Shown here one piece after another: positions 1 through 46,688 of a DNA stretch of 46,688 bases. Made by a program: the position numbers and the translations under genes. Where the stretch lies: assembly GCA_003166795.1 (NCBI GenBank), contig PMUS01000012.1, positions 41,009 to 87,696 on the forward strand, in the 5' to 3' direction. This DNA comes from Acidobacteriota bacterium. GTDB taxonomy: Bacteria; Acidobacteriota; Terriglobia; Acidiferrales; UBA7541. Each line of letters begins with the position of its first letter. Within the stretch, counting starts at the first letter, position 1. Below the pieces are notes generated by a model. It ran no database searches. It was not told the DNA's origin and saw nothing but the letters and a program-made list of their open reading frames with translations.

Positions 1-327
1 TCGCGGCCATGGGGCCATCTCGGACTGATTTTCACGCAGGGTCTTCTGTGGTCCCTGGTGGGCATCTCTCTGGCGCAATCGTGGTTCGCTATTTTCGCTT
101 TCACGGCGGGGTATTCGTTGTTGCGCTATGAAGTGGCGCTGGGCACCGGCGCTCGAGGAATGCGGGACGAGATCGTCCGCCGGAAACTGTGGATGCTACC
201 GCTGCGCGATGCCTTCGCGTTCGTCGTCTGGCTCGTCAGCTTCTTCCCGCAGCGCATCCACTGGCGCGGCCGCGAATTCTACGTCCGCGAAAAGCGTCTA
301 GTGCCAGTCCCGCCGCCCGCGCGATAG
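1..327 (+). CDS. C-terminal part of HpnI-like family 21 glycosyltransferase (5' truncated)
   Basis: The frame is open from the first base and ends at TAG 325-327, so about 108 C-terminal residues are visible and the start lies outside the window. The visible part begins SRPWGHLGLIFTQG, followed by a hydrophobic stretch, LLRYEVALG, then LPLRDAFAFVVWLVSF and a basic tail with a W-R-G-R-E-F-Y pattern. This matches my knowledge of the end of ceramide-glucosyltransferase-like enzymes (GT family 21), including the hopanoid-associated HpnI. These are membrane-bound and transfer a sugar to a lipid acceptor. One or two membrane segments (about residues 16-40 and 70-85 of the visible part) fit that. 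The catalytic half is not in the window, so the hopanoid role is inference. Confidence 0.6.
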   Translation, partial: SRPWGHLGLIFTQGLLWSLVGISLAQSWFAIFAFTAGYSLLRYEVALGTGARGMRDEIVRRKLWMLPLRDAFAFVVWLVSFFPQRIHWRGREFYVREKRLVPVPPPAR

Positions 328-352
328 CTTAGCGAGCGCAGTGTCTTAGTCG

Positions 353-373
353 GGGCGTAGCACCGCTACGCCC
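353..373. repeat. Short intergenic palindrome, gggcgtagc family
   Basis: Perfect 9-bp arms gggcgtagc and gctacgccc flank the loop acc. The same palindrome with loop ggt recurs at 11577-11597, and a degraded form at 17107-17135. It lies 25 bp after the glycosyltransferase stop, so it could act as an RNA stem after that gene, but no T-run follows. Confidence 0.6.
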
Positions 374-467
374 GGCGTTGACGCTTGGCGAGAAGCAGCC
401 CATTCATCACAGCCGGTTTTTCGCATCGGCGCGCCAAAAGTTTTCGATGACCGCATCAATCGTCCGG

Positions 468-496
468 TTGACGAATGTATCTTCCGCCGTTAAAGT
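468..496 (+). promoter_or_regulatory. Predicted sigma-70 promoter of tRNA-Gln
   Basis: TTGACG at 468-473 and TAAAGT at 491-496 are separated by 17 bp. The expected start near 503 gives a leader of about 39 nt before the mature tRNA. Predicted from consensus only. The rest of 328-541 holds only the palindrome at 353-373. Confidence 0.55.
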
Positions 497-541
497 AGAT
501 GCAGGTCGCGCTTGCGGCCTTTTTTGTTGTCTCCCCTCGGC

Positions 542-616
542 TGGGAGGTCGTACAATTGGCAGTACATCAGATTCTGGATCTGATTATCCTGGTTCGAGT
601 CCAGGCCTCCCAGCCA
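542..616 (+). tRNA. tRNA-Gln (anticodon CTG)
   Basis: A complete 75-nt cloverleaf. The 7-bp acceptor stem is tgggagg/cctccca (542-548 with 606-612), then discriminator G613 and encoded CCA 614-616. The anticodon stem tcaga/tctga surrounds loop ttctgga, with anticodon CTG at 575-577. The T arm is cctgg-ttcgagt-ccagg (589-605). The weak T1-A72 first pair and the G discriminator are typical identity features of bacterial tRNA-Gln. It decodes CAG. No other tRNA adjoins it, and I see no clear terminator before the AsmA gene 110 bp downstream. Confidence 0.96.
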
Positions 617-726
617 AACTTCTCCTGACAAACTTGTTCTCGCCTCTTTCCGCGCCGCGGGAGTATTATGTCGCCCACTGGAGCCGCGCAGTGCGTCCCG
701 CTTGAGGCATTTGTCCGGAGGCTGAC

Positions 727-2358
727 ATGAAAAAAATACTGACGGTCGTCGGAATCGTCGTCGCAGCGCTGATTTTGATCGTTGTCGCGCTGCCCTTCGT
801 GATTGACGTCAACAAGTTCAAGCCGACCATCGAAACCAATATCTCCGACGCTCTCGGCCGCAAGGTGGAAATCGGTAACATTTCACTGGCCATTCTTTCC
901 GGCGGCGTCTCCGTGGACAGCGTCGTGATCGCGGACGATCCGGCATTCAGCCGCACGCCCTTCCTCCAGGCGAAGAAGGTGACGGTCGGCGTGGCGCTGC
1001 TCCCGCTGATCTTTTCCAAGAGGCTTGAGGTAAGCTCGTTCACAGTGACCGACCCGCAGGTTTCGCTGCTGCGTTCCGCGTCGGGCGCGTGGAATTTTTC
1101 GTCCATGGGCGCGGGCGGATCGAAGCAGAAATCCAAGGACTCCTCCGCTCCCGCGAATTTCTCCGTTGAAAAACTGAAAATTTCCAATGGCACGATCGTC
1201 ATGGGCACGGGCGGCGCTCGCCCCAAAACGCGGACGTATGAGGAAGTGAATCTCGAGGCTTCCGATCTTTCCTATACCTCGCAGTTTCCGTTCAGATTTT
1301 CCGCGAAAACCCCGGGCGGCGGCACCGTGAAGCTCGAGGGCAAGGCCGGCCCCGTGGACGCGACCGACGCTTCGCTCACTCCACTCGACGCGAAAATTGA
1401 AGTCGAACATTTCGACATCGCCGCGAGCGGCGCCGTTGATCCGGCCATGGGTGTCGCCGGCGTGATTGATTTCACTGGCGATCTCGCCTCCGACGGCCAC
1501 GAAATGAATTCGAAGGGAACCCTCAAGGCCAACAAGATCAAGTTGAAGCCCGCGGGGTCTCCCGCGACCGTCCCGGTGGACGTTGACTACGACACGACTT
1601 ACGATTTGAAGCGCCAGTCCGGCGCCCTCAAGCAGGGCGACGTGCACATTGGCAAGGCGCTGGCGCACCTTACCGGCAGCTACGATATAGCCGGAGCCTC
1701 TCCAACCCTCAACATGAAAATGAGCGGGCAGGGAATGCCGATCGAAGATCTCGAGGGCATGCTGCCGGCCGCCGCGATCGAGCTTCCTCCCGGAGCTTCG
1801 CTGAAAAGCGGCAGCCTCGACCTGAATCTCGCCCTCAGCGGCCCGGTGGACAAACTGGTCATCACCGGGCCCGTGAATCTTTCGAACGGCAAGATTGCGG
1901 GGTACAACCTGAAATCCAAACTCGCCTCGTTCCCCGGAATGGGCGGCAACAGCGGCGGCGGGTCGGACACCGAGATTCAAACGCTCAGCGCGGATATCCA
2001 TGTGGATCCCAGCGGAACGCAGGCGACCAATCTGAATGTCGTCGTGCCTTCGATCGGGACCGTCACCGGAACCGCCAACGTCAGCTCAAGCGGCCAGTTG
2101 AATTGCAAAATGTCCGCGAAACTTGCCGGAGCCATGGGGGCAATGACCTCGGTGATGACACTCGGCGGCGGGAAGAATTCGAACGGCGGCGGCGTCCCCT
2201 TCACTATTACCGGCACGACGAAAGATCCCATTTTCCTGCCGGATGTCGCCGGAATGGCCGGCAACATGGCCAAAGGCGTCGGCGGCGCTCCAGCCGGCGC
2301 AGCCAAAACGGCCACAGGAGCGCTCGGCGGCCTCTTCGGCAAGAAGAAGCAAAATTAA
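727..2358 (+). CDS. AsmA family protein
   Basis: 543 residues, starting at an ATG with SD cggagg 5 nt upstream. Residues 5-26 form one hydrophobic signal-anchor helix. The typical AsmA opening follows: a conserved stretch VNKFKPTIETNISDALGRKV, then repeated beta-rich segments with LSGGVSVDSVVIADDPAFS. The middle and C-terminal part resembles the AsmA-like C-terminal domain (LNLALSGPVDKLVITGPV and a DPIFLPDV-type closing strand). The last 40 residues are Gly/Ala-rich and end in lysines. AsmA proteins are envelope proteins linked to outer-membrane assembly or lipid transport between membranes; the substrate here is unknown. It stands alone between the tRNA and a convergent gene. The family call is firm, the function is not. 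Confidence 0.85.
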   Translation: MKKILTVVGIVVAALILIVVALPFVIDVNKFKPTIETNISDALGRKVEIGNISLAILSGGVSVDSVVIADDPAFSRTPFLQAKKVTVGVALLPLIFSKRLEVSSFTVTDPQVSLLRSASGAWNFSSMGAGGSKQKSKDSSAPANFSVEKLKISNGTIVMGTGGARPKTRTYEEVNLEASDLSYTSQFPFRFSAKTPGGGTVKLEGKAGPVDATDASLTPLDAKIEVEHFDIAASGAVDPAMGVAGVIDFTGDLASDGHEMNSKGTLKANKIKLKPAGSPATVPVDVDYDTTYDLKRQSGALKQGDVHIGKALAHLTGSYDIAGASPTLNMKMSGQGMPIEDLEGMLPAAAIELPPGASLKSGSLDLNLALSGPVDKLVITGPVNLSNGKIAGYNLKSKLASFPGMGGNSGGGSDTEIQTLSADIHVDPSGTQATNLNVVVPSIGTVTGTANVSSSGQLNCKMSAKLAGAMGAMTSVMTLGGGKNSNGGGVPFTITGTTKDPIFLPDVAGMAGNMAKGVGGAPAGAAKTATGALGGLFGKKKQN

Positions 2359-2400
2359 TCGGCGCGCTTCCGGGCGGGGATTTTCTTCGGCCGTTAACTT

Positions 2401-3039
2401 CTAGCCAGGGCGAGTCTGCTCCGCGAGCGCGCCCTCCGCGCCGCGAAATAGATTCCGCATCGCGCCCACGACGGCGCGAATCATTACCACGATCGCCGCA
2501 AGCGCCACGAACACGATTGCCGCCGCCGCGTAGGCGTGGCGCGTGGCAAACCACGTGAGAAAAATAACCGCCGCATCTTCGCTCAAACTGAGCGCCGCAT
2601 TAGAAAAAGGCTCGGGAGATTGAGTCACCGCTGCTCGCGCGGCGATCTTTCCGCCATGCGCCGCGAGTGCGATCAAGGCGCCGAGAAGCGTAGCCAACAG
2701 CCGCTCCCATTCCGCCAGGGGCGCCGTTGCGGCATAGGTCAGCAGCGCGGCTGCGGGGATGCGCACAAACGTGTGCATCGCGTTCCATAGCAGATCGAAG
2801 ACCGGAATTTTGTCGCCGATGAATTCGACAGCGAAAAGGACGGCACAAATCGCGATCGCATACCAATGTGAAAGTGGATCAAGGCTTGGCGGCAGCGTCA
2901 GTGCGTGTGCGCGAGCCAGCAGGCCAAGCATCGCGACGGTCGCGTATACGTTGAGCCCCGCGGAGAAGCAGACCACCACCAGAATCGCGGTGAGCTCCGC
3001 TCCGGAGGGGATTGGCGGAACCATCCATGCAGCGAACAT
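2401..3039 (-). CDS. DUF4126 domain integral membrane protein
   Basis: 212 residues with about four or five hydrophobic helices (roughly 15-45, 60-82, 95-120, 150-190). The order and motifs match the DUF4126 family as I know it: an N-terminal FSAGLNVYATVAMLGLLAR, then FAVEFIGDKIPVFDLLWNAM, then LGALIALAAHGGK. Function is unknown; the family may be transport-like. The start lies 24 nt after the S53 protease stop on the same strand, so it is probably the last gene of that transcript. An internal Met at residue 6 is an alternative start, and no strong SD decides between them. It converges on the AsmA gene with a 42-bp gap. Confidence 0.75.
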   Translation of the reverse strand: MFAAWMVPPIPSGAELTAILVVVCFSAGLNVYATVAMLGLLARAHALTLPPSLDPLSHWYAIAICAVLFAVEFIGDKIPVFDLLWNAMHTFVRIPAAALLTYAATAPLAEWERLLATLLGALIALAAHGGKIAARAAVTQSPEPFSNAALSLSEDAAVIFLTWFATRHAYAAAAIVFVALAAIVVMIRAVVGAMRNLFRGAEGALAEQTRPG

Positions 3040-3063
3040 TGGTTTGGGAGCCCCGATCCTCCG

Positions 3064-6000
3064 CTACTCGACGTTTAGGACCAGATTCGGGACAGCCTCG
3101 GTCACACCGTTGATCGTAATACTCACGACCGGGCTGGTTTGACCCGTTGGCGTTCCGGGATTTGTGGGCGGCGGCGTGCTTCCGCCCCCTCCCCCGCAAC
3201 CCACGCCTACAGCGAGCATCACGAAAATCGTGAAGACGAGCGCGAGGCCCCATCGGCGCTGTTTCCCGCGATAGCCGAGCGCCAGCATCCCCGCGCAGAA
3301 AAGGCACGCAAGCGCTAAGGCGCTAGCCGCCGCCGTCCGCCAGGCCGAAATATTTGGGCGATTGCGCCACGCCGGAGCTAAGGAAGAAGGAGCCGTGGTC
3401 ACGAATGTGAGCGTCGCGGTTGCGGTTCCGTTCGCCGCGAGGGTGATGGAAGCCCCGGAGCTGCAGGTTGATTCGGAAGGTAAGCCGGTGCACACGGGCG
3501 TGACCGTGACGGCGCCATTGCTGCTGAAGCCATTGATCGCCGTGAACGTAAGCGTTGTCATTCCCGACGCACCGGGCGCACTCACGGGGACTGTGGCCGG
3601 ATTCGCCGTAACCGTAAACGCCGGCGCCGTGGATTGCACGGTGATCGTGATGCCCGTCGAAGCCGGAGAAGCAGCGTAGTTTGTATCGCCAACGTCGCCG
3701 TTGTACTTGGCAGTGATGCTGTCCGAGCCGACTGGAAGAGTGGTGGTCGTCAACGAAGCCGTTGCCGAGGCAAACGCTCCGACACCGAAGAAGTTAGCGG
3801 TGCCCGCGGTGCCGGTAACTGTAGCGGGGCTACCCAGCTGGGTGACGCCCGAAAAGAATGTAACCGTTCCATTTGGCGCGGCGCCCGCGCTTTCGGACGT
3901 GACTGCCGCAGTGAGCGTGACCGATGTACCTTGGCTTACGGTGGCGCCCCCCGCAGGTGATGACACCGTGGTAGTGGTCGCGGCCGAAGCAATCGTGACG
4001 GCGAGGGAGAAGCCGCCCGTACTTGAATTGCCCGCGAGGAAGCTGTTATCCCCGGAATAGCTGCCATTGATTGTATGAGCGCCGGGCGCGAGGCAGTTTT
4101 GCGTGCCCGAACAGTCCAAGTACTCCGCGCCGCCTACCCCGAGAGATTTGAAATCATTCAGAGCTATCGTGGCCAAATTGGTGGTTGTCGAAGCCAACGT
4201 GTCCGTAAATGTGACGGTGCCCGTTGCCTGGCCGTCTCCAGTGGCTGCCTCGGCGCTCGATATTCCAGATATCAACGCCTCGAATGCGATCGGGAATCCG
4301 TAGGTGGTGCTGAGGGGGTTGGCCGTGAGCTCCGTTGCGGTCGGAAGCGCGTCAATGAGTTCGACCGCGGTACCTTCCTTGGCGACCGTGACAACGATCG
4401 CGTTTGACGTGCTACCCGCGAAAGTCCCGTCGCCAGGATAATTGGCGATCAGGTTATAACTGGTCCCACCCGGAAGATTGTTTACTGCGAACGTGGCGGA
4501 ACCACCGGCCAGAGGGCCGGCGGCCACACCGACAGTATTGGGAAGATTTCCTCCCTCGGCGATCAGCGAGACATTGCCCGAAGGCCCGGTGCCAGTGGGT
4601 GCCTTAGTCACACTGGCCGTCAAATTCACCGTCGCGCCATGCGTGATGCTGATGGTGGTTGTGGGTGAAAGTGTGGTCGCAGAGCCTTGGAAAGCTGCCG
4701 CAGCCGTATTCCACTTCGCCGCCAGGTTATTGGCGTCAACCGACCCCAGGCCGCTGGCCAGGTCGTAACCAGTGGTCGCAGGGAACCCCAGGTCACCGGC
4801 GGCAGGGACACCAGTAACGTCGTTGCCCGGCACGCCGTTGTTCCCGACCGTAACGTCGTTAAACACGCAGGTCGTCGCGGTAGCAGGAACGATCCGGCTG
4901 TTGGAGTTGCATGCGCTGTACGTTTCGGATGCCGCCAGCGGATACACGACGTAATTGGCCAATCCCTGCGGCTTTCCGATCTTCTGGTTCACCATTGCCA
5001 TGATGCCGGCAAATGACGGCGCCGAAGCCGACGTTCCGCCCACCATTCCCGCGCTGTCTATGACGGTTTGGGCGCCGGACCCAGTTGTTTGGCAGGCTAA
5101 GAATGAAATTCCTGAGAAGCAAATAAGGTAGGCGTCATTGTCGGCTGAGGCCGTCAGCGCGACGTCGGGTATTCCGCGCGGATGTATCGTCGTGCTGCCG
5201 GATATAAAAAATGGGCTGAGCGCAGTTTGGAGTCCAGTAATGGTTAGCGTCTGATACGACGGCGTCTGATAAATCATGCTGACGCCCCCGCCACCAGCGG
5301 CTAATTCGAACATTCCGTCAATAGGGTTGCCGGAGCTATCGCACGGAGAACCGAAGGTGGTGGGTGAGCAGCTGTCGTTCCACACTTTTTCGGGTATGTA
5401 GCCCAATGCTGATTCAAAGCCTGCGCCATTCGTCGCGCTCCAGAAAGTGGCCTCCGTCGTAGCGGGAGGAGGAGTTTCACCGGTGCCCAACTCGTTGAAT
5501 TCCGTGCCACCGACTGCGGTATCGAATGGAGTGGAGGCAAGTCCGCTGATTGCGGCGCCGCCCTCCGCGCCGGTCGTACCCGGACCATCGGGATCGCAAC
5601 TGGCCGCGCCGCTATCGCCGGTCGAGACGAAAACGCTGATGCCTTGTGCCGCCGCCTGCTGCCAAAGAGCGTTCACGAAAAAGCTTTCATTGCCCGCCTC
5701 GAGAGCTCCTTCGTCCGCCTCGCATCCTCCGAAGCTCGCGCTCATGATTGGCGCAAGATTGTGATCCACGATGTAGGACGCTGAAAGGTCCACGCCGTCG
5801 GAAATTAGAGTGGACTCGCTGGCGACCACATCTATGGTAGCGTCTGGCGCCACGGCGCCCGACCACTCGGTATCGAGGGCAGCTTCCACGCCGTCGCCGC
5901 CTGGATCCACCCCGGGATCGGCGCCGTCCACAATCGCGTTCGTCGTATTCGCCGGCAGGCCGAATATCGTTCTGAAAGTCTGCACGTCGGTAGGGCTTAC

Positions 6001-6804
6001 GTCGCTTCTAGCGACTATCGCAATTGTCTCCCCGGTGCCGTTAATGCCGGCAGTCAGCAGAGGAGCGGTGTCGTAAATCTTCGCGAAGTCATCCGGGGAC
6101 AAAAAATGGAAGCCTCCTAGATTGTCGTCGGGAGGGACCGGCGCTAGTTTTCCCTGAGCGTTTCGCTGCACTCCGTAATAGCGGCTGAGCATGGGCTTGC
6201 TGAAAAAGTTGTGCAGCGATACCACGCCGCGGACCACCGGAGCGAGGGCCGCAGGGATGGAGATGTCGGTCGAATTCGCCACGTGCGCTTCGCCTCGCAC
6301 CTGATAGTGCCGCATCTGCGTCTGGAACGCGGTTTCCACCTGCGCGGAGGTGCCGGAGAATTCGATCCAGCGGCCGCTTTGCGCCACTTTGTCCACGCTG
6401 AACCCTTGCTGCTGCAGCCATCCCAAAACCAACTGGATGTCCTGTGGCGACGGACCAAACTGCTGGCCGAATTCATCAGGTGTGAGCCAGCGATGATAAT
6501 CGGGAGAGCCCTGCGTCTGCTGGCTGTCGAGCAGGACGCTCAACTGGTAATCCTGATCTGGGGATCCGTCGAGCATCAGGATCATACGCTGCATCGGCGT
6601 ACCGCCGTCGAGCGCGCCCACGTCGAAGGCCGGCAGCGCCAATGGGTGGGTCGAATGAGGAATTGTCACGCGAGACGTGCCGTCAATCACCGAAGTGATG
6701 CGCGGTTGTACGTGACTGCTCTGCGCGGAAGTCAGGACGGGAGCTACGAGAAAGAATGCAACGGCCAGCCACAATCGGGACCGGTACATCGAATCGTTTC
6801 GCAT
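3064..6804 (-). CDS. Secreted S53 (sedolisin/pro-kumamolisin) peptidase with Ig-like repeats
   Basis: 1246 residues from ATG 6804, chosen because AGAGG lies 5 nt upstream and a signal peptide ending TSAQS follows directly. The frame stays open to 6855, but that start has no SD. A pro-kumamolisin activation domain (about 30-200) contains HRWLTPDEFGQQFGPS. The S53 catalytic domain (about 240-700) shows E307 and D311 (EAALD), oxyanion-region D397 (STGDSG) and catalytic S592 (GGTSAS). A calcium-site pattern, FND at about 650 then GYDLASGLG, completes it. Residues about 710-1120 form several Ig-like beta repeats rich in Thr/Ser/Gly. The end has two hydrophobic helices (about 1157-1176 and 1186-1203), a GCGGGGG stretch and a short beta tail. 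Likely a serine-carboxyl endopeptidase acting outside the cell on proteins. Confidence 0.92.
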   Translation of the reverse strand: MRNDSMYRSRLWLAVAFFLVAPVLTSAQSSHVQPRITSVIDGTSRVTIPHSTHPLALPAFDVGALDGGTPMQRMILMLDGSPDQDYQLSVLLDSQQTQGSPDYHRWLTPDEFGQQFGPSPQDIQLVLGWLQQQGFSVDKVAQSGRWIEFSGTSAQVETAFQTQMRHYQVRGEAHVANSTDISIPAALAPVVRGVVSLHNFFSKPMLSRYYGVQRNAQGKLAPVPPDDNLGGFHFLSPDDFAKIYDTAPLLTAGINGTGETIAIVARSDVSPTDVQTFRTIFGLPANTTNAIVDGADPGVDPGGDGVEAALDTEWSGAVAPDATIDVVASESTLISDGVDLSASYIVDHNLAPIMSASFGGCEADEGALEAGNESFFVNALWQQAAAQGISVFVSTGDSGAASCDPDGPGTTGAEGGAAISGLASTPFDTAVGGTEFNELGTGETPPPATTEATFWSATNGAGFESALGYIPEKVWNDSCSPTTFGSPCDSSGNPIDGMFELAAGGGGVSMIYQTPSYQTLTITGLQTALSPFFISGSTTIHPRGIPDVALTASADNDAYLICFSGISFLACQTTGSGAQTVIDSAGMVGGTSASAPSFAGIMAMVNQKIGKPQGLANYVVYPLAASETYSACNSNSRIVPATATTCVFNDVTVGNNGVPGNDVTGVPAAGDLGFPATTGYDLASGLGSVDANNLAAKWNTAAAAFQGSATTLSPTTTISITHGATVNLTASVTKAPTGTGPSGNVSLIAEGGNLPNTVGVAAGPLAGGSATFAVNNLPGGTSYNLIANYPGDGTFAGSTSNAIVVTVAKEGTAVELIDALPTATELTANPLSTTYGFPIAFEALISGISSAEAATGDGQATGTVTFTDTLASTTTNLATIALNDFKSLGVGGAEYLDCSGTQNCLAPGAHTINGSYSGDNSFLAGNSSTGGFSLAVTIASAATTTTVSSPAGGATVSQGTSVTLTAAVTSESAGAAPNGTVTFFSGVTQLGSPATVTGTAGTANFFGVGAFASATASLTTTTLPVGSDSITAKYNGDVGDTNYAASPASTGITITVQSTAPAFTVTANPATVPVSAPGASGMTTLTFTAINGFSSNGAVTVTPVCTGLPSESTCSSGASITLAANGTATATLTFVTTAPSSLAPAWRNRPNISAWRTAAASALALACLFCAGMLALGYRGKQRRWGLALVFTIFVMLAVGVGCGGGGGSTPPPTNPGTPTGQTSPVVSITINGVTEAVPNLVLNVE

Positions 6805-6941
6805 TGCGCCTCTGGGTGCGGCCGATACGTCGAGTTGAGCGACTCGTGTCCGCATAGATGGAGGGGCCCAGGTAATGGTTGGCCCATCATCTTGTGCAGA
6901 AGCGACTGCAAATTAAGTAAGGGTCGAGGGATGCATCGCGG

Positions 6942-6970
6942 ATATTGCCAAACGGTGCAAAGCGAGTCAA
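6942..6970 (-). promoter_or_regulatory. Candidate promoter of the S53 protease
   Basis: Minus-strand TTGACT (6970-6965), 17 bp, then CAATAT (6947-6942). The start would be near 6935, about 130 nt before ATG 6804. The -10 is weak, so this is only a candidate. Confidence 0.3.
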
Positions 6971-7030
6971 CAGTAACGTGGTCAATTCCTGATGGCGTGA
7001 GAACTGCTGGGGTTCCCGGTTCCGATACTC

Positions 7031-9712
<2,682 letters not shown>

Positions 9713-9872
9713 GCGAGAAAGAGTCTCTCCTGTAGTGGGGACCGATCCATTTTAGCGCACGGGCGGCGGAGCGCTGGCGAATTTCTCGCGGTTTGGGTGC
9801 CTGGCCAGGCCCTAATTCTGTGACACGTAGCGAGGGCCCCGATCGTTTGTTTTGTTAATGTTACGGCGATAT

Positions 9873-9897
9873 CTACTCGGCACGGTGTGTCGAGTAG
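9873..9897 (-). promoter_or_regulatory. 11-bp hairpin in the acnA leader
   Basis: Arms ctactcggcac and gtgtcgagtag pair over 11 bp with one G-T and a three-base loop. There is no T-run on either strand, so it is not a classic terminator. It lies inside the predicted acnA leader, about 160 nt before the start codon. It could be an RNA structure or a DNA operator; nothing in the sequence decides which. Confidence 0.5.
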
Positions 9898-10057
9898 GTG
9901 TAGCAGCGCAATCGTCTGAAACCGGAGCCCGGAAACCATCGGCTGGCCGGACTCAAGGGTATGCTTGCCGGGGCGAGAATCGGCCGTTGGCGTCCCGCGA
10001 ACTGCTGCAGGGCGCTGACTTCGCGTCTCGATATTGGCGACCTCTGTCACTGTATCC

Positions 10058-10085
10058 ATGTTAGGCGCGCGGAAGTCGTTGTCAA
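10058..10085 (-). promoter_or_regulatory. Predicted sigma-70 promoter of acnA
   Basis: On the minus strand, consensus TTGACA (10085-10080), 16 bp, then TAACAT (10063-10058). The start would be near 10051, giving a leader of about 340 nt. Confidence 0.5.
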
Positions 10086-10209
10086 GCGCGAGGTGGTGTG
10101 GACTTTTAAGTTCGTGCCGAAAAATCAGGAAGGCCCGCTCAGCCACAAAGTACACGGAGAAGGCACAGAGGGCACGGAGACGCCGCGGAAATACTTTCGG
10201 CGAGTTCCG

Positions 10210-10563
10210 TCACATCGTATGCAAGTAGGAGAGGAGATCGTCGAGCTGTTGCTGGGTAAAGGAGCTGCCGACGGCCGGCATCATGTTGCGGCCGGTGAGG
10301 ATGGTCTGGCGGACGAATCTTTCATTGGCAGGCAATCCGCTGGGGAGAAATGGTTTTTTGAGGAGCTCCTCCAGGCTGGGACCATTTTGTCCGGGAACCG
10401 AATGCGCGTCGTGGCAGGCCGCACAATTCTGCTGATATAAATGGCGTCCCGCGGCTTGCTGGGCATTCAGTCCCAGCTCGGCGTCGGTTTTCCCGGAAGT
10501 GTCCTCGTTGCAGCCGGCGACGAAAACCAGGAGGACCACGCCGGCAAGAAGCGATGTTCGCAT
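10210..10563 (-). CDS. Lipoprotein c-type cytochrome
   Basis: 117 residues from ATG 10563; an in-frame TTG three codons earlier is less likely. The N-terminus is a hydrophobic lipoprotein signal ending FVAGC (lipidated Cys about residue 18). One class I cytochrome c domain follows, with heme-attachment motif CAACH (C47, C50, H51) and probable axial Met in NMMPAVG (about 94-95). The final helix, QLDDLLSYL, is typical of the fold. It should sit on the outer face of the cytoplasmic membrane or in the periplasm as a small electron carrier. The redox partner is unknown. It stands alone between acnA and a divergent gene. Small single-heme cytochromes of this kind are common in Acidobacteriota. Confidence 0.88.
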   Translation of the reverse strand: MRTSLLAGVVLLVFVAGCNEDTSGKTDAELGLNAQQAAGRHLYQQNCAACHDAHSVPGQNGPSLEELLKKPFLPSGLPANERFVRQTILTGRNMMPAVGSSFTQQQLDDLLSYLHTM

Positions 10564-10620
10564 CAGGCGCAATCATACAAGACTCACCGCAGAGACGCAG
10601 ACACGCGTAGGAAATCAAGA

Positions 10621-10649
10621 GCCCCACCCTGGTAAGGCGAGGATGGGGC
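10621..10649. repeat. Intergenic hairpin, gccccaccct/aggatggggc
   Basis: Arms gccccaccct (10621-10630) and aggatggggc (10640-10649) pair at 9 of 10 positions around a 9-nt loop. It sits between divergent genes, beside a caccgcagagacgcag repeat remnant at 10584-10600. It looks like a dispersed repeat rather than a terminator, since neither flanking gene ends here. Confidence 0.5.
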
Positions 10650-10731
10650 ACCCGAAAAAGCGCCCCAATTGCTGCACGAGCGCGAGGGTCGCTAAACGAA
10701 TGGCACCGATTCGCACTCAACGGCGTTGTAG

Positions 10732-10760
10732 TTGGATTCGGGCGCGGGCTCGCGTATATT
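10732..10760 (+). promoter_or_regulatory. Predicted promoter of the DUF2007 gene
   Basis: TTGGAT (10732-10737), 17 bp, TATATT (10755-10760). The expected start, near 10767, falls only a few bases before ATG 10770 or 10776, so the mRNA may be leaderless or nearly so. Confidence 0.5.
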
Positions 10761-10769
10761 TTTTGCAGG

Positions 10770-11219
10770 ATGGCTATGCCTGAAACGGAGAAGGAGCGCT
10801 GGCGGTTGTCGCGGCTGTACGGAAGCATGAGCGATGGCGAAGTGGAGAAGCTCGCCGCGGATGCGGGCTCGCTTTCCGACGCCGCAAAGTGGGCGCTGAA
10901 ATTGGACCTGTCGCGGCGAGGGCTCAAGACCAAGCTTGAGGAGCTGAGTCCGCCGCCGGAGGCCGCAGAGCTTTCCAAGGTCGTGAATCTCCGCCAGTAC
11001 ATGACGCTGCCGGAAGCGCTTCTCGCAAAAAGCATTCTCGACTCGGCGGGCATCGAGTCGTTTCTGGGCGATCAGAACATTATTCGGATGGATTGGTTTT
11101 TATCGAACGCCCTGGGCGGGGTGAAGCTGCGCGTGCGTGAAAAGGATGTTGAGGCCGCCACGGCTTTGCTGAACCGGAGCCGGGCAGATGGGTCAGATGT
11201 CGAGAACGTGGACGAGTAG
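10770..11219 (+). CDS. DUF2007-type putative signal-transducing protein
   Basis: 149 residues, cytosolic, no signal peptide. The N-terminal half is helical (residues 5-50; WRLSRLYGSMSDGEVEKLA), a charged leader often seen in Acidobacteriota relatives. The C-terminal half (about 66-140) is the DUF2007 fold: LPEALLAKSILDSAGIESFL, then a GGVKLRVREKDVEAATALL strand-helix. The family is called putative signal-transducing protein by homology to a PII-like fold, but no biochemical role is established. A second ATG at 10776, with AGGA upstream, is an equally plausible start. A good promoter lies directly in front. Confidence 0.75.
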   Translation: MAMPETEKERWRLSRLYGSMSDGEVEKLAADAGSLSDAAKWALKLDLSRRGLKTKLEELSPPPEAAELSKVVNLRQYMTLPEALLAKSILDSAGIESFLGDQNIIRMDWFLSNALGGVKLRVREKDVEAATALLNRSRADGSDVENVDE

Positions 11220-11320
11220 AAGGTGTGTTCGGACGTCCTCCGATCCGCACCATTCCCCTGCGCGCCGCGCCGCAGTTAGAAAGCGGCGGTGGGGGAACGC
11301 TACGCGACGACGGGCAAGAG

Positions 11321-11400
11321 TACTTGCTGCAATAACGGCAGCGCACGGGAAGGCGCTTCGCGCCGTCTCATGACGTCGTGGCTAAAGGCACGACCTACAA
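11321..11400 (+). repeat. Compound palindromic repeat, copy A
   Basis: Starts tacttgctgcaataacgg, continues with the small stem ggcgc-ttc-gcgcc (11352-11364), and ends with palindrome gtcgtggctaaaggcacgac (11375-11394) plus ctacaaag. The same order of parts at nearly the same spacing occurs at 38004-38090 (copy B) and, more diverged, at 19412-19500 (copy C). The last palindrome has one mismatch in this copy. Confidence 0.75.
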
Positions 11401-11576
11401 AGATTCTCGTTTGGCAGGCACGGCTCAAGTAGGACGACTGCGCTCTATGAAAGGGCGGGACGCCGGCGGTACGAGAACCGGCCTCGCTCAATTCGAATGG
11501 CAGCGAAGGTCGAAGAAGAAAAGTCTGGTGGCGTCAATAGAGGCGGATGGCGCCTATCTCGCCAAGGATCTTTGCC

Positions 11577-11597
11577 GGGCGTAGCGGTGCTACGCCC
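11577..11597. repeat. Short intergenic palindrome, gggcgtagc family
   Basis: Arms gggcgtagc/gctacgccc with loop ggt, the reverse complement of the element at 353-373. It lies 37 bp beyond the malonyl-CoA decarboxylase stop. Confidence 0.65.
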
Positions 11598-11633
11598 CCA
11601 CGAAATCATCTTCAGGATTGCGGCGGCGCTGTT

Positions 11634-13004
11634 CTAACGGCGTTTATCGCGCGGAGCTTTTTCGGGGGCGGAGTCCCAAGCGTCGGCGACGGTTTTGTGT
11701 TCGCGGTAGAGGCTGCTTGGGACGCGAATCTGGCCGCCGCGCACGAAGCGCTCGTGGTTCTCCTCGAGTTCGTCGGGGAGGTAACGATAGTTGACGGTCA
11801 CGCCGAACGACGCTTCCATTCCGTAGGGCCGCAAGTTTCCGAAAACGTTGATGCGTTCGAGACGCGCGCCGTTGGAAAGATGAAATGTGGCGACCGGATC
11901 GTAGAGCTTTGCTCCACGCCGCGCCCGGGTGAGATAGGCGAGGGCGAGGCGCTCAAGCGGCTCCGCAAGAGTTCGGCGATGCAACAGGGGATTTTGCAGC
12001 AGCTTGAAGAAAGCCTCCACGGGATCGCGGAGCCGGGCGGCCGACGTCAGCTCGGTGGAATATTCGGCGAGCAATCGTGATAAGCGATCGGGCGTGAAGC
12101 CCAATTCGTTCCGTGTGTCCTGGAGCGCGCGAGAGAACAGGGGCAGAGGCGAAAGCGTGCTGTAAGTGCGGATGTTCGGAAATTCGGCGGCAAGCTCCGT
12201 TACAACCTGCTTGATCAGGAAATTTCCAAAGGGAACGTTGCGCAGGCCCTGCAGGCAGTTGTTGATGGAATAAAAGATGGCGGTATCGGCCTTGTCCGTC
12301 GCAAGCACCGGAGCGTTGACGTCGAGCAAAGGCTCGAGGTCTCCGGCGAGTCCCCTCGACAGCGCGACTTCCACAAAGATGATTGGCTCGTCGGCGAGCG
12401 CCGGATGAAAAAAGGCGAAGCAGCGGCGGTCGGATTCGAGGCGGCGGCGCAGATCGGGCCAGCCGTTGATTTCATGCACCGATTCATAGCGGATGAGTTT
12501 TTCGAGGATGCGAGCCGAAGTCTGCCAGCTGATTCGTTCGAGGCGCAGGAAACCGCGATTAAACCAGGATCTGAAAAGGTGCCTGAGGTCGGAATCGAGC
12601 GCGTCGAAATTCGAGCCATTGGAGGGTAGGGAAAGCAGATGCTCCCGCAGCGTGACGAGAGTTTCCGTTCCGCCCGGCGCCGTATTGATGCGGCGAATGA
12701 GTTCCTGGCGCGGAGCTTCGACGGCCTCGGAAAGCGCGGCCAGAGTGGTCGTGCTGGGCGAGCCTTCGTACGCGGCCGCGGCGCGACGAACGTCGGCTTC
12801 GTCGGGTGAAAACTCGCGCGACAGAATTTCGAAAAATGCCGGCCGCTGGTCCGGCTTCATGGAATTGTAGGCGGCGATGATTTCCTGCGCGATCGCGGTT
12901 TGCGAAGCCTCGCCGCGCTCGGACAGCAGGCGATGGCAGAGAAAACGCATGTCCCTGCGGCGTCCGTGGAGCGACTGCAGGAGATTGGAGAGGAACCCGG
13001 GCAT
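11634..13004 (-). CDS. Malonyl-CoA decarboxylase
   Basis: 456 residues. It should convert malonyl-CoA to acetyl-CoA and CO2 in the cytosol, by similarity to the eukaryotic MLYCD/rhizobial MatA-type family. The helical N-terminal domain (1-150) is followed by the acetyltransferase-fold catalytic domain. There FFHPALADEPIIFVEVAL (199-216) and FYSINNCLQGL (244-254) are typical. The LSPLP motif (S285) and FHLSNGARLERIN (H375) correspond to the Ser/His pair of the human enzyme. The gene has its own promoter with a perfect TATAAT 10 bp before the ATG and no SD, pointing to a leaderless transcript. It follows the cytochrome/TPR gene by 73 bp. No malonate transport or activation gene is visible nearby, so it probably tunes malonyl-CoA levels. 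Confidence 0.85.
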   Translation of the reverse strand: MPGFLSNLLQSLHGRRRDMRFLCHRLLSERGEASQTAIAQEIIAAYNSMKPDQRPAFFEILSREFSPDEADVRRAAAAYEGSPSTTTLAALSEAVEAPRQELIRRINTAPGGTETLVTLREHLLSLPSNGSNFDALDSDLRHLFRSWFNRGFLRLERISWQTSARILEKLIRYESVHEINGWPDLRRRLESDRRCFAFFHPALADEPIIFVEVALSRGLAGDLEPLLDVNAPVLATDKADTAIFYSINNCLQGLRNVPFGNFLIKQVVTELAAEFPNIRTYSTLSPLPLFSRALQDTRNELGFTPDRLSRLLAEYSTELTSAARLRDPVEAFFKLLQNPLLHRRTLAEPLERLALAYLTRARRGAKLYDPVATFHLSNGARLERINVFGNLRPYGMEASFGVTVNYRYLPDELEENHERFVRGGQIRVPSSLYREHKTVADAWDSAPEKAPRDKRR

Positions 13005-13014
13005 CGAAGTAAAA

Positions 13015-13043
13015 ATTATAACGCAGACGCGCGACCGTGTGTA
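13015..13043 (-). promoter_or_regulatory. Promoter of malonyl-CoA decarboxylase, probably leaderless
   Basis: Minus-strand TACACA (13043-13038), 17 bp, then perfect TATAAT (13020-13015). The ATG at 13004 is only 10 bp past the -10 box, so transcription should start within a few bases of the start codon. No SD is present. Confidence 0.55.
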
Positions 13044-13077
13044 TTACAGGCGAAAGACTGTTGCCAGAGGGGCAGGC

Positions 13078-14862
13078 TTAGTGGACGGGCGAACGCTGGC
13101 GGGCGAGATCGCGGTTTTCCTGGGCCGTTTTGTTCGCGGGATCGAGCGCGAGGGCCTTGTCGAATTGCTCTAGGGCTTCATCCGGCTTGTCCATGCGCAG
13201 GAGCAACTCGCCGAAATCGTTGCGAACTTGCGCGTCGGCAGGATCAGCGGCCGCCAGGGCGGAGAAGTCTTGCGCGGCCTCATCGAGCTGGCCGGATTTG
13301 ACGAGCGCGCGGGCGAGGTTGTAGCGCGCGTTGGCGTAATCAGATTGGAGCGCGAGCGCCATGCGGAACTGCTCGATCGCTTCGCGCGTGCGGCCCAGAG
13401 AGCCGAGCGCAAGCCCGAGCCAGTTGTGTCCCTCCGACTGCTTCGGGTCGAGGCGTACGGCGGTTTCGAGCGCGGCTTCGGCGCCACCCGGATTGAACCG
13501 CGAAAGCATCAGCGCGCCAAGCCATAGGCGCGCCCAGAAATCGCGCGGATTCTTTTCCACATCGTGGCGCATCACCGCTTCCTGAAGTTCGCGCCGGCGG
13601 TCGCCTGGACCGCGCGGCAAAACCTGAAGCCATAGGTGGGCCATTTCGTCAGTAGATTGATCGCCGCCCACAACGCGCTGAGGGGGACGATGCGGATTGC
13701 GCGGATTCGCCCGGGAATTGTCGAAATGCCAGCGCATGGAGACGATGGTGCCCTTGGGAAGGAATACGGGCTCGCGATAGTGGTAAACAGCCTGCCAGTT
13801 CGGATCCCACTGCGGTATTTTGATTAGCCATTTGCGCTGGCCGTTGGGCAGCGTCGCGTAACTTTCGAGTTGATGCCCTAAATAATGCGCGTGCGGGTAG
13901 ATAGCGAGCACGTCCACGTCCAGCGGCAGGCGAAAATTATCCGCTACGGTGAAATCGCGGGCTCCAGCGGGAATGTCGAGCTGGCTATCGCGTTCGAGCT
14001 CGATCAGCAGCGGGAAGCGATCGGGCGGCTTGTCAGTGAAGTAGAGGCCGATGGACGGCTTCACTTGCATGGGCATGCCCATCGGCATCATGTGCGCGTT
14101 GAGTATGAGGTCGGTGCCTGGATCGAGTTCCCACGCGAGGCCATCCGGTTCGATCCAAGGCGCGCCGCCGGGCTTCCAGAAAAGGAAATGGCTGTCGAAA
14201 TCGAAAACGCTGTGTTGAACGCTGAGATCCATGCCGGGAAAACCTGCGCCCGGCTCGGTTTCGCGGCGTCGCGCGGAGCGCGCGCGATCCACCAACAGGT
14301 TCGCGTGATGCACGCCGTGAGGGACGCCGGGGCGGACTTCGATCGCGCGAACGTAACGCCGCGTAGTGAGCTGAGGCGAGAAAATAAAATTCCAGAAAAC
14401 ATCGGGACCGGAAACCGGAACCGAGTAGGCGCGCGTTGCGTCGAGAATCATGTCGGGAGGGCCCAGCTGCCAGCCGGCAGTGAAATTCGGCGGGGACGGG
14501 ATCTCAGACGGGGGACCCTGGGGCGCACCGTTCTTGACCCATTCGACGATGAGGCGGATTTCGCCATAGGTGAGGCGGGATTCATTGGCGAAGTCGCCGT
14601 AACCGTGCTCGGGAAGCCATGGGGGCATCGAGCGAGTGCGGACCGCGGCGGCAATCTGCGGCGCGTAGTGCTTGGCGTCGTCGTAGCTGAGCAGGGGGAA
14701 TGGGCCGGATTCACCGGGACGATGGCACGAGGCGCATGAACGGTACAGGATCGGAGCTATATCGTGGGCGTAGGTCGGCGAGGGCGCGTTCTGCGCCGCT
14801 GCGGGCACGGCGAACACGAGCGCGATGACTGCTCGTGCCGCCGCGCACTTCACGGGATGCAT
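13078..14862 (-). CDS. Secreted cytochrome c / copper type II monooxygenase-like / TPR fusion
   Basis: 594 residues. A signal peptide (1-23, ending PAAAQ) precedes a short heme-binding segment with CASCH (C43, C46, H47). Residues about 125-390 resemble the two beta-sandwich domains of copper type II ascorbate-dependent (PHM/DBM-like) monooxygenases. Visible candidate copper ligands are the HH pair in PHGVHHANL (H185/H186), H257 in NAHMMPMG, and H324/H326 in YPHAHYLGH. M376/H379 in SMRWHF are further candidates. The last part (about 435-590) has at least four TPR repeats. It should act in the periplasm, but substrate and activity are unknown. The start ATG is 7 nt after the sodC stop, with AGAAGTAGGG upstream, so the two are translated from one mRNA. 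The domain match is from recognised motifs, not an alignment. Confidence 0.75.
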   Translation of the reverse strand: MHPVKCAAARAVIALVFAVPAAAQNAPSPTYAHDIAPILYRSCASCHRPGESGPFPLLSYDDAKHYAPQIAAAVRTRSMPPWLPEHGYGDFANESRLTYGEIRLIVEWVKNGAPQGPPSEIPSPPNFTAGWQLGPPDMILDATRAYSVPVSGPDVFWNFIFSPQLTTRRYVRAIEVRPGVPHGVHHANLLVDRARSARRRETEPGAGFPGMDLSVQHSVFDFDSHFLFWKPGGAPWIEPDGLAWELDPGTDLILNAHMMPMGMPMQVKPSIGLYFTDKPPDRFPLLIELERDSQLDIPAGARDFTVADNFRLPLDVDVLAIYPHAHYLGHQLESYATLPNGQRKWLIKIPQWDPNWQAVYHYREPVFLPKGTIVSMRWHFDNSRANPRNPHRPPQRVVGGDQSTDEMAHLWLQVLPRGPGDRRRELQEAVMRHDVEKNPRDFWARLWLGALMLSRFNPGGAEAALETAVRLDPKQSEGHNWLGLALGSLGRTREAIEQFRMALALQSDYANARYNLARALVKSGQLDEAAQDFSALAAADPADAQVRNDFGELLLRMDKPDEALEQFDKALALDPANKTAQENRDLARQRSPVH

Positions 14863-14869
14863 GGAAACC

Positions 14870-15400
14870 CTACTTCTGAATGACGCCGCAGGCGATGCGA
14901 TCGCCGGAGTTTCCGGAGGGATCGCTCATCAAATCGTCGGCCTTCGCGTGGATCACGAGCGATGTGCCGCCGTCGTGGAAAAGAGAATTGGCGCCGTCGC
15001 CGAGCGTTACGTCCTTATCAAGGACGCTGGCGCTGCCCTTGCCGTCCGCGCCGACAGTGAGATTCGGCAAATCACCGGCGTGCGGATGGGGGTCCATCGT
15101 GTTGTTCACGCCGTGGTGAGCCATGGTCGGGTTGAAATGGCCGCCAGCCGTCGTGAAAGCCGGGCCTTCGCACTTGCCGACCGTGTGAATGTGGATGCCG
15201 TGATCGCCTGCGGGCAAGCCTGCAACCTTTACCATTATCTGGACGCCGCCGCTAACGGCTTTGAGCTTGGCGGTGCCGATCTTTGCGCCTTGTGCGTTCA
15301 TGATGTCCGCGTTCGCGGATTTTGGGGCCGTATCAGCCAAAGCGGCAGCGGCGCAAATGCAAAGCAGCGCGGGAATCAGAAGCAAATTTCGAATGTGCAT
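14870..15400 (-). CDS. sodC: Cu/Zn superoxide dismutase, secreted
   Basis: 176 residues from ATG 15400, with SD GGGAGGA about 8 nt upstream; the frame is open further but without an SD. Signal peptide 1-22 (ending ALADT). Copper ligands H70 and H72 (HGIHIH), H88 (GGHFNP) and H151 (SLVIHAKADD) are visible. The zinc loop HHGVNNTMDPHPHAGDLPN contributes H96/H97, H107 and D110. The C77-C171 disulfide pair is kept. The enzyme turns superoxide into H2O2 and O2 in the periplasm. It is the first gene of a tight two-gene unit with the cytochrome/copper fusion protein. An extended -10 box (TGCTAGAAT) lies 48 bp before the start. Confidence 0.96.
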   Translation of the reverse strand: MHIRNLLLIPALLCICAAAALADTAPKSANADIMNAQGAKIGTAKLKAVSGGVQIMVKVAGLPAGDHGIHIHTVGKCEGPAFTTAGGHFNPTMAHHGVNNTMDPHPHAGDLPNLTVGADGKGSASVLDKDVTLGDGANSLFHDGGTSLVIHAKADDLMSDPSGNSGDRIACGVIQK

Positions 15401-15447
15401 CGGTGTGTCCTCCCTCAGAGGCGTAAGCAAAAATCCTGACAGGCGAA

Positions 15448-15453
15448 ATTCTA
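15448..15453 (-). promoter_or_regulatory. Candidate extended -10 element of sodC
   Basis: Minus-strand TGC-TAGAAT with no convincing -35 box. A start near 15441 would give a leader of about 40 nt containing the GGGAGGA SD. Confidence 0.35.
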
Positions 15454-15610
15454 GCACAGCGGCGTGAGTTGGCGTCGGACGCAGAAGTCGCGGCAAGCGC
15501 AACGGATGGGCAGCATCGAGGCAAGGTCGCGCGCCGGGCATCCGCCTGAGGCGGACCGTGCCCCTACGAAGAAAAACGAGGCTGCTGGAGCGAGGATGCC
15601 GAGGCGGCAG

Positions 15611-15901
15611 CTAATGTTTGGGTAGGACGAAGCCTTCGGGTGGCTTCGAGCCGTCGCCGAAGAAGAATTGCTCCATCTGCTCTTCCATAATTTTCTGCGA
15701 GTTGGGGTCCATGGGGTTGAGGCGGAATTCGTTGAGCAGCATCTTGGAATGGTCAACCCACATTTTCCAGGCGTCCTTGGAGACGTGCTCGTAAACGCGT
15801 TTGCCGATATCGCCCTTCCATGGGATGCGGTCGAGTCCGGGCAGCTCTTTGCCGAGTTTCACGCACTTCACCATGCGAACTGTCTGCGCTTCATCGGCCA
15901 T
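15611..15901 (-). CDS. yggX: Fe(2+)-trafficking / oxidative damage protection protein YggX
   Basis: 96 residues from ATG 15901, with GGAGG 10 nt upstream. A longer frame to 16099 exists but overlaps the divergent reductase start and exceeds the family length of about 90. Family hallmarks are a conserved Cys near the start (C13, MVKCVKLGKELPGL), IGKRVYEHVSKDAWKMWVDH, MLLNEFRLN and a closing EEQMEQFFFG. YggX proteins protect Fe-S clusters and labile iron from oxidative damage in the cytosol. The next gene on this strand, 210 bp on, is sodC, so the neighbourhood is linked to oxidative stress. Confidence 0.9.
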   Translation of the reverse strand: MADEAQTVRMVKCVKLGKELPGLDRIPWKGDIGKRVYEHVSKDAWKMWVDHSKMLLNEFRLNPMDPNSQKIMEEQMEQFFFGDGSKPPEGFVLPKH

Positions 15902-16074
15902 TTTGGGAAAGCCTCCGTTGAGATGCGTCAACCATCTTAAGCGCGGAGGCATGGCGACCGCAACTCGGAGCGCCGCTTGGGGGGCGCGCGCGGCTTGACA
16001 TTGTCGAGAAGCGCCAACAGAATCTTTGTCTTTTCGAAGTGGCGCATAATTCAATTTCGTAAGAGGGGGACTAC

Positions 16075-17052
16075 TTGCAACACGTACGGCTTGGTTCAAC
16101 GGGGTTGAAGGTTTCCAGGCTTTGCCTGGGCACGATGACGTTTGGCTACCAGTGCGATGAAGCCACGTCGTTCGCGATCATGGACCGCGCGTCCGCCGGC
16201 GGGATTACTTTTCTCGATAGCTCAGACGTCTATCCGCTCGGCGGCGGGCTGGAGCGCGCCGGCCGCACGGAGGAAATCATCGGACGCTGGATGAAGGGCA
16301 AACGGCACGACTGGGTTATCGCCACGAAATGCTTCGGAGCGACCGGGCCGCAGCCCTTTCATGCCGGAAACAATCGCCGGCACATTTTCGACGCCGTGGA
16401 CGCCTCGCTGCGGCGACTGGGCACGGACTTCATTGATCTATATCAGCTGCACGGCTTCGATCCGCAAGTGACGCTAGACGAGACTCTCGGCGCGCTCGAC
16501 GATCTGGTGCGCGCCGGCAAGGTTCGATACATCGGCTGCTCGAATCACCTGGCGTACCAGGTGGCGCGCGCGCTGGGCCGCAGCGACGTGCACGGGTGGG
16601 CTCGCTTCATCTCCGTGCAGCCGCGCTACAATATGCTCTATCGCGAAATCGAACGTGAATTGCTGCCGCTCTGCGCGGAAGAGGGCATCGGCGTGATTCC
16701 CTATAACCCGATTGCGGGCGGAATGCTCACGGGAAAGCACGACCGAACAAAACCGCCCAGCGAGGGCACGCGTTTTGCGGTGAGCGGGCGAGTGGGGGAG
16801 CTATACAAGGGGCGCTACTGGCAGGAGCACGTGTTCAACGCGGTGGACGAGCTGGCGCGAATCGGGGCGAAAGCGAATATATCCCTGACGACGCTTGCGG
16901 TTGCGTGGGTGCTCACCAATCCCACGATTACAAGCCCCATCATTGGCGCCAGCAAGCCGGAGCAGCTCGACGCGACGCTGGCTGCGCTCGACACGACGCT
17001 CAGCCCGGATCTGCTCGCCGAACTGGATAAGGCAACTATCCAATTTCGATAG
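16075..17052 (+). CDS. Aldo/keto reductase
   Basis: 325 residues, starting at TTG 16075 with strong SD AGAGGGGGA 6 nt upstream. The NADPH-dependent (alpha/beta)8 barrel family is evident. N-terminal RLGSTGLKVSRLCLGTMTFG is followed by catalytic tetrad D48 and Y53 (DSSDVY), K85 (IATKCFG) and H126 (LYQLHGF). The C-terminal cofactor part is SPIIGASKPEQL. It resembles the YajO/Tas-like general reductases acting on small carbonyls, so the substrate cannot be named. It is divergent from yggX and convergent with the carboxylesterase. Confidence 0.9.
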   Translation: MQHVRLGSTGLKVSRLCLGTMTFGYQCDEATSFAIMDRASAGGITFLDSSDVYPLGGGLERAGRTEEIIGRWMKGKRHDWVIATKCFGATGPQPFHAGNNRRHIFDAVDASLRRLGTDFIDLYQLHGFDPQVTLDETLGALDDLVRAGKVRYIGCSNHLAYQVARALGRSDVHGWARFISVQPRYNMLYREIERELLPLCAEEGIGVIPYNPIAGGMLTGKHDRTKPPSEGTRFAVSGRVGELYKGRYWQEHVFNAVDELARIGAKANISLTTLAVAWVLTNPTITSPIIGASKPEQLDATLAALDTTLSPDLLAELDKATIQFR

Positions 17053-17106
17053 GCAGGTTTTCCGGCACGCGGTCGCTAGATGGGCTGCGCCGAGCCAAGC
17101 ACGTTC

Positions 17107-17135
17107 GCCGGGCGTAGCAAACTTTGCCCCTACAA
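17107..17135. repeat. Degenerate gggcgtagc-type repeat
   Basis: gccgggcgtagcaaactttg followed by cccctac resembles the palindromes at 353 and 11577, but the right arm has decayed. It lies between the convergent reductase and esterase genes. Confidence 0.4.
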
Positions 17136-17152
17136 AACCGCTGGCGACGCGC

Positions 17153-18745
17153 TCAGGGTTTCGGCGCGGCCTCGCCGCGACGCCAGGCGAAGTAGCCATC
17201 CAACACCTGGAGCTTATCGAGATTGGGCACGGGGATAGCCTCCGACGGATCGTTGAGCTTCATCACCCGCTGATTTGCGTCCGTGAAAGCAGGCCACGCC
17301 GGCAAGCCGGCGCCATTTGGATCACCCGTCTTGGCAAAATTCACCCAGTAGGATGACACCTCATCTGACACCGCTTGATCGGCCGGGGTCGGAGCCATCG
17401 CCGCAGAGAAATTGCCGAAGACGAAGGCAATCTCGCTGCCGTGAGACGCGCCCCAATCCTTAAACTGCGGCGTGTTCGGATATTGCGGACGATGGCTGAA
17501 GTAGTAGACGAAAACTTTTCCCTTACCCGTGCGCGATTGCAAGCGCGCCCAGGCCCAGGTCGGCCATGCGAACGTGGCATCGCGGAACATATCGCGAGCC
17601 GAACGTAGGGCATTTGCGTCCGTGTCCCCCGGATAGGCGGCGAAAATCTTGTCGGCGTAATCACCATAGCCCGTATGGATGCTCGATTGATAGACGGCTG
17701 CGGCGATGGACGGGACGAAGAGCGCGCCTTCGTCGGCGTTGCTTCCGATCAAGACCGGAGTGTCATTGTATTTCCCGGCCTCATAGAGCTTGTACTGATC
17801 GCCCAGAAGAACGTAACCGTCGAAAACTGGCCAGGCTCCGCCGAGAGCAGAATTCGAGTTCTTCAGAATGACTTCCGCTGATTTCTTGCGCGCATCGGCG
17901 ATCGAAGTCACACCCAACTTCGAAAGATACGCCGTTCCATTCTTTTCAGCAGTGGGGAGCGAGACCATGTTCGTCCCGCCTTCATTCGCGTGCCTTTCGG
18001 GTCCGAAGTTGCCGCCGCTTTCAGAAATGGCTCCGGTAAAAAGTCCCTTAGCGAGCGGCGAAGCGGCCAGCATGCTGACGGCAATTCCTCCGGCGGATTC
18101 GCCGAAGATCGTCACGCGGCCAGGATCACCTCCAAACGCCGCGATGTTCTTCTTCACCCATTGCAGTCCCGCGATTTGATCCAATAGGCCGTAGTTGCCG
18201 GAGTGGCCTCCCTGGTCGGCGCTCAGCTCAGGACTTGCGAGAAATCCGAACGCGCCCAGCCGATACGCGATGCTGACGAGCACCACTCCTTTCTTGGCAA
18301 GGTTTCTACCGTCGTACTGGCCGATGGAAGTTCCGCCAATTGTGAATCCGCCGCCGTAGATCCAGACCATCACGGCGAGCTTGTCTTTCGGCGACTTGGC
18401 CGGAGTCCAAACGTTGAGGTAGAGGCAGTCCTCGCTGACGGTCAAGGCATCGAGTCCGAGCGCGGGCATCACGATCGGCACTTGCATGCAGGCGGGCGCG
18501 AATTTGTCGGCCTGCAGAACATTCTTCCAGGGTGCGGCAGACTTCGGCGCGCGCCAGCGCAAATCTCCCAATGGAGGCGCGGCGAAGGGAATACCTTTGT
18601 AAATCGTGATCCCGTTCTCGACGGTTCCCTGGACGGGACCCGAATCCGTGCGGACTGACTTCGGCTCCTGTCCCGAGAGCGAAGAAGCGAACGCCAATAT
18701 AGAAACGAGCAAGAGGGCGATGAAACCATGCATCCGAGTCTTCAT
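17153..18745 (-). CDS. Type-B carboxylesterase, secreted
   Basis: 530 residues with a signal peptide (1-25, ending SLSGQ), typical length for the family. The alpha/beta-hydrolase triad is readable: S217 in FGESAGG, E339 in GSNADEG and H435 in GASHGSE. The oxyanion motif GGGFTIGG (131-138) and the family marker SEDCLYLNVW (104-113) are present. It should hydrolyse carboxylic esters in the periplasm or outside; the substrate is unknown. SD AAGGA precedes the ATG. It is transcribed alone, with the SnoaL-like gene 115 bp upstream on the same strand. Confidence 0.93.
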   Translation of the reverse strand: MKTRMHGFIALLLVSILAFASSLSGQEPKSVRTDSGPVQGTVENGITIYKGIPFAAPPLGDLRWRAPKSAAPWKNVLQADKFAPACMQVPIVMPALGLDALTVSEDCLYLNVWTPAKSPKDKLAVMVWIYGGGFTIGGTSIGQYDGRNLAKKGVVLVSIAYRLGAFGFLASPELSADQGGHSGNYGLLDQIAGLQWVKKNIAAFGGDPGRVTIFGESAGGIAVSMLAASPLAKGLFTGAISESGGNFGPERHANEGGTNMVSLPTAEKNGTAYLSKLGVTSIADARKKSAEVILKNSNSALGGAWPVFDGYVLLGDQYKLYEAGKYNDTPVLIGSNADEGALFVPSIAAAVYQSSIHTGYGDYADKIFAAYPGDTDANALRSARDMFRDATFAWPTWAWARLQSRTGKGKVFVYYFSHRPQYPNTPQFKDWGASHGSEIAFVFGNFSAAMAPTPADQAVSDEVSSYWVNFAKTGDPNGAGLPAWPAFTDANQRVMKLNDPSEAIPVPNLDKLQVLDGYFAWRRGEAAPKP

Positions 18746-18860
18746 TCCGATTGTCCTTTTTGGGCGGTCAGTTTAATGCTGGCCTGGCAGCTCCCATCCC
18801 CTGGAGCACGCGGCATTCTACATCCACTCTCTTCGGCGCCGCTTAAGGAATTGGGAGATT

Positions 18861-19391
18861 CTAGGCGCGCTTAATGACAAGTTCAGGCGGGCGTTTCCGC
18901 GGGACTCTTTTTCCGCGGCCGGGAAAGCGCGCGAGCACTTCGCCGTCCCAGAGACGGATAATGCGTTCGGTGAACAGCCATCGGCCGGCGACTTTCGCAA
19001 GCTGATCATCCCAGTAGCCGGCGAAGCGGATGACGTAGGGCGGCTCGCCCTGACATTCGGTGACCAGCGCAAACGACCGCACCGAACATCGCTCGCTATC
19101 GCCTTTCACCATGGATTGGGTGAGGTGGTGCTGGCGGCCGGGAAAATTGGGGACGTTACGGAAGTGCTCGGCGAAGCGGCGGATATTCTTGTGTCCTTCC
19201 CAGCGATCGGGGTCCTCGAAAACCTCCTCGATGACGACGGCGTCGGGTGTGAAGCAGGCGACGAGCGCGTCCACGTCGCCGGTGTCGAGCGCCCAGGCGT
19301 ACTCGGCGAGCAAATCGTTAATGGCGATGCGGTCTTCGGTCGTGAGCGGGCCGGCGGCTGCCACTGAGAACTCCTTCAAAGGTTCCGGCAT
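18861..19391 (-). CDS. SnoaL/NTF2-like domain protein
   Basis: 176 residues from ATG 19391. The frame is open to 19490, but that extension would translate through repeat copy C, so it is rejected. A single NTF2-like fold (about 20-150) is seen: LTTEDRIAINDLLAEYAWAL, then DTGDVDALVACFTPDAVV, RRFAEHFRN and a C-terminal strand set RWLFTERIIRLWDGE. This SnoaL_4-type fold includes small dehydratase/hydroxylase-like enzymes (for example in aromatic degradation) and non-enzymatic binders. The acid (D in DTGDVDAL) and a conserved His (HHLTQ) are visible. Its neighbours are an epimerase-like and a DUF3237 gene, which hints at small-molecule metabolism. No clear SD is seen. Confidence 0.72.
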   Translation of the reverse strand: MPEPLKEFSVAAAGPLTTEDRIAINDLLAEYAWALDTGDVDALVACFTPDAVVIEEVFEDPDRWEGHKNIRRFAEHFRNVPNFPGRQHHLTQSMVKGDSERCSVRSFALVTECQGEPPYVIRFAGYWDDQLAKVAGRWLFTERIIRLWDGEVLARFPGRGKRVPRKRPPELVIKRA

Positions 19392-19411
19392 CGAGCTTCG
19401 AAGCCCGGAAA

Positions 19412-19500
19412 TACATGCTGCGATAGAAGCACCGCGAAGGTCGGCGGTTCGCGTCGTCTGAAGCTTGTCGTGGCTGAAGCCACGACCCACAAAGCAGATA
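19412..19500 (+). repeat. Compound palindromic repeat, copy C
   Basis: tacatgctgcgatagaag, then a diverged small stem, then perfect palindrome gtcgtggctgaagccacgac (19467-19486) followed by ccacaaagcag. Same order and spacing as copies A and B. Confidence 0.7.
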
Positions 19501-19554
19501 GGCGCCGCGGTTCCGTCGGCTTCGCTCGGGACAGGTTCCGCGCTGCGTCGCGCG

Positions 19555-20211
19555 TTAGTAGCCGACGGTGATGCGCTCGCGGTGGTGCTGCGGGCGCTCG
19601 AGCTCGTCGAGCAGCGCGACGGAGTAATCTTCGAGCGAAATTTTGCTCACGCCGTTCGCGTCGTAGAGGACGTGGTCCTTGCCGAGCCGGAACTTGCCGG
19701 TTCGCTCGCCCGGCGCAATCGTCACGGAAGGAGCGATGAACACCCAATCGAGGTCGGGCTCCTGCTTGAGCAAATAATAAAGCTCGCGCGTGCCGCGAAT
19801 GCCCGGCTTAAAGGCTTCGTAGGCGGCAGGGAAGTCAGGCGAGTCGATGAGTTCCACGCCGGCGGGTGTTTTCAAGCTGGCCGCGCCGCCGACGCCGAGG
19901 AATCGCTTGACGCCCGATTTCTTGGCGGCGGCGATGATGGCCTTGTGCCCCACAACGTGCTTTTCGAAAACTTCCGGGCCGGCCACGCCGCGGGCGGGAT
20001 TGAAGGAGCTGATGACGACGTCGTGACCGGCGAGGATGCGTGCCAGGTCGTCAACTTGCAGCACATCCGCCTTTTTCACGGTGAGATTTTTCTGCGGCTC
20101 AAGCTTTTCGGGATTGCGAACAATCGCTGTGACCTGATGTCCGCGTTGCAAAGCTTCGGCGAGAACCTTGGAGCCGACGAATCCGCTGGCCCCAATGAGT
20201 GCGATTTTCAT
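19555..20211 (-). CDS. NAD(P)-binding epimerase/NmrA-like oxidoreductase
   Basis: 218 residues from ATG 20211; the open frame continues upstream into the divergent promoter region without a better start. The dinucleotide loop GASGFVG (7-13) is at the N-terminus of a Rossmann fold, followed by GHQVTAIVRNPEKL. It lacks the Tyr-x-x-x-Lys dyad of classical short-chain dehydrogenases. This fits the atypical SDR/NAD(P)H-binding (YwnB-like) group. A likely role is reduction or epimerisation of a small metabolite, or redox sensing. It is divergent from the DUF3237 gene 128 bp away. Confidence 0.78.
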   Translation of the reverse strand: MKIALIGASGFVGSKVLAEALQRGHQVTAIVRNPEKLEPQKNLTVKKADVLQVDDLARILAGHDVVISSFNPARGVAGPEVFEKHVVGHKAIIAAAKKSGVKRFLGVGGAASLKTPAGVELIDSPDFPAAYEAFKPGIRGTRELYYLLKQEPDLDWVFIAPSVTIAPGERTGKFRLGKDHVLYDANGVSKISLEDYSVALLDELERPQHHRERITVGY

Positions 20212-20338
20212 TTCCAACCTTTCCGGGAACTGAGATGAGCGGCTGTGGTTGGCAGCCAACCCGCGGCGCGCGCGATGATTGACAGGCCGCAAGAACCGGG
20301 GGATTGTATCACTTCGCAATCCAGAGGTGAGATTTCCG

Positions 20339-20860
20339 ATGATAGAGACGGGACCGTTTGGCTCGGCACGCTCGACGATACAGGAACCGAAGCTGGAGTT
20401 CGCGTTCGAGGTTCGGCTGCGCTTCACGCGCGTGCAGAACATCGAAGAGATGCCGACCGGCGCGGGGCGCGGCGCAGTCTATGTGGACAGCGGCGAATTT
20501 TCAGGGCCGCACTTGCGCGGGAAGGCCGTGCCGAACAGTGGTGGCGACTACTCGCTGTTTCGTCCGGATGACGTGCTGGCCTTCGATGCGCGCTATATGT
20601 TGCAGGAGGACGATGGCACGCTCATTCTCGTCCGCAACAACGGATATCTCTGGGGACGCACCGCGGACACGATGGACCGGCTGCGGAAGATGGCGTTCTC
20701 CGGAGGGCCGACGGTTGACCCCTCGGAGTATTATCTTCGCGCGTTCCCGACATTCGAAGTGAACACGGGCAAACATGACTGGCTGATGCGGTACGTATTC
20801 GTCGGCGTCGGGGAGCGCAAGGCCGACGGTAATCTGATTCGCTACTTCGCGCTGCTATAA
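20339..20860 (+). CDS. DUF3237 family protein
   Basis: 173 residues from ATG 20339, with SD AGAGGTGAG about 7 nt upstream. The frame is open from 20279, but that start has no SD. DUF3237 hallmarks include an N-terminal beta strand set PKLEFAFEVRLRF and a G-x-G-x-x-x-x-V turn (GAGRGAVYV). The stretch GGDYSLFRPDDVLAFDARYM follows, and then LILVRNNGYLWG. These are small cytosolic beta-barrel proteins of unproven function, often beside genes for oxidation of aromatic or other small molecules. The divergent arrangement with the epimerase-like gene suggests shared control. Confidence 0.78.
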   Translation: MIETGPFGSARSTIQEPKLEFAFEVRLRFTRVQNIEEMPTGAGRGAVYVDSGEFSGPHLRGKAVPNSGGDYSLFRPDDVLAFDARYMLQEDDGTLILVRNNGYLWGRTADTMDRLRKMAFSGGPTVDPSEYYLRAFPTFEVNTGKHDWLMRYVFVGVGERKADGNLIRYFALL

Positions 20861-20906
20861 GCGGATCTCCGCATCATCCCATCGATGTTTCGCCTGCCTT
20901 GCCGAC

Positions 20907-20964
20907 CTCAGGGGTTGAAACCCCTGAGATTACTGAGCTTTCTTGGCACGGCTAAAGCCGTGCC
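20907..20964. repeat. Tandem pair of intergenic hairpins
   Basis: The first stem is ctcagggg/cccctgag (20907-20914 with 20921-20928), loop ttgaaa. The second is ggcacggct-aa-agccgtgcc (20945-20964), a perfect 9-bp stem. The second echoes the design of the gtcgtggct-ga-agccacgac palindromes elsewhere. They lie after the DUF3237 gene and could stabilise or end its RNA, but no T-run is present. Confidence 0.6.
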
Positions 20965-21069
20965 CTGACGGAAAGCATCCGCGATTCGGCAGGGCGGCTG
21001 TCGCGTGTCGCCCAGGCCAAAAAGTTATGCCCTGGCGGGGATTATCTGGGGGACCGCGCCCGCTCTTCG

Positions 21070-22236
21070 TTAGATGGCGGCGGAGTGGGCGATGTCGGAG
21101 AGGCGTTGGAAGCGGTCGATGTTGTCGCCCTCGTCCATTACGCCGGACGTCAGGCAGACGAACGTCACGTCCTTCACTGGGTCAACCCAGAATAGCGTGC
21201 TGCCGAAGCCTGTGTTGCCGAACGTCCGCGGCGACGCCAGCGTTCCAAACTGATGGTGGCAGACAGCTTCACCTCGCACAAAAAATCCCAAGCCAATATA
21301 TGCAGGGTAAGGCTCCCATCCGCGCGCGGCGCCGATGTGGGTATACAAATCGTTTCGTTTTGTGCCGGTGCGGTTGATGGTCGCCTGATCGAGAATGGCG
21401 GGCGAGAGGATGCGCACGCCGTCGAGTTCACCTCCGCGCCGAAGCATTTCGGCGAAGCGGAACATATCCGCGACCGTGGAGAGGCCTCCCACCCACGGCA
21501 TTTCCGATTTTTCTTCCTCGAAGGCGCCGTTTTCGCCGAGGTCGCTGTGGCCGAGGTGCTGAAGCGGCGGGACCGTCTCCATAAAGAAGGGAACGATGTG
21601 GCGCGGCCGTAGGTCCTTGCGCACGCCTATGGACGAGCTTTTCATTTTCAGTGGAGTGAAGATTTCATCTTCGACGATTTTGCGGTACGAGCGCTTGCGG
21701 TTGTCCACGCGCCGGACGATTTCGCCAAGCAGGGCATGCCCGGCCATGGGCGAATACGAAACGGCGCCGCCCGGCGCGCTGGTGGTGTGCATATGAACGC
21801 AAATCGCGGCGATCACTTCGTCCAGACGGTCAATGCACATGCCCGGAACGGGCGCGAACAGAGGGGGAAGTCCGGTCGTATGCGTCAGGAGATGCTCGAC
21901 GGTGATCTTTTCACGCGCGCCACCGGAAAATTCCGGAATGATCGAGGAGATTTTCGTCGTCAGGGCGAGATCTCCGCGCTCGATGGCGCGGAACACGAGG
22001 ACATTGGTAAACGCCTTGGTCACGGAAAACAGGTTGAACACGTTGTCCTTGCGCATCGGTTTCCGGTCCGAGAATCGAGCGTGGCCGATCGCTTCGTGAA
22101 GGCCGATCTTGCCGTACCGGGCCACGAGGATGACCGCGCCATGGTATTTCCCCTTTTGGATGTCGCTCTCGATGGTGGATTTGAGGTGTTTCAGTCTCGC
22201 GGCGTCGAAGCCGGTTTTAGACGATTTCCTGGCCAT
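21070..22236 (-). CDS. Beta-lactamase-fold serine hydrolase (class C-like)
   Basis: 388 residues from ATG 22236, with SD GGGAGG 7 nt upstream. No signal peptide is evident, so it is probably cytosolic, which is unusual for penicillin-binding relatives. The nucleophile motif is S71-V-T-K74 (FSVTKAFTN). The second motif is Y161-S-P rather than Y-x-N, and HLLTHTTGLPP is a strong family match. The C-terminal HQFGTLASPRTFGNTGFGST supplies the third-motif region. Members include esterases, D-aminopeptidases and PBP4*-like proteins, so antibiotic resistance should not be assumed. It stands alone, divergent from zwf. Confidence 0.85.
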   Translation of the reverse strand: MARKSSKTGFDAARLKHLKSTIESDIQKGKYHGAVILVARYGKIGLHEAIGHARFSDRKPMRKDNVFNLFSVTKAFTNVLVFRAIERGDLALTTKISSIIPEFSGGAREKITVEHLLTHTTGLPPLFAPVPGMCIDRLDEVIAAICVHMHTTSAPGGAVSYSPMAGHALLGEIVRRVDNRKRSYRKIVEDEIFTPLKMKSSSIGVRKDLRPRHIVPFFMETVPPLQHLGHSDLGENGAFEEEKSEMPWVGGLSTVADMFRFAEMLRRGGELDGVRILSPAILDQATINRTGTKRNDLYTHIGAARGWEPYPAYIGLGFFVRGEAVCHHQFGTLASPRTFGNTGFGSTLFWVDPVKDVTFVCLTSGVMDEGDNIDRFQRLSDIAHSAAI

Positions 22237-22498
22237 CTTGAAGCCTCCCGAGTCCAAATTCTCGACGAACGGTGCCTGGGCGCGACGAGATTATGCCCGA
22301 TGCGCAGCTGATTTGTCGCACGGAAATCGGGAGCACAGAGATGCGGCGCTATGAGAGGAATCGTTCATGGGAACGTAACGAGAGGCGGCGCGGATTATGG
22401 TAGGCTGTTCGCTTGCGGAGCGATTTGAGTCAGGGAAGAAACTTCGGGACCGCTTCCTTCGGCCGAGTTTTCCGCAACAACCCCTACGGAGAACGCCG

Positions 22499-24040
22499 AT
22501 GAGTACGCGCCCCACCGAAGTTGCCGAAGCACCGCGAGCCGATTCCTACTATTGCGAGATTCCCAACGATCCCTGCGCCATCGTGATGTTCGGCGCTTCG
22601 GGCGACCTGGCGCGACGAAAGCTTCTGCCCGCGCTCTACGATCTGGCGCTCCATTCCTGCCTCGCGCCGCGATTTAAGCTGCTCGGATTCGCGCGCACGG
22701 ACATGAACGACGATGCGTTCCAGCGCGGGGCCGGTGAGTTTCTACCGAAGGGCGATAAAGCCGGAGCGGACGCCAGCAAACAGAAGGAATTCCTGCAGCA
22801 CCTGCACTATTTCCATGGAAATTACGACGACCCCGAGTCCTACAAAAAGCTGGCGAAGCGCCTGGAAGAACTCGACGCCGAAGGCCAGCTCGGAGGGAAC
22901 CGCTTGTTCTATCTGGCGACGCCTCCGGAGGTTTACGAGCACGTGATCGAACAGCTGGGACGCGCCGGCCTGGCGAAATCAAAGAACGCGGATTCGTGGA
23001 CGCGCGTGATTATCGAGAAACCGTTCGGCCACGACGGCGCATCCGCGCGGGAACTGAACGCGAAAGTTCTGGAAGTGTTCGCGGAGCAGCAGGTCTATCG
23101 CATTGATCATTATCTCGGTAAGGAGACCGTGCAGAACCTGCTGGTTTTTCGATTCGGCAACGGGATTTTCGAGCCGCTGTGGAACCGCAACTTTATTGAC
23201 CACGTGCAGATCACGGCGGCAGAGGCGCTCGGCGTGGAGCGGCGCGCGGCGTTTTACGAATCGGCGGGCGCCATGCGCGACATGATTCAGAGCCACGTGC
23301 TCCAGCTTACGTCACTGGTCGGGATGGAAGCGCCTGCAAGGTTTGACGCGACGTCGGTCCGCAACGAGAAAATAAAGATTTTGCAATCGATCCGGCCCTT
23401 CAATTCCGAGACCGTGTGGAAATCGGTGATTCGCGGCCAATACGGGCCCGGAACCGAGAACGGCGTGGCCGTGCCCGGATACCGCCAGGAGCCCGGCGTG
23501 AAGCCGCAGTCCGCAACGGAGACATTCGTCGCGCTGAAGCTGCTGGTGGACAATTGGCGCTGGAGCGGCGTGCCTTTCTATCTGCGTTCTGGAAAGCGGC
23601 TGGCGCGTCCGATGACCGAAATCGCGATCCGTTTCAAGAAGGCGCCGCACATGGTGTTTCAAGGTGAAAGCGTGGAGCCGAATTCGCTGGTGCTGAATAT
23701 CCAGCCCGACGAAGGAATTTCGCTTTCCTTCGGCGCGAAATCACCCGGCTCGCATATGCACATCAGTCCGGTGACCATGGATTTTCGCTACAAGCAGGCG
23801 TTCGGGGGAGGGTCGCGAGAGGCGTACGCCACGCTGATCAATGACTGCATCCGCGGTGACGCCACCCTTTTTGACCGCGCCGATAGCGTCGAAGCGGCGT
23901 GGGGGCTCGTGGACCCGATCCTGGAAGCATGGCAGAACGCGTCCGCGCCGCCTTTCCCGAATTATCCGGCGGGCAGCGAAGGACCGCGGGCGGCGGACGA
24001 TTTGACGGTATCCGAAGGCCGCCGCTGGCGTCCGATCTAA
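22499..24040 (+). CDS. zwf: Glucose-6-phosphate 1-dehydrogenase
   Basis: 513 residues from ATG 22499, with SD GGAG 8 nt upstream. The frame is open from 22397 but lacks family similarity there. It oxidises glucose-6-phosphate to 6-phosphogluconolactone with NAD(P)+, the first step of the oxidative pentose phosphate pathway. The NADP loop is GASGDLA (32-38), and catalytic-region signature RIDHYLGKE (201-209) holds H204 and K208. IIEKPFG (K174) precedes it. glk follows after 58 bp on the same strand, so the two steps from glucose to phosphogluconolactone are probably co-expressed. Confidence 0.96.
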
Positions 24041-24098
24041 CTCCACGTTTCAAGCTCGAAAATTCCGGAGAATTCTAACCGCACGGTTCGGAGGGCGC

Positions 24099-25061
24099 GT
24101 GATTCTTGCGGGCGACATCGGGGGAACGAAGACTAATCTTGGCATGTTCGATGTGCAGCAGGGAAAGCTGGATCGCGTCGCGGAAAAGCGTTACCCCAGC
24201 CGCGAACACAAGGGCCTGGAAGAAATCGTGGCCGATTTCGTCAGCGTCACCGGCATAAAGGCGACGGCCGCTGGATTTGGAATCGCCGGCCCCGTGGTGG
24301 ACAACCGGGTGCGTACCGGGAATCTACCCTGGGTTGTGGATGGCGCGATAATGGCGAAGCAGTTGGGGCTCGAGCGAGTCAGGTTGATGAACGACCTGGA
24401 AGCCGCCGCTTTTGGAATCAGCGTCATGGGTCCGACGGACCTGGAAACGCTGCACGAAGGCGTCTCTGCGCCGCAGGCGCCCCGGGTGGTTATCGCCGCC
24501 GGTACGGGACTAGGCGAAGCCATTCTCTTCTGGGACGGAACGAAGCACATTCCCACGGCAACCGAGGGCGGCCACGCCGATTTCGCTCCGCACACCGATC
24601 AGCAAGTGGATTTGTGGAAATTCATCAAGGCCCGCAGCGAATTCGTGAGCAACGAACTGATCCTTTCCGGAAGGGGTTTCAAGACGCTGCACGAATTCCT
24701 GAATCCAGACGTGCGGCATCCGGGCTTTGACGATCCGTCCATCGATCCCGCGCCGGCAATCACGCGCATGGCACTGACGAAAGAGTGTCCCGTGTGTGTC
24801 GCGGCACTCGATTTGTGGATCGAGATCTATGGATCAGAAGCTGGGAATCTAGTGGTGCGATCGGTCGCGCGCGGCGGCGTGTATGTGGCGGGCGGAATTG
24901 CCGTCAAGATTTTGCCGCTGCTGAAGAATGGGCATTTTGCGGCCGCGCTCCAGGACAAGGAAAAGATGTCGGATTTTCTCGCGCAGGTGCCGATTCACGT
25001 GGTGCTCGACGAGGAGTGCCCGCTGAAAGGCGCAGCGTATGCGGTGTGGAAAGGGTTGTAG
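24099..25061 (+). CDS. glk: Glucokinase (Glk family)
   Basis: 320 residues from GTG 24099, with SD GGAGG 5 nt upstream. It phosphorylates glucose with ATP to feed zwf upstream. The ATP-binding phosphate-1 motif is at the N-terminus (AGDIGGTKTNLGMF, 4-17). LMNDLEAAAFG carries the catalytic Asp, and GTGLGEAILFWDG the adenosine part. TEGGHADFAP follows, typical of the E. coli-like Glk Pfam family rather than ROK kinases. The C-terminal GVYVAGGIAVKILP and FLAQVPIHVVLDEECPLKGAA segments are intact. Confidence 0.93.
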   Translation: MILAGDIGGTKTNLGMFDVQQGKLDRVAEKRYPSREHKGLEEIVADFVSVTGIKATAAGFGIAGPVVDNRVRTGNLPWVVDGAIMAKQLGLERVRLMNDLEAAAFGISVMGPTDLETLHEGVSAPQAPRVVIAAGTGLGEAILFWDGTKHIPTATEGGHADFAPHTDQQVDLWKFIKARSEFVSNELILSGRGFKTLHEFLNPDVRHPGFDDPSIDPAPAITRMALTKECPVCVAALDLWIEIYGSEAGNLVVRSVARGGVYVAGGIAVKILPLLKNGHFAAALQDKEKMSDFLAQVPIHVVLDEECPLKGAAYAVWKGL

Positions 25062-25375
25062 GACGCGGCGTAACTTGTCCCGTGCGGACTTGGATGGCGA
25101 CGCTTCTTGCATCGCGGTACGTCCCGCAGCGGCTTCATCGTAGGCACCACCCAGTCCCATTAGTTCTGGTACGGGGTCTTCCCTCACGGCTCCACGGATT
25201 TTCACACAAGTGATTGCGAATTCCGTATCCCGGCCGGTCGCTCTAATTTCCTTGTGCGGGCCCGGGACGTAAGTCGTGCAATCACATTTGGATAGGCAGG
25301 CCAGCGCGTCTGGCAGGGCAATTGCCACCAATGCGTGTACCACCGGCGGTGCCGGTGGATGAGAGGCACACCAAC
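25062..25375. other. 314-bp gene-free region before the Gly-rich secreted protein
   Basis: No gene or clear terminator is seen after glk. The last part contains the hairpin ccaccggc-ggt-gccggtgg (25340-25358) directly ahead of the GAGAGG SD of the next gene. I could not identify a known riboswitch. Confidence 0.5.
25340..25358 (+). promoter_or_regulatory. Perfect hairpin next to the ribosome binding site
   Basis: 8-bp arms ccaccggc and gccggtgg with a three-base loop end two bases before the GAGAGG SD (25361-25366). In mRNA such a stem could limit ribosome access; this is inference. Confidence 0.45.
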
Positions 25376-25789
25376 ATGAAAAAGCTTATCGGAATTGCGA
25401 CATTCGTTCTGCTGTTTTCCGTACCTGCCCACGCACAAAGCAGGGGCGGCGGTGTCGGCAGCGCGCCGTCCGCGAATGTGGCCGGGGGCGGTGGCGCCGG
25501 CGGTGGCACCGGCGGCGGTGGTATCGGCGGTAACGGCGGCGCCCGGCTACAGAGCTATCCGCGTGCGAGTTTTGAAGCCAGCACAGTCAGCGGCGGAGAT
25601 CCTTCCTTCGCTCCTTCGACTTTCCTGTCGTTCGATCAGGCAGTGGCCGAGGGGAAAGCGATCATAGCCGCCGACCAGAAATCGCTCGCACAAACCGCTG
25701 CGGAGAACAGCGCCACGCCAAAAGCCAAGGCCAAAGTTACATTCGTACAGGATGCCGAAGGCAAAGTGATACCGACCGCGCAGCGGTAG
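25376..25789 (+). CDS. Small secreted glycine-rich protein of unknown function
   Basis: 137 residues from ATG 25376, with SD GAGAGG upstream. The signal peptide (MKKLIGIATFVLLFSVPAHA) has a clear cleavage site before QSRGGG. The mature protein starts with about 40 residues dominated by Gly with Ala/Ser. A mixed region follows, with FLSFDQAVAEGKAIIAADQK and a charged tail KAKVTFVQDAEGKVIP. I recognise no domain. It is exported and may be periplasmic or surface-exposed. It converges on the porin gene across a strong hairpin. The clear signal peptide and SD support a real gene. Confidence 0.7.
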   Translation: MKKLIGIATFVLLFSVPAHAQSRGGGVGSAPSANVAGGGGAGGGTGGGGIGGNGGARLQSYPRASFEASTVSGGDPSFAPSTFLSFDQAVAEGKAIIAADQKSLAQTAAENSATPKAKAKVTFVQDAEGKVIPTAQR

Positions 25790-25859
25790 GCGCGCGACAG
25801 TTCACAGCGGAGCCGGAAATTCCGGCCCGCTTCCTCATGAAATTCGCTTGGAAATAGAA

Positions 25860-25895
25860 CGGCCGCCCGGCGGGGGATATAAAGCCGGGCGGCCG
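25860..25895. terminator. Strong GC-rich hairpin between convergent genes
   Basis: A perfect 12-bp stem, cggccgcccggc (25860-25871) with gccgggcggccg (25884-25895), has a 12-nt loop. It sits between the stops of the Gly-rich gene (+) and the porin gene (-), so it can act for both. No long T-run follows, so it is a probable rather than textbook terminator. Confidence 0.6.
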
Positions 25896-25951
25896 CTTCC
25901 GTGCAGAAATGCGGCTCCGTGGAGATGGAGACGAAGCCGCGTTTTTCAGAT

Positions 25952-27478
25952 CTACTTCAGATTCGCGCTGCTGAACGTGTAGACAAAGCTGACCGTGGCC
26001 GTATTCTGTTGTTTCACGGCCTTCTCATTCGAGAAGCTTTCATCGAATATCGGCAGGCTGGCAAAGTCATACCGATACTCACCACGGATCAGGAGTGCGC
26101 TGGTCAGGTTGTACGAATAAGTTCCCGTAAATTCCTGAGCCCAGCCGCGTTCAAAGTCCGTCAAGCCCTCATAGCCCTGCGGATCGTCGAAATACTCGTA
26201 ACGAAACGCGAAGTTGGTCTTGGGACTCCAGGTGTACTTCGCATAGGCTGCCACGCCCCACCAGTCAACAGCTGGACCGGCAGTGCACGCAGGAGGGCCG
26301 CCCTCGGCGCAGGTTCCTGTATAGAACCGGGGTCCGAAACCATAGTCGCCGTTTATCTGGAACGCCCACTTTGAGTTTGGCGTGTATCCAATCACGGTAT
26401 CGGATATTTGCTTCCAGTCGTTAAGCGTCTGGCCGCCGAGCCCGAACGCGTCGGTTACCGGACCGGCAAAATAATTTTCTGTGGCGGACCACTTCATATT
26501 CGGCGTATACGCCAAGCTGACACCGTAGGTCAGCCCGGAACTCGCGCCAAACGTCGAATCGTGATTGATGATGGTGTTGTTCCACCCGTTGACGAGATAG
26601 CCAGTGACGGCCCACTTGGGATTAAACGCGTATTTCGCGTTGGCTCCGAAGTGGAAGAACGGAATCGCGTAGTCGAAGAGAAGGCCGCGCGAATAGTTCC
26701 AGTTGGCATTGCTCTCGATCACTTCAGCGCCCATCGGCGTCACGAACTTGCCGACGGTGAACGTCAAGCCCTTCCCGATCGGAGCGAGATAGGAAACGTA
26801 CGCCTCCTTGAGGAAGAAGTTGCTATCACTAGGATCAAATCCCGTGTTGTCGGTTCCGTTTATGATCTTTGCGGCGTAGCCGTAACCTGCCGATACGTGA
26901 TAACCCAGCCTGCTTTCCGGTGACGTCGCATCGGGCGCTTTGTCCAGGATCAACTCCGCCATATTGAAGTTGAATCCATTCGTGGGGCTCTCGAACGAGC
27001 GCAAACCAGCCATGTTGTTGAAAGGATGATTGGGGTCATAGCCGTAGTACACGTCGCCGAATCCGCTCAACGTGACCGGACCCAGAAGACTCGCAATGCT
27101 GATCTTGGGTGGCGCGTCATCCGCGGACGGCGACGAATTGAGCGAGCCGCCTATAGCTGAGCTTCCCCCAGCTGCAGGTTCCGTGAGCGCGGCGGTTTTG
27201 ATTCCTGGCGTGACATCGGTCTTCAACGCTGCAATCTCTTCCTGGAGGAGCGTCACTTGTTTTTCGAGTTCCTCCAATCGCTGATCCGCAGTCGGCTGTG
27301 CTGTCGCTGCCGGCTGCGCTGTGGCGGTCGGCTGTGAGGTGGTCGCCGGCTGCGATGCGGCTGGCTGCGTCGCGGCCGGTTGGTCCTCCGCTCTCGACGC
27401 AGGCGAACAGGCGATCGCTATGGTCACGGCGAATATCATCGCGGCCCATTTGGTAAGGCACCTCTTAGTGCGTTTCAT
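25952..27478 (-). CDS. Outer-membrane beta-barrel porin (OmpL/bbp2-like)
   Basis: 508 residues from ATG 27478, with GAGAGG 8 nt upstream. Signal peptide 1-30 (ending ASRA). Residues about 32-70 are a low-complexity Pro/Ala/Thr/Gln linker. A short coiled coil follows (RLEELEKQVTLLQEEIAAL, about 68-88), as in periplasm-spanning porins. The rest (about 130-508) is a beta barrel with alternating aromatic strands: LSGFGDVYYGYD, then FTVGKFVTPMGAEV, and the strand-like C-terminus TVSFVYTFSSANLK. It matches the putative beta-barrel porin-2 family as I know it. The solute is unknown. A candidate promoter lies 85 bp upstream. Confidence 0.82.
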   Translation of the reverse strand: MKRTKRCLTKWAAMIFAVTIAIACSPASRAEDQPAATQPAASQPATTSQPTATAQPAATAQPTADQRLEELEKQVTLLQEEIAALKTDVTPGIKTAALTEPAAGGSSAIGGSLNSSPSADDAPPKISIASLLGPVTLSGFGDVYYGYDPNHPFNNMAGLRSFESPTNGFNFNMAELILDKAPDATSPESRLGYHVSAGYGYAAKIINGTDNTGFDPSDSNFFLKEAYVSYLAPIGKGLTFTVGKFVTPMGAEVIESNANWNYSRGLLFDYAIPFFHFGANAKYAFNPKWAVTGYLVNGWNNTIINHDSTFGASSGLTYGVSLAYTPNMKWSATENYFAGPVTDAFGLGGQTLNDWKQISDTVIGYTPNSKWAFQINGDYGFGPRFYTGTCAEGGPPACTAGPAVDWWGVAAYAKYTWSPKTNFAFRYEYFDDPQGYEGLTDFERGWAQEFTGTYSYNLTSALLIRGEYRYDFASLPIFDESFSNEKAVKQQNTATVSFVYTFSSANLK

Positions 27479-27562
27479 GTGGTTTTCCTCTCCCTCCCTG
27501 CCGCGCTCAAATTTCTGCCTAATGAGTTCGCGACCTGTGCATAGAAAAAGATTCGGTAAGAC

Positions 27563-27592
27563 AAAATACAGACCAGCATTCGAATGGTCCAA
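27563..27592 (-). promoter_or_regulatory. Candidate promoter of the porin gene
   Basis: Minus-strand TTGGAC (27592-27587), 18 bp, TATTTT (27568-27563), within an AT-rich patch. The rest of 27593-27811 holds an imperfect inverted repeat bounded by two catatg sites (27708-27744) and no gene. Confidence 0.35.
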
Positions 27593-27811
27593 CTCATTAA
27601 ATCTATGGATTGAATAAGCAGATCATTAGAACGCTCTTATGAAATCTTTATGTGGACGGCCGCCTCGCATGGAAAGGACCCGAGGTGAATGGGGCCATAT
27701 TGCAAAACATATGCGCCGTCCGGACGGACGAGGCGAGGCATATGACGGGGGCAGGACGATGCAATAGCAGGATTTACAGGAGTAGATCCGGCGGAAATCT
27801 CGTTGCGCGGT

Positions 27812-28774
27812 TCAGCGCCTCGCGAAGTAAAACATCAAGCCAAAGATGATGATCGGGATCAACGCCAGCATTATGTAAAAGAGGAGCTTGCGCACCCAGG
27901 GCGTGCGCCGTGTCTTCCAGTCGTGTAATTCGGGGCGCTCCGCGGCTCCCACCTTCTCGGGATGTTGGAGATCGAGAGCCATTTCGTGGGCGGAGGCGTA
28001 ACGGTTCTTGGGGTCGCGCTCGGTCGCGCGATAGATAATCTCCTGCAGCTCCGGCGAAATCGAAGGATCGATTTCGCGAGGCGGAATGGGGTTATTCAGA
28101 AGCCGGTCGTTCATTATGGCAAAGGGATTCGGCCCCTGAAACGGGGCTTGGCCGGTTAGCATCTCGTAGAGCATCACTCCGAGCGCGTAGACATCGCTAC
28201 GGGCGTCGCCGCGCTTGCCCTTGACCTGTTCGGGAGAGATGTACTCGGGGGTCCCCATCACCTGCGAAAGCTTCGCAAATGTCAGCCGCCGCGCTCCGGC
28301 CTGGCCGGCAATGCCGAAATCAATCAATTTGATGTGATCCTCGGGATCCACCATGACGTTTTCCGGCTTCAGGTCGCGGTGCACGATCCCGTGAGTGTGA
28401 ATGTAGTCGAGGGCGTCGAGGATGCCGAGGGCGATCTTTATGGCGCGTTCCGGGGGTAGCTTCTTATGCTCGTCGAGAATCTTGCGCAGGAGGCGGCCTT
28501 CGACCCACTCCATGACCATATAAAGCTGGCTACGGTCGTCATCCGTAAAGACTTTCATTACGGCCGGGTGATCTAGGACTTTACCGATCTCTTGCTCGCG
28601 ATGGAAACGATCGAAGAGAACCGGGTCCATTTCCATCTCGGGATGGGGGACCTTGATGGCGACGTGGCGGCCGTTCCGGAGATCTGTCCCGCGAAAAATA
28701 GAGGCCATTCCGCTGCGGGCGGCAACGCTGTCAATGCGGTAGTGATCGAGTTGGTCGCCGGGGTGGACTGGAAT
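27812..28774 (-). CDS. Membrane-anchored Ser/Thr protein kinase with no standard start codon
   Basis: Kinase motifs are complete if counted from ATT 28774 (320 residues): invariant K41 (VAIK), catalytic HRDLKPEN with D134, DFG D152, and SPEQ. One hydrophobic helix (about 296-316) ends the protein, so the catalytic domain faces the cytosol. The first ATG (28708) would begin inside the nucleotide loop (GMASIF), removing the first strand. In-frame sequence upstream encodes that strand (PGDQLDHYRIDSVAARSG) but has no ATG, GTG or TTG back to the TAG of the PP2C gene. The only candidate is ATT 28774, with no good SD. This could be a rare ATT start, a lost start (pseudogene), stop-codon readthrough from PP2C, or a sequence error. 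The phosphatase gene directly ahead is the likely antagonist. Confidence 0.85.
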   Translation of the reverse strand: MPVHPGDQLDHYRIDSVAARSGMASIFRGTDLRNGRHVAIKVPHPEMEMDPVLFDRFHREQEIGKVLDHPAVMKVFTDDDRSQLYMVMEWVEGRLLRKILDEHKKLPPERAIKIALGILDALDYIHTHGIVHRDLKPENVMVDPEDHIKLIDFGIAGQAGARRLTFAKLSQVMGTPEYISPEQVKGKRGDARSDVYALGVMLYEMLTGQAPFQGPNPFAIMNDRLLNNPIPPREIDPSISPELQEIIYRATERDPKNRYASAHEMALDLQHPEKVGAAERPELHDWKTRRTPWVRKLLFYIMLALIPIIIFGLMFYFARR

Positions 28775-28819
28775 CCTCGAGAGTGCGGACCTGGCAGAGG
28801 ACCGGCGGCAAGCCCGGCG

Positions 28820-29698
28820 CTAGGGAAGCCTATAGGGTCGCCCGCGGTACATGCCTACGCGTTCAACGCTGCGAACGCGGATCAAATGCAGGCTGATATT
28901 ATCACTACCGTCTCGCTGGTTGGCAATATCCACCAACCGGCTTGCCGCCGTTGATAAGTCACCTCCGTGGCCGGCCAGTGCCGCCATTTCCGACGCTTCC
29001 ACTGAGCCATGTAGACCGTCGGAACAAAGCAACAGCACATCACCTTCGAACACCTGGTGTTCGTTGACTTCGACGTTGACGGCCAGTTCATTTCCCAGCG
29101 ACCGGCTAAGCATGTGTCGGGTTTCAGCCTCGGCTGCATCTTCTTTCGAGAGCAGTTTCAGTCGGACATGTTCGTTGGCGACGGTATGGTCGCGGGTGAG
29201 AACGTTCGGTTGCCCTCGGCGGATCAGATAACAGCGCGAATCGCCCACGTGGGCGACGGCGACGCGATCGTAGCGCAGGGCGCAGGCCACAATTGTGGTC
29301 GCCATGGCGATGCCGCCGGACTTGGCCGCATGACCGGCATCAATCACGCGCGTGTTTGCGGTCCGCACCAGGCGCGTTAGCAGGGAAGCGTGCGGCTCGC
29401 CTGGCGTCGATTCGCGAAAACCGGTCAGCACGCTTTCAATCGCCGTATGCGACGCCACTTCTCCAAGATCGTGCCCGCCGACTCCATCTGCTAGGGCAAA
29501 CAGCCAGCCGCGCGCGCGTGCGTCCTCCGTCGCGGCGGGCGCCGCGTGCCCGAGGCAATCCTCATTCCCCTGGCGAACTCGCCCGACGTCAGAAAGCTCC
29601 GCGAACTCGACATCCATAGAATCGTTTTGGGCCGGGCGATACGCCGGGGCATTACCGCCGACACCTGCCGCCGCTGCCGCTTGAAGACCTCTGTACAT
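28820..29698 (-). CDS. PP2C-family protein phosphatase
   Basis: 292 residues from ATG 29698; ATG 29617 (MDVEFAELSDVGRV) is an alternative that removes a low-complexity leader. Neither has a convincing SD. The metal-dependent phosphatase motifs are in order: GNEDCLG (44-50), ADGVGGHDLGE (D71), AHVGDSRCYLIRRG, CSDGLHG (D227) and GSDNIS (D266). It should remove phosphate from Ser/Thr residues set by the adjacent kinase. Its TAG at 28822-28820 is in the same frame as the kinase, with no intervening stop. It follows a strong terminator of the upstream permease gene, so it probably has its own promoter. Confidence 0.92.
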   Translation of the reverse strand: MYRGLQAAAAAGVGGNAPAYRPAQNDSMDVEFAELSDVGRVRQGNEDCLGHAAPAATEDARARGWLFALADGVGGHDLGEVASHTAIESVLTGFRESTPGEPHASLLTRLVRTANTRVIDAGHAAKSGGIAMATTIVACALRYDRVAVAHVGDSRCYLIRRGQPNVLTRDHTVANEHVRLKLLSKEDAAEAETRHMLSRSLGNELAVNVEVNEHQVFEGDVLLLCSDGLHGSVEASEMAALAGHGGDLSTAASRLVDIANQRDGSDNISLHLIRVRSVERVGMYRGRPYRLP

Positions 29699-29717
29699 TA
29701 GACCCCATACCTACTCG

Positions 29718-29750
29718 AAAAAAAAACAGGGCGGGCTTGCGCCCGCCCTG
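29718..29750 (-). terminator. Rho-independent terminator of the amino-acid permease
   Basis: Minus-strand stem cagggcgggc-gcaa-gcccgccctg (29750-29727) followed by nine T residues (29726-29718). It lies 24 bp after the permease stop. Confidence 0.92.
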
Positions 29751-29773
29751 CGTGTGGAACGGTTTAGGCTGGA

Positions 29774-31567
29774 TCAGGCACGGGTTGTGACCAGTGTCGT
29801 CTTCCCCTGTTTCTTGCTGTTGAGCATGAAATAGATGCCGCCGTAAATGCCCCAGACTGCTGCTATGCCCAAGGCAAAAAACGGCTCCATCTTTGTGCCG
29901 TAACCCATGAACGGCAGCACGATGTAGGCTGCCATGCAGATAAGGTTCGCGGCTATGCCGAAAATTGGGATCAGCATGTGCTTGATAAAGCTGAAGTTCG
30001 GGTGCCCGCTGTAGCAAAAGATGCAGGTTACGCAGCTCAGCATGTAGAGCACGAACGTCCCGAAGTTGGAAGCCAGGGTGATGGTGAGCAAGCTATTAGG
30101 GAATTTAGCCATCGTGTCGTGGGACACATACCCAAAGCTTGACCAGAACCCGTGTGGCAGAGCCGCAATCGTCGCGTCGGACATCGCGGTACCATCGCCG
30201 AACAGCATTAGCAGCGCAATGACACCCGTGATTGCCGCAATTATCGCGAGCGCCCAGATAGCCCGGTGGGGGCTCAGGTTCTTGTCGTGCAGAAGGCCAA
30301 AGTTTTCCGGCACCTCGTTGTCCTTGCCCATGGCGTAGGTGACGCGCGCCCCGGTGTTGATGCAGGACAACGTGGTCCCGATCAGCGCCAGGAACACCGT
30401 GACTGCTTCGATCAACATGAAGGTGCGGCCGTGGCCCGCGCCGAATAGAGAGTCGCCCACCATCACCATCAAATCGCCGATGGGCGCAGCCGAGGCGCCA
30501 GCGCTCTGCATACTGTAGCCGTTACTTAAGACATAGTTTGTGGCGAAGTACTCGAACAGATAGCAGAACGCCCCCTGAACGAGCAGCGACGTGATAACGG
30601 CGATAGGCACGTCCCGCTTGGCGTTTCTGGCCTCGCCGCCCATCGCCGTAACCGATTCGAATCCGACCAGGATCAGGATGGCGACAGTGGCTTGTACGAA
30701 CATCCAGTTGAAATTGTGCAGTGCGATTACTGATTTGGCGCTCGGATGGGCCAGGAAGTTCCCACTCGAATCATTCATGGTGTAGTCAACGTGGAAGGGC
30801 ACAGGTTTTCCAGCCGCATCCACCTTGCAAACGGGATTCATGTTCGCATCGCGCGTGATCACGTCGGTAGCCGTGCCAGCGACCATCTGGCTCGTCGTGG
30901 CGAACTCGCAATCGAAGGACGCGTTGGTCGTCGAGTCCCACTGGCGGGCGACGCTGCCGGGAGGGTGGCTCATCCGGTAGCTGATCGCCATTACTGAGAA
31001 CACGATCAGCGCAGAGATTTGAATCACGTTGATGGCGATGCTCACAGCCGTGGAGCCGTTTACGCCGCGATGAGCGATGTAGGCCACGCCGAATGAGAAC
31101 ACGATCGCAACAGCCATCATGAACATCGGGCCCGGGTTCGTGGCGCTCATGAAACTCGGCCAAAGTGTGCCGGTGATGTAGCCGCAGAATACTCCGGTGA
31201 CGGCGACCATCACACCCGGATAGATCCAGTAGTAAAGGTGGGAGCCCCAGCCGACAATAAATTTCATAAGGCGGGCGTACTTCCAAGCCTTGTCATGATT
31301 CAGAAACGCTTGCTCGGCAAAATAATAAGAACTGCCGGTCCCGGGATACAGCTTTGCCATTTCCGCGTAACAGACCGCGGTGGCAAGACAAAGCAACAGC
31401 GCGAACACGATGCCGATCCACATAGACGGCGTCGTGGCGCCTTCGGTCGCCTGAGGTGCGAAGGTGAGCCAAAGGAAAGCGCCGGGCGCGATCAACGCCA
31501 TCGCGTTCATCGTCAACCCGGTCAAGCCTAACGTTGCTTGCATTTCTCCAGTAGTCTTCTCGGCCAT
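29774..31567 (-). CDS. APC-superfamily amino-acid permease
   Basis: 597 residues with about 12 to 13 hydrophobic helices. The APC N-terminus is clear: LGLTGLTMNAMALIAPGAF, then CYAEMAKLYPGTGSSYYF. A conserved VGFESVTAMGGEARNAKRDVP-type segment follows near 300-320. It should import amino acids or polyamines with protons or by exchange. Unusual is a hydrophilic insertion of about 85 residues (199-285) containing C220 and C247, likely an extracytoplasmic loop. SD AGAGGAGAG precedes ATG 31567, and a strong terminator follows. The PP2C and kinase genes come next on the strand. Confidence 0.88.
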   Translation of the reverse strand: MAEKTTGEMQATLGLTGLTMNAMALIAPGAFLWLTFAPQATEGATTPSMWIGIVFALLLCLATAVCYAEMAKLYPGTGSSYYFAEQAFLNHDKAWKYARLMKFIVGWGSHLYYWIYPGVMVAVTGVFCGYITGTLWPSFMSATNPGPMFMMAVAIVFSFGVAYIAHRGVNGSTAVSIAINVIQISALIVFSVMAISYRMSHPPGSVARQWDSTTNASFDCEFATTSQMVAGTATDVITRDANMNPVCKVDAAGKPVPFHVDYTMNDSSGNFLAHPSAKSVIALHNFNWMFVQATVAILILVGFESVTAMGGEARNAKRDVPIAVITSLLVQGAFCYLFEYFATNYVLSNGYSMQSAGASAAPIGDLMVMVGDSLFGAGHGRTFMLIEAVTVFLALIGTTLSCINTGARVTYAMGKDNEVPENFGLLHDKNLSPHRAIWALAIIAAITGVIALLMLFGDGTAMSDATIAALPHGFWSSFGYVSHDTMAKFPNSLLTITLASNFGTFVLYMLSCVTCIFCYSGHPNFSFIKHMLIPIFGIAANLICMAAYIVLPFMGYGTKMEPFFALGIAAVWGIYGGIYFMLNSKKQGKTTLVTTRA

Positions 31568-31978
31568 TAGGTACTCTCCTCTTGGAAAGTAAGAACCTGA
31601 GGGCCGGACACTATACGGAAGTATTGGTTACGTAAAATGCAACGTTTCGATGGAGGGGATAGATGTTTCAAATGACCGTGGAAGGACCATAAGGTGCGCC
31701 GAATCAGTGCACTACGAGGGGATCGGCACGAGTTTTGCGGCACGTTCTGGAGCCGCGAGTTGCCTTCTTGTCAGCATATGTGAAATTTTGAAATCATTTT
31801 GGAGACACAGATCATTTTCATATTTCTCCGATAAGACACGTCGGATCATCGCGATGGATGCGTAGAGATCGGGACGGCGCGCGATTGCGGAGGCTCGCGA
31901 TCGGGGCGATTCCCTTGCATCAGTAGACTTGCCTGTTAGTATGTTTGGATGACTTTTGCTCGCTGACCCTACTAGGAA
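31568..31978. other. 411-bp divergent intergenic region, permease / hisS
   Basis: No credible gene. The minus-strand frame through it lacks a domain and overlaps the hisS start. It is locally AT-rich near 31780-31835. It holds a TATAGT -10-like box for the permease (minus strand, 31615-31610; start near 31603) and the hisS promoter at 31915-31942. Confidence 0.5.
31915..31942 (+). promoter_or_regulatory. Predicted promoter of the hisS operon
   Basis: TTGCAT (31915-31920), 16 bp, TAGTAT (31937-31942). A start near 31949 leaves a leader of about 30 nt before hisS. Confidence 0.5.
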
Positions 31979-33265
31979 ATGACTGAAAAACGGCAATTCA
32001 GGGCTATTAAAGGCACCCGCGATATCCTTCCGCCCGATTCCTCGCTCTGGAATTGGTTCGAGCGAGCGGCGCGCGAGGTCTTTGAATCTTACAATTTTCG
32101 GGAAATCCGGTTGCCAATTTTCGAAGAGACCGATTTATTCGCGAGGTCCATCGGTGCGGATACGGATGTCGTTGGGAAGGAGATGTACACCTTTGAAGAT
32201 CGGGATGAGTCGTCGATAAGCCTGCGGCCCGAAGCGACGGCCAGCGTGGTCCGCGCTTACATCGAGCACGGAATGCACACGCTGCCTGGCAACGTGAAGC
32301 TCTATTACATCGGGCCGATGTTCCGCCGCGAACGCCCGCAGAAGGGGCGCTATCGCCAGTTCTACCAGATCGGCGCGGAGGTACTGGGCCAGTCGGACGC
32401 GCCGGCAATTGATGCGGAAGTTCTGGAAATGCTGGTCGTGCTGTTCAAACGCGCGGGGCTTGCGTTGATCACTCTCTCCGTCAATTCCATCGGCTGCAAG
32501 CAATGCCGCCCGAAATATGTCGAGGTGCTGCGGCAGGAGCTGCTGAAAGTGAAGGACAAGCTGGGCGCGGACAGCCAGCGGCGAATCGAGACGAACCCGC
32601 TTCGCGTCCTCGATTCGAAGCTACCCGAGGAGCAGCCTATCATCGAAACACTGCCGCGGATCTCGGATCATTTGTGCGCCGCTTGCCGCCAGCATTTTTC
32701 GGAGTTGAAGGACGAACTGAATCTGCGCGGAATCGCCTATGAGGAAAACTGGCGGCTCGTGCGCGGCCTCGACTACTACACTCGGACCACTTTCGAGGTA
32801 ACGGCAGAGGGCCTTGGCTCGCAGAACGCGGTGTGCGGCGGCGGGCGTTACGACGGCTTGGTCGAACTTCTTGGCGGCCATCCGACGAAGGGAATTGGCT
32901 TTGCCATCGGCAGCGATCGCGCGATTTTGTCCATACAGGAGGGCGGCCAAGCGCCGAAAATGCCGGGCCTCGGAGTTTTTGTCGCGTGGATGAGCGCCGC
33001 AACTTATCCAGCGGCGGTTCGGATCGCGCGAAAGTTGCGCGAATGCGGCATTGCCGTCGAGCTGCCGCCCGAGGCCATGAAATTCAAGAAGTCTCTCGGG
33101 CTTGCGGATAAGCTCGGCGCACGCTATGCGCTGATTATCGGCGAAGACGAGGTGACATCCGGCACGTATACACTAAAGCGCCTCGCTGACGCCGAGCAGA
33201 AAAAGCTCAATGAGAATGACTTGTTGGAATATCTGGAATCTGAAAGAAGGGGCTCTGGTGCTTGA
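31979..33265 (+). CDS. hisS: Histidyl-tRNA synthetase
   Basis: 428 residues, class II synthetase charging tRNA-His in the cytosol. Motif 2 is [16 protein letters not shown] (115-130), the His-specific signature is [10 protein letters not shown] (261-270), and motif 3 lies in [13 protein letters not shown]. The insertion domain carries two Cys pairs, C173/C176 (GCKQC) and C233/C236 (CAAC), a zinc-type site also seen in many other bacterial HisRS. The anticodon-binding domain is at about 330-420. It is the first gene of a five-gene cluster, and its stop overlaps the aspS start by 8 bp. The SD (AGGA) is close to the ATG and weak. Confidence 0.97.
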
Positions 33266-35036
33266 TACGCTCGGAAATTTGAAACGCACAAAATATTGCG
33301 GCGAGCTGCGCGCGGCGGATGCCGATACCGACGTCGTCCTGATGGGCTGGGTCCACCGGCGGCGCGACCTAGGGCAGCTGATTTTCATTGATCTGCGCGA
33401 CCGCGCCGGAATCGCACAAATCGTCTTCAACCAGGAGCAGAATCCGGAGGCTCACGCCAAGGCCGAAGACTTGCGCTCGGAGTTCGTTGTGGCCGTCGAG
33501 GGCCGCGTGATTCGCCGGCAGAAATCGAATCCCGAGATCGCGACAGGCGAAGTGGAAGTGGTCGCCACGCGGCTGCTCATTTTGAACACGTCGAAAACAC
33601 CGCCATTCCAGATCGAGGACGACGTGACCGCGAACGAGGAAACGCGGCTGCGCTACCGTTATCTCGATCTTCGCCGGCCGCGCTTGCATGGCAATATCGA
33701 ATTGCGGCACCGCGTTGTCTTCGAGATTCGGAAATCGCTCGACGAACAGGGTTTTTTCGAGATTGAGACGCCGTTGCTCACGCGATCAACTCCGGAAGGA
33801 GCCCGCGACTGCCTTGTGCCGAGCCGCATTCATCACGGGCAGTTCTACGCGCTGCCGCAATCGCCGCAGATCTTCAAGCAGATCCTGATGATTTCCGGCA
33901 TGGACCGCTATTTTCAGATATGCAAGTGCATCCGCGACGAAGACTTTCGCGCCGATCGTCAGCTTGAATTCACGCAGCTGGACCTGGAGATGTCGTTTCC
34001 GCGTCAGCAGGACGTGTTCGATGCGATCGAGCGAGTGATGGAGCGCGTCTGCGCGCTCGCCGGCATAAAAGTGCAGCGGCCTTTTCGCCACATGGAGTAC
34101 AAGGAGGCGCTGCGTCGGTACGGCTCGGACAAGCCCGACCTACGCTTCGGCATGGAGCTGCATAACGTGACGCAATTCTTCGAGCCGGCACGCGGCGTGC
34201 TGCATTTTGAAGGCAACGTACAGGCGATGGTCGCGCCGGGAGCGGCTGGCTGGTCGCGCAAGCAGCTCGATGAACTTGCCGAATTCGCGAAGGCGGCCGG
34301 TGCGCGCGGCGTTTACACGGTGAAAGTGACGGCTGAGGGAACTTCGTCGCCCCTTGAAAAGAATCTCGGCATGGACGGACTGAAGAAACTGGCCGCCGCC
34401 GTTGGTGCAAAGCCGGGCGATCTGATCGTCGCCGCGGCAGCCCGGGAGCAAATCCAGCACAACGATACTTCCTTGAACGTAGTCGGGCAGATTCGGCTGC
34501 ATCTTGGCGACAAACTGAATTTGATCGACCGCACCAAATGGGAGTTTCTCTGGATCACGGGATTCGCCTTGTTCGAATGGAGCGAGCGCGACAAGCGTTG
34601 GGTGAGCGCGCAGCATCCGTTTACCGGGATATTCGAGGAGGATATCGAAAAGCTCGAGACAGCGCCGTGGGAATGCCGCTCCAAGGGCTACGATATTGTG
34701 TTGAACGGCAACGAACTTGGCTCGGGCAGCATTCGGATCCACCGGCAAGACGTGCAGGCGCGCATGTTCAAGGCGCTGGGTTTGACTGACGAGCAGGCGA
34801 AGCACCGCTTCGGGTTTTTTCTCGATGCGCTGACCTACGGCACTCCCCCGCACGGCGGCATTGCGCTTGGCATTGACCGCATCGTGATGCTCCTGGCCGG
34901 CGAAAAATCGCTGCGGGACGTGATCGCATTCCCGAAGACAACCAAGGCGCAAGATTTGATGTCGGAGGCGCCCTCAACCGTTGATGAGGATCAGCTCGAC
35001 GAGTTGGGAATCGCCATTAAAAAGGAAGCCGAGTAG
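33258..35036 (+). CDS. aspS: Aspartyl-tRNA synthetase
   Basis: 592 residues from GTG 33258 (AAGGGG 7 nt upstream), overlapping the hisS stop, so translation is coupled. Bacterial type: an OB-fold anticodon domain ([20 protein letters not shown], about 30-49) is followed by the class II core. The core shows [14 protein letters not shown], the flipping-loop region [12 protein letters not shown], motif 2 [15 protein letters not shown] and motif 3 [17 protein letters not shown] insertion domain lies at about 300-400. At the position where non-discriminating enzymes often have His after RRRD, this one has Leu. That resembles tRNA-Asp-specific enzymes, but this point is from memory. mutL follows after 3 nt. 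Confidence 0.97.
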
Positions 35037-35039
35037 CTG

Positions 35040-37010
35040 ATGTCGCGGATACGCATACTGGCGGAGAACGTCGCGAACAAGATTGCGGCGGGCGAGGTGG
35101 TCGAGCGGCCCGCGTCGGTGGTGAAGGAGCTGCTCGAAAACGCGCTCGATTCGGGCGCGCGCTCGATTCGGATCGAGGTCGAATCGGGCGGCAAGCGGAT
35201 GATCCGCGTGATTGACGACGGCAGCGGAATGAACCACGACGACGCGCTGCTCGCTTTCGAGCGACATGCGACGTCGAAACTGCGCACGGCGGACGATCTG
35301 CTTTCGATTGCGACGCTGGGATTTCGCGGCGAGGCTTTGCCCACCATTGCGGCGATCTCGCGGCTGCTCCTTGAAACGCGCACTCCGGAGGAAGAGCAGG
35401 GAACTCGCATCGAGTTCGCGGGCGGAAAGCTTATCAGTGTGAAGCCCGCCGGTATTCCGGCGGGGACTTCGATCAGCGTTGCGGATATTTTCTATTGCGT
35501 GCCCGCTCGGCGAAAATTCCTGAAATCCGAGACGACCGAGCTAGGCCACATCGCCTCGCTGGTCACGCACTACGCGCTCGCCCATCCTGAGACGCATTTT
35601 CTGCTCAAGACACCGTCGCAGTTGATTCTCGACTGCGCGCCGGTGGAGAAACTTTCCGAGCGCGTCTACCAGCTTTTCGGTCGGCAGGCGCTCGAGGAAT
35701 TAATGGAGATTCCGCCGAACGAGGGCCCGGTGCGGTCCGCGATCACCGAGCCTCAGCTCGAGGCGGACGAACAGGCGGCGACGCTGCGAATCAGCGGGTT
35801 TGCCTCGCGCCCCGAGGTGCAGCGCTCAAATCGCAATGGAATCTACATTTTTGTGAACCGGCGGCTCGTGCGCGACCGCCTGCTGCTCCACGCGATTCAT
35901 GAGGCCTACCGTAACGTTACGCCACCGGGAGTTTTTCCGGTGGTGCTGCTGTTTCTCGATCTGCCGTATCAGGAAGTGGACGTGAACGTGCATCCGGCGA
36001 AAATCGAGGTGCGCTTCCGCCATCCGCAGTTCGTCCACGATTTCACGCGCGATGCGCTGCGCCACGCGCTTTCAATCGCGCGGCCGATCCCCGGCTTTCC
36101 GGTGGCGCGCGCAGCCGCCGCGGGCGCGGCATCTGGGACCGCAGCTTCAGCGGCTGGCGGCGCGCCTGCAGGTTATTCGGCGGCCGGGGCGGTGGCTCTG
36201 CCGCCGGGGCCGCCACGCGCTGAAATTCCCATGTCGCTAGCGTCAAGCGCGGGCACAGCTGAAGCGTTTGAATTGAGCGGCGGGCCCGACCGGCCATTTG
36301 CTCAGCGGCTCGGATTTGATTCGAATGCCGCGATGAATTTTCCTTTGCCTGTGCCGGAGGCTTCGGCGGAAACGATTGCATCCGCGGCCGGCAGCGACCA
36401 CGGCACAGGCGCGCTTCCCAGCCCCGAAGAGATCGCGGACTTGAAGCCGCTCGGTCAGGTGAACGCGAGCTTTATCATCGCGGTGAATGGCGAGGGCTTG
36501 TGGATTATTGACCAGCACGTGGCGCACGAACGCGTGCTTTTCGAGCAGCACCTGCGGGCGCGACGCGAGGGCGAGCTGGGCGGGCAGCGAATGCTGCTCC
36601 CCGTGATCGTTGAGCTGAGCCCGCGGCAACTGGTGACATTCGATCAGATCAGCGAAGAGCTGGGCGCCAATGGATTTGAAGCCGAGCTGATGGGCGCGCG
36701 GAGCGTGGCGATTCAGGCCGCGCCGGCCGGCATTGCAGGCGGCGACGCCGAAAAGCTGCTCTTTGAGATACTCGACGGAATTGCACGCGAGAACCAATCC
36801 ATCTCGATTGATTCCCTGCAATCGAAGATCGCGGCTTCGACTTCCTGCCACGCGGCCATCAAGGTGAACACGCCTCTCGACACCGCGAAAATGGAGTGGC
36901 TGCTCGGTGAACTCGCGAAAACCGAGTATCCGATGAGCTGCCCGCACGGCCGCCCGGTCGTGCTGCGCTATTCGGTGCGCGAAATCGAGCGCGCGTTCAA
37001 GCGGATTTGA
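35040..37010 (+). CDS. mutL: DNA mismatch repair protein MutL (endonuclease type)
   Basis: 656 residues. The N-terminal GHKL ATPase has NKIAAGEVVERPASVVKE with E30 and N34, DDGSGM, HATSKL and GFRGEAL. An Ala/Gly/Pro-rich linker spans about 340-470. The C-terminal dimer domain carries the endonuclease metal motif as DQHVAHERVLFE (491-502; the usual fourth-position Ala is Val), SCHAAIK (C603) and SCPHGRP (C634). It should therefore nick DNA itself, as in bacteria lacking MutH. It links MutS mismatch recognition to strand removal. It starts 3 nt after aspS, with AAGGAAG inside aspS as SD. The only oddity is the Ala-to-Val change. Confidence 0.96.
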   Translation: MSRIRILAENVANKIAAGEVVERPASVVKELLENALDSGARSIRIEVESGGKRMIRVIDDGSGMNHDDALLAFERHATSKLRTADDLLSIATLGFRGEALPTIAAISRLLLETRTPEEEQGTRIEFAGGKLISVKPAGIPAGTSISVADIFYCVPARRKFLKSETTELGHIASLVTHYALAHPETHFLLKTPSQLILDCAPVEKLSERVYQLFGRQALEELMEIPPNEGPVRSAITEPQLEADEQAATLRISGFASRPEVQRSNRNGIYIFVNRRLVRDRLLLHAIHEAYRNVTPPGVFPVVLLFLDLPYQEVDVNVHPAKIEVRFRHPQFVHDFTRDALRHALSIARPIPGFPVARAAAAGAASGTAASAAGGAPAGYSAAGAVALPPGPPRAEIPMSLASSAGTAEAFELSGGPDRPFAQRLGFDSNAAMNFPLPVPEASAETIASAAGSDHGTGALPSPEEIADLKPLGQVNASFIIAVNGEGLWIIDQHVAHERVLFEQHLRARREGELGGQRMLLPVIVELSPRQLVTFDQISEELGANGFEAELMGARSVAIQAAPAGIAGGDAEKLLFEILDGIARENQSISIDSLQSKIAASTSCHAAIKVNTPLDTAKMEWLLGELAKTEYPMSCPHGRPVVLRYSVREIERAFKRI

Positions 37011-37011
37011 C

Positions 37012-37290
37012 GTGGACAGGCTAGGCTTTTGGATCTTTGCGACTGGTATAGTCTTCGGATGGATCGGAATCCATTTCAATTCTAGGATGCGGGACGATGT
37101 GAAGCGTTTGGCACCCTCGCGGGCTGTTGGCCTGAGAAACCTATTCGACACGATCGACAATGGCCGAATATGGAGGGAGCACAAGCGTGTTTTTCCCAAG
37201 AGTCGAGTTAGGAATCGGGCGAAAGCCTTCTTCGTCGCCGCCCTGTTCTTGGTATTGGTAAGCTTTGTGCTCCTCGGCGTCAGAATATGA
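37012..37290 (+). CDS. Small two-helix membrane protein of unknown function
   Basis: 92 residues from GTG 37012, one base after the mutL stop. Its stop overlaps the cmk start as ATGA (37287-37290). Hydrophobic helices lie at residues 3-22 and 71-91. Between them is a basic, soluble stretch (MRDDVKRLAPSRAVGLRNLF) with many Arg/Lys, so the loop is probably cytosolic. No domain is recognised. The base composition is visibly lower in GC (around half) than in mutL and cmk. It may be a recent insertion or an orphan gene. The tight fit on both sides argues that it is translated. Confidence rests on context, not homology. Confidence 0.6.
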   Translation: MDRLGFWIFATGIVFGWIGIHFNSRMRDDVKRLAPSRAVGLRNLFDTIDNGRIWREHKRVFPKSRVRNRAKAFFVAALFLVLVSFVLLGVRI

Positions 37291-37982
37291 AAGGGTTGAT
37301 CATCGCGATTGACGGGCCGGTCGGTTCGGGGAAAAGCACGCTCGCGCGGCGCGTGGCAGCGTTGCTTGGGTACACCTACCTTGATACCGGCGCGATGTAC
37401 CGGTCCGTGGCGCTGAAGGCGCAGCGCCGCGGCTTGCCGCTCGATTCGGGCGACAAGCTGTCGGCGCTGGCGAGCGAGACTCGGATTGATTTGCGCCAGA
37501 TGGACGGCGCTGCTGATGGCACGCAGCAAGTTCTGCTGGATGGCGAAGACGTGACGGCGATGATTCGCACCTCTGAGGTGGCGCAAGCGGCTTCCAAAGT
37601 GGCGATGGTTCCCGGTGTGCGCAAAGTGCTGGTGGCCGAGCAGCGCCGCGCGGGCGAAAAGGGCGGCGTGGTGATGGAGGGCCGCGACATCGGCAGCGTC
37701 GTCTTCCCGGACGCGCAGCTGAAGATTTTTCTCACAGCGTCGCCCGAAATCCGGGCGGAGCGGCGCTGGCGCGAGCACCAGCAAAAGGGCGATGCGATCG
37801 ATCTCGCGCGCACGCTGGGGGAAGTTCACGAGCGCGACCAGCGCGACCGCGAACGCGCCTCCTCGCCGCTGGTCCGCGCGGAGGACGCGGTGGTAGTGGA
37901 CAGTACCGCCATGGAGTCCGAGGAAGTCGCGCGGCTGGTCGTGCTGCTGGCAAAAGAGCAGGGGGGTGGTCGAGCAACCTGA
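37287..37982 (+). CDS. cmk: Cytidylate kinase
   Basis: 231 residues. It phosphorylates CMP and dCMP with ATP in nucleotide salvage. The P-loop is GPVGSGKST (10-18). The substrate signature LDTGAMYRSVALKA (31-44) follows, then EGRDIGSVVFPDA, and the lid region with RRWREHQQKG. It starts inside the stop of the small membrane protein gene (ATGA), so it is translationally coupled. It ends the hisS cluster; repeat-filled DNA follows. Confidence 0.95.
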   Translation: MKGLIIAIDGPVGSGKSTLARRVAALLGYTYLDTGAMYRSVALKAQRRGLPLDSGDKLSALASETRIDLRQMDGAADGTQQVLLDGEDVTAMIRTSEVAQAASKVAMVPGVRKVLVAEQRRAGEKGGVVMEGRDIGSVVFPDAQLKIFLTASPEIRAERRWREHQQKGDAIDLARTLGEVHERDQRDRERASSPLVRAEDAVVVDSTAMESEEVARLVVLLAKEQGGGRAT

Positions 37983-38003
37983 GATTTGGCGCCGCGCCGG
38001 GAC

Positions 38004-38090
38004 TACTTGCTGCGATAAAGGCCGCGCATGGGAAGGCGCTCCGCGCCGTCCGGATTCTGTCGTGGCTGAAGCCACGACTCACCAGGCAGT
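38004..38090 (+). repeat. Compound palindromic repeat, copy B
   Basis: tacttgctgcgataaagg, small stem ggcgc-tcc-gcgcc, then perfect palindrome gtcgtggctgaagccacgac (38059-38078) and tcaccaggcag. It is the best-preserved match to copy A at 11321 and shares the perfect palindrome with copy C at 19412. Confidence 0.75.
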
Positions 38091-38130
38091 CCTGTAGCGG
38101 AGTTCGCTCGGCTTTACCCGCGAAGAATCC

Positions 38131-38239
38131 GTCATTCCAAGGGCGCAGTTTGGCCGAGGAATCCCTCTTCGTGTGAGGTCCTCGCCATGCGAAAACGCCG
38201 AGGAGAGGTTCCTTGGACACACAACGCCCTCGGGATGAC
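38131..38239. repeat. Extended imperfect inverted repeat (REP/MITE-like)
   Basis: The outer arms gtcattccaagggc (38131-38144) and gccctcgggatgac (38226-38239) pair at 12 of 14 positions. Inner parts aggaatccctc/gaggttcct and tcctcg/cgagga continue the fold. The gtcattcc...gaggaatcc wording resembles a widely dispersed bacterial repeat type. There is no gene inside. Confidence 0.55.
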
Positions 38240-38287
38240 AATGCTCAATGGCGCCCAATGTCGAGCAGTTATTTGGCTGGGAAGGAA

Positions 38288-39547
<1,260 letters not shown>

Positions 39548-39730
39548 CGATTTCTTTCCTTCTCAAGCCTGTGATTCAGGCACGATTGTTGTTTGGTTTC
39601 GATCCGGGGCGGGCGCGTTCGATTGAGGCACTCAATCCCAGATTACAAATTGGGTTTATGTAATGAAAATCCTTACGCTTCGGTCGCGGGCCGAACCTGC
39701 CGGGGAGCAGATGTGGGAGGACCGAAGGCC

Positions 39731-42139
39731 TTAATTGGCTAATTCATTGTCTTGCGTGACATCCGCGCCAAACTTGGGTTCCACTCCGGCTACAGGGGGG
39801 TGCCCAGCAATGGGCAGCGGCTTTTCAAGCGCGAATTCCAGCACCTGATCCATCGACTCGACGAAATGGATGGACATCTGCGTCAGGATCTCCGGCGGAA
39901 TATCCGCCAGGTCTTTCTCATTGTCTTTCGGGAGAATGAGGGTGCGCAGGCCCAGGCGGTGCGCCGCGAGCAGCTTTTCCTTCACGCCGCCGATCGGCAG
40001 GACCTTACCGCGAAGAGTGATCTCGCCGGTCATGGCCACATCGCAGCGGACCGGGATGCGCGTGAGCGCGCTGACGATCGAGGTGCAGAGCGTAATGCCG
40101 GCGGAGGGGCCGTCCTTGGGGATGGCGCCTTCGGGCACGTGGATGTGGATATCTATGTGGCGATAAAAGTCCTTGGGCAGGCCGAATAGATGGCTGCGCG
40201 AGCGCACGTAACTCATGCCGGCCTGCGCCGATTCTTGCATGACGTCGCCAAGCTTGCCCGTCAGCGTGAGGCGCCCCTTGCCCTGCATCAGGGTCGCTTC
40301 GGTCGAAAGGACCTGGCCGCCGACTTCGGTCCAGGCAAGACCCGTGGTGAGGCCGATTTCGTTTTTCTTTTCCGCGAAGAAGTCGCGGTACTTCAAGATG
40401 CCGAGGTAATCGTTGACGTTCGTCGCCGTGACCTCGGCCGAAAAACTCTTGCCCTCTCCGACGACCTTGCGCGCCACTTTCCGGCAGACGTTGGCGATTT
40501 CGCGATCCAGGTTGCGCACGCCCGCTTCGTGAGTGTAGTGGCGGATGATATGCGTGATGGACTCGTCGGTGAACTTCAGGTTGTCCTTGGTCAGGCCGGT
40601 GGCTTCGAGCTCGCGCGAAACCAGGAAGCGCTGCGCGATCTGGTGCTTTTCCTGCTCGGTGTAGCCGGGCAGCCGCAGAACTTCCATGCGGTCCTGCAAG
40701 GGCTGCGGAATCGTGTGCAGCACGTTGGCCGTGCAGATGAACATGACCTTCGAGAGATCGTATTCCACGTCGAGATAGTGATCCGTGAACGAGTGGTTCA
40801 GCTCCGGATCGAGCACTTCCATGAGCGCCGCCGAGGGATCGCCGCGGAAGTCCATGGACATCTTGTCCACTTCATCAAGCACGAAGACGGGGTTGGTGGT
40901 GCCCGCCTTGCGCATCATCTGGATGATCTGGCCGGGCAGGGCGCCGATATAAGTGCGCCGGTGACCGCGGATTTCTGCTTCGTCGCGCACGCCGCCGAGC
41001 GACACGCGCACGAACTTCCTACCGGTGGCGCGTCCGATGGACGTGGCAAGAGACGTCTTGCCCACGCCCGGAGGCCCGAGGAAGCAGAGAATCGAGCCCT
41101 TCGGGTTCTTTACGAGCTGGCGGACAGCAAGGTATTCCAGTATGCGCTCTTTGATTTTTTCCAGGCCGTAATGATCTTCGCTGAGAATTTGCTCCGCGCG
41201 CTTGATGTCGCGGATTTCCTTCGACCGCTTCTTCCACGGCACCGCCAGAAGCCAGTCGAGATAGTTGCGCGAGACGGTGGATTCGGCCGACATCGGCGGC
41301 ATCATCTCCAGCCGCTTCAGCTCCTGCATGGCCTTTTCCATCGGGCCTTCGGGCATGCCGGAAGTCTCAATCTTCTTCTTGAGCTGCTCGATTTCGTTCG
41401 CTTCGCCGCGCCCCAGTTCCTTCTGAATGGCCTTGAGCTTCTCGTTGAGGTAGTACTCTTTCTGGGCCCGCTCCATCTGGCGCTTCACGCGCGTGTTGAT
41501 CGAGCGATCGACGTTGAGCTTCTCGATCTCGACTTCCAGAATGTCCGCGATGCGGTTCAGGCGCTCGGCCGGCTCGAAGATCTCGAGCAATTCCTGTTTT
41601 TCCTCGACGGGAATCTGCAGGTTGGCCGCGATGGCGTCGGAAAGCTTTCCGGGATCTTCCACGCGCACGGCGGCGATCATCGTGTCGTAGTTCAGGCTCT
41701 GCGAGAGCTTGACGTATTGCTCGAACAGCGTGGTGACCCGCGCGGACGCCTGCTCGATCTGCGGGCCGGGCTCGGCCTTCACGGGAACCAGACGAACAGA
41801 GGCGCGGAAGAAGCCTTCGTCGCTCGTCACCTGCACGATCTTGGCGCGTTCGGTGCCTTCGACCAACACCTTGATATTGCCGTCCGGCAGCTTGACGCTC
41901 TGCACGATATTTGCGAGCGTTCCGACCTGGTAGATTTCCTCAGGCTTGGGGTCGTCCACCGAGGCGTCGTGCTGCGTGACGAGGAAAATCTTCTTGTCGC
42001 CCGCCAACGCGTCTTCCAGGGCGCGCACGGAGGCTTCGCGGCCGACGATGAACGGGTGCATCATCTCCGGGAAGATGACCATATCCCGCACCGGCATCAT
42101 CGGTACACGCTTTACGTCGGCTTTTTCCTTGCTGAACAT
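39731..42139 (-). CDS. lon: ATP-dependent protease Lon
   Basis: 802 residues. The N-terminal substrate domain (about 10-205, starting [19 protein letters not shown]) precedes a coiled middle and the AAA+ module with GPPGVGKTS. The catalytic dyad is S679 (DGPSAG) and K722 (GGVKEK), the same numbers as in the E. coli enzyme. The gene continues the tig-clpP-clpX run, 71 bp after clpX. A run of seven T residues lies in that gap (minus strand), but I see no good stem ahead of it. It degrades misfolded and short-lived regulatory proteins in the cytosol. Confidence 0.98.
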
Positions 42140-42210
42140 TGAAATTGCTTTGACCTCGAGACCTTAGACTTCCGCGGCGAAAAAAAGCTCGGCGCGCCTA
42201 CCTGGAGGAA

Positions 42211-43461
42211 CTAGCCGGCTTTTTCGAGCAAGCTCCAGTTGATTTCGCGGCCCTTGACCATGTCCGCGGTGACGACAAAATCGCGAAGTTTACGCTGCGC
42301 CGGCAGGTGATACATCATCTCGAGCATCAGGTCCTCGAGAATCATGCGCAGGCCGCGCGCCCCGACTTTACGTTGCAGCGCGAGTTCCGCAACTGTTTCC
42401 AGGGCATCGTCGGTGAATCGCAGGCGGACGTTCTCAAATTCGAAGAGTCTTTGATATTGACGCACCAGCGCATTTTTCGGTTCCGTCAGGATGCGCACCA
42501 GCGCGCTCTTATCCAGATCGCTTAGCACTCCCATCACCGGCAAGCGCCCGACGAACTCCGGGATCAGGCCGTAGCGAATCAGGTCCGTGGGCTGCGCCTG
42601 CTCAAGCACTTCGATATTGCGTCGCGTCGCGGTGGTCGGCTGAGTATCCGCATGGAAGCCCAGCGACTTCTGTCCCACGCGGCGCTCGATAATCTTTTCC
42701 ATGCCGACGAAGGCCCCGCCGCAGATGAACAGGATGTTCGTAGTGTCAACGGGCGTGAATTCCTGGTGCGGGTGCTTGCGACCGCCCTGTGGCGGGACGT
42801 TGGCGACCGTGCCCTCGAGAATCTTCAGCAGCGCCTGCTGCACTCCCTCGCCCGAGACATCGCGGGTAATGGAGGGGTTCTCGTCCTTCTTCGAGATCTT
42901 GTCAATCTCGTCTATATATATGATGCCCTGCTGAGCCTTTTGGACGTCGCCATCGGCGGCTTGCAGCAACTTTAAGATGATATTTTCGACGTCTTCGCCG
43001 ACGTAGCCCGCTTCGGTCAGGGTCGTGGCGTCAACGATGGCGAACGGAACCTCGAGCATGCGCGAGAGCGTTTGCGCCAGAAGCGTCTTGCCGGTCCCCG
43101 TGGGTCCGATCAGCAGAATGTTTGACTTCGTCAGCTCCACATCGCCGGGCGTGCGGTTCAGGAAAATGCGCTTGTAATGGTTGTAAACCGCCACAGCCAG
43201 CTTCTTTTTCGTTTTGTCCTGGCCGATCACATAGCCGTCGAGAAATGCCTTAATCTCCGGAGGGCGCGGCAGGCGACGATTCGCGGGAGTTGCTTGCTCG
43301 CGTTTCTCGTCCTCGAGTATCTGCTGGCAGACGCCCACGCACTCGTTGCAGATATAGGAGCGCGGATATTCCGATGGAGAGCTGATGAGCTTCTCCACCT
43401 GCTCCTGCGTCTTATGGCAGAAGGAACAACGCAAAGGCTCTTCTGGGGTGAACCGCTTCAC
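42211..43461 (-). CDS. clpX: ATP-dependent Clp protease ATP-binding subunit ClpX
   Basis: 416 residues from GTG 43461, with SD AGAGGGG upstream. The N-terminal zinc finger has C12, C15, C38 and C41. The AAA+ core has Walker A GPTGTGKT (119-126), Walker [12 protein letters not shown], a pore-loop GYVGEDVE and sensor regions. A KSLGFHAD segment supplies the ClpP-docking loop (LGF in place of IGF). It unfolds tagged substrates and feeds them to ClpP, whose gene is 198 bp upstream on the same strand. Nothing else is seen in that gap. Confidence 0.98.
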
Positions 43462-43659
43462 GATTGACGACCCCTCTTGTCCGGACCACCCGAACGATGA
43501 ATCTAACCCTATTGTAAAACGGAAGACTCACGTCTTACCCGAACTCATCGCTTTCACTACTAACCGTTAGGAACGCCACCCGTTCGGTTCCCAAGGCCCG
43601 ACTCCATCCACCCGTTCAACTCCAGATGCAACCGCTCCATCCATCATGCGGGAACGGAA

Positions 43660-44280
43660 CTAGCGATGCTTGGTGATAATTTCATCCACGATGCCGTAGG
43701 CCTTTGCCTGATCCGCGGTCATGATGAAATCGCGCTCCACGTCTCTCTCGATTTTTTCCACCGGCTGGCCGGTGTGACCCGCGAGCAATGAATTCAGCGA
43801 AGCGCGGGTGCGGATAATTTCCTTGGCGTGGATATCAATGTCGGTCGCTTGCCCCGAAAGCCCGGACATCCACGGCTGATGGATCAACACGCGGGAGTTG
43901 GGCAGGGCGTAGCGCTTCTTGGGCGTGCCTGACGCCAGCAAGACAGCCGCAATTGAGGCCGACTGGCCGATGCAGTAAGTGACCACGTCGGGGCGGACGA
44001 ACTGCATCGTGTCGTAAATCGCCATGCCCGCCGAAATCGAGCCGCCCGGAGAGTTGATGTAGATAGAGATGTCCTTCTCGGGGTCTTCGGACTCGAGAAA
44101 GAGCAGCTGGGCCGTCACGAGGTTGGCCACATGGTCGTCAATTGGCGTGCCGATGAAGATGATGTGGTCCTTCAGCAGCCGGGAATAGATATCGTAAGCG
44201 CGTTCGCCGCGGTTTGTCTGCTCGACAACCATGGGAACCAGCGTTGTGGCACGCGGAATCGCGTCGTCGTTTTTTATCAT
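43660..44280 (-). CDS. clpP: ATP-dependent Clp protease proteolytic subunit
   Basis: 206 residues from ATG 44280. A TTG at 44316, directly after the tig stop, is an alternative but exceeds the usual length. No start has a good SD, suggesting coupling to tig. The serine protease triad is S109 (GQSAS), H134 (LIHQPW) and the Asp in ERDVERDF. The handle and inner motifs [18 protein letters not shown] and [13 protein letters not shown] are normal. It forms the barrel-shaped chamber used by ClpX. Order tig-clpP-clpX-lon is widely conserved. Confidence 0.96.
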
Positions 44281-44318
44281 TTGGAATATTTTACGCGCTG
44301 AGGAAACCCGAACCAAAC

Positions 44319-45611
44319 TTACTTTTCACTTTTGGCTGTCTTCTCGATTCGGGCGTTGCTGTAGAGCCAATCAATCGTTTTATTGCTACGCAACTTCGAT
44401 TTCATCGTATCGAGCGTCCCCTGCTTTGTCAAGCGAGCACGCAACGCCGTTGCCGATTCGCCACCGTGTTCGGCGAGATGCGCGATCTCCTTTTCGAGTT
44501 CTTCGTCCGTGGCGTCGATCTTCTCGGCGGTGGCGATGCGGTCGAGCAGCAGCTCGGCCTTCACGTCGGTGACCGAGCGGTCGCGCTGCTGCCGCCGGAG
44601 AGCGGCCCAATCCACATTCATGCCGCGCGGGTCCACGCCCTGCGAGGCGAGCGAGCGCACCATGCGCTCCAGGCGCGTGTCCATCTGCCCTTCGATCAGT
44701 GCTTCGGGCACGGGGAAGTCGTGCTTGCTGACGAGCTGCTCTAGTATTTTGTCGCGAGCTTGCGAAGCTTGCTGATGTTCCCTCGACGCTTCCAGATTTT
44801 CGCGGATCTTCTTGCGGAGCTCGTCGAGAGTCGCCACCTCGGCCTTTTCGCCGGCGGCTTCCTTCACGAATTCATCATTCAGCTCGGGCAGCTTCTTTTC
44901 CTTGATGCCCTGCACGTCCACGGTGAAGTCGTAGGTTTTTCCCGCGAGCTTTTGATCGGGATAATCATCCGGGTAGCGAGCTTCGAATTTCTTGGTTTCG
45001 CCCGCCGCCGCGCCGCGCAGATTTTCGGTAAAGCTGGCGAGAGTCTCTTCCGCGCCCAGGGGAACCAGGATACTGTCGGCCTCAACCGGCTCGCCGCCGC
45101 CGGTGGAAACGCCCTTCAATTTGATGAGAACGGAATCGCCATCCTTGGCCGCGCGGCCTTCGACCGGAACAAACGTCGCGGCGCGTTCCCGCATCTCCTC
45201 GATCGCTTTCTCCACCTGAGCGTCGCCGGCCTCGATCTCGTCCACGTGAACGTGAATATCTTTGTAATCACCCAGCTCGAATTCCGGCAGCACTTCGAAG
45301 ATCGCGCGGAATTTCAGGGGTTCGCCCTCTTTGAATTCGACCTTGTCCACTTCGGGGCGAGTCACCGGGACGAGTTTCTTCTCGTCGAGAGCTTTTTCCA
45401 GGTATTCGGGGACGAGCGATTGCACCACTTCGCCCTGTATGTCGTCGGCGAAGCGGAGCCGCACCAGCGTGATCGGCGCTTTGCCCGGACGGAAACCAGG
45501 AATGCGGGCGATGCGCGCGATATCGCGTGCCACTTTCTCCGCCACTTTCGTCACGTTGTCGGCCGGAATTTCGAGCTCAATTTCGCGTCTGCAGGTCGCT
45601 TCTTCGGTCAT
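44319..45611 (-). CDS. tig: Trigger factor (ribosome-associated chaperone)
   Basis: 430 residues. The N-terminal ribosome-binding domain carries the signature GFRPGKAP (39-46). An FKBP-type PPIase domain spans about 150-245 ([10 protein letters not shown] to KLPELNDEF), and the helical C-terminal chaperone arms follow. It binds nascent chains at the ribosome exit tunnel. It is the first gene of the tig-clpP-clpX-lon cluster and ends 38 bp before the clpP ATG. The ATG 45611 has GGAG about 12 nt upstream. Nothing unusual in length or motifs. Confidence 0.97.
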
Positions 45612-45787
45612 AGGGAAAAGTTTCTCCAGGGCAAACAGCCCGCAAGCTCCCGGTTTCTACCCGCCTTTCGCCTGTTCGGAATCCGGGAAGGAGGAGTGCA
45701 GGAATGAGCGGCGAGCCCCCCGCCGCATCAGAAAATCGAGTATAGGGAATCCATTTGCGCGCGTCAACCGCGCCATCGAAACAGGAT

Positions 45788-46210
45788 TCAGAGAATCGCG
45801 CCTTTGAGCGGCACGATGAATTGAATTCCCGGAATCACTTTGCCCTTCAGATGATCGTCGTTGGTGATGAACAGATCGATCCGAGCTTGCGCCGCGCAGG
45901 CAAGTTGAATCGCATCGGGCGCCTTGACGGTCCTGTCCTTTCGTATCGCCGCATAGTGCAGGGCCGTCTCGCGATCGAACGCTACCAGCGTAGCGGTTTG
46001 GGTCAGAGCTTCCCAGTAAGATCGCTTGAGCGGTTCGTCTTCCTTCTCCGTCGGCTTGACCAGTACCTCGCCGAGCGTCAGCGTGGAAGAAAACAACTGA
46101 TCGCCCCGAGCAATCATCCGCCGCCGCAAGGCCTCTACTTCCTTTGACAAGCCTCCGTAGTCTTCGAAAAGGTAGATGAAAAGATTCGTGTCCCAGAAAA
46201 TGCGGCTCAT
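45788..46210 (-). CDS. PIN-domain ribonuclease, VapC toxin-like
   Basis: 140 residues from ATG 46210; ATG 46216 two codons earlier is also possible. Acidic PIN residues are in place: D in FWDTNLFIYLFE, E in LTLGEVLVKP, D in KAPDAIQLACA and D in FITNDDHL. It is probably a VapC-type single-strand RNase. Its start overlaps the stop of the upstream gene as ATGA (46210-46207), the typical arrangement of toxin after antitoxin. The partner is larger than classic VapB antitoxins and is cut by the window end. Confidence 0.85.
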   Translation of the reverse strand: MSRIFWDTNLFIYLFEDYGGLSKEVEALRRRMIARGDQLFSSTLTLGEVLVKPTEKEDEPLKRSYWEALTQTATLVAFDRETALHYAAIRKDRTVKAPDAIQLACAAQARIDLFITNDDHLKGKVIPGIQFIVPLKGAIL

Positions 46211-46688
46211 TCCCATCCCTGGCGCAGCCGGGAGACGTATTGGTCGGCATGTTCATCCGCCCAAAGTTTCTTGCCGGACCCGCGCAATGCAAGAAGGGGA
46301 TCGTTCTCGGCCTTGGCGAGTCCTCGGGGCGCGAACTCGCGAGCATACCAATCGAGAAGCGAGGCGTACTTCGCGGGTACGTCTTCGCGCTCCGGCGTGA
46401 TCTTTGACCCCTCACGTCTCAGGTCATAGGAATCGCCCGGCCGAAACAGGCGGCGGTAGTTTTTTCTCGTTTCGAAGAGCATCCGGTACCGGCCGGGATT
46501 TGGCGGGCGATTCGCCACGCAATGCTGGACTGTGTGGACATAGACGCCAGGTCGCAGTTTGCCGGCGATGGCCTCGCGTTTTGCTCGTTCGACGATTTCC
46601 CCAACGGTGAAATCAATCCGATTGGGATGCTCGCGATGGAGCAGGGCAGTGGCGATCCAAACTTCATCGGCGACGCGAACGTCCGCGG
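46207..46688 (-). CDS. Partner gene of the PIN protein, possible fused antitoxin (5' truncated)
   Basis: The frame is open from the window edge to TGA 46209-46207, giving about 159 visible residues with the start outside. A GTG at 46518 is internal, because coding-like sequence continues upstream (DEVWIATALLHREHPNR, then FTVGEIVERAKREA). The first part is a compact conserved-looking domain with RPGVYVHTVQHCVANRPPNP and a GRYRMLFE strand; I cannot name the family with certainty. The last 45 residues (DPLLALRGSGKKLWADEHAD, then QYVSRLRQGWE) resemble C-terminal toxin-binding tails of VapB/Phd-like antitoxins. The ATGA overlap with the PIN gene supports a functional pair. Confidence 0.6.
   Translation of the reverse strand, partial: ADVRVADEVWIATALLHREHPNRIDFTVGEIVERAKREAIAGKLRPGVYVHTVQHCVANRPPNPGRYRMLFETRKNYRRLFRPGDSYDLRREGSKITPEREDVPAKYASLLDWYAREFAPRGLAKAENDPLLALRGSGKKLWADEHADQYVSRLRQGWE

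Follow-up and report, generated by a model that had tools for sequence, protein, structure and literature searches.

Genes and Features at the Phosphatase–Kinase Junction

The window, i.e., the whole stretch of 46,688 nucleotides that was analysed, comes from an acidobacterial genome of 3.92 Mb in 115 contigs (G000), and carries on its minus strand a PP2C-type Ser/Thr phosphatase gene followed by a Hanks-type Ser/Thr kinase gene. The features of this junction are the following:

28820..29698, minus strand: PP2C-type Ser/Thr phosphatase gene (Pfam PP2C_2 1.1e-13, PP2C 2.4e-13), with stop TAG at 28822-28820
28775..28778, minus strand: GAGG, a Shine-Dalgarno-like (SD) motif made of the last base of codon 10 and codon 9, where the ATG of the outgroups stands
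28772..28774, minus strand: ATT, the start candidate of an earlier sequence-only reading, and in the present reading part of the probable spacer between SD and start
28766..28768, minus strand: GTC (codon 6), the putative non-canonical start, 6 nt after GAGG and at the onset of conservation
27812..28768, minus strand: Hanks-type Ser/Thr kinase (Pfam Pkinase 1.4e-51), which a start at GTC 28768 would make 318 codons long
28706..28708, minus strand: first in-frame ATG, the Met of SGMASIF, within the nucleotide loop and an unlikely start

Codons are numbered backwards from the first L of LDHYRI, which is codon 0, whereby ATT 28774 is codon 8, GTC 28768 is codon 6 and ATG 28708 is codon -14. The GTC sits 51 nt past the PP2C stop. 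The letters of the junction agree with the sequence-only reading, in that the PP2C gene ends, exact to the base, at the TAG it had named, with the kinase in the same frame, the 37 in-frame codons from 28819 to the ATG at 28708 are all open and include no ATG, GTG or TTG, and ATT does stand at 28774-28772. Kinase similarity upstream of the ATG at 28708, which it had also claimed, was confirmed as well, as GDQLDHYRIDSVAARSG aligns with the N-terminal part of PknB and contains strand beta-1 of the AlphaFold2 model.

The Hanks-type assignment is based on the PF00069 match, on the alignment and on the structural model, the kinase having VAIK, HRDLKPEN and DFG, the motifs of this kinase type. The best PDB matches are PknB chains (4e-58), aligned from DQLDHYRI on, and the best NCBIfam model is PknB_PASTA_kin, with 317.6 bits against a cut-off of 450, over profile positions 8-288 of 563. 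Assignment as a PknB/Stk1 PASTA kinase (NF033483) was considered and rejected, with the score below the curated cut-off and PASTA repeats absent; the 317 residues leave no space for such repeats, and the alignment and the AlphaFold2 model present a C-terminal hydrophobic helix. This model (mean pLDDT 79.2), for which 17 sequences were used as input (10 from the genus, four from outgroups and three paralogues), places beta-1 at residues 9-17, before Met20, which is encoded by ATG 28708. For the phosphatase, the best NCBIfam model is Stp1_PP2C_phos, at 198.3 bits and under its cut-off of 230.

Absence of a Nearby ATG across the Genus

Twenty members of the genus were searched, including the window genome, and the PP2C orthologue was found in 12 of them (E <= 6.3e-120). 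The kinase follows the phosphatase in 11 of these, and in the twelfth (G075) the contig ends after the first five kinase codons. A nearby ATG is missing in all 12 members with the pair (in G075, as seen for the first five codons only), and none of them has ATG, GTG or TTG at codon 6, the coding onset. Seven members lack ATG, GTG and TTG all along the open frame that precedes codon 6, while the other five carry a GTG or TTG at codons 10-22, never an ATG, with no SD energy below -2.4 kcal/mol. One member (G062), which also has the weakest SD motif and an assembly gap inside the kinase, contains none of ATG, GTG, TTG, CTG, ATT, ATC, ATA, ACG or AAG in its open upstream frame.

Among the outgroups, on the other hand, every one of the 55 kinase loci has a standard start in frame a short way ahead of the domain, ATG in 53 and TTG in two. 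These loci represent 53 genomes, of which G229 and G292 provide two loci each, and comprise nine genomes of the family (L023 ends before the kinase) plus 46 of 51 class-level loci, five of which had no kinase match; the 51 come from the upper part of a longer match list. Further outgroup loci from named contigs, some of them from the same genomes, agree on this start pattern, and in two loci of Bryobacterales (L045 and L046) a TTG stands exactly at codon 6. Where an outgroup reads, for example, GCG CTC GCG ATG (L016), the genus reads GCN CTN NCG AGG or near to it. Codon 9 is AGG in group A (nine sequences), with AGA in one, and in group B (three sequences) a spacer difference of 2 nt shifts the motif. 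Judged from these alignments, the missing start is a conserved trait of the genus members with the pair.

The comparison of orthologous pairs at the ATT codon tells against ATT 28774 as the start, which the sequence-only reading had put forward. ATT is present in only three of the 12, namely G000, G080 and G071, the others having ACT, TTT, CGT, ATC, TCT, TCC or TTC, and it abuts GAGG without a spacer. Neither this ATT nor the continuity of frame with PP2C, seen in six of the 12, is a general feature of the genus.

Within the PP2C matches of one other genus, one TAG and one TAA were observed inside the aligned stretch (L239, G097:C20, and L243, G238:C182), and these stops may lie upstream of the true PP2C start.

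Onset of Protein-Type Conservation and the SD Motif

The divergence by codon position among the nine group-A sequences is 0.71/0.69/0.63 in codons 24 to 13, 0.36/0.19/0.24 in codons 10 to 7, 0/0/0.67 at codon 6, and 0.08/0.07/0.39 in codons 5 to -13, a pattern which indicates that protein-type conservation begins at codon 6, perhaps 7. Codon 6 is GTC in eight of the 12 genus members, GTT in two and GTA in two; codon 7 is CCN or TCN in all 12, so that coding could reach one codon further up. GTG accounts for 40.7% of the Val codons in the genome sample, yet it occurs at codon 6 in none of the 12, an absence that counts as weak evidence given that it reflects, by hand count, about four third-base changes.

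Upstream of this onset, amid diverged DNA, GAG is kept in all 12 members and GAGG in 11, G062 having GAGA. The motif lies 6 nt from codon 6 in group A and 8 nt in group B, i.e., 11 of the 12 have GAGG at a usable spacing from codon 6, the anti-SD being assumed to be standard. The predicted pairing of the window GAGG with the standard anti-SD is -5.9 kcal/mol, and on the assumption of a standard 16S tail the energies range from -5.6 to -6.6 kcal/mol in 11 of the 12, with -3.0 in G062. For 26 outgroup starts the mean SD energy is -1.2 kcal/mol, with one at -5.8, and of the 46 starts at class level, four reach -5.8 kcal/mol or lower. Given that the outgroups have an ATG with little SD and the genus has an SD without ATG, the absence of the one and the presence of the other go together. 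As a yardstick, a sample of the window genome contains 1758 internal codons of the types GTC, GTT and GTA, of which 28 are preceded by GAGG at a spacing of 6-8. When 152 starts of this genome were picked on coding potential, 44 carried an SD-like motif, so that SD is not the default here.

In L013 (G078), the SD motif shares bases with an ATG (GATGAGG) that is not in the kinase frame and opens an ORF of 42 codons.

Start-Less Paralogues of the Kinase

Two paralogous kinases also have no standard start before the domain, namely L099 (G000:C98:68009-68962), downstream of an ORF that matches a Na+/H+ exchanger domain, and L098 (G071:C21:244427-245380), which also comes after an ORF. They read TAAGGATTCGAA-ATT and TGAGGATTCCAG-ATT, with the ATT at codon 6, a spacer of 7 nt after [GA]AGG and an SD energy of about -6. 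An in-frame stop stands four codons before the ATT (codon 10), with only GGA TTC CAG/GAA in between and no NTG between stop and ATT, and the ATT with its strong SD is the sole start candidate seen in either paralogue. A start codon one mismatch away from AUG (AUH or CUG) is thus found as a candidate in these two, and at codon 6 in none of the 12 orthologues. The spacers of 6 nt, 7 nt (the two paralogues) and 8 nt are distributed one per reading frame, which fits an untranslated spacer.

Of the paralogue loci read, the other 14 have an ATG at codons 9-14. In five of these ATG-started paralogues (L100, L159, L160, L162 and L167) residue 6 is V or I, for which reason the GTN of the genus orthologues may be an internal valine; the codon is GTG in L160, L162 and L167, the three with Val at this residue. 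In the tree, which left out the G062 and G075 orthologues, L098 and L099 form one fully supported clade, and their branch groups with 10 of the 12 genus orthologues at weak support (89/90, drawn open). Given this weak support, the ATG may have been lost once, with regain in some paralogues, or lost several times. At the motif of L098, ATGAGG is found out of frame, with a stop after five codons.

Translation Initiation Elsewhere in the Genus

Of the 20 genus members, 18 yielded an infC gene (loci L199-L216). ATC opens the conserved IAER in 17 of the 18 copies (IPER and IADR in one each), L213 being the copy that the script did not resolve, and it follows a purine-rich SD-like stretch in all 16 copies whose DNA was read that far; some copies also have a GTG or TTG further upstream. 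As infC habitually uses a non-standard start, and with the SD-like stretch and the signs of conservation, ATC is the apparent start of the gene in this genus; it may serve as a positive control, one that annotation limited to ATG, GTG and TTG would mis-call.

A special initiator tRNA was considered and rejected. Among the 42 tRNA places in the window genome (92.9% complete), one with a GGG/CCC anticodon stem was flagged (L196), with CAU anticodon and, as read by eye, C1-A72; the result covers all of the 42 but one tRNA (Ala, TGC). A weak pair between positions 1 and 72 is a feature of initiator tRNAs. Read by eye likewise, a tRNA-Val(GAC) (L186, G000:C90:57379-57452) has A1-U72, and the other two Val tRNAs have G1-C72.

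Other start-less genes of the window genome were sought in a crude coding-potential scan of 205,688 bases (the window and eight further stretches), which gave 57 eligible ORFs. The best 25 of the 57 include the window kinase and five ORFs in which some SD-like motif precedes CTG or ATA as a near-cognate codon; one of these five encodes trigger factor and has an ordinary ATG start. Also among these best 25 is one ORF with GAGG 7 nt before a GTA, its coding onset lying further downstream.

Alternative Explanations

The main rival explanation is initiation ahead of codon 6, at some other rare or non-standard codon that may differ between species, with valine 6 internal. The candidates for such a start are the NCG at codon 10, the ATT at codon 8, a CTG at codon 11, and the GTG or TTG at codons 10-22, and it would agree with the V or I at residue 6 in the five paralogues with an upstream ATG, with the in-frame GTG or TTG of five of the 12 members, and, in group A, with codon 10, which is ACG, GCG, TCG or TTG in all nine sequences and aligns with the ATG of L100. 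This codon 10, however attractive in group A, was rejected, as it falls out of frame in group B and in the two start-less paralogues, and no candidate is shared by all. Moreover, the stops at codon 14 (G075), 18 (G071) and 10 (L098 and L099) leave little room, G062 has none of the nine tested codons upstream, codons 10 to 7 diverge like non-coding DNA, and the candidates of the frame scan are all without an SD energy below -3.2, although -4.7 was calculated before the GCG of L037. An upstream start is unlikely.

Recoding, either as a frameshift from a short upstream ORF or as bypassing from the PP2C stop, may also supply the kinase N-terminus or produce a fusion. SD-like motifs stimulate recoding, such a motif is present here, L098 and L013 have an out-of-frame ATG AGG at it, and bypassing needs no fixed frame. 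But no upstream ORF that enters the junction is common to the species, the last PP2C codons and the candidate landing codons present no co-variation by eye, and the consensus RNA structure of the junction receives no support, with a covariation term of +0.5 and two of 27 pairs changed on both sides, all of which leaves recoding with a slim chance.

A start at ATG 28708, without strand beta-1, is slimmer still. This is the first in-frame ATG, and all 11 genus orthologues with a contig that extends to codon -14 have it. It would nevertheless lie downstream of codons under strong protein-type conservation, the same Met is internal in the ATG-started outgroup orthologues, beta-1 would be lost according to the AlphaFold2 model, and L098 and L099 have no ATG at this point; the SD energy is -1.5 or weaker in 10 of the 11, with -5.8 in L035.

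Amber readthrough, proposed by the sequence-only reading and yielding a PP2C–kinase fusion of about 600 residues, is highly improbable. In the window, nothing except the TAG separates the joined frames. Across the 12 species, however, the kinase has three frame relations to PP2C (0 in six, 2 in five and 1 in one), the PP2C stop is TAG in eight and TAA in four, and further stops in the kinase frame are found in G071 (codon 18), G075 (codon 14) and G074 (codon 23). The near-equal divergence at the three positions of codons 24 to 13, at the level of non-coding DNA, means that the linker is not conserved as protein, and there is no conserved frame link to PP2C.

Finally, a wrong base call or a pseudogene that has lost its start, both raised by the same reading and conceivable for a genome in 115 contigs whose sequence is known here from the assembly alone, can be set aside as next to impossible, given that the same ATG is missing in 12 species and that the kinase keeps codon-type conservation, its nine aligned genus orthologues retaining the catalytic motifs and sharing 80-87% identity with the window kinase, so that, as far as sequence comparison goes, the missing start is neither error nor gene decay.

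A Probable SD-Led GUH Start

Three of the four options of the sequence-only reading are contradicted by these comparisons, and the fourth, a rare non-standard start, appears to be right in kind, though at another codon. The kinase probably starts in an SD-driven manner at GTC 28768-28766, rather than at ATT 28774, and this is the best single explanation. The kinase cistron would then be a separate gene with a non-canonical start codon. In the ancestor of the genus, an ordinary ATG, lying three codons ahead of codon 6 and having little SD, as in most outgroups, may have changed to AGG, which would have created GAGG with the preceding G. Ribosomes positioned by this GAGG would use the ordinary initiator tRNA to begin at GTC, GTT or GTA, 6 or 8 nt further on, which would give the product fMet-HPGDQLDHYRI and retain strand beta-1. 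Against this start, the CAU anticodon of the initiator tRNA is a poor match for GUC, GUU and GUA, and a single substitution would produce GTG.

Such a start would be weak and sensitive to IF3, and for this reason the output of the kinase would be low relative to the upstream PP2C. Plain coupling to PP2C is unlikely to suffice, since in an E. coli reporter re-initiation coupling was at background (<3%) with a gap of 40 nt (PMC2268962). In that reporter, GAGG raised the output of the coupled pair and, with the 40-nt gap, gave <10% of that (PMC2268962), so that even an AUG may yield little when ribosomes initiate independently at an SD of this kind. Independent initiation at the window kinase would likewise be modest, and, by analogy with the low output of non-canonical starts in S. 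aureus, the kinase would be made in small amounts that respond to IF3.

More tentatively, and with somewhat less than even confidence, the genus may have swapped an AUG with little SD for an SD-led GUH start on a regulatory kinase, kept weak, and for AUU on a paralogue. GUH (GUC, GUU or GUA) would then be a natural class of initiation, which would act here as a fixed attenuator, sensitive to IF3, and set the ratio of kinase to phosphatase.

Implications and Comparison with Known Systems

If this reading is true, gene finders limited to ATG, GTG and TTG, or to the starts of NCBI table 11, would truncate or drop such genes, and a mis-called start would remove the first strand of the window kinase. 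GUC, GUU and GUA would initiate naturally with the ordinary initiator tRNA, and a whole clade would have passed from an AUG with little SD to an SD without AUG, a swap that would be useful to test how SD strength offsets a poor start codon and in what way a signalling pair could be tuned by IF3 levels.

Initiation has reportedly been measured from all 64 codons, by Hecht in 2017. No report of a natural GUH start was found in the literature searched, outside which most subscription papers lie, nor of near-cognate start codons in Acidobacteria. In the same literature, the one paper matched for a GUC start codon is on haloarchaea, and the available part of PMC11497404 contains nothing bearing on GUC. 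In PMC2268962, initiation at GUC relied on a mutant initiator tRNA that carried the anticodon GAC. In E. coli cell-free systems, many of the more active non-AUG start codons had U as the second base (PMC13232202).

The arrangement resembles the gene pairs of PknB-type kinases with Stp/PP2C phosphatases, given that the PP2C and kinase genes are adjacent here too, but both window proteins score below the NCBIfam cut-offs and the kinase has no space for PASTA repeats. In E. coli, infC and pcnB have an AUU start that limits or autoregulates expression. The likeness to these two genes is a non-canonical start that limits expression, which is a proposal in the case of the window kinase. They use AUH, one mismatch from AUG, whereas the putative GUH start of the kinase is two changes from AUG, and here a protein kinase is encoded, with the SD occupying the position that ATG has in the outgroups.

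A further parallel is offered by S. aureus, where, according to PMC13009471, infC starts at AUA and non-canonical starts are also used by cvfC1 (AUU), ccpN (AUA) and citZ (AUA), as verified by ribosome profiling and reporters. In that text, infC, cvfC1 and ccpN have an extended SD, start and SD are conserved for cvfC1 and ccpN, and the reporters with non-canonical starts reach about 10% of AUG in poor medium, with ccpN at up to 30% in rich medium (PMC13009471). The window kinase would share with cvfC1 and ccpN a non-canonical start with an SD, conserved in relatives, and it differs from cvfC1, ccpN and citZ in that its start is proposed from sequence comparison, and in its codons, GUC, GUU and GUA.
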